Source of the DNA: an uncultured Bacteroidota bacterium
Lineage (GTDB): Bacteria > Bacteroidota > Bacteroidia > Bacteroidales > Bacteroidaceae
Reading direction: 5' to 3'
Assembly (NCBI GenBank): GCA_947168315.1
Contig: CAMVLL010000003.1
Span: 1-64,000, forward strand
Length of the DNA: 64,000 nt
Within the stretch, counting starts at the first letter, position 1, and each line of letters begins with the position of its first letter. A model generated the notes under the pieces. It was not told the origin of the DNA and did not search any database. It saw only the letters and a program-made list of their open reading frames with translations. Made by a program: the position numbers and the translations under genes. Below, piece by piece: positions 1-64,000 of the stretch.

Positions 1-17
1 CAACGGAGGAAAAGAGG

Positions 18-185
18 ATGAAAATCGACATTGCGGATTGGATTATCAAGGAAATGCTTTCTAACAGCGTTTCAAGCGTTCAGGAAGAGTTATCCGAAAG
101 CGAACGTATATTGTTATCGTTTGAAGAGAGGAACCCCGCTATTAAGCGTCTAATTAGTTTATTGGACTTGCAGTTAGTCCAGTAG
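18..185 (+). CDS. small hypothetical protein (55 aa), probable mobile-element gene
   Basis: ATG at 18 after an AGGAAAAGAGG purine-rich RBS, open to TAG at 183-185; below the ORF track cutoff; precedes the DUF5681-like ORF. Confidence 0.45.
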   Translation: MKIDIADWIIKEMLSNSVSSVQEELSESERILLSFEERNPAIKRLISLLDLQLVQ

Positions 186-225
186 TTGTATAGAACAAGG
201 AATTTACAATAAAAATCGATTAGCT

Positions 226-648
226 ATGACATTTAAAAAAGGAATATCAGGCAATCCGAACGGAAGGCCGAAGGGATCAAAAGACAGAGTAAAGGCCGAC
301 ATCTTGGATAAGGTGAAGTTTATCATTGATAAGAACATCGACCGGTTGCAAGAGGATCTTGAATCATTGGAACCATGCGAACGTGTAAGGGCGATCACCG
401 GACTTATTAACTATGTTCTGCCAAAGCGTCAAGCGATGAGCGTTGACAGCCAAATAGAGGCCGAATACAGAAGTCTTGAAATCCTGATGAAACGGACACC
501 GACTGAATACATTGATAAAATCGCAGATAAGGTTCTGTTGCTTCAGGAAATGAACGGTGCGGAAAGAACCGGCCTTTCCGGTGTGTACAAAGAACAGATC
601 ATTCCACGCACCATTGAAGAGGCTAAAAGGATGATAGAAGATGAATAA
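226..648 (+). CDS. DUF5681-like phage/mobile-element protein
   Basis: N-terminus MTFKKGISGNPNGRPKGSKD matches the FKkGqSGNPnGRPKGs signature typical of DUF5681 proteins. Confidence 0.65.
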   Translation: MTFKKGISGNPNGRPKGSKDRVKADILDKVKFIIDKNIDRLQEDLESLEPCERVRAITGLINYVLPKRQAMSVDSQIEAEYRSLEILMKRTPTEYIDKIADKVLLLQEMNGAERTGLSGVYKEQIIPRTIEEAKRMIEDE

Positions 649-663
649 GGAAAGGAGGATGAT

Positions 664-936
664 ATGATAATAAAAGTCACACAAAAGGAACGATCCGAGC
701 TGTTGAGGGCATGGGGATCTGGGTGCATCGACACCGGCAAGCTTCCAAGCATTGAGCCGTACATGATCAATGACGCATTGATACCACCAGTTGATATCGA
801 AAAGATTGATAAAGCGTACAATGAGATCAGGAAGCAAGAGTTGATTGATTATCTCAAAGAGAGGAAGGGCGAGTTTGAGCCGGGAATCTTTGAAAGGATC
901 GTATCAATCATAAAGCGACCAGAACCGAAGGATTAA
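664..936 (+). CDS. hypothetical protein, same operon as the DUF5681-like gene
   Basis: ATG after GGAAAGGAGGATGAT RBS, 15 nt downstream of the preceding stop. Confidence 0.55.
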   Translation: MIIKVTQKERSELLRAWGSGCIDTGKLPSIEPYMINDALIPPVDIEKIDKAYNEIRKQELIDYLKERKGEFEPGIFERIVSIIKRPEPKD

Positions 937-990
937 GAAAAGTTTTTCTTACCTTTGCATAAATGCCAATAGGTATTTTAATCACTGGAA

Positions 991-1026
991 GAGTTGCAAG
1001 TCAAGCGAGATTTGCAGCTCTTTTTA
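991..1026 (+). terminator. rho-independent terminator-like hairpin
   Basis: GAGTTGCAA / TTGCAGCTC stem followed by TTTTTA. Confidence 0.55.
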
Positions 1027-1084
1027 ATTATAGGTCAATTATAGTGATAACTTTGTGATAACTTATGAAACAACACCCTAAATG

Positions 1085-1130
1085 AAAAATGCCGCTAACT
1101 ATTGATAATCAATAAATTAGCGACATTTTT
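1085..1130. repeat. nested inverted repeat beside tRNA-Leu
   Basis: AAAAATGCCGCTAA (1085-1098) and TTAGCGACATTTTT (1117-1130) are inverted with one mismatch; ATTGATAATCAAT palindrome (1101-1113) in the loop. Confidence 0.8.
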
Positions 1131-1141
1131 GCTACTACTTT

Positions 1142-1229
1142 TGGTACTCGAAGCGGGACTTGAACCCGCACAGCCGCAATGGCCAAGGGATTTTAAGTCC
1201 CTCGTGTCTACCGATTCCACCATTCGAGC
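1142..1229 (-). tRNA. tRNA-Leu (anticodon TAA)
   Basis: Reverse complement GCTCGAATGGTGGAATCGGTAGACACGAGGGACTTAAAATCCC...GGGTTCAAGTCCCGCTTCGAGTACCA; class II tRNA with encoded CCA. Confidence 0.95.
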
Positions 1230-1247
1230 ATCCTTTCAAAGAAAAAG

Positions 1248-1320
<73 letters not shown>

Positions 1321-1400
1321 AACTGATTTAGTGGGTGCAAATATAGTACCTTTTAAACAATCAGCAAAATTTTAAACTGTTTTTTTCTGAACTTCACCTC

Positions 1401-2747
1401 TTACTCTGCCTTTTCGAGCAATTTCTGTTCAGCTTCTTCCATAGTATGGAAATTAAAACCTTCAACAACTTGTTGCATCAAGATCATAATAGCGTCATTA
1501 CATAAATTACCTATGCTACCCTCGTGTACATGATGAATGTCTTTGTTCGGTGCAAATTGACCGGCTGCGATATCCAAACCAACTTTCTTATATGCATCAC
1601 GGAACGGCATTCCTTCCTGAGTCAAACGATTCACCTCTTCTACACTAAACATATTGTCGTATCGGGAGTCGTCCAAGATATGTCGATTTATTTCAATCCG
1701 TTCAATGATATAAGTTGTCATATCCAGACAATCCTTCAGTTCGTCGAAGACAGGCAAGAATACTTCCTTGATAATCTGTAAATCGCGGAAGTATCCCGAA
1801 GGAAGATTGTTCATAATCATCATTATCTGCTGTGGAAGGGATTGTATCTTATTACATTTTGCGCGGGTCAGTTCGAAAACATCTGGGTTCTTTTTATGTG
1901 GCATGATGCTGGAGCCTGTCGTACACTCATCGGGAAGTTTTACAAAACCGAAATTCTGACAGCTGAACATACAAGCATCGAAAGCAAGTTTTGCGACTGT
2001 TCCCGCAATAGAAGCCAACGCAAAGGCAACGTTCCGTTCCATTTTTCCCCTACCCATCTGTGCATATACCACATTGTAGTTCATGGAGTCGAAACCCAGA
2101 AGTTCTGTCGTCATCGTACGGTTCAATGGGAAAGAAGAACCGTATCCGGCAGCCGATCCAAGCGGATTACGGTTGCAAACCTTGAACGCAGCTTGCAGGA
2201 AAGTCATATCATCCACCAGACTTTCAGCATAAGCGCCGAACCATAAACCGAACGATGAAGGCATAGCTACCTGAAGATGGGTATAACCTGGCATCAATAC
2301 ATCCTTATAAGTGTCGCTTTGTCGGATCAATGCGGCAAAGAGCAACTGTACTTTCTCTGCTATCTCTTTCAATTGAGCCCGAGTGAAGAGTTTCAAGTCC
2401 AACAAAACCTGATCGTTCCGTGAACGGCCGCTGTGAATCTTCTTCCCGATATCGCCCAACTTGCGAGTCAACATCAGTTCTACTTGCGAATGTACATCCT
2501 CAACGCCATCCTCGATCACGAATTCTCCCTTATCGGCAGAGATATAAATCTTCTTCAACTCTTTCAGAAGTACATGAAGTTCGTCTTCTTCCAACAGTCC
2601 GATACTTTGGAGCATGGTGATATGAGCCATTGAGCCCAACACATCATATTTTGCAAGGTAAAGATCCATCTCGCGGTCCTTACCCACTGTAAACTCATCA
2701 ATTCGCTCGTTTACCTGTACGTTTTTCTCCCACAGCTTTGTAGCCAT
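1401..2747 (-). CDS. argH: argininosuccinate lyase
   Basis: 448 aa; contains SGRSRNDQV and the signature GSSIMPHKKNPD. Confidence 0.95.
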   Translation of the reverse strand: MATKLWEKNVQVNERIDEFTVGKDREMDLYLAKYDVLGSMAHITMLQSIGLLEEDELHVLLKELKKIYISADKGEFVIEDGVEDVHSQVELMLTRKLGDIGKKIHSGRSRNDQVLLDLKLFTRAQLKEIAEKVQLLFAALIRQSDTYKDVLMPGYTHLQVAMPSSFGLWFGAYAESLVDDMTFLQAAFKVCNRNPLGSAAGYGSSFPLNRTMTTELLGFDSMNYNVVYAQMGRGKMERNVAFALASIAGTVAKLAFDACMFSCQNFGFVKLPDECTTGSSIMPHKKNPDVFELTRAKCNKIQSLPQQIMMIMNNLPSGYFRDLQIIKEVFLPVFDELKDCLDMTTYIIERIEINRHILDDSRYDNMFSVEEVNRLTQEGMPFRDAYKKVGLDIAAGQFAPNKDIHHVHEGSIGNLCNDAIMILMQQVVEGFNFHTMEEAEQKLLEKAE

Positions 2748-2756
2748 CTTTGTGTA

Positions 2757-3182
2757 TTAGTATTGTATTATCGTCAGTAAATCAGCCAATTTCTCCACAC
2801 CTTCCTGCAAAGGTTTCGAGAGCATCGGCTTCAGAAACATATTCATATCGGCTCCTACTGTCAGTTTCATCTTAGCCTGATCGCCATTGTTCGGCAAAAC
2901 CTGAATCCAAAGATTGATAGGAATCGGTGTATTGACGCCTTCGAACTTAATACACTTGCATGGTTCACGCTCAATGATGCGTAATTTCAGGTTAATGCCC
3001 TGCACCTTGACAGATAAGGAATCCTGATCAAAAGTCAGATCCTCCAACTTCCCATCCAGTTGCGACTTGATGTTCTCAAGTTTCTCAGCCAGGTCGGACA
3101 GATTTGTCAGATCCGATAATTTCTCATAAACTCGTTCCTGTGTGTAAGGAACATATTTGATCGTACTTTCAAACTGTGTCAT
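2757..3182 (-). CDS. SRPBCC/polyketide cyclase-like protein
   Basis: Start trimmed to MTQFESTIKYVPYTQERVYEKLSDLTNL because the longer ORF overlaps pyrE; START/SRPBCC-like sequence. Confidence 0.65.
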   Translation of the reverse strand: MTQFESTIKYVPYTQERVYEKLSDLTNLSDLAEKLENIKSQLDGKLEDLTFDQDSLSVKVQGINLKLRIIEREPCKCIKFEGVNTPIPINLWIQVLPNNGDQAKMKLTVGADMNMFLKPMLSKPLQEGVEKLADLLTIIQY

Positions 3183-3186
3183 TCCA

Positions 3187-3828
3187 TTAACATTTAGCCA
3201 CATCCCAGTGTGCCGGATCTTTTCTCCAAGCATCCAAGACAGGGATATCCTTTTCACTGATATATTCGGTTCTCAGGGCTGCCTCAAGCACAGCCTCGAA
3301 ATTTGTCAAAGTCACCAAAGTCACTTTTGCATTTTTGAAAGCCTCCACAGAAACAGGGAAACCGTAAGTAAATGAAGCAACCATGCCGATAACCTCACAA
3401 CCATTGTTGCGGATGGCCTCAACAGCCTTCAAACTACTTCCACCTGTTGAAATCAGATCTTCAATAACGACGACTTTCATTCCTGGACGAAGCTCACCTT
3501 CGATCAGATTTTCCAAACCGTGATCCTTCGGAGTTGAACGAACATACACAAATGGAAGATTCAGCTCGTCAGCAACCAAAGCTCCTTGAGGGATAGCACC
3601 TGTTGCAACACCAGCGATAGCATCCACCTCACCAAAGCGTTCTTCGATAATACGGCAAATCTCTAATTTCACGAAGTTACGTAGTGTAGGGTACGAAAGT
3701 GTTTTTCGGTTATCACAATAGAAAGGCGATTTCCAGCCAGAAGCCCAAGTGAACGGGTTAGCAGGCTGAAGTTTTATTGCCTTAATCTTCAATAATTTCT
3801 CTGCAAATAGTTTCTCTAACGTTTTCAT
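3187..3828 (-). CDS. pyrE: orotate phosphoribosyltransferase
   Basis: PRPP-binding motif VVIEDLISTGGSS; ASGWKSPFYCDNRK. Confidence 0.93.
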   Translation of the reverse strand: MKTLEKLFAEKLLKIKAIKLQPANPFTWASGWKSPFYCDNRKTLSYPTLRNFVKLEICRIIEERFGEVDAIAGVATGAIPQGALVADELNLPFVYVRSTPKDHGLENLIEGELRPGMKVVVIEDLISTGGSSLKAVEAIRNNGCEVIGMVASFTYGFPVSVEAFKNAKVTLVTLTNFEAVLEAALRTEYISEKDIPVLDAWRKDPAHWDVAKC

Positions 3829-4108
3829 AATCTAAATTTGTTGCTTTTCAGTTTACAAAAATACGAATAATTTTTTATGTCGATGGGAATTATCCATAAA
3901 AACCATTAAATGACAACAAACTATTCAACATTTTCAACGTGCTATCCAACATCCAGCAGCCAAAACTAATCCAACCCAAGACCTGCTCCAATATATAGGG
4001 AAGCAGCTTTAGTCTATTCGCTCGACAAATTAGTTCCGGAATGGTACTTTCCGTTATCGTAAACATTAAAAAAGACGACGCCGAAGAAAAGAGGTGAATA
4101 GATCATCA

Positions 4109-4139
4109 TTGCATAAATTGGAATTATTCCCTACTTTTG
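4109..4139 (+). promoter_or_regulatory. Bacteroidetes-type promoter (TTG-N20-TACTTTTG)
   Basis: -7 TAnnTTTG at 4132-4139 with TTG at 4109-4111. Confidence 0.4.
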
Positions 4140-4254
4140 TACCTATATTAAGACAGATAAAATTGGAATTTGTACGAAAGCAGTACTATGCCAGTTATCT
4201 TCTTTTTGATTCGTTTTCTTTTAACAAACTATTTCTTAAATAGAGTTGAAGCAT

Positions 4255-4443
4255 ATGAATAAAAAACAGAAATTACAAATGTCTCTTGCAGCACTTTGCG
4301 TTGTTTACATCATAGTATGGCTGTTTTTCCCTGGATGGGGGGCTGCCAAAATACTTGGCATTTTATCGGGTGTATGTATTCTAATAGCCTTGTATGGGAG
4401 CTATAGAGCAGAGGAAAAGAATAAAACAAATACCGACAAGTAA
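4255..4443 (+). CDS. small membrane protein
   Basis: 62 aa, two hydrophobic segments; ATG start at 4255 rather than the TTG at 4246. Confidence 0.5.
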   Translation: MNKKQKLQMSLAALCVVYIIVWLFFPGWGAAKILGILSGVCILIALYGSYRAEEKNKTNTDK

Positions 4444-4612
4444 ATTCCAATTTAACGAACGGACTGTGTATGAACATGCCGTGGACGAGACATGATGCCT
4501 ATGTACAACTTCAAGTTATTGGATTATAATATTTACATATCAAAAGTGTTGGCTGACGAAAGCAAGATAAGCGGAAGACCACCAATTATCTAACATATAA
4601 AAAGGATTTTAA

Positions 4613-5950
4613 ATGAAGAATACCACCATATTGACATTGCTCTTGCTCGCATTGATGCTTGCAGGGTGCAAGACCAGTCATATAACGGAACAGCAGCGGT
4701 TTGAGAGAAGCGTTCTGAAAGAGTTACCTTTTAGTGTTGACTCCGTGAGCTGGCTTACCTCTAGCGACTTGCCAACATTCAAGTTCGCTAATGCAGAATA
4801 CGTTAAAGTCAGCCCTGATGCTGAGATCCGTCCTGACGGTGATTATTGGAATTGCAACATACTTAATACCAGACCACCTGTGTATCAGGCTGAAGAAAAT
4901 ATCTGGCGCAACGTGTTAGTCTCGCAAAAGAACCAGCGTGTCGTGTGCATCGACCGCTATCTGCAGCAGGGACGGACAACGGGTTACTGCTACGTATTGC
5001 AAAGCGAAAGGAAAGAATATCCAACCTACGGCACATTACACTGGGACGTGAGCGACACTCACAATATTGAGATGGTGGGGGTGATGCTTAACGACTTGAA
5101 AGAATTAGCCTTGAAGCGTCACCGACTGAATTATGCCGAATGGGATTCCCCTGTCTCACAAGATGATTACTGGGAGATGATTTTCCATGCCGATTCTCTT
5201 TTTGATGCTAATCTCTATGACGAGGCAGAAAAGGTGTATGACCTTGCGTTCTCTGATGACCGGTACATACTTCCAAGTCAACTTTCAACAACGGCAAATA
5301 AGATGACTTCCATAGGCAACAATCATGCGGCAATGGCCTATCTGCGCCACCGCATAGCCATGGAAAAGGATTTTTATGAAGATCCGTCTTTCACCTCTCA
5401 CATCGCATTGAAAGACACTTTTGAAGTACGGAGCCATCAATGGAATTATAATTTGGAGCTTAAAGAGATACTGGAAAGCATCTTTGAACACGACCAGTAC
5501 GACCGGTTGCTATGGTCACGGGCTGTAAAGAACAACCCTGGCGACAAAGAACGAAATGAACAGCTTGCCCGTCGAGCACTAACAACCGACAGTCTGAATC
5601 TCGTTCTTGTCGGCGAGATTCTATCACAATATGGTTTTCCAAAAAAGGAACGGGTAGGTGATTTTGGCAATCAAGCTGTTTGGCTGGTCTTCCAGCATGC
5701 AAATCTGGAATATCAGAAGAAGTTTCTGCCACAATTAGAAGCTGCCGTGTCACATGGCGACATCGCTCCAATGTACCTTGCATTGCTTCGCGACCGTATC
5801 GACGTTCGGGAGGGCAAGCCCCAACGATATGGCACCCAAATCAATGACAAAGGGAATCTTGCTCCACTTTTGGATGCCTCACGTGTGAACCAATGGCGAC
5901 AAGAAGTTGGATTGCCACCTCTCGAACAGTTTGAAAGAAGGAGCAAGTAA
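4613..5950 (+). CDS. hypothetical lipoprotein with TPR-like helices
   Basis: Lipobox LMLAGC; DSLFDANLYDEAEKVYDLAFSDDRY resembles TPR. Confidence 0.65.
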   Translation: MKNTTILTLLLLALMLAGCKTSHITEQQRFERSVLKELPFSVDSVSWLTSSDLPTFKFANAEYVKVSPDAEIRPDGDYWNCNILNTRPPVYQAEENIWRNVLVSQKNQRVVCIDRYLQQGRTTGYCYVLQSERKEYPTYGTLHWDVSDTHNIEMVGVMLNDLKELALKRHRLNYAEWDSPVSQDDYWEMIFHADSLFDANLYDEAEKVYDLAFSDDRYILPSQLSTTANKMTSIGNNHAAMAYLRHRIAMEKDFYEDPSFTSHIALKDTFEVRSHQWNYNLELKEILESIFEHDQYDRLLWSRAVKNNPGDKERNEQLARRALTTDSLNLVLVGEILSQYGFPKKERVGDFGNQAVWLVFQHANLEYQKKFLPQLEAAVSHGDIAPMYLALLRDRIDVREGKPQRYGTQINDKGNLAPLLDASRVNQWRQEVGLPPLEQFERRSK

Positions 5951-6034
5951 ATTCCGATTTATCCTTATCAAACTCCATATCCTTCGAGAAACAATTAGCC
6001 CAATTTCATCTTCCATCAGCAAATGGAGGAAACA

Positions 6035-6847
6035 TCAGTTTTTCTCTAAATCTCCAATACTTACCGTTCCATCATCCGCGATTGAAAGGGGAGCAGAAAG
6101 TGTAGGCATATCATCGTAAGTCAATACAAGGCCCGTGGTGAACTTTACACCTGGTGTGACGAGCAAACGAGGTGCAGAACCACTCAGATCAAACCCTATC
6201 TGCTCACCAATCCACACCGGTTGTTCATTATCGAAACCACCCATGTCGGTAACGGTATTCGTAACCGTAGCTATCTCACGTGCTCCATCCCAAAGCGTTA
6301 TTTTCTCTCCGTCGATGCTATAACCCAGTCGTTGGCAGAGTTGTTGCTGTAAGTCGTATGGTTCGACACTGAACGCGATGTAAGCTATATCATTATCTCC
6401 AAAGCGAATCTGATAGAGCCGATCAACTTGGATGCCCGTTCCACTCATAGCATTGCAAGTAAACCAAAGTGTGTTGTGATCTTTGTCATACGATGCCATA
6501 GGTGAACGCTTGTGGTTAAGGTTGGGGAATGTGGTGGAAATAGCATTCTTTACCACGACGATGCCAAAACCGCCGGTTGATGTCGTATCTACTTCAGCGA
6601 TGGCCTCAACACTGATATTATTAGCCGTATCGCTCATGATTTCATACTGGTGGAAACGTTCTGAACGCACAATTGCTTCCAAGACTTGGGCAGGAGCCTC
6701 ATCAATTACAACGGGACTGTCCAACGTACCAGCTACAAAAGACGTTTCTACTCGTGAGCTCTTACAAGAACTGCATGAGCTAAAATAAATGGTCTGACCA
6801 CAAAATATCAGGATGGCGGCCAACATCCATAATTTCTGTTGTTTCAT
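6035..6847 (-). CDS. hypothetical secreted/membrane-anchored protein
   Basis: ATG start at 6847 (MKQQKLWMLAAILIFCGQTIYFSSCSSCKSS); ORF-track start at 6865 is TTG. Confidence 0.6.
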   Translation of the reverse strand: MKQQKLWMLAAILIFCGQTIYFSSCSSCKSSRVETSFVAGTLDSPVVIDEAPAQVLEAIVRSERFHQYEIMSDTANNISVEAIAEVDTTSTGGFGIVVVKNAISTTFPNLNHKRSPMASYDKDHNTLWFTCNAMSGTGIQVDRLYQIRFGDNDIAYIAFSVEPYDLQQQLCQRLGYSIDGEKITLWDGAREIATVTNTVTDMGGFDNEQPVWIGEQIGFDLSGSAPRLLVTPGVKFTTGLVLTYDDMPTLSAPLSIADDGTVSIGDLEKN

Positions 6848-6861
6848 AGTTGTATGATCTA

Positions 6862-7224
6862 TCAAATCTCATGTTCCAAATTGTTCATTATGACACGGAG
6901 CTCCTTCTTGAACTTCAAACGGGCTGAATGTTTTCCTGCCATACGTAGTCGTCTCAGACGAGAGCTCTGCTGGTCCGCGTCCCCAAAACGGTCCCTAAAA
7001 CTTTTCACCAATCCTTTGCCTCCCAGCCCTTGTCTAAGGCCAGAGGCTTTAGTTCCTGATGAATGTCGGGAAAGACTCTTTATCGTCTTATAAAAGCCAT
7101 TCCACTGTTGGTTCAAAGTGGATAAAACAGTGACGCCACTTTCTGAAAAATGCTTCTCGCGCGACTGCCTTATCTTATCCATCTTTTGTTTAAATGACTT
7201 TTTTGTATGATAGGTCTTACTCAT
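6862..7224 (-). CDS. hypothetical basic protein
   Basis: 120 aa Lys/Arg-rich ORF directly upstream of and codirectional with 6035-6847. Confidence 0.5.
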   Translation of the reverse strand: MSKTYHTKKSFKQKMDKIRQSREKHFSESGVTVLSTLNQQWNGFYKTIKSLSRHSSGTKASGLRQGLGGKGLVKSFRDRFGDADQQSSRLRRLRMAGKHSARLKFKKELRVIMNNLEHEI

Positions 7225-7340
7225 CGAAACCGGTTTTCAAAGTATAATAAAACGACCCGCCGATTTAAGCATTGAAAGAGGCTTGGCAGGTTCTCGTAAT
7301 TCAAAGGTATAGCTTTCCTTTGAGACAGCCAAATGATTAA

Positions 7341-7502
7341 ATGGAAGAGTTTTTGTTATCCCTTCTTGTAACCCCTTTCAAAAACTCGATGTTTTGTTTT
7401 AAAAACTTGAATTTCGGCCACAAAAACTCGATGTTTTACTCAAAACATACGGTTTTTGAAAATAAACACCCGATGAATGAAGGTCGAAAACACAATGAAT
7501 AA
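7341..7502 (+). CDS. possible mini-ORF (53 aa) built of 7-residue repeats
   Basis: Translation MEEFLLSLLVTPFKNSMFCFKNLNFGHKNSMFYSKHTVFENKHPMNEGRKHNE*, with 7-aa period KNSMFCF/KNLNFGH/KNSMFYS/KHTVFEN/KHPMNEG; below ORF-track cutoff. Confidence 0.25.
   Translation: MEEFLLSLLVTPFKNSMFCFKNLNFGHKNSMFYSKHTVFENKHPMNEGRKHNE
7370..7500 (+). repeat. 21-bp tandem array, copy 1 (module A, forward)
   Basis: Units starting at 7380, 7401, 7422, 7443, 7464 (AAAAACTCGATGTTTT-like) on a strict 21-bp grid. Confidence 0.8.
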
Positions 7503-7590
7503 AATATAGGAAAGTTCTTTAGAATTAAGTTACGAAAAACACAACTAACAAAAAAATTAGTGCGTAACCCTAAATACGCATTTTTGGCCT

Positions 7591-7700
7591 TGTGAACCCT
7601 AAAGGTTCACCTTTTTAGTCTTCACGAATTTGCAAGTATTTGATATTTAGTGAAATACAAAAATGGTGAAGGTGAAGGCTATTTTTCAATTTCCCCTATG
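7591..7700 (+). repeat. hairpin module, copy 1 (module B)
   Basis: TGTGAACCCTAAAGGTTCACC then GGTGAAGGTGAAGG at 7665; shares layout with 40191-40280. Confidence 0.85.
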
Positions 7701-7787
7701 TAGGGGTAGTGTTAATTATTTAAGTTAAAGGCACAGAGATTAACATCTCCATGCCGTTAACTTATGATATAATGAAATTCTCTGTTG

Positions 7788-8966
7788 TTATTTCAGGAAC
7801 CGGTCGGCAAATTTGATGAATTGATTCCAGTCGTAAGGCATGGCTCCGTGTCCACCAGAGCGAACATGATAAGCGATGTATCCTTTATCCATGGCATTAT
7901 CGACTGTCGGTTGGTCTTCACAACCTATACCAGCCAAGCCGTATAAAGCATATACCGGTTCTGCACCTTTCCCTGCTAAAAATTCACCCTTAGGATCTCC
8001 CCATGTATCTTCTACAGCAGTAGCCAAATAAATAGGACGCGGAGCACAAAGGGCAATGACAGAGTGTTGATCAAAAGGCATATATTGCTCTCTCAGACTG
8101 AACTGTTGGAAATTATCACAAGTCCAATGAGGAAATTCATTATTCATTGACCAAACGGTTTCACCTATCATGCGGCGTGACAAAGCTCCTCCACCGCATC
8201 CTGAGTTAACAGGAAAGACAACCGCGAACCGTCTGTCTTGTGCCGCAGCCCAAAGGGCAGCCTTCCCCAAACGAGAGATACCTAAAACGGCCACTTTTTT
8301 TGCATCGACTTGTGCATCATTCTGGAAATAATCCATCAAGCGACTGGCTTCCCATGCCCAAGCGGCCAGACTTCCCCATTCGTTAGGACGACGATAAACT
8401 TGTTTATCATTATAATAGGCAGAAATCAAGCCATCCGTAAATGATTCCTTCCTATCTGGAGCTGCTTCAAACGTATTTAAGATCGCAACTCCGTAGCCAT
8501 GTTCAAGAAAAAGATCAGAAGGATACATCTGATTCATAAACCCCCAACCGAAGATCATAAAGAGAGGAACAGGACCTTTCGCATTATTTGGTATTACCAG
8601 CTCGGCATGTGTGAGCGGTCCCGCCTCATTCTTATCCGTCAAATAAAGTGTGATATTTTTCTTGGTGTATTTCCCTTGGAAATTCGCATCAACAATTTCA
8701 ACCTTGTATTCCAATGGATGTTCCAAGACAGGCGCATGTCCATACATATAGGTCTTCACGATATCCAGCAGTTCCGGGCGACGATACTTCTCCCATTCTT
8801 CAGCAGAAGTAACAACATGTCCGTTCTCACACAACAAAGGATCCGGCAGCGTATATGCAGGAATCTTACTCTCATCATAATTACGTGTCCATTCTTTCTT
8901 TATATCCTGTGACTGAACCGTCAATGTCAGGAAAGAAACAATCAATAAATAAAGTGCTTTTTTCAT
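7788..8966 (-). CDS. carbohydrate esterase family 15-like (glucuronoyl esterase-like)
   Basis: Signal peptide; nucleophile motif VAVLGISRLGKAALWAAAQDRRFA; VNSGCGGG; catalytic His region SGGHGAMP. Confidence 0.8.
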   Translation of the reverse strand: MKKALYLLIVSFLTLTVQSQDIKKEWTRNYDESKIPAYTLPDPLLCENGHVVTSAEEWEKYRRPELLDIVKTYMYGHAPVLEHPLEYKVEIVDANFQGKYTKKNITLYLTDKNEAGPLTHAELVIPNNAKGPVPLFMIFGWGFMNQMYPSDLFLEHGYGVAILNTFEAAPDRKESFTDGLISAYYNDKQVYRRPNEWGSLAAWAWEASRLMDYFQNDAQVDAKKVAVLGISRLGKAALWAAAQDRRFAVVFPVNSGCGGGALSRRMIGETVWSMNNEFPHWTCDNFQQFSLREQYMPFDQHSVIALCAPRPIYLATAVEDTWGDPKGEFLAGKGAEPVYALYGLAGIGCEDQPTVDNAMDKGYIAYHVRSGGHGAMPYDWNQFIKFADRFLK

Positions 8967-8998
8967 AATATCAGTATAATTAATTCTTGAAATTCATG

Positions 8999-10180
8999 TT
9001 AGTTTACTTCTTTCATCACGCACATAGCCTCCATGAGCATGCATCCACTCAGTTGAGGGGTTAGGTTTGCGATTTCATCTTTGGTCAAAGCTTTGTGCCA
9101 ACTGCCGCTGTAAAGCATCGTCTGATGGTTTAGTCCTTGCTCGACCATAATCTTTGCCAGTCCTGTCAGATAATCATGAAACTCCTTTCGGATAGTTTTG
9201 TCCAACGCCTCCTCATTAATTAAGCGCACAAAGTAACGGAAGAAGATGCCATGGAACAATCCACCATCACCATGCGTGGCATCCGACAAAGCCCCACCAT
9301 GATTCGACATATTCCGGATAACATAATAGGAAGCTTTGACTGCGTCGCTCAGATATTGCTGATCACCCGTCAGTTTATACAACTCATGAGCGGCACCGAT
9401 AAACGTTCCTTGGTTATAAGTAAATACGGAGTGGTTCACCTTACCATTCTGTCCGATATTATCATTTACTGCTCCTGTCTCTTCGTCAAACAAGGTCTTT
9501 CTCTCCCATGAATAAATTTGTTGTGCCTTTTTCAGATAATCAGCCGACTGACTATCCTCATGCGAGGTCTTTCCAAACTGTGCCAATCGAGCTGCGATAA
9601 TAGCCGCTGGACCATTTGAGCAAGCGTTCTTTGATTTTTGTACATCCACTTTCCACGTGATGCCACCATACCAGGGAGCCTCATCATCCGGTCCCCAAGT
9701 AGGCCAGATCCATTGATTGAACATCTGCTTCGCCTTTTCGAGATAAGTCGTATTGGAAGTTGTCTCATACATCCGCAGTTGAGTGAGCACAATCCACTCC
9801 ATGTCGTCCACATAGACGTTCCACCATGGATCTTCTTCTCGTCCTGAAGGGTTATATTTCGGAGCGCCCTCCCACCATTTAGGATAGAAGTCGAGGTATT
9901 TCTTATCGCCTGTACGCAAGTAAGCGTCGATGATCACATCCATGGCATGAGCTTGAGGCCAATAATGCTCCGTCGTCATATAGGCCATCTGACTTTGATA
10001 ATTGAAATAATAGCGTCCAGGTGTCTCTTTGAAGCTATCGCCCCAGAAATTCTGAATCAGTGCCTTCACCATTCCATCAGCCATTGCCGGCCACCTACTA
10101 TACGATTGTTCTTCGGATGATTTAGAACATGAACAGCATAAAACGCCGACCATTACAAGGATAAATCCGAACCTTTTCAT
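8999..10180 (-). CDS. glycoside hydrolase family 76 (alpha-1,6-mannanase-like) lipoprotein
   Basis: Lipobox; YVDDMEW catalytic Asp pair; (alpha/alpha)6 pattern. Confidence 0.85.
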   Translation of the reverse strand: MKRFGFILVMVGVLCCSCSKSSEEQSYSRWPAMADGMVKALIQNFWGDSFKETPGRYYFNYQSQMAYMTTEHYWPQAHAMDVIIDAYLRTGDKKYLDFYPKWWEGAPKYNPSGREEDPWWNVYVDDMEWIVLTQLRMYETTSNTTYLEKAKQMFNQWIWPTWGPDDEAPWYGGITWKVDVQKSKNACSNGPAAIIAARLAQFGKTSHEDSQSADYLKKAQQIYSWERKTLFDEETGAVNDNIGQNGKVNHSVFTYNQGTFIGAAHELYKLTGDQQYLSDAVKASYYVIRNMSNHGGALSDATHGDGGLFHGIFFRYFVRLINEEALDKTIRKEFHDYLTGLAKIMVEQGLNHQTMLYSGSWHKALTKDEIANLTPQLSGCMLMEAMCVMKEVN

Positions 10181-10288
10181 TTTGAGTATATTTTTTACAA
10201 ATATAACATTAATCGTAATACTTTTATTCTTTTATTCAAACTATTCGTAAACAATTGTTTCATTTTACCGACATAACCATTCTTTCTT

Positions 10289-10319
10289 TTTGCAACTTCT
10301 GATATTTTGTATACTTTTG
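10289..10319 (+). promoter_or_regulatory. Bacteroidetes-type promoter (TTTG-N19-TACTTTTG)
   Basis: TTTG 10289-10292; TACTTTTG 10312-10319; gene start 10349. Confidence 0.55.
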
Positions 10320-10348
10320 TTTGCAAAGAGTTCTAAAAACGAAAATGT

Positions 10349-12781
10349 ATGAAAAAGGTTCATTTGATTTTCTTGATGACCATCTGTTTCATGATGGCCA
10401 ATTCAATGAAAGCACAAGACAGATTGCCTGAATACCTCCAGGCTGAAAAGTTCACTCAGGAGAAACTGAGCACCATGTTGTTCTCAACGGCCGTTGATCC
10501 ACACTGGTTCCAACAAGGGAACAACTTTTGGTATCAATATAAAACCAGCGAAGGAACGTTCTGGTATGTTGTCAACCCCGCTTCCCGTTCAAAAGAACTC
10601 CTATTCGACCGTGAAGAACTGGCAGCACAACTAACTGAAATTGTGCAGGATCCGTTTGAGGCTCATCAATTGCCTATCCAGAACTTGAAAGCCAAGGAAG
10701 ACGGACGAACCTTTACTTTCGAGGTACAATCCACAAAGGACGCCAAACCCAAAAAAGATGAGAAAGACAAAGGGAAAACGAAAAAAGAAATTTTCTATTT
10801 CTCGTACGACTATCCTACCCGCAAACTTACTCATCTGAAAGATAAGGAAGAAGAGCCGAAACGTCTCACCTGGGGTTTGGTTTCTCCGGATAAGCAAACT
10901 GTGGTTTATGCCAAGGACTTGAACCTTTACAAGATGAGTTATGCCGATTATGAGAAAGCCAAGAAGAACGAAAAGGATTCGACCATCGTTGAAATCCAAT
11001 TGACCACCGACGGTGTGAAAGACTTCGGATATGGCGCTCCTTATAGTTTGTTGAATACCGACACCCTTTGTGATGGTAAGCGGAAAAGTGTTTACGGCTC
11101 ATGGTCGCCCGACTCCCGCTATTTCGTGACCACCTTGGAAGACGAACGTGCTGTTAAAGAGTTATGGGTTATCAATTCGATGGCTCAGCCTCGTCCAACC
11201 CTCGAGACCTACAAATACCAGATGCCGGGTGAAAAAGAGGCTCCTATCGAACATCTTTACCTGTTCGATATGCAGAACAACACACGCAAGGAAATCAAGA
11301 CCGACGCATATAAAGATCAAACCATCAGCGTTCAGAGCAAACAGTTACTGCAGAAACAACGCGATATGGATGAACGCCCGATGGTATGGCTGGGTGATAA
11401 TAACCGTTTCTTCGTCACCCGTAGTAGCCGTGACCTCTACCGCATCGACGTGTGTACATATACCATCGGACAAGACTCTATCGTCCCTATTATCAAGGAA
11501 CGGATGAATACTTATCAGGAAACACGCCGCTTGCATGCCTTGAACAACGGAAAAGAACTGATACAGTGGAGTGAACGTGACGGATGGGCTCACCTCTATC
11601 TCTATGACGATAAAGGTAATCTGAAGAATCGTATCACCAAAGGGCCATGGCATGTGGAGAATGTGCTGAAGGTGGATGAAAAAAGTCGTACCATCTATTT
11701 CACGGCTTGCGGAAAGAATCAAGGTGAGAACCCCTATTATATCCATTTGTATCGGGTGAACTTGGACGGAAGTGGACTGAGACAACTTACACAGACCGAC
11801 TTCTTCCACCAATCAGAAGTGGATGATGAGGCACGTTTCATTGTCGACAACTATTCTCGCGTCAATACCATTCCAACAGCTGTTGTTTTAGATAACAATG
11901 GCAATAAGGTGATGACCCTTCAGGAGAGCGACTTCTCACAACTCTTCGCTAATGGCTATAAATTCCCAGAACTCTTCACGGTGAAAGCCGCAGATGGTGT
12001 AACCGATCTCTACGGAGTGATGTACAAACCTTTTAACTTCGATTCGACCAAGGTCTATCCTATCGTGGATTATGTCTATCCAGGTCCACAAGTAGAGGCA
12101 GTGAACTATCCGTTCACACGTATGACTCCTCGTACCGACCGTTTGGCACAAGCTGGCTTCATCGTCATCACCGTCGGACAACGTGGCGGTCACCCAAGTC
12201 GTTCGAAGTGGTATCATAACTGGGGATATGGCAATATGCGGGACTATCCGTTGGCCGATCATAAGTATGCTATCGAACAATTAGCGAATCGCTATTCGTT
12301 CATCGATATAGATAAGGTAGGTATCCACGGACATTCCGGTGGTGGATTCATGAGTACAGCCGCCATCTGCCAGTACCCTGATTTCTTCAAGGTTGCTGTT
12401 TCCTGTGCAGGTAACCATGATAATAATATCTACAACCGTTGGTGGAGTGAGACTCACCACGGTGTGAAGGAACAAATTACGGAGAAGGGAGACACTACCT
12501 TTGTTTATAAGATTGCTACAAACCCACAGATTGCGAAACAGCTGAAAGGACACTTGTTGCTGATTCACGGAGATATCGACAACAATGTACATCCAGGAAA
12601 TACCATTCGCGTGGTAGATGCATTGATTCGCGCAGGAAAACGCTTCGACATGCTGATCCTACCTCAACAGCGCCACGGCTTTGGTGACATGAACGAGTAC
12701 TTCTACTGGAGATTAGTAGATTACTTCTCTGAACATCTACGTGGAAAGAGCGAGAAAACCGTGGATATACCGAAACGGTAG
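10349..12781 (+). CDS. S9 family peptidase (DPP IV-like)
   Basis: GHSGGGFMSTAAICQYPDFFK nucleophile region; LLLIHGDIDNNVHPGNT; N-terminal propeller. Confidence 0.88.
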   Translation: MKKVHLIFLMTICFMMANSMKAQDRLPEYLQAEKFTQEKLSTMLFSTAVDPHWFQQGNNFWYQYKTSEGTFWYVVNPASRSKELLFDREELAAQLTEIVQDPFEAHQLPIQNLKAKEDGRTFTFEVQSTKDAKPKKDEKDKGKTKKEIFYFSYDYPTRKLTHLKDKEEEPKRLTWGLVSPDKQTVVYAKDLNLYKMSYADYEKAKKNEKDSTIVEIQLTTDGVKDFGYGAPYSLLNTDTLCDGKRKSVYGSWSPDSRYFVTTLEDERAVKELWVINSMAQPRPTLETYKYQMPGEKEAPIEHLYLFDMQNNTRKEIKTDAYKDQTISVQSKQLLQKQRDMDERPMVWLGDNNRFFVTRSSRDLYRIDVCTYTIGQDSIVPIIKERMNTYQETRRLHALNNGKELIQWSERDGWAHLYLYDDKGNLKNRITKGPWHVENVLKVDEKSRTIYFTACGKNQGENPYYIHLYRVNLDGSGLRQLTQTDFFHQSEVDDEARFIVDNYSRVNTIPTAVVLDNNGNKVMTLQESDFSQLFANGYKFPELFTVKAADGVTDLYGVMYKPFNFDSTKVYPIVDYVYPGPQVEAVNYPFTRMTPRTDRLAQAGFIVITVGQRGGHPSRSKWYHNWGYGNMRDYPLADHKYAIEQLANRYSFIDIDKVGIHGHSGGGFMSTAAICQYPDFFKVAVSCAGNHDNNIYNRWWSETHHGVKEQITEKGDTTFVYKIATNPQIAKQLKGHLLLIHGDIDNNVHPGNTIRVVDALIRAGKRFDMLILPQQRHGFGDMNEYFYWRLVDYFSEHLRGKSEKTVDIPKR

Positions 12782-12798
12782 TAATTAACTATAACGAG

Positions 12799-12846
12799 AA
12801 CGGGAACGATAACTGGCATATACCTTGGTTATCGTTCCCGTTTTTG
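12799..12846. terminator. bidirectional rho-independent terminator
   Basis: AACGGGAACGATAAC ... GTTATCGTTCCCGTT + TTTT between convergent genes. Confidence 0.8.
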
Positions 12847-12857
12847 TTATCGTTCAA

Positions 12858-13718
12858 TTAGAAAGACCGCAGCCAAGCCCTCAGGTCACCTAACATCTCC
12901 AAGTGATACCTGAAGTTTTCGTTGATACCCCATCCATGCTCACCTGTGGCATAGATGTGGAGAGTAGCTGAAACATGGTGCTTTTTCAAGGCTTCATAAT
13001 ACTTAGTAGAATGCAAAGGAGAGACTAGTGAATCGTCATCCGATAAACCGATGAAAGCTCTTGGCGTATCTTCCCTTACTTGCAGTTCATTGCTATAAAG
13101 GTTCAACTGCTCCTGACTAGGATTCTTGCCCAGGAACTGCTCGTAGCACCAAAGGATGGTGATTGAAGGATCCGCAGAAATCAAAGGATACATACAGATC
13201 TGGAAGTCTGGCCGCTCTGAACGGTCCTTCCAATGAGTAGAAACGGTAGAGGTCAGATGTCCTCCTGCCGAAAATCCCATGACACCCACATTGTTCGGAT
13301 CGATATTCCACTCGGCAGCATGAGCCCGAACCAAACGTATAGCCTCGAAAACATCCGACTGCGGAACCTCACAATGACCGTAAGGCAAGCGATACTTCAC
13401 CACGATGGTGGCAATGTCATTCCCTAAAAAGAATTCTGCCCACTCATGACCTTCATAGTCCAGACAAAGCATCGTATATCCACCTCCAGGTAATACGAGG
13501 ACAGCCTTTGTCGGGGCCGACACATTTTGTGGAAGATAGACAGAAATGCTTGGCTTGTAGTTACGTTTGGCATCATCGTAGCCTTGAGATTCCATTCCAT
13601 TCGAGTTTGGAAGTCCATCCTGCCATAGGTCGATGTTGATTAGTTTGACAGATGTTTTTTGAGCCTGAACACCCATACCAACCATCATGAGCATACAAAA
13701 TAAAATCAGCTTTTTCAT
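12858..13718 (-). CDS. secreted alpha/beta-hydrolase (carbohydrate esterase-like)
   Basis: Signal peptide; LPGGGY oxyanion motif; GFSAGGHL nucleophile elbow. Confidence 0.8.
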   Translation of the reverse strand: MKKLILFCMLMMVGMGVQAQKTSVKLINIDLWQDGLPNSNGMESQGYDDAKRNYKPSISVYLPQNVSAPTKAVLVLPGGGYTMLCLDYEGHEWAEFFLGNDIATIVVKYRLPYGHCEVPQSDVFEAIRLVRAHAAEWNIDPNNVGVMGFSAGGHLTSTVSTHWKDRSERPDFQICMYPLISADPSITILWCYEQFLGKNPSQEQLNLYSNELQVREDTPRAFIGLSDDDSLVSPLHSTKYYEALKKHHVSATLHIYATGEHGWGINENFRYHLEMLGDLRAWLRSF

Positions 13719-13735
13719 ATCTATAATTTTTAAAT

Positions 13736-16126
13736 CTATTTCTTTACAAAATCAATCTTGTTAGTTCCATCCTCCAAAGTCAAGGTATTGCCTTCCCAAA
13801 TGAAAGTACCCGTCAGTCCAACAGGTAGGATGACCTCGCCAACCAACTTCTTACCCTTTTGTTGCAAGGATACTGTGATTAGTCCTTTAGGGTGAGGTAC
13901 TTTTCCCTCCACTTTTTGGAGAACACCCAAATGTGGAGCAACTTTAACCGACTTAAAACCAGCCTCAGCAGGCTCCACTCCACATACAGTTGCGAGGAAA
14001 TCAATCAAAGGACTGGCACTCCATGCATGACAATCCGAACGGGTAGGTTCCGGATTCTCAGCAAAAGTAGTCAAACCAATGCTCAACATATCCTTCCATG
14101 GCTGTAACATCGAAGTATAATCCTCGGACAATCCCACTTTCTTCAAGGCTCTGAAGAGGTAGAAACGATAGTAGAAGGTTGCCTGTATAAGCGATGGGTC
14201 AGTATTCAGCTTATGGAAGAGAGCTACTTGCTTATCTTGAGGTACGGCATCCGAGAGGATACCCATAATATTCACATGCTGACTGTAACTGCTACCAGCC
14301 AAGTCATCAGCCAGCTCTTGTTTGGCTGCGTCCCAACAATGGTTCCATACCATCTGTCCCAACGAAACAGCCTGATGCTCATAATACGTTGCCAGATGTT
14401 CATCTCCGAAGGCACGCAACAGTTCGGCAGCATCCTTTAGAGCATAAGCATACTGCAATGTCAGGATAGCAGAGCCACCTTCCTTCGATGCTTTATGTGT
14501 TCCGCCCAACGGAGCATTATTATCCCACGGCCATTCCTTCGGCCAGTCGATGAAATTCCAATGCGGTAACGCACCCAACACACCCGTCCGTGGATCTATC
14601 TTATCGTCAAACCAAGCCAATACAGTCTTGATTCCAGGGATGCACGACCTCACAAAATCAGGGTCATCACGATACATCCAATAATCGTGTACCATATTCA
14701 CCCAGTATAAAGAGAACGGAGGAATCATCTGCGGTGTACGACTCGGATAACGGCTGGCGGTGATACCTTCGTAGGTACGGGAATAATCAAACATCTTGAT
14801 AGCTTTCCGCATCAAACGGTCGTCACCATCTACATATAAAGAGATTAATGCTTGGATACGTGTGTCTCCGATATATTGCAATTGTTCATAGAACGGACAA
14901 TCGAAATAGGTCTCGTTGGCACAAAGACGGGCGGTGCGCCAGCCAACTTCCCAAATCTTGCTGAGTTCAGGATCATTGCTAACGAAACTGCCGTTCTCTT
15001 TGAACGGATAAGCCGTATACATACCATAGAGATCGTTCAACACCAATGGCTCATCCTTCGTCATGATGTCGAGTTGCAGGTATCGATAGGTGCGGAACCA
15101 GAGTGGACGAAACAGACGTCGGTCGCCGCCATCCGGATAATAGATATCTGTAAAACTCTTGATCTCACGTCCCTCTATATCGTTGCGGTTTCCTTTATTC
15201 CAAGCTTCCTTATATAAAGCCTCACCATAGCGTACACGAATCTCACTTCCTTTGCCCTTCGAAACAATCAGTTCGGGATAAGCATTGGTAAGGAAGGTTT
15301 GGTCAATCAAAATAGAGACTTTCTTATTGGCAGGGACGGTCACTTGAGTCTTTCCTTGCAAAAAGGCATCCGGAACAGCAATGCCTTCTGTACGACGAAT
15401 GGTCTTCATCCGTAACAAGGCATCCTCCATCAAAGGAATATCTCGCGGACAAAGTACCCAGTCATAGCCAGTGCCCATGCCATACAACTGACCTTGTCCA
15501 AGTTGCTGGGCATTTTTCCATGCCTGATCATCGTAAGCTGACTGTTCCCATCCCCATGGATAAGTATCTCCTTGGACTATATCAGCAGCACCGGTATCCT
15601 CACGGCCTTGGATTGATGGAGCATAAGCCTGATTCTGATAGACTTTCCAACTACCATCGGTATTCACCAATGCTTCTGTCTCAGTATTTCCCTGAAGAAT
15701 GAAACCAGTACGGAGGGTCATCTGTGCCCCAGGTGCAAATGTTCCGCCATTCCATACTAGGGCGGCAATGGTGTTATCACCGGCTTTCAGCAAAGAAGCG
15801 ATGTCTACCGTCTCGAAGTACCAGTGACTAATATCTCCTCGTGCAGGACCGTAACATACCGGTTGTCCGTTTACAAACAGACGATAACGGTTATCAGCGG
15901 ATACGTTTACTACGAACGATGATGGTGCCTGATTCAGATGGAACGTCTTACGGAAGTGATACACCCCATAATCAGATGCTGAGGCTCCCGGACAAGCAAT
16001 CCAGTTAGCTTTCCACTTTTGTGCCAAAATTTCTGGAGCAGGTATAGCCTCGTAAGGGTTATTCTCGGCTACAGCAGCACAGAAAAAGCTACAACAAATT
16101 ATTGCAAGCAAAAACAGTTTCTTCAT
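13736..16126 (-). CDS. alpha-L-rhamnosidase-like glycoside hydrolase (GH78-type)
   Basis: Signal peptide; N-terminal beta-sandwich (VSADNRYRLFVNGQPV), CANETYFDCPFYEQLQYIGDTR catalytic-domain motif. Confidence 0.82.
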   Translation of the reverse strand: MKKLFLLAIICCSFFCAAVAENNPYEAIPAPEILAQKWKANWIACPGASASDYGVYHFRKTFHLNQAPSSFVVNVSADNRYRLFVNGQPVCYGPARGDISHWYFETVDIASLLKAGDNTIAALVWNGGTFAPGAQMTLRTGFILQGNTETEALVNTDGSWKVYQNQAYAPSIQGREDTGAADIVQGDTYPWGWEQSAYDDQAWKNAQQLGQGQLYGMGTGYDWVLCPRDIPLMEDALLRMKTIRRTEGIAVPDAFLQGKTQVTVPANKKVSILIDQTFLTNAYPELIVSKGKGSEIRVRYGEALYKEAWNKGNRNDIEGREIKSFTDIYYPDGGDRRLFRPLWFRTYRYLQLDIMTKDEPLVLNDLYGMYTAYPFKENGSFVSNDPELSKIWEVGWRTARLCANETYFDCPFYEQLQYIGDTRIQALISLYVDGDDRLMRKAIKMFDYSRTYEGITASRYPSRTPQMIPPFSLYWVNMVHDYWMYRDDPDFVRSCIPGIKTVLAWFDDKIDPRTGVLGALPHWNFIDWPKEWPWDNNAPLGGTHKASKEGGSAILTLQYAYALKDAAELLRAFGDEHLATYYEHQAVSLGQMVWNHCWDAAKQELADDLAGSSYSQHVNIMGILSDAVPQDKQVALFHKLNTDPSLIQATFYYRFYLFRALKKVGLSEDYTSMLQPWKDMLSIGLTTFAENPEPTRSDCHAWSASPLIDFLATVCGVEPAEAGFKSVKVAPHLGVLQKVEGKVPHPKGLITVSLQQKGKKLVGEVILPVGLTGTFIWEGNTLTLEDGTNKIDFVKK

Positions 16127-16127
16127 C

Positions 16128-16973
16128 CTATTTCTTTTTATAATAATCAATCAAGCCATCCAATGGATCGCGTAAGATAATACCTATCTGCATTCCTTTT
16201 TCTTGCAGCCCGTCACGAAGGATATCCTTGAAAACGCAGGCGACAGAGCCAACAGCATTAAAAACATATTCCTGATAGTTCTCGTAATGTGATACAACGT
16301 TCCGAAAGAAATCCTCGAAAGCAGCCCGCACCAACAAACAGATATCATCGTGCTGTATGGCTTCCTCGTCGATTACCTTGCAAAGGCTAGCACAGAATCG
16401 GTTTGGCATTGGCTCCTTATAAACCTTGCGAATAATCTCATCGTCAGTCATCTGCAAGAAGTTCTTGATTCTCCTACATGTATCAAGAGATAACTCTTTC
16501 CGCAAGTATCCCCGAAGGAGGTTACGTCCAATATAAGCACCACTCCCCTCATCACCAAGGATAAATCCCAACGAGCTGACACGATGAGCCACCTTTTCTC
16601 CATCATAGACACAAGTATTCATACCCGTTCCGAGAATGGCAATGAAGCCTCGCCCATCACCTAGCAACGCTTTGCAGGCACCGATAAGGTCCGATTTTGC
16701 CACAACGGTACTTACTTGAGGAAAAACTCGCCGCAACACATTCCCCATCAACGGTTCCAAGAGAGGAAGGATGCCCGCTCCATAGAAATACACCTCACTA
16801 ACAGCTTCCCGCCTCAACGATGAAGGGAAGACTGCAGTCATATCTGTGACCATCTCCTCCTCGGAAAGGTATGCCGGATTGTATCCTTTACTAGTAAAAC
16901 GGACCACATCCCCATTATCCAGGATGCAACCCCAACTTGTCTTAGTCGAACCACTGTCTGCTACAACTTTCAT
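16128..16973 (-). CDS. BadF/BadG-type ATPase (N-acetylglucosamine kinase-like)
   Basis: MKVVADSGSTKTSWG phosphate-1 motif; AILGTGMNTC; GFILGDEGSGAYIG. Confidence 0.82.
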   Translation of the reverse strand: MKVVADSGSTKTSWGCILDNGDVVRFTSKGYNPAYLSEEEMVTDMTAVFPSSLRREAVSEVYFYGAGILPLLEPLMGNVLRRVFPQVSTVVAKSDLIGACKALLGDGRGFIAILGTGMNTCVYDGEKVAHRVSSLGFILGDEGSGAYIGRNLLRGYLRKELSLDTCRRIKNFLQMTDDEIIRKVYKEPMPNRFCASLCKVIDEEAIQHDDICLLVRAAFEDFFRNVVSHYENYQEYVFNAVGSVACVFKDILRDGLQEKGMQIGIILRDPLDGLIDYYKKK

Positions 16974-17097
16974 AATCTTTTTATTTAAGGCGAATTTAAT
17001 AAAAAGCATTGAATAATATCTTGTCTTCTGCAAAAAACTTTGGAACGACAAATCCATCCATGTGGATTTTGGAGTTTTCTATTGTGAAATATGGATA

Positions 17098-17140
17098 AAA
17101 AAATCAGTCACCCCTACCCTAATTGGGAGGAATGACTGAA
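17098..17140 (-). terminator. terminator-like hairpin downstream of DUF2807 gene
   Basis: CAGTCA ... TGACTG stem followed on the minus strand by a T-run. Confidence 0.5.
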
Positions 17141-17162
17141 CGTTTTTAAATTCAAGGTTTAC

Positions 17163-17966
17163 TTAGATTTTGCGTACGCCCTTAGCAGTGACGTTCACCC
17201 CGTCACCTTTATAAAGGATGGTTCCGGAACCCGTTCGGTTCGCATCGAGTGATTCGATAGGATAGCAACGGATATCACCGCTACCTGTCACTTTCGCCTT
17301 GACAGCCTTAGCCTGCACAGCTTCTGCGTCAATATCACCACTGCCAGTCACCAGATAACTTGCCTCATCAACTGAGCCAGCCATCTCTACGTCACCGCTA
17401 CCTGTTATTTTTGCCGTCAGTTCTTTTGCCGACAAGCCAGCCACCTTCACATCACCGCTACCTGTTACGGAACACTCCACTTTATCTGCTACAATACCCT
17501 TGGCTAGGATGTCACCACTACCGGTTACGCCCAAAGTCAGGTCATCGACCTCGCAATCCTGAGTTACTAGGAACGTTGCCGACCCCGTCACCTTTGCCTG
17601 ACGAATCATCGGAGCCGACACACGAAGCTCCATCACGTCATTGTTTCGGTTGATATTATAATCTTTCTTGATACGAACCACCAATTTACTACCCTCTACA
17701 TACACCTCAATCAAGTCGATCACGTTCTCACTGGCATACAGTTCTAGACTCTTCTCGCCCACTGCAGGAGTGAAGATCACATCACAATTACCAATTACTG
17801 AGACAGCATCGAAATCCTGCACCTGAATCATTTTTGACTGATACTGCTTGTTTGGAATCACTCTCTTTGTTTTGCCTACTACTTCGATACAAGAACTGCA
17901 CGAAAGGACAATCATCATCAGCATTAATAATACCGCCGAGTTTCTAAAAACACTAAAATGTTTCAT
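17163..17966 (-). CDS. DUF2807 (head GIN) lipoprotein with TGSGD repeats
   Basis: Signal/lipobox-like N-terminus; repeated VTGSGDI/V every ~18-21 aa. Confidence 0.88.
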   Translation of the reverse strand: MKHFSVFRNSAVLLMLMMIVLSCSSCIEVVGKTKRVIPNKQYQSKMIQVQDFDAVSVIGNCDVIFTPAVGEKSLELYASENVIDLIEVYVEGSKLVVRIKKDYNINRNNDVMELRVSAPMIRQAKVTGSATFLVTQDCEVDDLTLGVTGSGDILAKGIVADKVECSVTGSGDVKVAGLSAKELTAKITGSGDVEMAGSVDEASYLVTGSGDIDAEAVQAKAVKAKVTGSGDIRCYPIESLDANRTGSGTILYKGDGVNVTAKGVRKI

Positions 17967-18034
17967 ATTTAAAAAATAAACGTTTCTGATTATAAGACAC
18001 TCCTTATAGGAGATTTGTTACAACAAACCGTAAA

Positions 18035-18997
18035 TTATTTCATTTTTTTAAAATATCCAGCCGCAAAATACCGCTTATAAAGGTAGGTTGAGAATAGATA
18101 AATAACGATAGCCGACATCCAACCAGCCAACACATCAATCAGGTAATGAGCCTGAATATAAACTGTAGCACAGCATAACAGAATGTAGACCGGAAGCATC
18201 AGGTGACCAAGCCACTTCTTTGCCCGATAGGCCATAATGAGAACAATGGTAGAGATTCCTACATGCGAGCTAGGGAAGGCTGCTGTCGGACGCTCGCCAA
18301 CAGCTTGAGACAATTCAACCAAATTATAGAAGAAACCATGCTCGTATCCAGGACCCGGAAGAAGGATTGCATTCTGATTGAAATAGTCACCTATTGAAGG
18401 GAAGACGCCAGCCATCACATTGTCCATACCAATAGCAGGGAAATAGAACTGGGGACCAGCAACAGGTACAAAAATGTAGATGAAATAATAGATGAAGAAC
18501 GACGCCACCAATACAAAAGATATTTTCTCAAACCACTGAAAACGATAGAGGAAATAGTAAATCGACACAATCGCAATCATTGGGTAATAGCAGAAATAGC
18601 CGAAATTGAATGGCTCGCTAAACCACATTGATGGGAGCCACTTACAAAACTCAACCGAAGGTTGACAATAGAATAGGAACTGTTCTAGCGACGCAAAAAG
18701 ATGATCAAGGTTCGGGAATAGTCTGTTGAACTCATAGGTGTCGGGATACCAATAAGCAAGGAAAGACATCTGAAGAGCTACCCGAACGAAAACGGTTAGC
18801 TTGCAAGGATATAATCTGTACAAGGAGTAGGCGCAAGCCGTCAAAGCTACGATGACTACTCGTTCAATTATCATCCGCGTAGGATGATCCATCCGACTGA
18901 ACAAGCAGAGTATCATCAATGTCGTAAAGGCATTGTATATCAAGCTGATCTTTTCAACCGCCAATAATCCTTTGAAATCCTTTATCGCCTTGAACAT
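18035..18997 (-). CDS. PAP2-superfamily membrane phosphatase/phosphotransferase
   Basis: Multipass; FPSSHVG and HYLIDVLAG motifs; start trimmed to MFKAIKDF. Confidence 0.82.
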   Translation of the reverse strand: MFKAIKDFKGLLAVEKISLIYNAFTTLMILCLFSRMDHPTRMIIERVVIVALTACAYSLYRLYPCKLTVFVRVALQMSFLAYWYPDTYEFNRLFPNLDHLFASLEQFLFYCQPSVEFCKWLPSMWFSEPFNFGYFCYYPMIAIVSIYYFLYRFQWFEKISFVLVASFFIYYFIYIFVPVAGPQFYFPAIGMDNVMAGVFPSIGDYFNQNAILLPGPGYEHGFFYNLVELSQAVGERPTAAFPSSHVGISTIVLIMAYRAKKWLGHLMLPVYILLCCATVYIQAHYLIDVLAGWMSAIVIYLFSTYLYKRYFAAGYFKKMK

Positions 18998-18998
18998 A

Positions 18999-20009
18999 CT
19001 AAATCCATCCCTCCTGCTTATACCAAGCAACTATTTCCTTAACGCCACGTTCCAAAGAATAATCGGGCACATATCCTAAATCATTAATGGCAGGAGTAAT
19101 ATCACATTGCCAGTTGCGTTGCTTCATTATCTTATACTTATCTCCATTCAGGGTGCTGGATTTGCCAAAGAGAGCGGCAAGTCGTTCTGCACACAGCGAG
19201 ATAACTTTCAATAACCATAAAGGACTCTTGAACCGAAGCACCCACGGATTACCCAGCTCCTTCTGGATAAAATCAGAGAATGCACGGCTGGTATATACTT
19301 GTCCGTCTGTCAAGAAGTAACATTTACCTGTTACATCCCTGTCGATAGCAGCAAAGACCGCTTTCACCAAATCCTTCACATAGACAAAAGTAATCAATTG
19401 CTTCTTATATCCTACGGCAAAATCTACATGGTTACGAATGGACTTCACCATCAAAAAATAGTCTTTTTCGCGAGGTCCATAAATGCCTGTCGGACGGAAA
19501 ATAACATATGGGAAGTCATTTTGCGACATCAGGAACTGTTCTGATTTATACTTACTGATGCCATAAGCCGTATTCGGTTGGGGTGTATCCGAATCCAAAA
19601 TAGGTTTGTAATCCTCTTCATGAATAGGGCCAAATACACTCAGGGTACTGATATAGATGAACTTCTCGGGCACCATATCAAGTTTTTGCAAGGTTTCGAC
19701 AAAGTTTCTGGTACCAATATAATTGGTCTTCTCGAAATCCTCTTTGTTGCGACACTTGGTCACGCCGGCACAATGAATGACATAATCCCACTTGCCGAAT
19801 TCCTCTTTAAAGGCTCCCAGCTGTTTGAGTAAGTTTTCCTGATGTAGGAAATCTAATTCAATAAAAGTGATGCGTTCATCTTTTAGGTAACGTTTGCTAC
19901 TGGTCTTACGCATACCAGCCCATACCGACATCTGCAAGTCCAACCCTTTCTCCACTAAAAAGCTACCTACAAATCCGCTTGCTCCCGTTACTAAGATCTT
20001 TTTACCCAT
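18999..20009 (-). CDS. NAD-dependent epimerase/dehydratase
   Basis: GASGFVGS Rossmann motif; YGISKYKSE (YxxxK). Confidence 0.88.
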   Translation of the reverse strand: MGKKILVTGASGFVGSFLVEKGLDLQMSVWAGMRKTSSKRYLKDERITFIELDFLHQENLLKQLGAFKEEFGKWDYVIHCAGVTKCRNKEDFEKTNYIGTRNFVETLQKLDMVPEKFIYISTLSVFGPIHEEDYKPILDSDTPQPNTAYGISKYKSEQFLMSQNDFPYVIFRPTGIYGPREKDYFLMVKSIRNHVDFAVGYKKQLITFVYVKDLVKAVFAAIDRDVTGKCYFLTDGQVYTSRAFSDFIQKELGNPWVLRFKSPLWLLKVISLCAERLAALFGKSSTLNGDKYKIMKQRNWQCDITPAINDLGYVPDYSLERGVKEIVAWYKQEGWI

Positions 20010-20166
20010 TCAACGTAAAATTATGCAGGAACAAAGATAATGGAAAATAGAGATAGAAACAAAGTTTAAAATCCTTTTTCCAACTGTTATGCAAAAAAAC
20101 AAGCGCAAACTATCACTTTTCCAATTATTTTGTTTACTTTGTACAATAATTCAAAAAAACTTTACT

Positions 20167-22314
20167 ATGGGTAAAAATAAAGAGAAAAAAGCTGGTAAAC
20201 GAATGAAAAAGACCGAGTTGGTTGACCTTATCAACAACTTCTTTATCAGCCAACCACTGGATGAATCATTCAGCCTTAAAAAGATATGTACCATTCTTCG
20301 GCTTACGACCCATCCACAGAAACGTCTGTGCTTCGACATCCTCGAAGATCTCACATACGAGGGCTTTTTGAAGAAGGTATCCAGTAATGAATATATAATG
20401 AACAACCGCGGTCAAGTGCTCACCGGCACCTTCCAACGGAAGAGTAATGGAAAGAACATCTTCGTACCAGAAGATGGCAGCGATCCGATTATGATAGCTG
20501 AACGTAACTCCGCCCACGCTATGAATGGAGATATTGTTCGCATCAGCTTCTTCGCCCGCCGTAGGAACCGTGCTCCAGAAGGAGAAGTCATCGAGATCCT
20601 TGAACGTGCTAAAGATACTTTCGTGGGTACCTTGAAGGTAGACAAATATTATGCTTTCCTACTTACAGAGGACCGCACCCTAGCGAACGACATCTTTATC
20701 CCAATGGATAAGTTGAAGGGAGGAAAGACTGGTGATAAAGCCGTAGTGAAAATTATCGAATGGCCAGCTGATGCTAAGAACCCAATAGGTGTAGTCGTTG
20801 ACGTCTTAGGAAAAGCTGGTGAGAATAATACAGAGATGCATGCTATCTTGGCTGAATTCGGATTGCCATATGTCTATCCGAAGAGTGTGGAGAAAGCAGC
20901 AAATAAGATTCCAAAGACTATCACGGAGGAAGATCTGGCTGAGCGTGAAGATTTCAGGGATGTTGTCACCTTCACCATTGACCCAAAGGATGCAAAGGAC
21001 TTTGACGATGCCCTTTCTATCCGCAAACTACCGAATGGTTTATGGGAAGTAGGTGTCCACATTGCCGATGTGACTCATTATGTAAAGGAAGGTGGCATCA
21101 TCGACAAAGAAGCCTATGCTCGTGCCACATCCGTCTATTTAGTTGACCGCACCGTACCAATGCTACCGGAAAGTCTTTGTAACATGCTTTGTTCGCTCCG
21201 TCCAGATGAGGAGAAGTTGACCTACTCCGTTATCTTAGAGATGAACGATAAGGCAGAAGTGAAAAAGTCACACATCGCCCACACGGTTATTAAAAGCAAC
21301 CGTCGTTTCTGTTACGAAGAGGCACAAGCTATTATTGAAACGGGAGAGGGTGATTACAAAGATGAGATCCTGGAGCTTCATAAACTTGCCCAAATCTTAC
21401 GGAAGGGACGTTTCATAAACGGAGCGATTGCTTTCAATCGTGTGGAGATGCGATTCGATATCGATGACACCGGCAAACCTATCAGCGTTTATTTCAAGGA
21501 GTCCAAGGAAGCCAATCAACTAATTGAGGAATTCATGTTGCTTGCCAACCGTACCGTGGCGGAACGCATCGGAAAGGTAGGCAAGGACAAGAAGGCAAAA
21601 GTTTTCCCTTATCGTATCCACGACCTTCCAGCTCTTGATAAGTTAGAGGATCTGAACTCCTTCGTCAGCCGTTTTGGTTATAAGATCAAGACTGTAGGCA
21701 ATAAGACAGAAATGGCAAAATCGTTGAACAAGATGTTGGCGGAAGTCAAGAATACAAAAGAACAGAACCTTATTGAGACTGTTTCTCTACGTGCCATGCA
21801 GAAGGCTCGTTACTCCGTTCACAACATCGGTCACTACGGATTGGCTTTCGATTACTATACTCACTTCACCTCTCCTATCCGTCGTTATCCCGACATGATG
21901 GTGCATCGCTTGTTAACCCGTTATCTGGATGGAGGACGAAGTGTTTCGGAGGTGAAATACGAAGAGTATTGCGACCATTGCTCCGATATGGAACAGCTTG
22001 CGGCCAATGCTGAACGAGCTTCCATCAAGTACAAGGAGGTAGAGTTCATGAGCGAGCATATCGGTGAGGAATACGAAGGGACCATCTCGGGTGTTACCGA
22101 GTGGGGCATCTACGTTGAGATTAACGAAAACAAATGCGAAGGTATGGTACCTGTTCGTTTACTGGATGATGATTATTATGACTTTGATGAGAAGAACTAT
22201 TGCCTGGTAGGCCGTAGATATCATCACCAATATAATTTAGGAGATTCCGTTAAGATACGTGTTGAGAAAGCCGATCTTGAAAGAAAACAGTTAGACTTTT
22301 CACTTGTTAATTGA
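20167..22314 (+). CDS. rnr: ribonuclease R
   Basis: RNB motif TIDPKDAKDFDDALS; HFTSPIRRYPDMMVHRLL; C-terminal S1 domain; start trimmed to MGKNKEKK. Confidence 0.92.
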   Translation: MGKNKEKKAGKRMKKTELVDLINNFFISQPLDESFSLKKICTILRLTTHPQKRLCFDILEDLTYEGFLKKVSSNEYIMNNRGQVLTGTFQRKSNGKNIFVPEDGSDPIMIAERNSAHAMNGDIVRISFFARRRNRAPEGEVIEILERAKDTFVGTLKVDKYYAFLLTEDRTLANDIFIPMDKLKGGKTGDKAVVKIIEWPADAKNPIGVVVDVLGKAGENNTEMHAILAEFGLPYVYPKSVEKAANKIPKTITEEDLAEREDFRDVVTFTIDPKDAKDFDDALSIRKLPNGLWEVGVHIADVTHYVKEGGIIDKEAYARATSVYLVDRTVPMLPESLCNMLCSLRPDEEKLTYSVILEMNDKAEVKKSHIAHTVIKSNRRFCYEEAQAIIETGEGDYKDEILELHKLAQILRKGRFINGAIAFNRVEMRFDIDDTGKPISVYFKESKEANQLIEEFMLLANRTVAERIGKVGKDKKAKVFPYRIHDLPALDKLEDLNSFVSRFGYKIKTVGNKTEMAKSLNKMLAEVKNTKEQNLIETVSLRAMQKARYSVHNIGHYGLAFDYYTHFTSPIRRYPDMMVHRLLTRYLDGGRSVSEVKYEEYCDHCSDMEQLAANAERASIKYKEVEFMSEHIGEEYEGTISGVTEWGIYVEINENKCEGMVPVRLLDDDYYDFDEKNYCLVGRRYHHQYNLGDSVKIRVEKADLERKQLDFSLVN

Positions 22315-22346
22315 TAATTAATATAAGTAATTCAAAACATATTAAA

Positions 22347-23633
22347 ATGGCTACAAATAGAAGAACATTTCTGAAGACATTGGGAGGACTTGGGCTTTTC
22401 ACCATTGTCCCTCGCCGTGTATTAGGTGGGAACAACTTTGTTGCCCCTAGTGACCAATTGACCAAAGGTATCATCGGTGTCGGTGGTATCGGTAAGAGTT
22501 CGTATCACTTTACCAGTAATGAGAAATGCAGGCTGGTAGCAGTCTGTGATGTTGATGACAACCACGTAAAGCAAGCCGTGGATATGGCAAAGTCAAAATT
22601 CAACGAAACAGTACAGACCTACCATGACTTTCGTGACTTGATCAAAGATCCGAATGTTGACGTTGTTCACATTGCAACTCCTCCACACTGGCATGCTCTG
22701 ATGTCTATTGAGGCAGCTAAGGCAGGAAAGGATATCTGGTGTGAGAAACCAATGACACGTACCATCGGAGAAGGAAAGCGGGTCATTGAGGCTGTCAACA
22801 GATACAAACGTATTTTCCGTCTAAACACATGGTTCCGCTTCACAGATACATTCTATGGTTTGGGAACGACTGTTCAACCATTGAAGAAATTGGTGGATAG
22901 CGGTCTGCTCGGATGGCCATTGAAAGTTGTTGTTTCCGGTACAACCGGTTTTACATGGAAATTCTTTTGGGTAGGCCAAGAAAACCTTCAGCCACAACCT
23001 GTTCCACAAGGCTTCGACTACGATATGTGGTTAGGTCCGGCTCCATTCAAGCCGTATCACGTACATCGTACTCACCAGACCTTCCGTGGTTATTGGGATT
23101 ATGATGGTGGTGGTTTGACAGATATGGGTCAGCACTATTTGGATCCAGTTCAATATTTGTTAGGCAAGGATAAAGAGTTGCCTATCAAGGTTGAGGTAGA
23201 TGCTCCACAACAACATCCGGATGCTGTTGGTATCTGGCACAAGATTACTTATACTTATGCCGACGGTTGCCAGATTGTATTGGAAGGTGAAGGCTTCGAA
23301 AGCAAGGGAGACACCGCTTACATCGAAGGACCAAAGGGTAAGGTTTACAAAGGTTTCCGTTGTACCATCCCAGACATCATGAACAAGTTGGCTGAATACC
23401 CAGATCCAGAACCACAACGTACCGACTTTATCGAATGTATCCATACTCGTCAAAAGTTTGCTTTGAACGAGGAAAACGGACATCGGAGCTGTACGTTAGT
23501 CAACATGGGAGCTGTCGCACTCCGCTTGGGACGTCAAGTCCTGAACTTCGACCCAGTGAACCAGTTGTTCATCGGTGATGATGCAGCCAACGCATTAGTT
23601 GATCAACCAATGCGTGGACCTTGGAAAATATAA
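22347..23633 (+). CDS. Gfo/Idh/MocA family oxidoreductase with Tat-like signal
   Basis: NRRTFLKTLGGLGLF twin-Arg leader; GVGGIGKSSY; CEKPMTRT. Confidence 0.88.
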   Translation: MATNRRTFLKTLGGLGLFTIVPRRVLGGNNFVAPSDQLTKGIIGVGGIGKSSYHFTSNEKCRLVAVCDVDDNHVKQAVDMAKSKFNETVQTYHDFRDLIKDPNVDVVHIATPPHWHALMSIEAAKAGKDIWCEKPMTRTIGEGKRVIEAVNRYKRIFRLNTWFRFTDTFYGLGTTVQPLKKLVDSGLLGWPLKVVVSGTTGFTWKFFWVGQENLQPQPVPQGFDYDMWLGPAPFKPYHVHRTHQTFRGYWDYDGGGLTDMGQHYLDPVQYLLGKDKELPIKVEVDAPQQHPDAVGIWHKITYTYADGCQIVLEGEGFESKGDTAYIEGPKGKVYKGFRCTIPDIMNKLAEYPDPEPQRTDFIECIHTRQKFALNEENGHRSCTLVNMGAVALRLGRQVLNFDPVNQLFIGDDAANALVDQPMRGPWKI

Positions 23634-23657
23634 TGTCGTACCCAAATTATTGAAACA

Positions 23658-26600
23658 ATGAAAAAATATATCTCATTTATAACATTACTTATCTGCCTTC
23701 TGGCATTTAGTAATACCACATCGGCACAAGTGGACAGCCGCCAACGGGCCACTTCGACCATCATCGCTGACGGACTTGCCCAGTTACCAGCACAACAGCC
23801 GGATGTATACAACAAAGTCATTGGCGAACTTGCCAATACGGGTTCTGAAGGACTTCAGATGATTATCAACATGCTGACTCCTGCCGACAAAGGTAAGAAC
23901 GCTACCTTTGAATATGCTATCAACGGTATCGTAAACTATGTAACCCTGAAAGAAAATGCTAGTCTGAAAGATGCTGTACGCAAAGGATTGACAGAAGGTT
24001 TAGCAAAATGTACAGACAATGCCAACAGAGCATTCCTCTTGTCACAGTTGCAGAAATGTGCTACTGCTGACGATGCCGCTACATTCAGCAAATATCTTTC
24101 TGATTCTTATCTAAGTGACTTTGCCGCACGGGCTTTGATGTCAACTCCTGGAATCGACAATCAGGTTATTGATCTGATGAAAGCAGGTTCTGCTCCTAAG
24201 AATGTTTTGGCCAATATTGCCAGCTTCCGGAAGTTAAATTCTCCTGAGGTTGAACCAATCCTCTTATCATGGGTAAAAGGAGCTGATGCTAATACCCTTC
24301 CTGCTATCTACGATGCTTTGGCAGCCTGTGGTAGCGTAAAATCACTCAGTGTATTGAAAGCTGCTGCTCAGAATGCAACCTATCCATCCAATGCCATGGA
24401 TTCATATTTAGGATTGCTGAACAACCTGACAAAGGTTGGTCAAGCAAAGAAAGTGATGAAAGAAGCAAAAGCATTGATGAAGAACGGCAATGGTTTCATC
24501 CAAAACGCTGCCCTTCAGCTCTTGATGAAGAACGATAAAGCAAACGTTCCTTCATACCTTCTTTCTGCTCTCAATAGCAGCAATAAGGATTTCAGAAATG
24601 CCGCCCTTGATAATGCAACACGCCTTGTGTCTGATAAAGGGCTTGGTGACCTAGTTAACCTCGTTGTAGGAAAGATGCCGTCTTTGTCGGCTGATGCACA
24701 GACCGACGTTATCCAATGGTTGGGTAATAATCACGTCTCCTCTCAGGTTGATGCAGTGGTTAACGCTGTATCTTCTCCTAACGATAATATCGCCAATGCT
24801 GCAATCCGTGCAGCCGGCGTCATTGGAGGTCAGAAAGCATTGAATGCTTTGATTGGGCAATTAGGAGGTAAGCGTGCCGGACTCGCCAGTGCTGCTCTGC
24901 AAGCTTTCAATGGTAATATCGGCGATGGCATCATGAGCGCTTTGAACGGTAGTGCTGAGACGCAAGTAGAAGCTCTGAACTTGGCATCTACTCGCAAGAT
25001 GTATAATTCATACGATAAGGTTACTTCTTTGTTGAATTCACCCAATATGCAAGTACGCAATGCAGCATACGATGCTTTAGCAGGTGTTGTTAAACCGGAA
25101 AACTTTGATGCACTTTGCCAATTGATGGAGACTTCAACAGGCAACCAAACCGAAAAGGTTCAAACAGCAGCGTTGAATGCCATCAAGAACTTGCCAACAG
25201 ACCAACAATATAATATGGTAAGCAAGGCTATGGACAAGACTTCAAAAGCTTCGTTATACTATCCACTATTAGGTCAGGCAGGAAACTCGGACGCTATCTA
25301 TAAGATTTTACTGGCTTACAACAGCGCCTATAACAAGAGTGCTGCTCTTCAATCTCTTTTGAAAGTTGACAATCCTGAGATGATCGACATCTTATACAGC
25401 CTTGCTCAAAAAGAGAGCGGACAGACAAAGGATGATATCTTGAACAGATTCCTTTCTTTGATTCAATCATCTGATAAGAACAATGGTGAAAAATACAGTC
25501 TGTTCAGTCGCGCACTGGCTTTGGATCCTTCCACCGCTGTTCAAAACAAACTGATTGAAGCATTAACTTCTATCAGAAGTCTTCCTGCTTTGATGCTTGC
25601 ATCCAAGTATATGGATAACAATGGTACAGCTAAGCAAGCCGCTACTACTGTAAAGGATATCCTCAGCAAAAACAAAGAACTGTTGGGCGGAAACACTGCT
25701 AAGCAGATGTTGACGAAAGCTCAGAACATCTTCCGGGTTCAACCAGAAACTGATGCAGTATATGCTGTAGATGAAATCACTGGTTTACTTCGCAATGTCC
25801 CAAACACAGGTTTCGAATCGGTTGCTGTAAACGCTGTCGCTCCAAACAAACCATTCAAGTCAGCAAAGCAGTATGAGAATTTTGAAATGTATGTAGACTG
25901 GAAATCAGCTGATGATGCAACCATGAGTGTACGCTCTATGCCTGAAATAGCCTTGAGTGGAACAAATGGTGTTCAGTTCCTGCACGACAAGAGCGCAGAA
26001 AACATTGCTTTGCCTGAAGACTGGAACACCCTTTATGTAAAGGTGTTGAATGATCGTATCTTTGTTGAGTCAAACGGAACAAAGGTTGTTGAGAATGCTA
26101 TCATCAAGAATACTCCTGAAAACAAACCGATTAATGTGAAGGGATTCATCGAGGTTGCTACGGGCAAGAAGGGTAATGTAGACCTTCGTAACCTGTATAT
26201 CCGTGAGTTACCAACAACTCCTGTTTTCGTATTGTCAGATGAAGAGAAGAAAGCCGGCTTCGAAGTTCTTTTCGATGGTCGTTCCTTGGAGAAATGGCAA
26301 GGTAACCTGACAGATTATGTTCCGGAAGATGGTAACATCTATGTTTCTGCCAACTATGGTGGTACAGGCAACCTGTACACCAAGAAGAAATATAGCGATT
26401 TCGTGTATCGCTTTGAGTTCTGCTTCGGCGTAGAAGGTGTTAACAATGGTATCGGCATCCGTACAAACATCGGTTCAGATGCTGCATACGATGGAATGGA
26501 GATTCAAGTTCTCGACCACGATGCTCCTATCTATAAAAACCTAAGACCGTATCAACAACACGGTTCTGTTTATGGAATCATTGTTCCAAAACATGTCGAC

Positions 26601-26882
26601 TTCGGTCCGATCAATACTTGGCATAAGGAAGAGATTCGTGCCGTAGGTGATCATATTACAGTAACTGTTGATGGTGTCGTTATTTTGGATGGCAATATCC
26701 GCGAAGCATGTCAAGGTCATAATGTTGCACCTGACGGCTCAAATACAAATCCTTATACAGTTGACCATCTGAATCATCCAGGCCTGTTCAACAAGGACGG
26801 TTACATCAGTTTCTGTGGTCACGGTGCAGGTGTTAAGTTCCGCAACGTACGCATCCTCGATTTGAGTAAGAATAAGAAATAA
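23658..26882 (+). CDS. HEAT-like repeat protein with C-terminal DUF1080 domain
   Basis: Signal peptide, alpha-helical repeats up to ~aa 690, then GFEVLFDGRSLEKWQGNLTDY... DUF1080 domain. Confidence 0.85.
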   Translation: MKKYISFITLLICLLAFSNTTSAQVDSRQRATSTIIADGLAQLPAQQPDVYNKVIGELANTGSEGLQMIINMLTPADKGKNATFEYAINGIVNYVTLKENASLKDAVRKGLTEGLAKCTDNANRAFLLSQLQKCATADDAATFSKYLSDSYLSDFAARALMSTPGIDNQVIDLMKAGSAPKNVLANIASFRKLNSPEVEPILLSWVKGADANTLPAIYDALAACGSVKSLSVLKAAAQNATYPSNAMDSYLGLLNNLTKVGQAKKVMKEAKALMKNGNGFIQNAALQLLMKNDKANVPSYLLSALNSSNKDFRNAALDNATRLVSDKGLGDLVNLVVGKMPSLSADAQTDVIQWLGNNHVSSQVDAVVNAVSSPNDNIANAAIRAAGVIGGQKALNALIGQLGGKRAGLASAALQAFNGNIGDGIMSALNGSAETQVEALNLASTRKMYNSYDKVTSLLNSPNMQVRNAAYDALAGVVKPENFDALCQLMETSTGNQTEKVQTAALNAIKNLPTDQQYNMVSKAMDKTSKASLYYPLLGQAGNSDAIYKILLAYNSAYNKSAALQSLLKVDNPEMIDILYSLAQKESGQTKDDILNRFLSLIQSSDKNNGEKYSLFSRALALDPSTAVQNKLIEALTSIRSLPALMLASKYMDNNGTAKQAATTVKDILSKNKELLGGNTAKQMLTKAQNIFRVQPETDAVYAVDEITGLLRNVPNTGFESVAVNAVAPNKPFKSAKQYENFEMYVDWKSADDATMSVRSMPEIALSGTNGVQFLHDKSAENIALPEDWNTLYVKVLNDRIFVESNGTKVVENAIIKNTPENKPINVKGFIEVATGKKGNVDLRNLYIRELPTTPVFVLSDEEKKAGFEVLFDGRSLEKWQGNLTDYVPEDGNIYVSANYGGTGNLYTKKKYSDFVYRFEFCFGVEGVNNGIGIRTNIGSDAAYDGMEIQVLDHDAPIYKNLRPYQQHGSVYGIIVPKHVDFGPINTWHKEEIRAVGDHITVTVDGVVILDGNIREACQGHNVAPDGSNTNPYTVDHLNHPGLFNKDGYISFCGHGAGVKFRNVRILDLSKNKK

Positions 26883-26895
26883 TTATTATTAACCT

Positions 26896-26928
26896 AAGGG
26901 ATATGCTCGTAAGCATATCCCTTTTTTA
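26896..26928 (+). terminator. rho-independent terminator or attenuator
   Basis: Perfect 12-bp stem AAGGGATATGCT/AGCATATCCCTT, CGTA loop, T-run. Confidence 0.9.
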
Positions 26929-26940
26929 TTTTGTTACTAC

Positions 26941-28023
26941 ATGAAAAACACAATTTCACTTTGGGCGTTGTTGCTCATATTAGCTGTTACAGCCTGCAAG
27001 ACCAACGGTCAGAAAGCAGAAGATGATTCCACGAAAGTGATAAACGGAGTCACCTATAAACTGGCAGATTTCCCTCTGTACATCGACCCCGTTTATAATG
27101 GTCCGTCCGATCCTACGACTTGCTACAACAGTCAAACAGGAAAATGGTACATGTACTATACTAGTCGTCGCCTCAATGTAGATAGTCTCTCAGGAATCCG
27201 ACAAATACACGGCTCTCCTATTGGCATTGCTGAATCTTCGGATGGTGGTGCAACCTGGAAATACATCGGTGACTGCAATATCGATTATAAACCCGACGAG
27301 TTCCCAACATATTGGGCTCCTGACGTATTGGAAAACGAAGGACTATATCATATGTACCTATCGTATGTTCCCGGTATTTTTGATAATTGGGAGCATCCAC
27401 GCGATATGGTCCACCTGACAAGTAAGGATGGTATCAATTGGAAGACGGAGAGCGTTTTGGATTTGGGTGTACGAAAAGTCATCGATGCAGGCATTATCCG
27501 ACTTCCAGATGGTGTTTGGCGTATGTGGTACAAGAATGAAGCTGAAGCACATGATATTATTTGGTATGCTGACAGTAAAGACCTTTACAATTGGGAGGTC
27601 AAAGGTTCAGCAAACTTAAACGGCATCAATGGAGAAGGTCCTAACGTTATTTTCTGGCATAATAAATATTATATGATTGTTGATGAGTGGAAAGGACTCT
27701 CTGTTTGGTCTTCCGACGATGCCACCCATTGGACAAAACAAGACGAATACCTTATCGCGGGTATTCCTTTACCAGACGATGATCAGCAACCTACAGACCA
27801 AGAAAGACGTAGACGACCACGATATGTAGACGGAAGTAGAGGTAATCATGCCAGTATTAAATTAGCTGGTGACCATGCATATATGTTTTACTTCAGTCAG
27901 ATTCCACGAAGCATGAATATGCGCGGACTAGCGGTTTATGTTCAAGAGCTTATTTACAATGAAGATGGTACGATATCATGCGATCCAACAGCTAAATGTT
28001 ATATAAATCTGAACGCCAAATAA
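26941..28023 (+). CDS. secreted five-bladed beta-propeller glycoside hydrolase-like lipoprotein
   Basis: Lipobox AVTAC; GPSDPTTCYNSQTGKWYMYYTSR, YWAPDVLENEGLYHMYLSY blade motifs of GH43/GH32-type folds. Confidence 0.7.
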   Translation: MKNTISLWALLLILAVTACKTNGQKAEDDSTKVINGVTYKLADFPLYIDPVYNGPSDPTTCYNSQTGKWYMYYTSRRLNVDSLSGIRQIHGSPIGIAESSDGGATWKYIGDCNIDYKPDEFPTYWAPDVLENEGLYHMYLSYVPGIFDNWEHPRDMVHLTSKDGINWKTESVLDLGVRKVIDAGIIRLPDGVWRMWYKNEAEAHDIIWYADSKDLYNWEVKGSANLNGINGEGPNVIFWHNKYYMIVDEWKGLSVWSSDDATHWTKQDEYLIAGIPLPDDDQQPTDQERRRRPRYVDGSRGNHASIKLAGDHAYMFYFSQIPRSMNMRGLAVYVQELIYNEDGTISCDPTAKCYINLNAK

Positions 28024-28041
28024 AAAAATAATTGCTCTTTT

Positions 28042-28077
28042 AAAGGAGATAGCCATAAGCTATCTCCTTTTTTTGTT
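28042..28077 (+). terminator. rho-independent terminator
   Basis: AAAGGAGATAGC / GCTATCTCCTTT stem, CATAA loop, T-run. Confidence 0.9.
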
Positions 28078-28149
28078 TTTTAATGATTAATTCACACCAA
28101 CTTGAAAACCAGCAATTTATAGGGAACACGTCTTCTTCATTTTTGTCAC

Positions 28150-28189
28150 AATGACTTTTTTGTAGAAAGCAAATGACTTTTTACTAGAA
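28150..28189 (+). promoter_or_regulatory. 18-bp direct repeat, 22-bp period (candidate operator)
   Basis: AATGACTTTTTtgTAGAA (28150-28167) and AATGACTTTTTacTAGAA (28172-28189). Confidence 0.6.
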
Positions 28190-28204
28190 CGATAAACTAT
28201 TTTA

Positions 28205-28237
28205 TTTGCATTGAGCCTGTCATACTTTCTACTTTTG
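28205..28237 (+). promoter_or_regulatory. Bacteroidetes-type promoter (TTTG-N21-TACTTTTG)
   Basis: TTTG 28205-28208; TACTTTTG 28230-28237; ATG at 28267. Confidence 0.6.
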
Positions 28238-28266
28238 CTCAGCGAAAAACAAGAATAACGCTGATT

Positions 28267-28695
28267 ATGAAAAAAAAGTACACAAAACCAATAATGAAAA
28301 TTGAAATGTTTGTGCCACATCAATACATAGGTGCATGTAACACATCCAATTTCTATTGTAATAAGGATTTGGATTTTGGTGAAGATTTATACCTCCCAAA
28401 TAATAGTGTTCAATGGCCTAGAGACTACGAAGACGTTTTAGTTGATGGTGAATGGGTAACCAGGAAAACAGCCTATGAGCCTGTGGATGGGTGTGGCATG
28501 AATTTCAAGAACATTGAATATCCCGAAATACATATCCAGCAGGGTTACATCGTGAAATGCGGCGATGATTTCGAAAATCCAAATCACGAAAAGATTCCTG
28601 TTTGGGTTTGGGATGGTCAATCAACTGGAAGCTATTATACACCTGGGGATTTTCATACTCACATTAGCACAATAGAACCGACAAACGCTTCATAA
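28267..28695 (+). CDS. hypothetical small protein with KPxMkxExFxPxxYIgAC N-terminus
   Basis: 142 aa, four Cys, own promoter, no hydrophobic signal peptide. Confidence 0.6.
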   Translation: MKKKYTKPIMKIEMFVPHQYIGACNTSNFYCNKDLDFGEDLYLPNNSVQWPRDYEDVLVDGEWVTRKTAYEPVDGCGMNFKNIEYPEIHIQQGYIVKCGDDFENPNHEKIPVWVWDGQSTGSYYTPGDFHTHISTIEPTNAS

Positions 28696-28775
28696 GGCAT
28701 AACTACATTTATTTACCCCCTATTATTTTTTATAATTTACCCGGGTGCAACAAAAATAAATTAGCTTAACTGCGG

Positions 28776-28810
28776 GTAGCAGGCAATGGGAACAGCCTGC
28801 TACCTTTTAT
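28776..28810 (+). terminator. terminator-like hairpin
   Basis: GTAGCAGGC / GCCTGCTAC stem then CTTTTATCT. Confidence 0.6.
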
Positions 28811-28893
28811 CTAAGCAGATACCGTCTTAAAAATACAAAAAAATGCTTATCTTTGCCGTGAAAAGTAGTTTTTTACCTAACCTCGTGAACTTT

Positions 28894-30615
28894 ATGACTG
28901 GTTATAAGTATTGTTTTATTGTATTCCTATTCCTTTTTAACTTTTCTTCTCCTATCTCTGCTTTTGATATCAAAGATGAAGAAATCAATCAAGATGGTAT
29001 TAATAAATACACACTCGTCAATGTTGAGAAGGCAAAGGCTATCATGCAATTGATGAGAGAACGTAGGATGTTCCCCACTTATAAACTAAACCGAATAGAA
29101 GGATCCATCTATTTTAATCGTGCGGATTATATTGAAGCCTTAAGGTTATATAAGCGTGCACTCTTTGATCAGGAAATAGAAAAGGTAATTCCCGAGAAAC
29201 TGGCAATCTACAATATGATAATGCTATGTTATTATTATCTGCATGATATCCCCAGCACTGAGTATTATGTTGAGAAGTTATATGACTTAGCCACCAAATC
29301 GGATAATAAACTATATCTTTCCTCTGCTTATTTCGGGAAAGGATTAGTCGACCATGCAAAAAATAATAAAGCCACTGCATACTCTCATTTTGAAGAATGT
29401 ATCTCGTTATTAAAAGAAATAGATACTCCCTGCTCAAGAGATAAGTTGTTTTATCGATATCTTTCATTGTTAGAACATCAGCAAGAAGACAACCTAAATG
29501 AGGAAGCACTTCAGACGATTCAAATCATATATGATTTTCAAGCATCCAGAGATTCAAGTGAAACTTATATGGATCCTTGGGATAGTGTACATAAAAAAGA
29601 TTATCTGGCACATTGCGCCGTTATTCATCAACGGCTTGGACATACTGAATTGGCAGCTGACTATTACCAACAATTCATTAATACAGCCAATATGTACCAA
29701 AGCGATTATAAATGCATTGAGCCATACCTCTATGATATGAAGCTGTATGATGACATCATTCGGTTCACTAATGCTCGCAAGTACTATTTGAAATCCATTG
29801 CCGATACTATGAACTATGAGATGATTTCGATAAGTGAGATGTCGGCAAGAGCTCATATTGCCAAAGGAGACTATGATAAAGCTTCCTCCGACTACGCTAA
29901 AATCCTTTTGTACTACGAGAAAATCAAACAAAGTGAGGAGAATAGCATTATGACCGAGTTGACCTCCAACTATGAGATGAAGGAAAAGGAATTAACAACG
30001 GAACGTCAAACAACCAGAACTAAGATAAAAAACATCTTGTTTGTGACATTTCTTTTATTTATGATGGCCGCTTTTATTGTCTACCGTACCATTCATTACA
30101 ATAGAATCATCACACGTAAGAACCAAATCCTGACAAAACGTATCGACGAACTTCTTAGTTTCAAGGAAGACTTATTTAAAGAAAATAATCAAAAGAAAGA
30201 AGAGTCCAACGAACTGGAAAAAGAACTATTTGACCATATGCATCAATGTATTGTTAAGGATCAATTGTATTTGGATCCAGAACTTTCAAGAGAAGTGTTG
30301 ATGAAGAGATTTTGTATTCCTAGAAATGTCTTCTCCTCTTTATTCCATAAATACATGAATACATCATACAATCAATATATCAACGATTTCCGTTTGGAAT
30401 ATGCTATTAAGCTCTTTAAAGACTATCCTAACTATACTATAGATGCGATAGCCAATGAAAGCGGATTCTATTCACCAACATCCTTGTACCGTCTTTTCTC
30501 ACAGAAATATGGAATGACTCCTTCAGAATATAGGACGATGCTTATTGAATCTTCCCAACAGGAGAAACAGAATTTGTCAGTCCCACCAAAGGATTGTCAA
30601 ACTTCTTGTGGGTAA
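28894..30615 (+). CDS. TPR - transmembrane - AraC-type HTH one-component regulator
   Basis: Signal peptide, TPR helices, TM (NILFVTFLLFMMAAFIVYRTI), coiled coil, C-terminal ANESGFYSPTSLYRLFSQKYGMTPSEYR. The 28843 start overlaps TATCTTTG (28848-28855), so the start is placed at MTGYKY. Confidence 0.82.
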   Translation: MTGYKYCFIVFLFLFNFSSPISAFDIKDEEINQDGINKYTLVNVEKAKAIMQLMRERRMFPTYKLNRIEGSIYFNRADYIEALRLYKRALFDQEIEKVIPEKLAIYNMIMLCYYYLHDIPSTEYYVEKLYDLATKSDNKLYLSSAYFGKGLVDHAKNNKATAYSHFEECISLLKEIDTPCSRDKLFYRYLSLLEHQQEDNLNEEALQTIQIIYDFQASRDSSETYMDPWDSVHKKDYLAHCAVIHQRLGHTELAADYYQQFINTANMYQSDYKCIEPYLYDMKLYDDIIRFTNARKYYLKSIADTMNYEMISISEMSARAHIAKGDYDKASSDYAKILLYYEKIKQSEENSIMTELTSNYEMKEKELTTERQTTRTKIKNILFVTFLLFMMAAFIVYRTIHYNRIITRKNQILTKRIDELLSFKEDLFKENNQKKEESNELEKELFDHMHQCIVKDQLYLDPELSREVLMKRFCIPRNVFSSLFHKYMNTSYNQYINDFRLEYAIKLFKDYPNYTIDAIANESGFYSPTSLYRLFSQKYGMTPSEYRTMLIESSQQEKQNLSVPPKDCQTSCG

Positions 30616-30638
30616 CTTCGCTAAAAACATATATGTTA

Positions 30639-32162
30639 TCATTCGCTTAAGATTGCCTTTCGGATAGCCTCTTGAAGAGGAGTAACATTCTCTATGCGAA
30701 CTAACTGCCAAGTATCTTGATTCAAAGCAAGACCAGCATATTGCAAGCATTTCGCATAATCGATTTCATCGGTGGTGTCAACATAATGTCGCATCAAATC
30801 TAACGGTTGGCCCGCAACTTCTTTGCATGCGTTCCAAAATTCTTCTTCTGTATAGCCACGTTTTAATTCCTTATAGAAACGATTATATAAAAGACGCATT
30901 ACATCATCCAAACTCTGCTTGTTTTCGGTCATCCGACGAATCTCTATATCCATCAACAGTCCTAAGATAGGTCCTTTATCATAATAAGAAATCCGAACAT
31001 CTTTCCCGTTCTTTCCAAAATTAAAGAAGTTCAGCCATATATCATAACTGCTTTGTCGAAGACTCATTCGTTTATGTCCTTCCTGTGATTCTATTGTTTT
31101 GATATAATCAGAGATAAAAGCCAGAAAATCATCCGAGGAAGACAATCCTGCACGTCGCATGAGAATACCTTCGTAATAAACGGTAAAACCTTCGGCTACC
31201 CAAAGCATTGGAGTGAAAACCTCTTTATCGTAATCAAATGGTCCTAATTCGATTGGACGAATATCCTTGACATTATAAAGATGGAAGTATTCGTGAGCAA
31301 TGAAATTCATAAACGCCCTATAGCTTTGCTCGCTTTCAAACCTAAATGAACCAGAGGTATAGCACGCCATGGAATTTCGGTGCTCTAATCCTCCTCCACC
31401 TGCTCCCAATAAAATAAAGCAATATTTCTCATAAGGTATATCCTTCATCATCTCAGTAGCTGAGGCCATAATTTTCTTTACGTCTTCACGGAAAGTACTT
31501 TCCTCCAATCCATCCGGACACTCCAACGCCAATTCATAATGCTTGCCTTGGAAAGCAAACTTTTCCACATAATGATTACCCATCAAAACTGGAGAGTCGT
31601 ACAACTCATCAAAATCATTTGCGTGAAACTTTTGGATTTTCCCTTCTGATGAATCCAAAGCCTGTAATCCTGTTGATACATGCTTCCAATTATCTGGCAA
31701 TACAAAGGAAACCTCTACCCCATGCTCTTTCTGTCCTTCTTCATACATGAGCACACCATTTGTCGGAATAAACGCAATCTCATTGTTTACCCTACATTCT
31801 GCAACACTTCTGGCGTCGGCAAAGACACGATATCTTATTTCAAAAGATGAAGAAGTAGGATAAACTCTCCATCCATTTTTCTCAACTTTTTCCCATTTCA
31901 ACGGTGCACCTTTTGTATCAGTTGCCTGAAAGTCCGTAAGGTTTTTCGGATAATCAACAATCAAATAATAACCAGGAGCCCAAACCGGCATTTTCAACAA
32001 TACCGGATCTTTCATTATATCGTTTGCTTCATAAACCATACATACATCCAAGTAATGACCTATCGTGTCTACCCGTACCTCATAGTTCATTGAGAATTCT
32101 TTACGAGAGGAACAAGATGCAAACAATACAATAATAAACAGAAGTGAGATTAATCTTTTCAT
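30639..32162 (-). CDS. M61 family metallopeptidase, lipoprotein
   Basis: Lipobox LFASC; HEYFHLYNVKDIRP zinc motif; start trimmed to MKRLISLL. Confidence 0.85.
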   Translation of the reverse strand: MKRLISLLFIIVLFASCSSRKEFSMNYEVRVDTIGHYLDVCMVYEANDIMKDPVLLKMPVWAPGYYLIVDYPKNLTDFQATDTKGAPLKWEKVEKNGWRVYPTSSSFEIRYRVFADARSVAECRVNNEIAFIPTNGVLMYEEGQKEHGVEVSFVLPDNWKHVSTGLQALDSSEGKIQKFHANDFDELYDSPVLMGNHYVEKFAFQGKHYELALECPDGLEESTFREDVKKIMASATEMMKDIPYEKYCFILLGAGGGGLEHRNSMACYTSGSFRFESEQSYRAFMNFIAHEYFHLYNVKDIRPIELGPFDYDKEVFTPMLWVAEGFTVYYEGILMRRAGLSSSDDFLAFISDYIKTIESQEGHKRMSLRQSSYDIWLNFFNFGKNGKDVRISYYDKGPILGLLMDIEIRRMTENKQSLDDVMRLLYNRFYKELKRGYTEEEFWNACKEVAGQPLDLMRHYVDTTDEIDYAKCLQYAGLALNQDTWQLVRIENVTPLQEAIRKAILSE

Positions 32163-32287
32163 ATAACAATCATAAATGAAATACAAGGCGAAGTTAAGAA
32201 AAAATGTCATAGTATATTTCAAACTGAAAAAGAATATGTAACTTTGACTTTATCGAAGTTTGTATCATTCAGATAAATAGTATTTTT

Positions 32288-33313
32288 ATGTCTGCATCAA
32301 CAAAAGTCCGTATTCCATATTTAGATTTTCTAAAATGTTTTGCCATTGCTAGTGTCTTATTAGGTCATTCTGTAGAACAAATCACAGGAAACGATTTCTG
32401 GGATAACCCCATTTGGAGTTTTATCTACTCCTATCACATGCCTTTATTCATGTTTCTGTGTGGTTACTTTTTCTCCTCCTCCTTGAAACTCTCATTCATC
32501 GATTTGGTAAAAAAGAAGTTTATCCAATTATGGATACCGTCCTTGACAGCTTTTGCCCTTATGTTTCTTTTTGTTTGGCTGACAAAATACAATCCTTGTC
32601 CTGAGCTGATGGATTTCAGCTGGTTTGGTTTCTTCAATGCCGTTTGGTTCTTAAAGAGTGTCTTTTTCTGCTATATCATTGGATACCTCTTTATAAAGAT
32701 ATTCCATAATCCATGGGTTGCCGCGATTCTCTCCTCCGTCATTGTGCTTCTATTCCCTATCTTTAATACAGATAATATTGATTATATGCTCCCAATGTTT
32801 TGGTTGGGCTATCTTTGCAAACTTTATCAAGCGACTATCGACAAGAATCGCAAGGTCTTACTCATCGGTTCTACTGTGTTGTTTGCCCTATTGCTCCTTA
32901 AATGGTCGGGGCGACTCACCGTTTACATGGTTCCAATCCACGTCTTTGACTGGGCGAGCATGAGTTTCGATTGGAACAATTTAGGAATTACCTTATATAG
33001 AATGGTAATCGGTATGGCTGGAAGCATGTTTTTCTTCTTGTTAACACCTATTGTCTACAAAGGTATAGAAAGTTGGAAGATTACTCCTGTTCTTAACAAC
33101 ATCGGTAAATGCACGTTAGGCATCTATTGGCTACAGACTTTCCTGTTGGAATGTACTTGGCATGGTATCGGGCTCTATGTGAACACAGCAGCCAGTTTCA
33201 TCATAGCCCCAATCATTATGATAATAGAACTGACTCTCTGTTATCAACTTGTTTTGCTTTTAAAGAAAAACAAGGTAACAAAGTTATTGGTGCTTGGGGA
33301 AAAAGAGAGATAA
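32288..33313 (+). CDS. acyltransferase family 3 membrane protein
   Basis: Multipass; N-terminal RIPYLDFLKCFAIASVLLGHS. Confidence 0.85.
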   Translation: MSASTKVRIPYLDFLKCFAIASVLLGHSVEQITGNDFWDNPIWSFIYSYHMPLFMFLCGYFFSSSLKLSFIDLVKKKFIQLWIPSLTAFALMFLFVWLTKYNPCPELMDFSWFGFFNAVWFLKSVFFCYIIGYLFIKIFHNPWVAAILSSVIVLLFPIFNTDNIDYMLPMFWLGYLCKLYQATIDKNRKVLLIGSTVLFALLLLKWSGRLTVYMVPIHVFDWASMSFDWNNLGITLYRMVIGMAGSMFFFLLTPIVYKGIESWKITPVLNNIGKCTLGIYWLQTFLLECTWHGIGLYVNTAASFIIAPIIMIIELTLCYQLVLLLKKNKVTKLLVLGEKER

Positions 33314-34171
33314 CTATTTTTTCTTGAATTCTTTTGCTCGCTCTACCAGATCCTTGTAGATTTCCAACATCTCTGGATGTTTTTCGTACATACTTTCTGG
33401 ATGGAACTGCACACACAGGATGCCTTCTCCTTCCATAGCCTCTGGCACCCCGTCGGGAGCAGTTGCTGTAATGTGCATTCCCGGTGCTAAATCCTTTACA
33501 CACTGATGATGATGTGTGTTTACTAAAGCCTTACCACCCAAGATTGAAAACAATCTGGAACCAGGAACGATGGAAATGGAATGATGAGGCGTTGTATTTG
33601 TAGAATATTGACCATGTTGGATCTTAGGAGAATAATCTGAAGAAGGGATATCCTGACACAAGGAACCGCCCAATGCCACATTCGTTACCTGCATTCCACG
33701 ACAAACGGATAAAATAGGAATGTGCTTTCTCTTAGCTAAACGGATAAGAATAATCTCAAAGTAATCACGTTCTACACATTCTTTGCCAAAATGTGGGCTA
33801 GGCTCTTCACCATAGAAGAAAGGATGCACATCCTCGCCTCCCGGAACAACAAGTCCGTCAATCATTGAAAGCATCCTGTCAATCTCTTTCACATCATCGT
33901 TGATGGGGAATAAAACAGGGATTCCTCCAGCTGCTCTGATTACATCAACATAATGCGTTTCCGTCGCATAATGAGTCTCTTTAAACAGTGTACCGATACC
34001 AATGACTGGGCGTTCTTCTTTAGCACCATCTTTCACGATTGACTCTATTCTTTGTCCCAGCTGTTGAATATCATAGATTCCTTCTGCCTGCAGTCCTTTC
34101 CGCGCAGATGATTGTGCAAATCCTATAAAAGGAATGACGCAAAACATTAGAAGCTGAATAATCTTTCTCAT
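33314..34171 (-). CDS. exported gamma-glutamyl hydrolase-like class I glutamine amidotransferase (C26)
   Basis: Signal peptide; PILSVCRGMQ nucleophile; VQFHPE His/Glu motif. Confidence 0.88.
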   Translation of the reverse strand: MRKIIQLLMFCVIPFIGFAQSSARKGLQAEGIYDIQQLGQRIESIVKDGAKEERPVIGIGTLFKETHYATETHYVDVIRAAGGIPVLFPINDDVKEIDRMLSMIDGLVVPGGEDVHPFFYGEEPSPHFGKECVERDYFEIILIRLAKRKHIPILSVCRGMQVTNVALGGSLCQDIPSSDYSPKIQHGQYSTNTTPHHSISIVPGSRLFSILGGKALVNTHHHQCVKDLAPGMHITATAPDGVPEAMEGEGILCVQFHPESMYEKHPEMLEIYKDLVERAKEFKKK

Positions 34172-34189
34172 GGTATCTCTGTTTTATGC

Positions 34190-34678
34190 TTAAAATGGCG
34201 TTTTCTTTCGGTTTTCTTCTTCTTCTTTCAACTTCTGCTCTTTCTTTTCTTCTTTTGCATCCTTCTTAATCTGCTTGATTTCCTTTTTTATTTCTTTTCG
34301 CTTTTTACTGAGTTCCTTATCGATGTTTTTTAGTTCCATTAGCTCCAGTTTCTTTTCATTAATCTGTTCTTCCTTTGCTAAGTCGATTTCGCTCTTCCCA
34401 CTGACCAAGTCAATACCCAGTACATCTCGAAAATAAATGTATGTCCAGCATGTTACTTTATAAAGATATGGATGACATTTCTTACAAATAAGAGACCCCA
34501 TATGCTTCCCTCTGTTCACTTTCTTTGTAAACACACTGTTCACTGAATGTGAGGCCGTTGCTGCAGAAGTCAACAAAGACACCTCTCTCCCTCTATTCCA
34601 TATTGGATAGGAAGATATAAAGAGTGCAAAAAACAACAGTCCAATTGCCCACAACGTATATTTTTTCTTTTTTGTCAT
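34190..34678 (-). CDS. membrane protein with Lys/Glu-rich coiled-coil tail
   Basis: N-terminal TM, CKKC, C-terminal KEIKKEIKQIKKDAKEEKKEQKLKEEEENRKK. Confidence 0.55.
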   Translation of the reverse strand: MTKKKKYTLWAIGLLFFALFISSYPIWNRGREVSLLTSAATASHSVNSVFTKKVNRGKHMGSLICKKCHPYLYKVTCWTYIYFRDVLGIDLVSGKSEIDLAKEEQINEKKLELMELKNIDKELSKKRKEIKKEIKQIKKDAKEEKKEQKLKEEEENRKKTPF

Positions 34679-34899
34679 AACTTTTTAGGTTTGAATTTGG
34701 GATAAAGGTATAAATAAAACGAGAAGCAAAGCAAAAAGCATATTCATTTTTAGGATAATTTTGCTCATATTCGTAAAGGCAAACAATTTTTGTTTTCCAT
34801 CATTCTTGAGTAATAATTTACCTTTTATCTTTCTTTAATCAGTTTTTTGCCTAATTTTGTATGTTAGAAAAGTTATTATCATTCAATACATAAAAGAAC

Positions 34900-36168
34900 A
34901 TGAAGACATTATTAAAAAATTTATCGTTTGCATTAGCAATTCCTTTCTTGCTTTCTTCATGCGAAGGTAAGCAAAATACCTTAACTGCTCAAGAGATGGC
35001 AGATGGTTGGGAATTGTTGTTTGATGGAACTACCCTGAACGGTTGGCGTGACTATAATGGTGATGCGTTGACTGGGCCTTGGGAAGTTGTCGATGGAACG
35101 ATTATGGCCGATGGTGGCGGAAGCGATGCCAATGGTTATATCGTTACAGACAAAGAATATGAGAACTTTGAACTCGTTTGGGATTGGAAGATATCTAAAG
35201 GTGGAAACAGCGGTATGTTGTATCACGTTGTAGAACGTCCACAATTCAAGGTTCCTTATGTTACCGGTCCTGAATATCAGTTGATTGATGACGAAAATTT
35301 CCCAGAACCGCTCGAAGACTGGCAACGTTGTGGAGCCGACTATGCTATGTATGTTCCTGATTTCGACACAAGAGATTTGAAACCTGCTGGCCAATGGAAC
35401 ACCTCCAAGATTATTTTCGACAATGGTCATGTCGTTTATTTCCTGAACGGAAAGAAATTGTTTGAATTTGATACTTGGACAGAAGATTGGTTCAAACGTA
35501 AAGCTGCTGGTAAGTGGGCGGATGCTCGCGAGTACGGTATGGCAACGAAGGGTTTAATCTGTTTGCAAGATCATGGTTACCCTGCATGGTTCAGAAACAT
35601 CAAGATCAAAGAACTTCCACGCAAGACTTATGAAGCAGATCTATTCAACGGAAAAGACTTGACTGGTTGGATTAACTACGGAAATGAACTGTGGTATGTA
35701 AAGGACGGTTTGTTGGTTTGTGAAAGTGGACCAGAGAAAGAATATGGCTACTTTGGAACTGACAAATATTATGATGACTACGAACTGACATTAGAGTTCA
35801 AGCAGGAAGCAGAAGGTAACTCAGGTGTATTCATCCGTTCAATTGTCGAAGGAAAGGCTAAAGTAAACGGTTGGCAAGTAGAAGTTGCTCCTCCAGGAAA
35901 TGACACTGGTGGTGTTTATGAATCTTATGGCCGTGGATGGTTGATTCAGATTCCTGATGAAAAAGAAAACATCTTGAAATATGGCGACTGGAACACCATG
36001 AAGATTCGTTTGGTCGGCGATAACATCCAGACTTGGTTGAACGGCGAGCAAATGATTAACTTCACCGACGAGAAGATTGGCAAAGGTCACGGACGTATTT
36101 GCTTGCAAATCCACGATGGTGGTGGTATCAAAGTTTTATGGAGAAACATTCACATTAAGACATTATAA
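34900..36168 (+). CDS. lipoprotein with two tandem DUF1080 domains
   Basis: LLSSC lipobox; duplicated LFDGTTLNGW / LFNGKDLTGW and GNSGMLYHV / GNSGVFIRS. Confidence 0.88.
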   Translation: MKTLLKNLSFALAIPFLLSSCEGKQNTLTAQEMADGWELLFDGTTLNGWRDYNGDALTGPWEVVDGTIMADGGGSDANGYIVTDKEYENFELVWDWKISKGGNSGMLYHVVERPQFKVPYVTGPEYQLIDDENFPEPLEDWQRCGADYAMYVPDFDTRDLKPAGQWNTSKIIFDNGHVVYFLNGKKLFEFDTWTEDWFKRKAAGKWADAREYGMATKGLICLQDHGYPAWFRNIKIKELPRKTYEADLFNGKDLTGWINYGNELWYVKDGLLVCESGPEKEYGYFGTDKYYDDYELTLEFKQEAEGNSGVFIRSIVEGKAKVNGWQVEVAPPGNDTGGVYESYGRGWLIQIPDEKENILKYGDWNTMKIRLVGDNIQTWLNGEQMINFTDEKIGKGHGRICLQIHDGGGIKVLWRNIHIKTL

Positions 36169-36175
36169 ACATAGC

Positions 36176-36206
36176 GAATGCGGGGATTGCCCCGCATTCC
36201 TTTTTT
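36176..36206 (+). terminator. rho-independent terminator
   Basis: GAATGCGGGG-ATTG-CCCCGCATTC + CTTTTTT. Confidence 0.9.
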
Positions 36207-36219
36207 AAAGTATATCCTT

Positions 36220-37524
36220 ATGATGAATCGTAGACTATTTGTGTGTCTATTTTTTGTACTGTCGGTTTTTCTGAATGTATGTGCTACTCCTGTTGCCGGC
36301 ACTCCAGTTATTCATATGAAACAATCCAATCCTTCCGGCTTATACCGTAGTGGTGATCGGGTTATTATGAAAACTTATCTAGAAGGTATTGATACAGAAT
36401 ACATCACTGTTAAGGTGATGAAAGGATTCGATATGAACTATCATACCTACCAATTCAAGAATTCCAAAGATACTATTACTGTCTTCGATGAAGTGATTAA
36501 CGAGCCAAATACGGTGGTTGTAGAGGTTCATGTTGACGAGACAAAAGCCAGTCTGGGTGCTATTGTTGATGCTGATAAATTCACACCCGTAGCAGAACGT
36601 CCAAAGGATTTCAAGGCTTTTTGGAAAGCTCAGAAGAAAGCCTTGAAAAAACTCCCGATGGAAGTGAAAGAGACATCTGTTCAATCACCCGATGCGAACT
36701 ATATAACCAAGGACATCGAACTTAATTGTTTAGGTGGAAAACCAGCAAGAGGCTATCTGGCTGTTCCCCAAAACGCAAAGAAACGGTCACTTCCAATCGT
36801 TATCTTCTTCCATGCCGCTGGGGTTGACGGTGACTGGTGTAGGTCGACTGTAAGCCGCGCCGTCCAATATGCTAAAATGGGAAGTATCTGTTTCGATCTT
36901 AACGCTCATGGTATGTTAAATGGCCAACCTGAACAATACTATAAGGACTTAGCTAATGGCGAGTTGAAAAATTATCCTCAAATAGGCGTTGAAGACAGGA
37001 ATACAACCTACTTTAGAGGCATGTACTTACGTTTGCTCCGTACCATCGATTATGTCACTTCTTTCCCAGAATGGGATGGCAAACGTATTTTAGTTATCGG
37101 TGAAAGTCAAGGTGGAGGTCAGTCGCTTGTTGCAGCGGGCTTAGATCCCCGTGTCAAGGCCGTGGTAGCAACTGTTCCAGCAATGTGTGATTGGGGTGGA
37201 CATGTCATAGGACGAAAAGATTGCTGGCCCTATCCTTATACTTTTAATAAAGATCCTCAAATCATCAAAGCGTCCATGCCTTATTATGATGCAGCTAACA
37301 TTATCAAGGGAAGCAAGGCCACGTTTGTCGTGGAGATTGGCTTGGTCGATTTTACCTGTGTCTCCTCTGCTATCCATGCAGCACTTAATGGCGTAAAAGG
37401 GAAAAAAATTCTTTTAGATGTGCCTTACCGTGCACATCACATGGAACAACCCATCTACCAAAAAGAATGGCAAGAAAATGTTGTTTCAAAGAAAGATGAC
37501 TTTGTTCGTGATTACCTGAAATAA
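36220..37524 (+). CDS. acetyl xylan esterase-like (CE7/AXE1 family) secreted esterase
   Basis: GESQGGGQSLVAAGLDPRVKAVVA nucleophile motif; start trimmed because 36178 start lies in the terminator. Confidence 0.82.
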   Translation: MMNRRLFVCLFFVLSVFLNVCATPVAGTPVIHMKQSNPSGLYRSGDRVIMKTYLEGIDTEYITVKVMKGFDMNYHTYQFKNSKDTITVFDEVINEPNTVVVEVHVDETKASLGAIVDADKFTPVAERPKDFKAFWKAQKKALKKLPMEVKETSVQSPDANYITKDIELNCLGGKPARGYLAVPQNAKKRSLPIVIFFHAAGVDGDWCRSTVSRAVQYAKMGSICFDLNAHGMLNGQPEQYYKDLANGELKNYPQIGVEDRNTTYFRGMYLRLLRTIDYVTSFPEWDGKRILVIGESQGGGQSLVAAGLDPRVKAVVATVPAMCDWGGHVIGRKDCWPYPYTFNKDPQIIKASMPYYDAANIIKGSKATFVVEIGLVDFTCVSSAIHAALNGVKGKKILLDVPYRAHHMEQPIYQKEWQENVVSKKDDFVRDYLK

Positions 37525-37544
37525 ACTATAATCCAACAAAAGAA

Positions 37545-37578
37545 AGACGGGACCGTGGCACGGTCCCGTCTACTTTTC
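37545..37578. terminator. bidirectional rho-independent terminator
   Basis: GACGGGACCGTG / CACGGTCCCGTC stem between convergent genes. Confidence 0.85.
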
Positions 37579-37599
37579 AATCTACTATAAGAATACCTT

Positions 37600-38790
37600 T
37601 TATTTAATTACATTCAGTTCCTTACCAACCTTGATGAAGGCAGCGATTGCCTTATCCAAATGTTCACGTTCGTGACCAGCCGACAGCTGAACACGGATAC
37701 GTGCCTCACCTTTCGGTACAACAGGATAGTAGAAACCGGTAACATAAATACCTTCTTCCTGCATGCGGGCAGCAAAGTCTTGTGATAACTTAGCATCATA
37801 CAGCATCACTGCACAGATAGCACTTTGAGTCGGTTTGATATCGAAGCCGGCAGCCATCATCTTATCACGGAAATAGTTCACATTTTCTACCAATTTTGTA
37901 TGTAACGCATTACTTTCCTTCAACATCTTAAACATCTCAATGCTTGCACCAACAATACTTGGAGCAATAGAGTTTGAGAACAGATAAGGACGTGAGCGCT
38001 GACGCAACATATCGATGATTTCCTTACGACCAGTTGTGAAGCCACCCATAGCACCACCAAAAGCTTTACCCAATGTACCGGTGAAGATATCGATACGTCC
38101 GTACAAATTATATTGTTCTGCTGTACCGTGACCTGTAGGACCAACAACACCTGCAGAGTGTGACTCATCGACCATCACCAAAGCATTGTACTTTTCTGCC
38201 AAATCACAAATCTTGTCCATCGGAGCTACGTTACCATCCATAGAGAAAACGCCGTCGGTTGCAATAATGCGGAAGCGTTGTTCCTGAGCCTGTTTCAAAC
38301 ATTCTTCAAGTTCTTCCATATTGGCATTTGCATAACGATAACGTTTTGCCTTGCAAAGACGAACACCATCGATGATAGAAGCATGGTTCAATGCATCTGA
38401 GATGATAGCATCCTCAGCTGAAAGAATTCCGTCAAATAAGCCACCATTTGCATCAAAACAAGAACCATAAAGAATTGTATCTTCTGTATGGAAATAATCT
38501 GAGATTGCTGCTTCCAATTCCTTGTGAATATCCTGTGTACCACAGATAAAGCGTACAGATGACATACCGAAACCGTGTGTTTTCATAGTTTCTACAGCGG
38601 CATTCATCAGACGTGAGTTATCAGAAAGGCCCAAATAGTTGTTTGCACAGAAATTCAGCACTTCCTTATCAGGACGAACCTTGATATCAGCACGTTGTGC
38701 AGTGGTAATAATACGTTCTTCCTTATACAGACCGGCAGCTTTGATGTCGGCTAATTCCTTGGTCAGGAATTCTTTTACTTCACCATACAT
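37600..38790 (-). CDS. kbl: glycine C-acetyltransferase (2-amino-3-ketobutyrate CoA ligase)
   Basis: FCANNYLGLSD; VDESHSAGVVGPTGHGT; GTLGKAFGGAMGGF PLP-Lys motif. Confidence 0.93.
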   Translation of the reverse strand: MYGEVKEFLTKELADIKAAGLYKEERIITTAQRADIKVRPDKEVLNFCANNYLGLSDNSRLMNAAVETMKTHGFGMSSVRFICGTQDIHKELEAAISDYFHTEDTILYGSCFDANGGLFDGILSAEDAIISDALNHASIIDGVRLCKAKRYRYANANMEELEECLKQAQEQRFRIIATDGVFSMDGNVAPMDKICDLAEKYNALVMVDESHSAGVVGPTGHGTAEQYNLYGRIDIFTGTLGKAFGGAMGGFTTGRKEIIDMLRQRSRPYLFSNSIAPSIVGASIEMFKMLKESNALHTKLVENVNYFRDKMMAAGFDIKPTQSAICAVMLYDAKLSQDFAARMQEEGIYVTGFYYPVVPKGEARIRVQLSAGHEREHLDKAIAAFIKVGKELNVIK

Positions 38791-38892
38791 GACTTATACA
38801 TTTATTTCGTTTGACAATAATAATAATATTCTCACTTGTATTTGACAAAGTTCTAAAATTTTTCTGAAAAGAAAGAAAAATATAGCGGTTTT

Positions 38893-38926
38893 TTTGGACA
38901 ACTACTTAGTAATATCGTTATCTTTG
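38893..38926 (+). promoter_or_regulatory. Bacteroidetes-type promoter for tdh
   Basis: TTTG 38893-38896, TATCTTTG 38919-38926. Confidence 0.45.
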
Positions 38927-38958
38927 TGGCAAAAAGATATTCCAAACTAATAACTGAG

Positions 38959-39915
38959 ATGAAAAACATATTGATTATTGGTTCCACTGGCCAGATTGGT
39001 TCGGAACTGACTATGAAATTGAGAGGCATTTACAAAGAAGGTAACGTAGTAGCAGGTTATATCCCTGGAGCAGAACCCAAAGGCGAGTTGGCAGAGTCCG
39101 GACCTTCAATGATTGTTGACATTACCAATGCTCAACAAATTGCAGATGCAGTTAAGAAGTACAATGTTGATACTATTTATAACTTGGCAGCCCTGTTGTC
39201 GGCTGTTGCAGAAGCAAAGCCTCAGTTAGCTTGGAAGATTGGTATTGGTGGTTTGATGAATGTTTTGGAAGTTTCACGTGAGTTGAGATGCGCTGCATTC
39301 ACACCTAGTTCCATCGGTTCATTTGGTTCCAACTCTCCAAAGGATGGTACTCCACAGGACACGATTCAACAACCAAAAACAATGTATGGTGTTACGAAGG
39401 TAACCGGTGAGTTATTAAGCAACTATTATTTCCATAAATTTGGAGTAGATACTCGTTCTGTTCGTTTCCCAGGTCTGATCTCCTATGTTACACCTCCGGG
39501 TGGTGGAACGACTGACTATGCAGTAGACATTTACTACTATGCTGCTCAAGGTAAGAAATTCACTTGCCCGATTCAAAAAGGAACGTTCATGGACATGATG
39601 TACATGCCCGACGCTTTACGTGCCGCCATTGAGATAATGGAAGCAGATCCGACTCGTCTTGTACACCGTAATTCATTTAATATAGCATCTATGAGCTTTG
39701 ATCCTGAGATTATCTATAAGAAGATTAAGGAATATGTACCTGATTTTGAAATGACTTATGAAGTAGATCCATTACGTCAAAGCATTGCTGAGTCATGGCC
39801 AAACCGCTTGGACGATACCTGTGCACGTGAAGAGTGGGATTGGAAACCAGAATATGGCTTGGATGAAATGACAAAAGACATGTTGGCAAAGTTGAAAATC
39901 AAATTCGGTAAGTAA
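38959..39915 (+). CDS. tdh: SDR-type L-threonine 3-dehydrogenase
   Basis: GSTGQIGSELT; FRFPGLIS-like RFPGLISYVTPPGGGTTDYAVDIYY typical of GalE-like threonine dehydrogenases; divergent from kbl. Confidence 0.82.
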   Translation: MKNILIIGSTGQIGSELTMKLRGIYKEGNVVAGYIPGAEPKGELAESGPSMIVDITNAQQIADAVKKYNVDTIYNLAALLSAVAEAKPQLAWKIGIGGLMNVLEVSRELRCAAFTPSSIGSFGSNSPKDGTPQDTIQQPKTMYGVTKVTGELLSNYYFHKFGVDTRSVRFPGLISYVTPPGGGTTDYAVDIYYYAAQGKKFTCPIQKGTFMDMMYMPDALRAAIEIMEADPTRLVHRNSFNIASMSFDPEIIYKKIKEYVPDFEMTYEVDPLRQSIAESWPNRLDDTCAREEWDWKPEYGLDEMTKDMLAKLKIKFGK

Positions 39916-39936
39916 TACCATTCACACCACATAAGC

Positions 39937-39975
39937 AATCCGGCTACACCATAAAGATGTAGTCGGATTTTTTAT
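39937..39975 (+). terminator. rho-independent terminator
   Basis: AATCCGGCTACA / TGTAGTCGGATT + TTTT. Confidence 0.8.
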
Positions 39976-40039
39976 TCAAGCACAAATTAAGGATATCACA
40001 TAGGTGACATCTATAATAGTTGATAAAAGAATTCGTTTA

Positions 40040-40145
40040 TCGTGTATTCTTTTTCATTTCTCGTGTTTTTACGCTAAAATATCAAGTTTTTGAGACCAAA
40101 CATCAAGTTTCTGAAGACAAATGTCGAGTTTTGAAAGGGGGTATA
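40040..40145 (-). repeat. 21-bp tandem array, copy 2 (module A, inverted relative to copy 1)
   Basis: TCGTGTATTC 40040, TCGTGTTTTT 40061, TCAAGTTTTT 40082, TCAAGTTTCT 40103, TCGAGTTTTG 40124: strict 21-bp period; minus strand reads TACCCCCTTTCAAAACTCG as in copy 1. Confidence 0.8.
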
Positions 40146-40190
40146 TTTTAATACAAAAACCTCAGACCCTTTTTTGCGGATTTTGGGCCT

Positions 40191-40313
40191 GGTGAACCCT
40201 AAGGGTTCACCTTTTCATATTTTTCAACTTTACAATTGTTTGATTATAAGTAAATTATAAAATCGGTGAAGGTGAAGGGTGTTTTTTAATTTTTAGTGTT
40301 AGGGAGGTAAAAA
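40191..40313 (+). repeat. hairpin module, copy 2 (module B)
   Basis: GGTGAACCCTAAGGGTTCACC perfect palindrome; GGTGAAGGTGAAGGGTG at 40265. Confidence 0.88.
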
Positions 40314-40428
40314 GCAACTGAATTTTGAAGGAAATGTCTATGGTCAAGTTTTAAGAGGATTTAAACAGACAATAAAAAACCTCAGATAATAAAGAAACTA
40401 ATCGATCTTAAAATTGTGATAAAAACAA

Positions 40429-40453
40429 AAAAGGCTTCCCTTTCGAGAAGCCT
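40429..40453 (-). terminator. terminator of secDF
   Basis: Minus strand GAGGCTTCTCGAAAGGGAAGCCTTTTTTG. Confidence 0.8.
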
Positions 40454-40475
40454 CTTCATATATTGAATAAAACGA

Positions 40476-43475
40476 TTAAGCCTTTGCTTCAGCTGCCTCC
40501 AGTTCTTTCTCAACACCCTTTGGCATACGCTTGCCCATAACAAGGTAAGCTGTAGGAGCTGCAACGAACAATGAAGTACATGTACCAATGACAACACCAA
40601 GGATCATTGCGAATGCGAAGCTGCGGATACTGTCACCACCAAGGATGAAGATACACAACAACACAATCAACGTACTGATAGAGGTATTGATAGTACGAGC
40701 CAACGTTGAATTCAACGAATCATTGAACAATGAGAAGTGATCACGTTTCGGATACAACTTGAAGTACTCACGGATACGGTCGAAGATGACCACCTTATCG
40801 TTGATAGAGTAACCGATAGCTGTCAAGATTGCACCGATAAATGTCTGGTCAATCTCCAATGAGAACGGAGCCCAACCGTAGCATAATGAGTAAGCACCAA
40901 TAATCAAGAAGGTATCCACACACAATGCGATGGTAGCACCAATACTGAAGGCGATGTCACGGAAACGTAACAAGATGTATAAACCGATCGCGATCAAAGC
41001 CAGAACAACTGACCAGATAGCAGAGGTCTTAATATCCTCAGCAATACTTGGACCCACCTTCTGTGAACTGATAATAGATCCACCTTCTTGGTTATCACGG
41101 TCGATGAACTTCTCATAAGAAGTACTTGCATCCAACAAGTTGCCACTTGACAATGCATCGTACAAGAATTGTTCAATTTCAGAGTCGATTGTCTCAGAAT
41201 CCTCAGTGATACGGTAATTCGTTGAGATACGGATAGTCTTGTGATCAGTACCCAAAGCGATAGCCGTTACATTTGATCCTGAAGTTTGGATAGAATCGTT
41301 CTGAGTCAACAATGCACGAACAGCCTCTGGCTCTACCTGCTTGTCAAACTGAACCACGAAGTTACGTCCACCAGTGAAGTCAATACTTTGTGACAAACCA
41401 CGAACCAAGAATGAAACAGCACAGATAGCAATCAAGATAGCGAAGATTGTGAATGAACGCTTCCAGATACCCATGAACTTATAGTGTACGTTCTGCATCA
41501 AGTTCTTCGACAACGGAGTGGTGAATGTAATACCCAACCACTTGTCCTTGTTCATGAAATACTCGTAAACAACACGTGTCAAGAATACTGCAGTGAAGAA
41601 TGAACAGAGGATACCGATGATCAATGTCGTAGCAAATCCACGGATAGGACCTGTTCCGAAATTGAACAAGATGATACCAGTAATGATAGATGTCAAGTTA
41701 GAGTCGAAGATTGCAGAGAAAGCATTGGAATAACCAGCAGCCAAAGCAGCCTTCACACCCTTACCACCACGCATCTCTTCCTTCGTACGCTCATAAATCA
41801 ACACGTTAGCATCCACAGCCATACCAAGAGACAAGACCATACCGGCGATACCAGACATTGTCAAAGCTGCTTGGAATGATGTTAAGATACCTAAAGTGAA
41901 GAAGAAGTTGAAGATCAACGCACAGTTAGCAACCATACCCGGAATAATACCATACATTGCACACATATAGATCATCAAAAGGATCAAAGCGACAATGAAT
42001 GACATAATACCTTGGTTAATAGATTCCTGACCCAATGACGGACCAACGATATCTTCTTGAACGATACGAGCAGGAGCCGGCATCTTACCAGACTTCAAAA
42101 CGTTCGCCAAGTCTTTTGTTGTCTCAATGGTGAAGTTACCTGTGATTTCAGAGTTACCACCATTGATTTCGTTCATTACATTTGGAGCACTATATACATA
42201 GCCATCCAGTACGATAGCGATTGAACGGTTGATATTGTTCTTTGTCAACTGAGCCCAACGACGAGAACCATCTGTATTCATTGACATACTTACAGCTGGT
42301 CTGCCTCGTTGATCATAGGTATCACGAGCATCTGTAATCACATCACCTTCCAGAGGTGCGCGTCCGTTACGTTCTGTTACCTTGATAGCATACAACTCGA
42401 AGATACGCTCTGTCTTATCCATATCAGAAGCAGCAACACTCCACTTCAAACGAAGATCTTTCGGAAGAATGTTCTCAGCTTCCTTTGAACGGAGGTACGA
42501 ATTGATCGTAGCTGTATCTTTATAGTCAGCATATCCTGCGATAGCACCACCTTGCTGATTGCTCAATTGCAGGATGGCGATCAATGGATGCTCTTTCTTC
42601 ATCTGCTCGATTTGCTCTCTACTCTGTGCATTCTCAGCATTCAGTACAGCAGAAAGACTATCGGTCGGAGTCTTTACTTCTTCTGCCGGTTGTTCCTCTG
42701 CACCCTCTTCTGTACCTACATTTGCATTGTCACGGAGACGGCTGTCCAAAGAAGTAAGATAAGGATAAACCTCACTTGGATAATATGTTTCCCAGAACTC
42801 AAGGTTTGCAGAACCCTGTAACAGTTTTCTAACACGCTCAGGCTCTTTAATACCCGGCAACTCGACCATGATACGGCCCATGCTGCCTTCCAAGTTTTGG
42901 ATATTAGGTTGAACGACACCAAAGCGGTCAATACGTGTACGTAATACGTTGAAAGAGTTATCAATAGCCGACTTAACCTCTTCACGTAATACCTTCTCAA
43001 CTTCTGAGTCTGTACTACGAGTGTTTACCTTATCCTTTAATTGCTGAGTAGCAAACAGTTCAGCCAACTTACCATCAGGAGCCAAACGTTTGTATTCACG
43101 TATAAATAAGGTGATAAAGTCTTCTTGACTGGTAACAGATTGTTTGGAAGCGGTGTTTACGGCTTGATTGAAAGCCTCATCACTCTTATGATCAGCCAAT
43201 GCTTTAATAACATCCGGTACTGAGACTTCCAAGATGACGTTCATACCGCCCTTCAAGTCCAATCCCAGACCAATTTCCATCTCACGACATTTTTTAAGCG
43301 TATAGCCCATATACACTTTCTTGTTTGCCATGGAATCCATGTAATGTTCTACGCCCTGAGGATCCTGAGCCGCTTTCTTTGTATGATAGCGAGTCACGAA
43401 CGAGAAAGACAAATAGAACAAGCAAACTAAGGTCAAAGCCAACGCAAAAAACTTAACAAGTCCTTTGTTCTGCAT
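40476..43475 (-). CDS. secDF: fused protein translocase SecDF
   Basis: 999 aa; GLDLKGGMNVILEV; SecD and SecF halves (DFTGGRNFVVQF). Confidence 0.95.
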   Translation of the reverse strand: MQNKGLVKFFALALTLVCLFYLSFSFVTRYHTKKAAQDPQGVEHYMDSMANKKVYMGYTLKKCREMEIGLGLDLKGGMNVILEVSVPDVIKALADHKSDEAFNQAVNTASKQSVTSQEDFITLFIREYKRLAPDGKLAELFATQQLKDKVNTRSTDSEVEKVLREEVKSAIDNSFNVLRTRIDRFGVVQPNIQNLEGSMGRIMVELPGIKEPERVRKLLQGSANLEFWETYYPSEVYPYLTSLDSRLRDNANVGTEEGAEEQPAEEVKTPTDSLSAVLNAENAQSREQIEQMKKEHPLIAILQLSNQQGGAIAGYADYKDTATINSYLRSKEAENILPKDLRLKWSVAASDMDKTERIFELYAIKVTERNGRAPLEGDVITDARDTYDQRGRPAVSMSMNTDGSRRWAQLTKNNINRSIAIVLDGYVYSAPNVMNEINGGNSEITGNFTIETTKDLANVLKSGKMPAPARIVQEDIVGPSLGQESINQGIMSFIVALILLMIYMCAMYGIIPGMVANCALIFNFFFTLGILTSFQAALTMSGIAGMVLSLGMAVDANVLIYERTKEEMRGGKGVKAALAAGYSNAFSAIFDSNLTSIITGIILFNFGTGPIRGFATTLIIGILCSFFTAVFLTRVVYEYFMNKDKWLGITFTTPLSKNLMQNVHYKFMGIWKRSFTIFAILIAICAVSFLVRGLSQSIDFTGGRNFVVQFDKQVEPEAVRALLTQNDSIQTSGSNVTAIALGTDHKTIRISTNYRITEDSETIDSEIEQFLYDALSSGNLLDASTSYEKFIDRDNQEGGSIISSQKVGPSIAEDIKTSAIWSVVLALIAIGLYILLRFRDIAFSIGATIALCVDTFLIIGAYSLCYGWAPFSLEIDQTFIGAILTAIGYSINDKVVIFDRIREYFKLYPKRDHFSLFNDSLNSTLARTINTSISTLIVLLCIFILGGDSIRSFAFAMILGVVIGTCTSLFVAAPTAYLVMGKRMPKGVEKELEAAEAKA

Positions 43476-43593
43476 GATTTTTTTGAATTTTATTATTTAC
43501 TTTTAAATTTGTTCTTTTCAATCAAGGTTGCAAATATAGTTCTTTTTTCAAAACTAAAAGGGATAAATCTTAAATATTTGAGTTTTAAAGTAC

Positions 43594-43620
43594 AAAAAAG
43601 GGTAGGAAACACCCTTTTTG
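43594..43620. terminator. hairpin terminator between GH20 gene and secDF
   Basis: AAAAAGGGT-AGGAAAC-ACCCTTTTT. Confidence 0.65.
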
Positions 43621-43743
43621 TCTCCTTTTTTGTGTTAAAAATAGCATTATTTGATTCGATATTTTACAGATTGTTCTCCTAGGAAAATGATTAATCCACC
43701 TTATTTATATTAGTTAGGTTTAATTTCTTTTTGCTATAGCATT

Positions 43744-45801
43744 CTATTCCCTTACTTCTTGCAACCATTCACGCATCGCCTTCACCATAGGCAACTCATA
43801 ATAGAAGACCCAATCACTATTCATTGTTTTAGCAGAAAGATGATTGTGTGCATTTGAGTCGGGAACATACCCTTCTGGTTGTTCCATAAAACGAGTCTTC
43901 GAATAGGTCTGTAATAATTTCTCACGCATGACTTCAAAATTAATACAAACCTCCTCTACTTTCTTTATAGCATCCTGACGACTGGATGTCGTTGTGGATG
44001 AATCATAATCATTCAGAGCCAGTAATACCTTTGCAGGAAAGACCAACAATTCATTCAGTTTTTCATATACCTCTAATGTGTACTGACCTCTCAATGCGGA
44101 ACGACGGGCCTGTGATATCTTTTCACATATGGATTGATACAATTGATAGGCATCCTTTGCCTTTGCAACCTTTTCTTGGTAAGTCCTACTCCACTCTCCA
44201 CTATTTTGAGGATTAGGAAGAGTGACCAATTTAAAAGCGGAGGTTCCCCATGCCGGATTTCTTCGTCCTGAAGTAACTAACGCTCCATCAAAGAAAAAGG
44301 CCTGTTGTTCCATGTCATTAATAAAACCTGCTAACTCTGTCTTTGCAGGAAACCCAAATTCACGTTGAGCATGAGCCGTCTTAAATTGTTCGATACTCCT
44401 TCCTGTAGGATTCCATCCAAACTCACCTTGTGCAATATATCCTCTCCACACTGTCTCAAGATGGGGTGAACCATCATCCCATGCGGTTGCAAGAATACCA
44501 GCCAAGTGGTTCTCTGCCACCAACTGACTGAATCCCTGAATGATGCCGGCATTCGTGTCGTTTCGTGGAAGGTATGGCGATGCTCCATAAGAAGCAGCCG
44601 TTGCTCCCATCACCATAAGACCGGAATCTCGGTACCATTGAAGAATACGACGATGTCCGGCAACTGTTGCGTCACCGTAGAGCCACCGCATATACACACA
44701 CTCCTTCGGAAATAGATGAATATTGGCATCCAACTTCTCACTATTCCACTTCTGAGCAACTTCTTCTTCTGACTTAATATTTGAAAATTGCATCACTTCG
44801 CCATATTTCAATGGCATATCATCCCAGAAGATAGGAATACGACCGTTTTCTTTGGCAAAGTCGCACACTTTTTGAAGCCAATACATCTGTAATTCGAAAG
44901 CAGTCTTTCCTGTTGCCTTGCATCGTTCATCAATACCAATAGCAGAGACTTCATCTCCTCCAATATGCAAGTATTTCCCATAAGGCATCGCTTCGAGAGC
45001 ATCCTTATAAAGATCGAACTGTAATTCGTAAGTTGCCGGATTTGAAGGACAGAACTCCCAATCACTTGCCGGATTCTCACGCAGTTCCCAATGATGTTTC
45101 AGAATAAACGAGGCATGCCCCAACCCTTGTACTAAAGGAGAAATCTCAACATGGCGTTCCTTAGCATATCTACAAAGAGCTCTCATCTCTTGTTTACTTA
45201 TAGCGTTGGGAGCAGCCACCTCTGGTCGGCGGGTAAAACGGAGTTTATCTTCTATTTCCCATATAACAGCATTCACTTTGTACCGCGCTAAACGATCAAT
45301 CTCTTGATAGTAGTATTCCATCCTATCCAAATGATGCTTGGTATCCCAATGCACAGCCCGGTAAGCAATAGCTGGATAATCTGTAATCTTCATCAATGGA
45401 ATCGAACAATGATTGTCACGACTATCCTCCATCAATTGTTGCAAGGTCTGACAACCATAAAACAAGCCAGCAGCTCCTCTGGACCGAACCAATACTTTGT
45501 CTCGTAAAACCTCAAGAACATAGCCTTCCTCAGATTCAGGTACATCGACTTTTGTCTCTTGAAGTATAACGCCCTTCCCTCTTTGTCCTACTTGTGGTAG
45601 CACTTTCAACATATCAGGCAAAGTGGTTACTTCCATTCCGTCGACCAATGAAATAAACGATATATCAGAATAATACAACCCATTCTCTGAATAGACATCT
45701 ACGGATTGAGGCTTAGGCAATATCTGAAACTTACTACTTAAATCGCGGGCAAGTCCATTAAAACATATCAACAGACATAAAAGGCTAAAACACTTTTTCA
45801 T
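43744..45801 (-). CDS. glycoside hydrolase family 20 (beta-N-acetylhexosaminidase-like)
   Basis: Signal peptide at MKKCFSLLCLLICFNGLA; LHIGGDEV catalytic Asp-Glu. Confidence 0.87.
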   Translation of the reverse strand: MKKCFSLLCLLICFNGLARDLSSKFQILPKPQSVDVYSENGLYYSDISFISLVDGMEVTTLPDMLKVLPQVGQRGKGVILQETKVDVPESEEGYVLEVLRDKVLVRSRGAAGLFYGCQTLQQLMEDSRDNHCSIPLMKITDYPAIAYRAVHWDTKHHLDRMEYYYQEIDRLARYKVNAVIWEIEDKLRFTRRPEVAAPNAISKQEMRALCRYAKERHVEISPLVQGLGHASFILKHHWELRENPASDWEFCPSNPATYELQFDLYKDALEAMPYGKYLHIGGDEVSAIGIDERCKATGKTAFELQMYWLQKVCDFAKENGRIPIFWDDMPLKYGEVMQFSNIKSEEEVAQKWNSEKLDANIHLFPKECVYMRWLYGDATVAGHRRILQWYRDSGLMVMGATAASYGASPYLPRNDTNAGIIQGFSQLVAENHLAGILATAWDDGSPHLETVWRGYIAQGEFGWNPTGRSIEQFKTAHAQREFGFPAKTELAGFINDMEQQAFFFDGALVTSGRRNPAWGTSAFKLVTLPNPQNSGEWSRTYQEKVAKAKDAYQLYQSICEKISQARRSALRGQYTLEVYEKLNELLVFPAKVLLALNDYDSSTTTSSRQDAIKKVEEVCINFEVMREKLLQTYSKTRFMEQPEGYVPDSNAHNHLSAKTMNSDWVFYYELPMVKAMREWLQEVRE

Positions 45802-45930
45802 ATTATTATAATTTAGTATTACAAATATAACAAGTTTTGTAGTCATATCTTGGGGTAAATACTGTTTTTTTATTAGCTTTGGATAATCTTTGATTGAAAA
45901 ACAAAAACAACTATTATAAATAAAATTATG

Positions 45931-48900
45931 ATGAAAAAAACTCTTTTGATTTCTTTGTTGATTGGAGTAACTTCTGTCACCATGGCACAAGAAGCCAGAT
46001 TGCTTCGTTTCCCAACAACCAATGGCACAGAAGTGGTCTTCTCGTATGGAGGTGACCTGTATAAAGCATCGCTAAACGGAGGTGAGGCTGAGCGTTTGAC
46101 CTCACACGTAGGCTACGAGATGTTCGCCCGCTTTGCTCCTGATGGACAATCCATCGCTTTTACCGGACAATATGATGGTAATACCGAAGTGTTTATAATC
46201 CCAGCAAAAGGTGGTGAACCAAAGCGTTTAACATACACGGCCACCAATAGTCGCGATGACTTAGGCGACCGTATGGGGCCGAACAATATCGTGCTGACAT
46301 GGAGTCCTGATGGGAAACAAATCGTTTACCGCAATCGTATTGGGGATGGCTTTTCAGGAAAATTATGGACTATCAATAAAGATGGCGGTATGTCTGAACA
46401 AATCCCTTTGCCAGAAGGAGGATTCTGTAGCTATTCTCCTGATGGGAAAAAATTGGCATACAATAGGGTGATGCGAGAATTCCGTAATTGGAAATATTAT
46501 CGTGGAGGTATGGCGGATGATATCTGGATTTATGATCCATCAGCTAAGAAAGTTGAGAACATTACAAGTAATAATGCACAAGACATCATTCCTATGTGGA
46601 TTGGCGATGAAATATTCTACATCTCTGATCGCGACCTCACCATGAATTTCTTCGTCTATAATACCAAGACGAAACAAACAGAGAAAGTAACCAACTTTAC
46701 TGACTATGATGTGAAATTCCCTAGTTCGAACGGGAAGTTGATAGTTTTTGAGAAAGGTGGCTATCTTTACAAATTGGATCCGGCCACACGTCAAACAAGT
46801 AAAATCAATATTACCCTTTTTTCCGACAATATATATGCACGAAAAGAGTTGATGCATGTTGATTCGAAGGTAACAGCCGTCAGTGCTGCTCCTGACGGTA
46901 GCAGATTAGCTATCACTGCTCGTGGAGAAGTTTTCGATGTCCCTGCTCAGAAAGGTGTAACCCGTAACATTACCCGTACACCTGGATCAAACGACCGCGG
47001 AGCGGAATGGAGCCCAGACGGAAAATATATCGCTTACATCAGTGATCAGACTGGCGAAACAGAGATTTGGCTTCAAGACGCCAATGATACAGAACCTGTT
47101 CAGCTAACTAAGAATAATGATACTTATATCCGTCGCTTAACGTGGAGACCTGATAGCAAGAAAGTGCTCTATACAGACCGAAAAAACCGCATTGTAGAGG
47201 TAGATGTTGCATCTAAAACAAAGAGAACAATCATGCAGAATCCTGAAGGTGAGTTCTATGGTGTAGCTTATTCTCCCGACAGCCAATGGATTACCTATAC
47301 AAAATCCGGTTCCAATGAGATGAGTGTGGTATATGTCTATAACCTTACTTCTAACAAAGAATACCCTGTTACCGAGAAATGGTACAATTCTTCCGCTCCT
47401 GTATTCAGCCAAGATGGTAAGTACTTGTTTTTTACTTCCGACCGCGATTTCAGCCCTATTTATAGTAGCATCGAATGGAACTATGCATATAGCCGGATGT
47501 CAGGTGTATACATGGCTTTGCTAAGCAACAACACTCCATCTCCTTTCTTGGCTACAGATGATCAGGTAAATGCAAAGGAAGAAGAGAAACCAGAAGGTCC
47601 AAAGGATAAAAAGCCAGAAGCTAACGAGAGTAAAACAGTGAAAATTGACACCGACGGATTGCCTCATCGCATTGTTAAGTTACCACTAAATGCCGGCTCC
47701 TATCGTAACTTCTATTCCGATGGAAAGAAGATATGGTATTCGTCCGCAGGGGGTGTGAAGGTCTTCGACTTAAAAGAACAAAAAGAAGAAACTGTTGCCG
47801 AGGGAGCGTCCATGAACGTATTGGCCAATGGAAAGAAAGCTATTTTCTCTAAGCGAGGACAAATCTTTATCAGCAATTTCCCCACTCCAAAAGCAAATCT
47901 GAATAATGCTGTTAACCTGAAGGATATGGTAGCACCTGTCGATTATCCACAGGAATGGTCTCAAATCTTTGATGAGACATGGCGTGCATTCCGAGATGGA
48001 TTCTATCTTGAGAACATGCATGGGGTTAATTGGAAGTCAATCAAAGAAAAATACGCCGTTCTTGTTCCATATGCTAAGACACGTATTGATTTGAATTACA
48101 TTATCGGGGGAATGATTGCTGAGTTGGCTTGTGGACACGCATATATTAATCCTGGTGAAACGAAACGACCAGAACGCATTCCAATGGGATTGCTCGGAGC
48201 AGAGATTAGTCGTGACAAGAGTGGCTTCTATCGTATTGACAAGATTATTCCTGGAGCCGTTTACAGTGAGTCTTTGCGCTCACCGCTAACAGAACCGGGA
48301 TTGAATGTCAAGGAAGGTGATTTCATCACCGCAATTGATGGCGTTTCAACCAAGACTGTCAACAACATCTATGAACTTCTTATTGGCAAAGCTGATGTCT
48401 TGACCGAGTTAACCGTAAATAGCAGCGCATCAGACAATGGAACACATAAGATTGTAGTCAAGCCTATCGCCGATGAATATCCACTTTACCATTATAACTG
48501 GGTACAAGACAATATAAAGAAGGTAGAGAAAGCAACTAACGGCAGAGTTGGCTATATCTATATCCCAGATATGGGTGTTGAAGGACTGAATGAGTTTGCC
48601 CGCTATTTCTATCCACAATTGGATAAAGAGGCTCTGATTATTGATGACCGTTCAAACGGTGGTGGTAATATTTCGCCAATGATCATTGAACGACTTTTAC
48701 GAGAGCCATACCGTATGACGATGAGCCGTACTTCAACCAAAACAGGAACAATTCCTGATGCCACTCACTTCGGACCAAAGGTTTTGTTGATTGACAAATA
48801 TTCTGCTTCGGATGGAGACTTGTTCCCATGGAGTTTCAAGGCTACAAAGATTGGTAAGGTCATAGGTACACGTACCTGGGGAGGTATTATTGGCATCAGC

Positions 48901-49158
48901 GGTTCACTTCCATTCATGGATGGAACGGACGTACGCGTTCCTTTCTTCACGAACTACGACGCCAAAACCGGACAATGGATTGTAGAGAACCATGGTGTTG
49001 ACCCAGACATCCTGGTTGACAATGATCCTATCAAGGAACAGATGGGTGAAGATCAACAACTAGACAAAGCCATCGAAGTTGTATTAGAAGAATTGAAGAC
49101 ACGTAAGCCTCTGCCAAAGGTTCCTGCTCCACGAACATTCAAAGATTTAGGCTTATAA
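45931..49158 (+). CDS. tricorn-like S41 peptidase (propeller + PDZ + S41)
   Basis: WD40-like FTGQYDGNTEVF; ALIIDDRSNGGGNIS; SASDGDLFPW. Confidence 0.9.
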   Translation: MKKTLLISLLIGVTSVTMAQEARLLRFPTTNGTEVVFSYGGDLYKASLNGGEAERLTSHVGYEMFARFAPDGQSIAFTGQYDGNTEVFIIPAKGGEPKRLTYTATNSRDDLGDRMGPNNIVLTWSPDGKQIVYRNRIGDGFSGKLWTINKDGGMSEQIPLPEGGFCSYSPDGKKLAYNRVMREFRNWKYYRGGMADDIWIYDPSAKKVENITSNNAQDIIPMWIGDEIFYISDRDLTMNFFVYNTKTKQTEKVTNFTDYDVKFPSSNGKLIVFEKGGYLYKLDPATRQTSKINITLFSDNIYARKELMHVDSKVTAVSAAPDGSRLAITARGEVFDVPAQKGVTRNITRTPGSNDRGAEWSPDGKYIAYISDQTGETEIWLQDANDTEPVQLTKNNDTYIRRLTWRPDSKKVLYTDRKNRIVEVDVASKTKRTIMQNPEGEFYGVAYSPDSQWITYTKSGSNEMSVVYVYNLTSNKEYPVTEKWYNSSAPVFSQDGKYLFFTSDRDFSPIYSSIEWNYAYSRMSGVYMALLSNNTPSPFLATDDQVNAKEEEKPEGPKDKKPEANESKTVKIDTDGLPHRIVKLPLNAGSYRNFYSDGKKIWYSSAGGVKVFDLKEQKEETVAEGASMNVLANGKKAIFSKRGQIFISNFPTPKANLNNAVNLKDMVAPVDYPQEWSQIFDETWRAFRDGFYLENMHGVNWKSIKEKYAVLVPYAKTRIDLNYIIGGMIAELACGHAYINPGETKRPERIPMGLLGAEISRDKSGFYRIDKIIPGAVYSESLRSPLTEPGLNVKEGDFITAIDGVSTKTVNNIYELLIGKADVLTELTVNSSASDNGTHKIVVKPIADEYPLYHYNWVQDNIKKVEKATNGRVGYIYIPDMGVEGLNEFARYFYPQLDKEALIIDDRSNGGGNISPMIIERLLREPYRMTMSRTSTKTGTIPDATHFGPKVLLIDKYSASDGDLFPWSFKATKIGKVIGTRTWGGIIGISGSLPFMDGTDVRVPFFTNYDAKTGQWIVENHGVDPDILVDNDPIKEQMGEDQQLDKAIEVVLEELKTRKPLPKVPAPRTFKDLGL

Positions 49159-49165
49159 TGCTAAT

Positions 49166-49203
49166 TAAAAATGAGGGTGCTTGCAAAAGCATCCTCATTT
49201 TTA
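49166..49203 (+). terminator. rho-independent terminator
   Basis: AAAAATGAGGGTGCTT-GCAA-AAGCATCCTCATTTTT. Confidence 0.88.
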
Positions 49204-49236
49204 TTCGTATCTTTGCTATTGAATTAAAATACGCCT

Positions 49237-50757
49237 ATGAAACTTACAAATTCATTATTATTAGTCGGTGGTGGTTTGTCTTTTATGGCATCAGCTGCAG
49301 CTCAACAAACAAAGCCGAATATTATCTATATCATGTGTGATGATATGGGATACGGTGACTTAGGCTGTTATGGCCAACCCTTTATTCACACACCGTACAT
49401 CGATCAGATGGCTGCTGAAGGAATGAGATTTACTCAAGCCTATGCAGGCAGTCCGGTAAGTGCTCCCTCACGTGCGTCCCTTATGACCGGGCAACATTCC
49501 GGGCATACTGTTGTTAGAGGGAATAAAGAATATTGGCGGAATGTTCCAATCGTTATGTATGGTAAAAATGAGGATTTCTCTCGTGTAGGACAACATCCGT
49601 ATGATCCCGACCATATCATCATCCCAGAAATAATGAAGGATAATGGGTATACCACAGGTATGTTCGGCAAATGGGCTGGCGGATACGAAGGATCAGCATC
49701 TACACCCGACAAACGTGGTATTGATGAATTCTATGGTTATATATGTCAGTTCCAAGCTCACCTTTATTATCCAAATTTCCTAAACCGATATAGCAAAGCG
49801 CTGGGTGACACAGGAGTTGTACGCGTCGTGATGGACGAAAATATCAAGTATCCCATGTATGGAAAGGACTATTTGAAACGTACTCGATATTCAGCGGATC
49901 TCATTCATCAAAAAGCAATGGAATGGTTGGATAAACAGGAAGGTAAACAACCATTCTTCGGTATCTTTACCTATACACTGCCTCATGCTGAACTCATTCA
50001 GCCGGAAGATTCAATATTGAACGGTTATAAAAAAGAATTTTTCTGGGACAGAACATGGGGAGGACAAGAGCCTTCTAGATATAATCCTTCCGATCATGTG
50101 CATGCTCAGTTTGCGGGCATGATCACCCGTCTAGATAAGTATGTTGGACAAATATTGAATAAATTAAAAGAAAAAGGATTGGATGAGAATACGCTCGTAA
50201 TCTTTACCAGCGATAATGGTCCTCACGAAGAAGGAGGAGCCGATCCTACATTTTTCGGTCGGGATGGAAAGCTGAAAGGGCTGAAACGTCAATGTTATGA
50301 GGGCGGCATCCGTATTCCATTTATTGCCCGTTGGCCTAAAACGGTCCAAGCGGGTGTAACCAATGACCACCAACTAGCATTCTACGATATTATGCCAACA
50401 TTCTGTGAACTGATTGGTGTGAGAAATTACCAAAAGAAATACCGAAATAAAAAAATAAAGGAAGATTATTTCGATGGCATATCCTTTGCTCCTACACTAT
50501 TGGGGAAGAGTGATCAGATAAAACATGACTTCCTGTATTGGGAGTTCCATGAGACCAACCAGATTGGTGTCCGCATGGGTGATTGGAAACTGGTGGTGAA
50601 AGAAGGTATTCCCGAATTGTATAATTTGGCTGAGGATATCCATGAAGACAACAATGTGGCTGCAACATATCCAGTTATTGTGTCTAAAATGATTGAAATT
50701 ATTGACAGAGAACATACGCCAAGTGAGTATTTCTCCGTAACTTTGCCCAAAAGATAA
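49237..50757 (+). CDS. secreted sulfatase, Ser-type active site
   Basis: NIIYIMCDDMGYGDLGCYGQ; SAPSRASLMTGQ. Confidence 0.9.
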   Translation: MKLTNSLLLVGGGLSFMASAAAQQTKPNIIYIMCDDMGYGDLGCYGQPFIHTPYIDQMAAEGMRFTQAYAGSPVSAPSRASLMTGQHSGHTVVRGNKEYWRNVPIVMYGKNEDFSRVGQHPYDPDHIIIPEIMKDNGYTTGMFGKWAGGYEGSASTPDKRGIDEFYGYICQFQAHLYYPNFLNRYSKALGDTGVVRVVMDENIKYPMYGKDYLKRTRYSADLIHQKAMEWLDKQEGKQPFFGIFTYTLPHAELIQPEDSILNGYKKEFFWDRTWGGQEPSRYNPSDHVHAQFAGMITRLDKYVGQILNKLKEKGLDENTLVIFTSDNGPHEEGGADPTFFGRDGKLKGLKRQCYEGGIRIPFIARWPKTVQAGVTNDHQLAFYDIMPTFCELIGVRNYQKKYRNKKIKEDYFDGISFAPTLLGKSDQIKHDFLYWEFHETNQIGVRMGDWKLVVKEGIPELYNLAEDIHEDNNVAATYPVIVSKMIEIIDREHTPSEYFSVTLPKR

Positions 50758-50778
50758 AACAACCTAAAATAATAAAGT

Positions 50779-52338
50779 ATGGATTTAAAATTATTATGTG
50801 GTCTGGGCATGGGTGCAGCCGCTTTAACAGGATGTTCGCAGGTCCAGAATAAGCAAGAAGCTAAGACTCCTCAGAAACCCAACGTAATCTTTATCGTGGC
50901 AGATGACCTGGGATATGGTGACTTGAGCTGTTATGGCATGACTCGTATTCAGACTCCGAATGTTGATGCTTTGGCACAGGGTGGTTTGCGCTTCACCGAT
51001 GCTCATGCAGTAGCCTCTACGAGTACACCTTCACGCTATTCTCTTTTCACAGGACATTATAGTTGGCGCCGTAATGATACAGGTATTGCTCCTGGAAATG
51101 CCGGTATGATCATCCGTCCAGAACAGATCACTATCGCCGACATGTTTAAGGAGGCTGGATATACGACAGGTGCCATCGGTAAGTGGCATTTAGGACTGGG
51201 TGACAAGACTGGTACTCAGGATTGGAATGCAGAGGTAACTCCAGGACCCAGAGATATCGGTTTCGACTATTCTTATTTGATGGCAGCTACGGGTGACCGT
51301 GTTCCCTGTGTTTGGATGGATAATCAACGGGTAGCCAATTATGACGCTTCTGCTCCAATCTATGTGGATTATCAGAAACCTTTCGATGGTGAACCTTTAG
51401 GAAAGGACCATCCAGAATTGTTGACGCTATTGAAACCATCTCCAAACCATGGACATAACCAAGCAATTGTAAATGGTATCTCACGTATCGGTTACATGAA
51501 AGGTGGTGGTAAAGCATTGTGGGAGGATGAGCATATCGCTGATACTTTGACAGCAAAAGCTGTTGACTTCATTCATAGTCAGAAAGATACGACATTCTTC
51601 CTATACGTCGGTACAAATGATGTCCATGTTCCTCGCTATCCAAATGCTGCCTTTCGTGATAAGAGTGGTATGGGCTACCGAGGAGATGCAATCTTGCAGT
51701 TCGACTGGACAGTTGGACAAATTGTGGAAGCTTTGAAACAAGACGGACTCTTGGGAAATACGATGATTGTGTTGACCAGCGACAACGGTCCGGTTGTGGA
51801 TGACGGATATGCAGACCGTGCCGTGGAACTTTTAGGCGATCACCGTCCTTGGGGTGATTTCCGTGGAGGAAAATACAGTAATTTCCAAGCGGGAACAACT
51901 GTTCCTTTCATCGTGTACTGGCCAGGGACTGTTGAGGCTGGTGAGTCAAGCGCATTGTTCTCACAGATTGACCTTTACGCCTCTTTGGCAAAACTGGTAG
52001 GACAGGAAATTGCTGAAGGAGCAGCTCCTGACAGTCAAAATAATTTGAATGCATTGTTGGGATTGGACAAGAAGGGACGTGATTATGTTGTGGAAGCATC
52101 TTCCGTTTTGTCTGTTTACGATGGTACATGGCATTATATTATACCAAGCTACGGCTCTGCATATAACAAGCTGACCAATACTGAGCTAGGGAACGATCCG
52201 AATGATCAACTTTATAACTTGAAAGAGGATATCGGTGAGAAAAACAATGTGGCAGAACAATACCCAGATAAAGTCAAGGAGTTGAAGGCCATCATTGAAA
52301 AAGAAAAAGCAAACGGATATGGTCTTGGGAAAAGATAA
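50779..52338 (+). CDS. sulfatase lipoprotein, Ser-type active site
   Basis: ALTGC lipobox; NVIFIVADDLGYGDLSCYG; STPSRYSLFTG. Confidence 0.9.
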   Translation: MDLKLLCGLGMGAAALTGCSQVQNKQEAKTPQKPNVIFIVADDLGYGDLSCYGMTRIQTPNVDALAQGGLRFTDAHAVASTSTPSRYSLFTGHYSWRRNDTGIAPGNAGMIIRPEQITIADMFKEAGYTTGAIGKWHLGLGDKTGTQDWNAEVTPGPRDIGFDYSYLMAATGDRVPCVWMDNQRVANYDASAPIYVDYQKPFDGEPLGKDHPELLTLLKPSPNHGHNQAIVNGISRIGYMKGGGKALWEDEHIADTLTAKAVDFIHSQKDTTFFLYVGTNDVHVPRYPNAAFRDKSGMGYRGDAILQFDWTVGQIVEALKQDGLLGNTMIVLTSDNGPVVDDGYADRAVELLGDHRPWGDFRGGKYSNFQAGTTVPFIVYWPGTVEAGESSALFSQIDLYASLAKLVGQEIAEGAAPDSQNNLNALLGLDKKGRDYVVEASSVLSVYDGTWHYIIPSYGSAYNKLTNTELGNDPNDQLYNLKEDIGEKNNVAEQYPDKVKELKAIIEKEKANGYGLGKR

Positions 52339-52352
52339 TTGATAATAAATAG

Positions 52353-52386
52353 AAAAAGGCTACACCTTAATAGATGTAGCCTTTTT
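52353..52386. terminator. bidirectional rho-independent terminator
   Basis: AAAAAGGCTACA / TGTAGCCTTTTT. Confidence 0.85.
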
Positions 52387-52400
52387 CTATATGATTTTGT

Positions 52401-54212
52401 TCAGAATTTATTAATCTCTGCCTTTACCCTGTTCACATATAAGGATGCAGGAATCTCGTTCAATTTCAATTCATCAAATGTACTCAATGCTTTTTCCAGG
52501 TTCCTCAATGCTGAAGTATTTCCTTTCTGTTTGTACTCATTCCGTAAAATACGAATCTTCTCATAATCCTGAATACCAGCCACTAAGCGCTCAAAACGGA
52601 TACAAGTACGGCCTTCCGGATAAACCATATAAGTATCACCAGCGGCCCAAGAAATGAAACGACTGTCGAGTAATGGCTCGAGAACCCAACTGTTGAATGC
52701 CCAACGCAGATAACCATCTAAATTGGCCATAGCGGCATAAAGTCCTAACCATTCTGCCTCAGCTGGTGCACTAAACGTGAAAGTATTCGGATATGGTTCC
52801 GCACAACAAGTATAGAATGTGGTAACCTTTCCTTCAGCCCGACGCTTTTCTATATCTTGTTTTGAATATTTTAAGCGTAAAGGAATACAATAGTCATCCA
52901 ACTCGCTGAGCAATTCCTGATAAAGGTTACCAGCCATTGAAATCTTAAACTTCGGATCAGCCTTACGTATCACTTTCAGCGTTTTCAACATCACGTCGAT
53001 AGAACGCTCGTCCATAGATATGTGGGTAATGTCGAACCATCCTTTTTCTTTCAAATGTTTAGCAAAAGCTGTCAACATAGCTGTCCACATCTCATCATAA
53101 GCCTCTTCACCAGGTTGTGTCTTCATAAACTTCAACGTGTTGCTTGCTTGGTCGAAGTATTGGAATGACAAAGCCCAAGGTACCATCGAATAACACCCTA
53201 TCTCCTTTTTTATGCCAATACCCATCATGAATTCAACCCATTTGTCGAAAACAGAAAAATCAAAAGACCATGTACCATCCAACTTTTTCATCCATGTCAC
53301 CATTGATTCGAAATAATCGTATGTTTGTCCATTCCAAGGCTTGTGCATGATAGAGGTGGTTATGACCTTACCTCCAGCCTGATGATACAACTCCATTATC
53401 GGACGCATGACATCGAAATGTTCCTTACTCCATGGCTCTACTTGATAATAACGTGCTACAGCATACGGATTCTGCCATAAATCGAGATGGAAAGCCCAGT
53501 CGTCTACCTTAGGTAAAGTACGATTCTTCACGTTAACCTTCAGATTTAACTTGCCTAACAAACGTTCACCATTCTTTACGGTGACAACACCAGAGTAAAC
53601 ACCAGCCTTAACATCTTGAGGCACCCAAACACGTATCCAAGCCGGTTGTGTGTTCATAGCTGGAATGGCCAGTTCTTTTGCAAAATGATCGATCGGGTCG
53701 GCAACTAAAGTAGAGTCCCAAAGGCTTGCATCTGGACGATGTCCACAAGCTCCCTTTTTGTTCTTGTTCAGTTCATCAGTCATCACATACCGTACAAATC
53801 CTTTGAGCAAGCTGCTCTGTCCTATTTTCTCCTTTCCACAAGAAAGATCGGATACATCAAAGGATACATTTGCCAAATCTTCTTTACCAAAAACGACAAA
53901 TTGTGCAGCTACACGCTCACCCTTCCAAGCAGTCAGTTCGATGGTGTTTGAACCAAGAACAGTGGGAGGAACCTCTTTGGCATAACGCTCGTCTACTGTG
54001 CCCCATTTCACATTGATCCCATTCACCTTACTCCAGTTAGCAGGGTTCACAGCTACCGGATTGGATAGTTCCTTATATTCTTTTTTAGGAAACATAGGCT
54101 GTCCTGTGTTTCTACCAGCATGAGTCACTCCATTGATTTGGGCATAGAAGGTAAAAGGCACACAACAAACCATGGCAAGAGCCAGTTTTAATAAAACACT
54201 TTTATTTTTCAT
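52401..54212 (-). CDS. DUF4091/GH123-like glycoside hydrolase
   Basis: Signal peptide; ITHISMDERS Asp-Glu motif; C-terminal WRAFNSW-like (YLRWAFNSWV) DUF4091 region. Confidence 0.78.
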   Translation of the reverse strand: MKNKSVLLKLALAMVCCVPFTFYAQINGVTHAGRNTGQPMFPKKEYKELSNPVAVNPANWSKVNGINVKWGTVDERYAKEVPPTVLGSNTIELTAWKGERVAAQFVVFGKEDLANVSFDVSDLSCGKEKIGQSSLLKGFVRYVMTDELNKNKKGACGHRPDASLWDSTLVADPIDHFAKELAIPAMNTQPAWIRVWVPQDVKAGVYSGVVTVKNGERLLGKLNLKVNVKNRTLPKVDDWAFHLDLWQNPYAVARYYQVEPWSKEHFDVMRPIMELYHQAGGKVITTSIMHKPWNGQTYDYFESMVTWMKKLDGTWSFDFSVFDKWVEFMMGIGIKKEIGCYSMVPWALSFQYFDQASNTLKFMKTQPGEEAYDEMWTAMLTAFAKHLKEKGWFDITHISMDERSIDVMLKTLKVIRKADPKFKISMAGNLYQELLSELDDYCIPLRLKYSKQDIEKRRAEGKVTTFYTCCAEPYPNTFTFSAPAEAEWLGLYAAMANLDGYLRWAFNSWVLEPLLDSRFISWAAGDTYMVYPEGRTCIRFERLVAGIQDYEKIRILRNEYKQKGNTSALRNLEKALSTFDELKLNEIPASLYVNRVKAEINKF

Positions 54213-54237
54213 CTTTCATATTTTTAGTATGTTATGT

Positions 54238-54266
54238 CAAAGATACAAAGAAATTCATTACTTTTG
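54238..54266. promoter_or_regulatory. divergent -7 elements for GH123-like and GH36 genes
   Basis: Minus-strand TATCTTTG (54238-54245) and plus-strand TACTTTTG (54259-54266). Confidence 0.45.
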
Positions 54267-54292
54267 TATAATCATATTAACCATTTTATACA

Positions 54293-56461
54293 ATGAAAAA
54301 ACATCTCTTTATCATCATTTGTTTGCTCTTGTCTGTGTTTTGTGTAAATGCAGCTGATAAAAAATTCATTAAAGTCACCACCGATGGTGTGGAATTAGTT
54401 TTTCAAGTAGGACAGAATGGACGGTTATATCAATCGTATTTAGGGAAAAAACTCTCGTATGATACCGACCTGAATTACCTTCCAATGGGTACTGAAGCTT
54501 ATTTGACTCATGGAATGGAGGATTATTTTGAGCCTGCTATTCACATTGTTCACAATGACTTTAATTCTTCTTTATTACTGAAATATATTTCACACTCCGC
54601 TCATCAACTTGCTACGGGTGTCGATGAAACAGTGATTACTTTGCAAGATGAAAAGTATCCCGTAACCGTGAAGTTACACTTTATAGCCTATGCAAAAGAG
54701 AATTTAATTAAGACTTTCACGGAGATTACGCATCAGGAAAAGAAAGCAGTAAAATTACAAAAGTACGCATCGTCCATGTTGCATCTGAATCATAGTAAAT
54801 ATTTCCTCACTGAGTTTGCTGGTGATTGGGCTCATGAAGCAAACATGACGGAGCAACCTTTGAGTTTTGGCAAGAAAGTCATCGATACAAAACTTGGTTC
54901 GCGTGCCGATATGTTCGTTTCTCCTTTCTTCCTCGTGGCTTTGGACAAAGAATCGGAGGAGAATAACGGCGAAGTCCTCGTTGGTTCTTTAGGATGGACA
55001 GGCAATTTCCAGTTCACTTTTGAGGTGGATCAGAACAATGGATTGCGTATTATCTCTGGCATCAATCCGTATGCTTCTGAATATACTTTAAACCCAAATG
55101 AAGTTTTTCGTACTCCAGAATTCTACTTCACATATAGTTGCTCGGGCAAGGGACAGGCAAGTCGTAACTTCCATGATTGGGCAAGAAAATATCAAGTGAA
55201 GGATGGTGACAAGACCCGCATGACATTACTGAACAATTGGGAAGCAACATATTTCAACTTCGATGAAGAGAAGTTGGTTGCTCTGATGGATGATGCTGTA
55301 AAATTGGGTGTCGACCTCTTCTTATTGGATGATGGTTGGTTTGGAAATAAATATCCGCGGCAGAGCGATCGTCAAGGTTTAGGTGACTGGGACGAAACAA
55401 AAGATAAATTGCCACACGGCGTCGGCTATCTGACAGAAGCAGCCAAAAAGAAAGGTATCAAGTTTGGTATCTGGATTGAGCCAGAAATGGTAAACCCAAA
55501 GAGCGAATTGTATGAAAAGCATCCTGACTGGGTTATCCATTTGCCAAATCGCGATGAATACTATTTTCGTAATCAGCTGGTACTTGACTTAAGCAATCCA
55601 AAAGTACAGGATTATGTCTTCGGCATCGTTGACAATCTAATGACCAAGTATCCTGAAATTGCTTTCTTCAAATGGGATTGCAACAGTCCTATCACGAATA
55701 TCTACTCCTACTATCTGAAGGAAAAGCAGACACATCTTTATATTGAGCACGTTCGTGGATTATATAATATTTTGGAACGCGTGAAAGCAAAGTATCCTAA
55801 TTTACCTATGATGTTATGCTCAGGTGGCGGTGGACGTACAGACTTTGAGGCCTTGAAATACTTCACTGAATTCTGGCCAAGCGACAATACCGATCCGATA
55901 GAGCGCTTATTCATCCAGTGGGGCTTCTCTCAAGTATTCCCATCGAAGACAATGTGTGCTCACGTTACCACATGGAACAAGAACACAAGTATCAAATTCC
56001 GCACTGAGGTGGCTATGATGTGCAAGCTCGGATTTGACATCAAGTTGTCGGATATGAACGAACGTGAAGCTACCTACTGTCATGAGGCTGTTCAAAACTA
56101 TAATCGTCTAAAACCTGTAATTCTCGATGGCGATTTATTCCGCTTAGTTTCTCCATACGAAGGAAATCATACCTCGTCGATGTATGTAAGCAAGGACCAA
56201 AAGAAAGCCGTTTTGTTTGCATTCGATATTCATCCACGATATGCAGAGAAACTTTACCCAGTACGTTTGAACGGATTGGATCCAAACAAGATGTACCGTG
56301 TAAACGAAATTAATAAGGTACAGACTATGCCAATGAGACCAGGCATGAACAATCCGCTCGACAACAAGGTATATTCAGGAGATTACCTGATGACGGTGGG
56401 ACTGAATCTGTTTAGCACCCGACAGTTGAATAGTCGTGTGATTGAGATTGTAGCAGAATAA
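54293..56461 (+). CDS. alpha-galactosidase (GH36)
   Basis: LLDDGWFG; GIWIEPEMVNP; FFKWDCNSPI nucleophile; EFWPSDNTDP acid/base. Confidence 0.92.
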   Translation: MKKHLFIIICLLLSVFCVNAADKKFIKVTTDGVELVFQVGQNGRLYQSYLGKKLSYDTDLNYLPMGTEAYLTHGMEDYFEPAIHIVHNDFNSSLLLKYISHSAHQLATGVDETVITLQDEKYPVTVKLHFIAYAKENLIKTFTEITHQEKKAVKLQKYASSMLHLNHSKYFLTEFAGDWAHEANMTEQPLSFGKKVIDTKLGSRADMFVSPFFLVALDKESEENNGEVLVGSLGWTGNFQFTFEVDQNNGLRIISGINPYASEYTLNPNEVFRTPEFYFTYSCSGKGQASRNFHDWARKYQVKDGDKTRMTLLNNWEATYFNFDEEKLVALMDDAVKLGVDLFLLDDGWFGNKYPRQSDRQGLGDWDETKDKLPHGVGYLTEAAKKKGIKFGIWIEPEMVNPKSELYEKHPDWVIHLPNRDEYYFRNQLVLDLSNPKVQDYVFGIVDNLMTKYPEIAFFKWDCNSPITNIYSYYLKEKQTHLYIEHVRGLYNILERVKAKYPNLPMMLCSGGGGRTDFEALKYFTEFWPSDNTDPIERLFIQWGFSQVFPSKTMCAHVTTWNKNTSIKFRTEVAMMCKLGFDIKLSDMNEREATYCHEAVQNYNRLKPVILDGDLFRLVSPYEGNHTSSMYVSKDQKKAVLFAFDIHPRYAEKLYPVRLNGLDPNKMYRVNEINKVQTMPMRPGMNNPLDNKVYSGDYLMTVGLNLFSTRQLNSRVIEIVAE

Positions 56462-56469
56462 GATAGATG

Positions 56470-56520
56470 TAGGGAAATGGATATCCGATTTAGGGAATTA
56501 CCCCCAGAAGTTTAGGGAAT
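56470..56520 (+). promoter_or_regulatory. three TAGGGAA direct repeats at 21-22 bp spacing
   Basis: TAGGGAA at 56470, 56491, 56513. Confidence 0.6.
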
Positions 56521-56524
56521 ATCT

Positions 56525-56556
56525 TTTGCGGGACGTTGAAATAAGTGGTTCTTTTG
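56525..56556 (+). promoter_or_regulatory. promoter-like TTTG-N20-TTCTTTTG
   Basis: TTTG 56525-56528, TTCTTTTG 56549-56556 (one mismatch to TAnnTTTG). Confidence 0.4.
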
Positions 56557-56589
56557 TGGTGAAATAAGAAACCATTAGAACATAAACTT

Positions 56590-57318
56590 ATGAAACGTTA
56601 TCATTTTACTTCTGACATCTATATGATGAAAGGTTTGGTCTTAGCGCTAATTTGTGCTATGTTTGCTCTACCCGTTTCCGCTCAAATGCGTAGGGGTTAC
56701 CATCGTCCTGCACCTTCCCGTCATTCTCATCCGATGAGAAGTCATTATGGTTCACATTCTGATTTTATGCTTGGGGAGAATACATATTTCGGACTTCGTT
56801 TCGGTTTGTCTGCTTCATCCGTTCATTCAGACGATCAATACCTGAATGGAAGTGGTGTACAAAGCGGCTATAACATCGGTGGCGTAGTAGGCTTTCAATT
56901 ATCCTATTTCGCCCCTGTATTCTTCGAGACAGGACTTTCTTATATTGAGAAAGGTGGGAAAGGTTCTTTTGGAGGAAATAAGTTTACTTATGACCTAAAT
57001 TATCTGGAGGTGCCATTGGTGCTTAAGTATCGTCATGTCGTTGCCCCGACAACAGCCATCGAACCCTTCTTGGGGGGCTATCTTTCCTGTGGTGTAGGTG
57101 GTCAAATCCGTGACTTTGGCGACAGAGCTGCGAATGGTTCCTTCTCAGACAATAATTTTAATCGTTTTGATGGAGGTATTCGAATTGGCTGCGGTGCTGC
57201 ATTCAGCATGTTGTATGCAGAACTAGGCTATGACCTTGGGCTGTCAAATATTAGCAAGGACTATTTCGATGCTTCACATAACGGTTGTTTCTTCGTAAAT
57301 ATTGGCCTTAACTTTTAA
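56590..57318 (+). CDS. outer-membrane beta-barrel (PorT-like) protein
   Basis: Signal peptide; alternating aromatic/Gly strands, C-terminal aromatic (VNIGLNF). Confidence 0.72.
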   Translation: MKRYHFTSDIYMMKGLVLALICAMFALPVSAQMRRGYHRPAPSRHSHPMRSHYGSHSDFMLGENTYFGLRFGLSASSVHSDDQYLNGSGVQSGYNIGGVVGFQLSYFAPVFFETGLSYIEKGGKGSFGGNKFTYDLNYLEVPLVLKYRHVVAPTTAIEPFLGGYLSCGVGGQIRDFGDRAANGSFSDNNFNRFDGGIRIGCGAAFSMLYAELGYDLGLSNISKDYFDASHNGCFFVNIGLNF

Positions 57319-57342
57319 ATAGTCTGATGATTTACAAAGGCT

Positions 57343-57380
57343 AAGAGGGTGTGTTCTATCACGAGCACATCCTCTTCATT
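57343..57380 (+). terminator. terminator-like hairpin
   Basis: AAGAGGGTGTG ... CACATCCTCTT. Confidence 0.6.
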
Positions 57381-57527
57381 ATTTATATACATATCATACA
57401 TCACGTTCGATTTCCTATGCGATAACAACTAATTCTAATATTTTCCAGATGTTTTTCCCCTTTTCAAGCAATCGTTTTAAAATAATGCGTACTTTTGCCA
57501 AAAGAAATCATTTTTATTAACAAAATC

Positions 57528-58412
57528 ATGAAAATAAAACATTTATTAGTACTGGCAATTGCTTCTATGATGGTATTGCCTTCGTGTAAAAAAGTTGAAA
57601 AGGCTGAGCCTATTAAGAAGGATATCAGCGTACAGTTGTATTCACTTCGTAGTTTGATCAATGCGGAATCTCCTATCGACTCTTTGCTTCCAAAATTGGC
57701 TGCCATGGGTTTCACTAGTGTTGAGGCTGCAAGCTATGACGATGGTAAATTTTATGGAAAAACTCCTGCTGAGTACAAGGCAGTTGTTGAGGCTAACGGC
57801 CTCGTTCCATTGTCTTCCCATATTAATCATGGACTTTCTGCAGAAGAATTGGCATCTGGTGATTTCAGTGAAGCGCTGAAATGGTGGGATCAATGTATCG
57901 CAGACCATAAGGCTGCTGGTATGCAGTATATCGTAACTCCGTGGATGGGACTTCAGAAGAGTATCCATGACCTGCAAGTTTATTGTGATTACTTGAATGC
58001 TATCGGAAAGAAATGTGCCGAGAACGGTATTCAATACGGTTACCACAATCATAACTACGAATATGAGAAGGTTGAAGATCAAGTTATGTACGACTATATG
58101 CTCGAGCACACCGACCCACAATATGTTTTCTTCCAGATGGATGTATATTGGACAATGCGTGGTGGTAAGAGTCAGGTAGAATATTTCAAGAAATATCCTG
58201 GTCGCTTCAAATTGTTACATATTAAGGACGAATGCGAACTCGGACAAAGTGGTATGGTTGGCTATGATGCTATCTTCAAGAATGTGAAGGAAGCAGGAAC
58301 CAAACACATTGTTGTAGAAGTTGAGCGTTATTCGATGCCTGTTCTTGAGAGTATCAAGGAAAGTATTGATTATCTATTGCAATCAGACTTTGTTCCAGCA
58401 TCTTATGAATAA
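57528..58412 (+). CDS. sugar isomerase/epimerase-like TIM-barrel lipoprotein
   Basis: Lipobox LPSC; YGYHNHNYEY, QMDVYWT, HIKDE motifs. Confidence 0.85.
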   Translation: MKIKHLLVLAIASMMVLPSCKKVEKAEPIKKDISVQLYSLRSLINAESPIDSLLPKLAAMGFTSVEAASYDDGKFYGKTPAEYKAVVEANGLVPLSSHINHGLSAEELASGDFSEALKWWDQCIADHKAAGMQYIVTPWMGLQKSIHDLQVYCDYLNAIGKKCAENGIQYGYHNHNYEYEKVEDQVMYDYMLEHTDPQYVFFQMDVYWTMRGGKSQVEYFKKYPGRFKLLHIKDECELGQSGMVGYDAIFKNVKEAGTKHIVVEVERYSMPVLESIKESIDYLLQSDFVPASYE

Positions 58413-58437
58413 ATAATTCTTCTATATGATAAATAAA

Positions 58438-58465
58438 AGGCCGGTTGCAAACCGGCTTTTTATTT
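58438..58465. terminator. bidirectional rho-independent terminator
   Basis: GCCGGTT-GCA-AACCGGC + T-run between convergent genes. Confidence 0.8.
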
Positions 58466-59942
58466 ATAGCGTAACTCCTGTCTTGAAGATGGAGAAATCG
58501 TGGTATTCGTTCTTCTCGTTGCAAGTTGGAGTTCCATTGACTATTTCGACAATTGTTTGGACAAACATGCGGATAACTTCATTCATAGGTTTATAAGTTA
58601 AAATTCCTGCATTGAAATCCATCCAATGAGGCTTGTTCTGATAAAGATGTGTATTTGTCGAGACCTTTACTGTTGGAACAAACGTCCCAAAAGGAGTTCC
58701 TCTTCCTGTTGTGAACAAGATAAGATGACATCCACTTGCAGCCAAGGCTGTCGATGCTACCAGGTCGTTACCGGGAGCCGACAAGAGATTAAGCCCACGC
58801 TCTTTCAGACATTCACCATATTTTAATACATCTGTCACTTCGCTGGTTCCTCCCTTTTGAGTACACCCCAATGATTTTTCCTCAAGGGTCGAGATACCTC
58901 CTTTCTTGTTTCCTGGAGAAGGATTCTCCCCTATCGGTTCACCGTGTGAGAGGTAGTAGTTCTTGAAGTCATTTATCATGTTAACAGTCTGAGCAAACTG
59001 CTTCTCGGTTCGACAGCGGTTCATCAATATTGTCTCTGCACCAAACATCTCAGGAACTTCGGTTAATACAGCTGTTCCTCCTTGAGCTATCAGATAATCC
59101 GAAAATTCTCCAAGTAGCGGATTGGCTGTGATTCCAGAGAAACCATCCGATCCACCACACTTCAATCCAACCTTTAACTCAGAAAATGGAACATCTGAAC
59201 GTTCATCGTGAAGCGTAAGTTCATATAAATCTCGAAGCTGTCTCTTGCCCTCTTCCATCTCGTCAGAAACATTTTGGCAAACCATAAACCGAATACGATC
59301 TTCATCATAGTTACCCAACAATTCACGGAAGGCATCCGGTTGATTATTCTCACAACCCAATCCTATGACCAGTACACCTCCTGCATTAGGATGAAGCACC
59401 ATGTTACGAAGAATTATCCGTGTATTTTCATGGTCTTCCCCTAATTGAGAACATCCATAATTGTGTGTAAAGGCTATAAAATGATTGCTCCCCGTTTCAC
59501 TTCTCATCTCATCCGCAAGGCGTTGAGCTATTCCGTTTACACAACCTACAGTCGGAATGATCCAAATCTCATTTCGAATACCAATTTGACCATCCCTCCG
59601 CCGATACCCTTTTAAAAAACGATTTTCGAAAGTATAGGGATTGTCATACTTCACAGGTTCGTATGTATAAGTTTCTAGCCCTGACAAATTGGTTTGTACA
59701 TCCTCCTCATTAACCCAAGTCCCCATCGGAACAAAATGAGTTGCCTTCCCTATAGGGAAACCATATTTGACAACGTTTTCCTCCGGATAAAGATCTTTGA
59801 TTGCTACTTTATGACCTTCAGGAATATCTTCCAGACAAATAACTTTTGACGTGTTTGTCTCAATCTTCGTACCCTTAGGAAGTGAGACAAGGGCAACGAC
59901 AACATTGTCTTTAGGATGTATTTGAATGTAGGGTTTACTCAT
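58464..59942 (-). CDS. uxaA: altronate dehydratase
   Basis: Full-length UxaA: FTHNYGCSQLGEDHENT; GLKCGGSDGFSGITANP. Confidence 0.92.
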   Translation of the reverse strand: MSKPYIQIHPKDNVVVALVSLPKGTKIETNTSKVICLEDIPEGHKVAIKDLYPEENVVKYGFPIGKATHFVPMGTWVNEEDVQTNLSGLETYTYEPVKYDNPYTFENRFLKGYRRRDGQIGIRNEIWIIPTVGCVNGIAQRLADEMRSETGSNHFIAFTHNYGCSQLGEDHENTRIILRNMVLHPNAGGVLVIGLGCENNQPDAFRELLGNYDEDRIRFMVCQNVSDEMEEGKRQLRDLYELTLHDERSDVPFSELKVGLKCGGSDGFSGITANPLLGEFSDYLIAQGGTAVLTEVPEMFGAETILMNRCRTEKQFAQTVNMINDFKNYYLSHGEPIGENPSPGNKKGGISTLEEKSLGCTQKGGTSEVTDVLKYGECLKERGLNLLSAPGNDLVASTALAASGCHLILFTTGRGTPFGTFVPTVKVSTNTHLYQNKPHWMDFNAGILTYKPMNEVIRMFVQTIVEIVNGTPTCNEKNEYHDFSIFKTGVTL

Positions 59943-61383
59943 GATTGATAAGGTTTTGAACGGTTTCCAACATTCCATTCTCCTGAATTGACAGCAGATC
60001 CTTCTTCAGAAGACAGGTTAGACCAGGAACCTCGTTGAGGTCTTCACCCCAGATGAAAGAAGCCCCCAATACTCCTTTAGTAATCTTATCTATATCCTCG
60101 GTCATCCACAACGATTCGACAAACTTCAGGATCTCATTGTCGTCGCTTGGCAGAATCGGTGTTCCATCCTTTCGTATTCCACCCTTATAATAAGTGATGA
60201 TAGCAGCCAATCCCAAAACTATTCCTTGAGGCAAGACGCCTTTTCGCTGCAAGAACCGTTTAAGGCCTGGCAAATCACGCGTCTTGAATTTTGGGAAAGC
60301 ATTGAGCATGATAGAAGTAACTTGGTGATCGACAAATGGGTTGATAAAACGTTCCCATACACTCTTGGCAAACGATATTAATTCTTCCTTAGGGAGATCA
60401 AGTGTTTCCATCAATTCCTCAAACATCACCTTGTTTATATACTGTCCAACAACAGGATGCTGACAAGCATCACGTACTATATCAATACCTGAGAGAAAGG
60501 CTACAGGAGAAAGAACAGTGTGTGGGCCATTCAACAAAGTAACTTTCCGTTCATGATAGGGCTGTTCTGATGGAACAAACAACACATTCAGACCAGCTTT
60601 GTCGGCAGGAAAATAGTCTGCCAAAGTCTTAGGGGCTTCTATAACCCAAAGATGGAAGCACTCAGCCTCATCAAGCATCTTATCATCATATTGAATACGC
60701 TCTTTCAATTTATCTGCTGTCTTTTTAGGATAACCAGGAACAATTCGGTCAACAAGAGTTGAGTAAACAGGACAACATGTATCAAACCACGTCTTGAAGC
60801 CATCTTCCAAATTCCAATGACTAATATATTGATTAATGGTCTCCTTCAGTCTTTTACCATTCTCAAAAATCAACTCACAAGGCATAATAAAACATCCTTT
60901 AGTTGTATCACCTTTAAAATGAAGATAGCGATGGTAAAGGAATTGAGTCAATTTCCCAGGATAAGAGGATGCTGGTTTATCATCTAAACAACAAGTTGGG
61001 TCAAAGGCAATACCAGCCTCTGTGGTATTGGATATAATAAAACGGATATCTGGTTGCTCCGCCAACGAGAAATAAGCTTCAGGATCTTTATAAGGGTTGA
61101 TGCCACGGCTAACCGAGTCGATCAACTCTACACTATCGACAACTTTTCCTTGTTCTATCCCTTGTAGATGTAAATAATATAATCCGTCCTGCTCGTTCAG
61201 GACAGGAACACGACCTTCTGGAAGTGGCTGTACAATGACAACGCTACCATTGAAGTCGGTTGACTGATTCATCTTATTAATAATCCAATCCACGAAGGCA
61301 CGAAGAAAGTTACCTTCACCAAATTGTACCACTTTTTCTGGACGAATAGTTTTGGGGGCTGTTATTGCATTTAATACTTTCAT
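59935..61383 (-). CDS. uxaB: tagaturonate reductase (altronate oxidoreductase)
   Basis: FGEGNFLRAFVDWIINKMN; RIVPGYP; LLNGPHTVLSP. Confidence 0.9.
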   Translation of the reverse strand: MKVLNAITAPKTIRPEKVVQFGEGNFLRAFVDWIINKMNQSTDFNGSVVIVQPLPEGRVPVLNEQDGLYYLHLQGIEQGKVVDSVELIDSVSRGINPYKDPEAYFSLAEQPDIRFIISNTTEAGIAFDPTCCLDDKPASSYPGKLTQFLYHRYLHFKGDTTKGCFIMPCELIFENGKRLKETINQYISHWNLEDGFKTWFDTCCPVYSTLVDRIVPGYPKKTADKLKERIQYDDKMLDEAECFHLWVIEAPKTLADYFPADKAGLNVLFVPSEQPYHERKVTLLNGPHTVLSPVAFLSGIDIVRDACQHPVVGQYINKVMFEELMETLDLPKEELISFAKSVWERFINPFVDHQVTSIMLNAFPKFKTRDLPGLKRFLQRKGVLPQGIVLGLAAIITYYKGGIRKDGTPILPSDDNEILKFVESLWMTEDIDKITKGVLGASFIWGEDLNEVPGLTCLLKKDLLSIQENGMLETVQNLINHE

Positions 61384-61417
61384 AGCTTTCTTTTTTATAT
61401 AATGAAGAAACTGATTT

Positions 61418-62446
61418 TTAATTAAACTTTACCAATATGCGGAATACCTTTCCAGGATTATCTGCCCAATATTTCATGGTGTCAAATGCTTCTTCTGGTT
61501 TAACGATTTGTGATATGAAAGGCTCTACTGGATGTTTCTTTTGCTCCAAATAGTGAATGACAGCACGAAAATCACTGGGAAGCGCATTTCTGGAACCTCG
61601 AATATCCAATTCCTTTTGAACAAACAGTTTTGTATGGAAAGAAACATCCGATTTGGAATAACCTATACAAACCACCCTTCCTGTGAATCCAACTTCATCC
61701 ACAGCCATGATATAAGTAGCTGGACTTCCAACTGCTTCAATCACAACATCCACTCCTAATCCATTTGTTATCTCTTCTATGCACCTGTGAACATCGTCTG
61801 TTCGAGAGTTAATGGTATAAGTTGCCCCCATCTCTTTAGCTAATTCAAGTTTATAGTCATCCAAGTCAACAGCAATAACTGTTGCACCTCGAAGAGCTGC
61901 TCGAATCATAGCACCCATACCAACCATTCCACATCCAATGACCATGACGATGTCACTATCAGTCACTTGAGCACGTGAAACAGCATGGAACCCTACACTC
62001 ATTGGCTCTATCAGCGCACAGTCACGTGGAGAAATTTGATTAGCAGGAATAACCTTCTCCCATGGGACAATTATATATTCTTTCATAGCTCCATGGCGTT
62101 GAACCCCTAATGTCTCATTATGTTCACACGCATTGACCCGTCCATTACGACAAGCAGCACACTTACCACAATTTGTATATGGATTAACCGTTACCGTCAT
62201 GCCTGGTTGCAGGAAAGAGGGAACTTTCGAGCCTACTCCCTCTATGACTGCTCCTATCTCATGACCAGGAATTACTGGCATCAAAGCCATTTGGTTCTTA
62301 CCTAAGAATGTATTCAAGTCTGAACCACAAAAGCCAACATAACTAATACGTAAAAAGATTTCATTGTCGTGAAGTTCAGGTTTCGGACACTCTATCACAT
62401 CGATTTGTCCAGGTGTTGTTATTTGAATAGCTTTCATTTTACTCAT
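61418..62446 (-). CDS. zinc-dependent alcohol dehydrogenase (probable L-galactonate 5-dehydrogenase)
   Basis: GHEIGAVIEGVG; NPYTNCGKCAACRNGRVNAC structural Zn loop; operon context. Confidence 0.82.
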   Translation of the reverse strand: MSKMKAIQITTPGQIDVIECPKPELHDNEIFLRISYVGFCGSDLNTFLGKNQMALMPVIPGHEIGAVIEGVGSKVPSFLQPGMTVTVNPYTNCGKCAACRNGRVNACEHNETLGVQRHGAMKEYIIVPWEKVIPANQISPRDCALIEPMSVGFHAVSRAQVTDSDIVMVIGCGMVGMGAMIRAALRGATVIAVDLDDYKLELAKEMGATYTINSRTDDVHRCIEEITNGLGVDVVIEAVGSPATYIMAVDEVGFTGRVVCIGYSKSDVSFHTKLFVQKELDIRGSRNALPSDFRAVIHYLEQKKHPVEPFISQIVKPEEAFDTMKYWADNPGKVFRILVKFN

Positions 62447-63360
62447 TCTGACATATTTTTGATATATGGTAATTCGATAAGATTTGAAAATTTGTAGAAT
62501 TGCACAGCATTCTCTCCTAAAAAAAGTTGTTTTTCTTCTTTGGATAATTCGTTCGATTTAATTATGAAATCGTATGACATCCTATAAGTAATGGCCGTAA
62601 TAGTTCTTGGATAGTCGGAACCCCACATTAATTTGTGCATCCCCACCAAATCTGCGGCTCGTTGAATAGCTTTGACTGCACTGGGGAAAGGATAAAACTC
62701 GCTATTGTATAACCATGTTATACCTCCGGATTCTATCATCACATTTTTATTTCGAGCCAGCTTGATTTGTTCTTCCCATCCTTTAACAGTTGGCATTCCA
62801 AAGTGTCCAATAGCGATACGCAAATTCGGACATTCTTGAATGACTTCTTGTAATTCGTGAACTTGCATATCACCATCAGCCAAGGTAATGGATAAGAAGA
62901 TGTCTTTCTGTTCCATCAATTGGAACATGGACATCATTTCTGGTGTATTCAAATATACACGGCGTTTATCTAATAGTAAACGATGCCCAGGAATAGCAAT
63001 GCCTTGAAAACCTTGCTCAATCAATGTTTTCGCTTCATCAAGAAATCCATCTTGCAAGTAGTTACACATTCCACAGACGATGAATCTTTTCGGATATATA
63101 GCCATAACTTTCTTAAGATAATCGTTCTGAATGCCATCAATCATCTCTTGAACTACGACGGCTGCTGAAACTTGAGCATAATCCATATTGGAAAGAAATA
63201 CCTCTGCAGAGTTTACACCATCTATCATGAAAGGTGGTAACATTTGTACTTCCTCACCTAGAAAGAGAGAGCGTCCGTTATGAGTAGTACGAATAATCTT
63301 TCCGTTCCAAGATGTATCTTGTTTTTGCCATAAATGGCTGTGTGCGTCAATAATTCTCAT
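62443..63360 (-). CDS. amidohydrolase (COG3618-like, probable L-galactono-lactonase)
   Basis: IIDAHSHLW N-terminus; LMWGSDYPRT C-terminal motif. Confidence 0.8.
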   Translation of the reverse strand: MRIIDAHSHLWQKQDTSWNGKIIRTTHNGRSLFLGEEVQMLPPFMIDGVNSAEVFLSNMDYAQVSAAVVVQEMIDGIQNDYLKKVMAIYPKRFIVCGMCNYLQDGFLDEAKTLIEQGFQGIAIPGHRLLLDKRRVYLNTPEMMSMFQLMEQKDIFLSITLADGDMQVHELQEVIQECPNLRIAIGHFGMPTVKGWEEQIKLARNKNVMIESGGITWLYNSEFYPFPSAVKAIQRAADLVGMHKLMWGSDYPRTITAITYRMSYDFIIKSNELSKEEKQLFLGENAVQFYKFSNLIELPYIKNMSE

Positions 63361-63374
63361 ATTATTATATGTTT

Positions 63375-64000
63375 TTATGAGTTTTTCCAACTGATCCTTT
63401 GTTGGTCACCAATAATCCTTTGCACCTCGTATACTAGATGCTCATCCATCTTTTCTTCGACGTTCCGTATGTTTTTAAGAACATTCTCAGGACTGGCAGA
63501 ACTGAAAAGTGTTGTGCTAATGCGAGGATTACTGATAGAGAATTGTATTGCCAGTTTCTCAATAGGATAATTCTGTTGCTCACAGTAGTCGGCTGCTTCC
63601 TTGCATGCCTGAACCAATGCTTTGGGGGCCGGATGCCAATCTGGAACACCACGAGAGGAAAGCAACCCCATTCCAAAAGGAGAAGCATTGATAATACCGA
63701 TTTTCCTAGATTCAAAATAATCCAGGTAATCTACAAGTTTATCATCGTTCAGACAAAAATGACAGAAGTTCAAAATACTTTCTACCGTTCCTGTTGGAAC
63801 ATGGTCAATGACCCATTGGAGATTTTCCAATTGTAAGTCGGTAATACCCACATGTTTGACTACACCTTCTTCTTTGAGTTCGACAAGAGCCGGAAGAGTT
63901 TCATCTACTACTTGATGAAGATCAGCAAACTCTATATCATGTACATTGATTAAATCGATGTAGTCGATATTCAATCGCTCCATACTTTCATAGACACTAT
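63375..64000 (-). CDS. aldo/keto reductase, 5' part beyond window (probable L-galactose dehydrogenase)
   Basis: Frame open to the window end (SVYESMERLNIDYIDLINVHD); AKR motifs; operon context. Confidence 0.8.
   Translation of the reverse strand, partial: SVYESMERLNIDYIDLINVHDIEFADLHQVVDETLPALVELKEEGVVKHVGITDLQLENLQWVIDHVPTGTVESILNFCHFCLNDDKLVDYLDYFESRKIGIINASPFGMGLLSSRGVPDWHPAPKALVQACKEAADYCEQQNYPIEKLAIQFSISNPRISTTLFSSASPENVLKNIRNVEEKMDEHLVYEVQRIIGDQQRISWKNS

Follow-up and report, generated by a model that had tools for sequence, protein, structure and literature searches.

What does a small Cys-containing protein do beside a membrane-spanning regulator, and do the two genes belong together? 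The question is raised by a locus in the 2.57-Mb genome of a gut Phocaeicola, located in the window, as we call the whole stretch of 64,000 nucleotides that was analysed. An earlier note had proposed that the two genes form a candidate signalling pair, in which a TPR-AraC regulator would act as a one-component sensor, with the small protein as its possible target or ligand.

The gene pair and its ortholog

Both genes are present at the locus as real open reading frames, the small one preceding the regulator (Table 1). With regard to the former, the description in the earlier note holds: the protein, hereafter P0001, has 142 residues, four Cys (positions 24, 31, 76 and 98) and no hydrophobic segment, and its gene has its own promoter. 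Bacteroidota promoters follow a consensus composed of TTTG and a -7 box; a scan for sigma-70-type promoters carries no information in this group. Both terminators were likewise recovered, one belonging to the upstream operon and the other, a hairpin with a T-tail, standing between the two genes; this second hairpin was absent from the terminator pattern scan and is supported by its folding energy. An alternative frame of the regulator, coding for 590 aa, starts at 28843, i.e., upstream of its putative -7 box. No RNA element of the locus was found in Rfam. Two candidates were discarded, namely, an 'IGAC/VAAC' lipobox in P0001, rejected as a lipoprotein signal because no hydrophobic segment precedes it, and a ATTTACCC repeat located 3' of the small gene, dropped as an operator because its spacing differs between the window and the ortholog (about 24 and 14, respectively).

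Table 1. Features of the locus, with positions in the window
Feature	Position	Strand	Support or remark
Intrinsic terminator of the upstream operon	28042..28070	+	-17.3 kcal/mol, z -5.4
Tandem 18-nt direct repeat, 22-bp spacing (AATGACTTTTTTGTAGAA / AATGACTTTTTACTAGAA), candidate AraC-type operator	28150..28189	+	
Small-gene promoter, Bacteroidota type TTTG-N21-TACTTTTG	28205..28237	+	layout identical in ortholog L085
Small protein P0001, 142 aa, RiPP-like precursor, [Y/W]xxP leader / C-terminal Ser family	28267..28695	+	
Putative leader MKKKYTKPIMKIEMFVPHQYIGAC, YxxP motif	28267..28338	+	27-sequence alignment
Codon of the conserved C-terminal Ser, candidate phosphorylation site	28690..28692	+	
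29-nt non-coding block directly 3' of the small gene's stop codon	28696..28724	+	identical in ortholog
Terminator-like hairpin and T-tail between both genes	28774..28808	+	-21.1 kcal/mol, z -4.3; conserved in L085
Putative -7 box of the regulator (TATCTTTG)	28848..28855	+	
TPR-TM-AraC regulator, 573 aa	28894..30615	+	
Transmembrane segment of the regulator, about aa 376-401	30019..30096	+	
AraC-type HTH of the regulator, aa 471-548	30304..30537	+	PF12833 1.8e-16

The regulator comprises, in order, a signal-like N-terminus, TPR repeats, one transmembrane (TM) segment, a coiled coil and an HTH_18/HTH_AraC domain. This is the architecture previously described, apart from the length, which is 573 aa and not 574. 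Its HTH scores above the gathering threshold with both PF12833 and PF00165, which places it in the AraC family. The topology prediction and the AlphaFold model agree in supporting the proposed location of the TPRs outside and of the HTH inside the membrane. A Foldseek search with the TPR part returned LGN first and also the pheromone-binding Rap and NprR, a similarity to peptide-binding proteins that is generic for this fold. The literature searched contained no account of this Bacteroidota system or of regulators with a TPR-TM-AraC architecture.

An orthologous pair is present in another species of the same genus (genome G419, locus L085), with 83% amino acid identity for the small protein and 65% for the regulator. 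The dN/dS ratio is about 0.06 for each gene, with a dS of 1.6 or more that is near saturation for the regulator, and both genes are therefore functional and under purifying selection. The ortholog of P0001 keeps the YxxP leader and the terminal TNAS, and the small-gene promoter and the inter-gene hairpin are conserved. The 29-nt block that follows the small gene is unchanged, despite strongly diverged synonymous sites.

A precursor family and its putative maturation cassette

P0001 has no match in Pfam and only a meaningless CorA match (0.26) in NCBIfam; its family profile has no match in the PDB, Foldseek with the small-protein model gave nothing better than E 0.5, and a related-locus search with P0001 as query returned no locus. 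Used as the sole query, P0001 nevertheless gave leader-level matches, frequently arranged in tandem, in six further Bacteroidaceae genomes, with a homolog whose leader is 61% identical (E 2e-4). In an alignment of 27 members, only four columns are invariant, namely, P8, F15, C24 and the terminal Ser, while K2 and G93 are nearly invariant. The family is thus characterised by an N-terminal [Y/W]xxP leader, a variable core and a nearly invariant C-terminal Ser. Profile searching located members in 15 of 399 Bacteroidaceae genomes, including that of the window, in 9 of 61 genomes of the genus, and in one further genome of an order-level sample; named records are Phocaeicola faecium, uncultured Phocaeicola and uncultured Parabacteroides. 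Among the 62 Bacteroidaceae members collected, 58 end in Ser; among the other ORFs of these loci, the proportion is 28 of 643. Many of the 62 belonged to the training alignment, all of whose sequences have this ending. This is apparently an undescribed precursor family, and the assignment of P0001 as a precursor is well supported by genomics.

Many relatives are located in exopolysaccharide loci (Poly_export, Polysacc_synt_2, sugar-transferase), together with PqqD/RRE proteins, an HprK-like kinase, an archaeal-type signal peptidase (SpI-like), a PF14907 nucleotidyltransferase, radical-SAM (rSAM)/SPASM enzymes and ABC exporters. The cassette PqqD protein (PF05402, 1e-16) matches solved lasso-type RRE structures (9x90, 5v1u, 9x8z). 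The HprK-like proteins keep the His, P-loop and Asp positions, with a weak match to TIGR04249 and to no Pfam family above cut-off. The peptidases, of the S24/S26 type, match PF00717 and, below cut-off, TIGR02228 (sigpep_I_arch), and keep the Ser/His motifs. The nucleotidyltransferase matches PF14907 with 2.3e-32 (3e-35 for the copy in the window's genome), and the exporter carries PF00664 and PF00005, both in locus L022 and in the window's genome. The Cys-containing cores are the obvious candidate substrate of the radical-SAM enzymes. Of the 399 Bacteroidaceae genomes, 11 have the close SpI/HprK subfamily, and each of these 11 is one of the 15 with members of the small family (p 1.5e-18); only this close subfamily is specific, since more distant HprK/SpI homologs occur in 306 of the 399. 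Three genomes (G097, G044 and G362) have family members without a close cassette.

In genome G405, a complete cassette lies beside two small genes. It contains two HprK-like and two PqqD genes (L106:2549-7512), which suggests two modification branches. An ORF on the same locus (L106:9050-9445) has the leader start of the small family (MEKKSYVKP) with the remainder absent, and may be the remnant of a decayed precursor gene. A second, more distant cassette, composed of ABC, PqqD, S26-like and HprK-like genes and with no precursor identified, is found at L048:4810-8203 (contig C2 of genome G000).

The leaders fall into classes, with 42 YxxP, 18 WxxP, one FxxP and one in which none was recognised. 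An rSAM/HprK cassette is near 24 of the 42 Y-type members and none of the 18 W-type members (Fisher p 1e-5), whereas a PqqD-fusion gene (130-170 aa) adjoins 13 of the 18 W-type and none of the 42 Y-type members (Fisher p 2e-9), the loci entering these tests not being phylogenetically independent. The PqqD-fusion companions mostly begin with a YxxP stretch resembling the Y-type leader, ahead of the PqqD domain (L029:297-707, L050:7004-7411, L061:7011-7529 and L068:4662-5075; L052:7106-7528 has FNRP instead). This start is possibly a built-in tag recruiting them to the cassette RRE.

As already noticed in the earlier note, no modification or export enzyme is found near P0001. In its own genome, rSAM, HprK-like, PqqD and nucleotidyltransferase genes are on contig C37, assigned to the genome through MAG binning only (2.6% contamination), while SpI-like peptidase, ABC exporter and sugar transferase genes are found on C46; additional small genes are spread over C10, C47, C90, C133 and C68. 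Because the cassette enzymes are on other contigs, P0001 is probably an orphan precursor matured in trans. In a related genome, G355, small genes likewise lie apart from the cassette, and orphan placement therefore recurs. The 81% complete assembly of G419 has a close SpI-like gene and no close HprK or rSAM match, a partial miss for the in-trans hypothesis.

Proposed pathway and alternative readings

On balance, we think it probable that P0001 is an orphan precursor of a Bacteroidaceae pathway resembling those of linear polyphosphorylated peptides (LPP) and paeninodin, matured in trans by enzymes encoded on other contigs, and that the adjacent regulator most likely controls the small gene, possibly sensing its product. 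The YxxP leader would be bound by the discrete PqqD/RRE protein, the HprK-like kinase and the PF14907 enzyme would act on the C-terminal Ser, adding phosphate and possibly also a nucleotide or a sugar, and radical-SAM/SPASM enzymes would modify the Cys-containing core. The archaeal-type signal peptidase-like protease would then take off the leader, and the ABC exporter would secrete the product in connection with the exopolysaccharide locus. The membrane regulator would most likely act on the small gene via the tandem repeat upstream of its promoter, and might sense the exported product with its extracytoplasmic TPRs. What the sequences show is the family with its leader motif and conserved terminal Ser, its co-occurrence with the cassette, the conserved pair and the presence of the repeat; the enzymatic steps, the control by the regulator and the nature of its ligand are all inferred. 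The entire circuit, in which an orphan RiPP-like product, phosphorylated at its C-terminus and matured in trans, would be exported and then sensed by the TPRs of the adjacent single-pass AraC regulator, with transcriptional feedback, is unlikely to hold in all its parts.

The regulatory link draws on several observations. AraC-type regulators of any kind represent 4 of the 82 genes adjacent to small genes and 3 of the 542 other genes, an enrichment with a Fisher p of 0.007, their detection profile being built partly from these HTHs, and those tested also passing Pfam; at two loci (L025 and L060), AraC-type genes of other architecture are directly beside small genes. The tandem repeat (28150/28172) sits just upstream of the small-gene promoter, none of 2000 shuffles was as good, and its core pattern occurs a single time in the genome. 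AraC-family half-sites have a similar size and spacing, and the repeat would suit an AraC-family activator. In the ortholog, a repeat at 8544/8566 has the same placement and spacing, with letters only partly conserved. Control of the small gene by the regulator is thus plausible, not established. In another genome, G426, a TM-AraC gene with no TPRs in its own frame is located directly 5' of HprK-like, polysaccharide export and chain-length genes (L091:7766-9209).

The precursor assignment may also be right and the regulator an unrelated neighbour with targets elsewhere, e.g., in a polysaccharide locus, a credible alternative that we consider less probable. Most family members have no adjacent regulator, and only three of the 62 have a TPR-TM-AraC gene next door, namely, P0001, its ortholog and the member at one independent locus. 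The idea of an obligate pair, which the earlier note had proposed to check by homolog adjacency, fails because homologs rarely adjoin such regulators. A terminator and separate promoters stand between the two genes. Moreover, the synteny with G419 reaches beyond the pair, with the same upstream genes in both (RNase R-like, Gfo/Idh-like, DUF1080-like and GH43-like, as named from sequence reading), and the shared order may therefore be plain inheritance; the gene 3' of the regulator differs. However, the independent locus, in a genome of a different genus (G054), repeats this arrangement: a small gene and its terminator are followed by the promoter and the TPR-TM-AraC gene, the two genes being separated by 72 bp, and a gene for a cassette-type nucleotidyltransferase lies at a distance of about 4 kb from the small one. 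The AraC enrichment and the operator-like repeat also speak for a link. In G054, no AraC-like repeat upstream of the small gene reached significance (56 of 500 shuffles equally good). The signalling pair thus survives in part: the pair is kept in another species and the AraC enrichment and repeat point to regulation, but the small protein belongs to a precursor family that is usually found beside maturation enzymes.

Another reading, which we regard as rather doubtful, concerns the nature of the product. The predicted structure of P0001 is beta-rich with moderate confidence (pLDDT 77), and given its 142 residues it may function in folded form and not as a small peptide. The small proteins would then be folded secreted or surface proteins, the N-terminal motif a sorting tag for polysaccharide-linked export or attachment, and the terminal Ser an attachment point (e.g., for a phosphodiester-linked glycan) instead of a classical RiPP tail. 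Cores of about 100-130 aa, predicted to be beta-rich, and the position of the cassettes inside exopolysaccharide loci are in keeping with this, but discrete RREs and radical-SAM/SPASM enzymes, both hallmarks of RiPP pathways, are present. In other respects, the lasso enzyme PsmN puts a hexose on phospho-Ser (PMC9266682), which favours attachment, whereas LPP precursors of Bacillota reach 200 aa and are nonetheless treated as RiPPs (PMC13381572). Finally, it is very improbable that P0001 is an orphan in decay or with a new role, no longer matured and kept only as a regulatory or structural protein, as its distance from cassette and RRE might imply, considering the low dN/dS, the leader and terminus kept in the ortholog, and the similarly placed small genes of G355.

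The preferred reading, in which P0001 is an orphan precursor matured in trans, would bring gut Bacteroidaceae into the range of phosphorylated peptide pathways guided by an RRE, which have been described from Bacillota only, and add to these pathways radical-SAM enzymes and genome-scattered precursors. It provides a directly testable candidate, for which the leader, the kinase, the protease and the terminal Ser can each be named. If the regulator does sense the product, it would represent a transmembrane one-component peptide sensor in gut commensals.

Comparison with known systems

The TPR fold of the regulator is similar to that of the RRNPP receptors Rap and NprR (Foldseek), whose TPRs bind exported peptides. 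RRNPP proteins are, however, cytoplasmic and sense re-imported peptides. The regulator does not belong to this family because its signal-like N-terminus and TM segment put the TPRs, as predicted, outside the membrane, linked by the TM segment and the coiled coil to the AraC HTH.

With regard to the cassette, ScmC (HprK-like), ScmD (PqqD) and ScmE/ScmF (paired rSAM) of SynChlorMet (TIGR04248-TIGR04251) are among the NCBIfam matches, but all ScmC-ScmF scores are below the curated cut-offs, and the Bacteroidaceae cassettes add the SpI-like peptidase, PF14907 and polysaccharide genes. No mention of 'SynChlorMet' was found in the literature searched. The main text of a survey of Bacteroidales RiPPs (PMC10352776) mentions no HPr kinases, nucleotidyltransferases, polysaccharide loci or phosphorylation.

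In paeninodin and pseudomycoidin biosynthesis, the C-terminal Ser is the residue on which a kinase (PadeK, PsmK) acts, and a hexose is added through PsmN (PMC9266682). Judging from sequence, the Bacteroidaceae system appears to share with this lasso type the HprK-like kinase and nucleotidyltransferase, a precursor with a conserved C-terminal Ser, and WxxP/YxxP leaders read by discrete RREs, but its precursors are far longer. Neither a lasso macrolactam synthetase nor a B2 peptidase was found among the cassette proteins scanned with Pfam, which represent a subset of the neighbouring ORFs.

The LPP pathways, restricted to Bacillota according to Popov et al. (2026; PMC13381572), rely on LppB, an RRE binding YxxP, LppK, which polyphosphorylates Ser, LppS, an SpI-like protease removing the leader, the export pump LppD and the NTP transferase LppN. 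Counterparts of all five are present in Bacteroidaceae: a discrete PqqD-type RRE (on C37 in the window's genome), an HprK-like kinase, an archaeal-type SpI-like protease (on C46), an NTP transferase and an MsbA-like ABC exporter; both systems also share polysaccharide loci and a YxxP leader with a variable rest. The Y/W split between cassette and PqqD-fusion leaders resembles the discrimination in Bacillota, where Tyr or Trp at a leader position decides the binding RRE (PMC13381572). In contrast, only YxxP is in common with the consensus YxxPxVLxHQxIxFETxxS, and the conserved Ser is C-terminal instead of being the phosphorylated Ser3 of the core that follows the leader. The Bacteroidaceae family belongs to Bacteroidota and not to Bacillota, its cassettes add radical-SAM/SPASM enzymes, often two, and many of its precursors are away from the cassette. 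Taken together, our analysis indicates a pathway that works like those of LPP and paeninodin, while being a strict member of neither.
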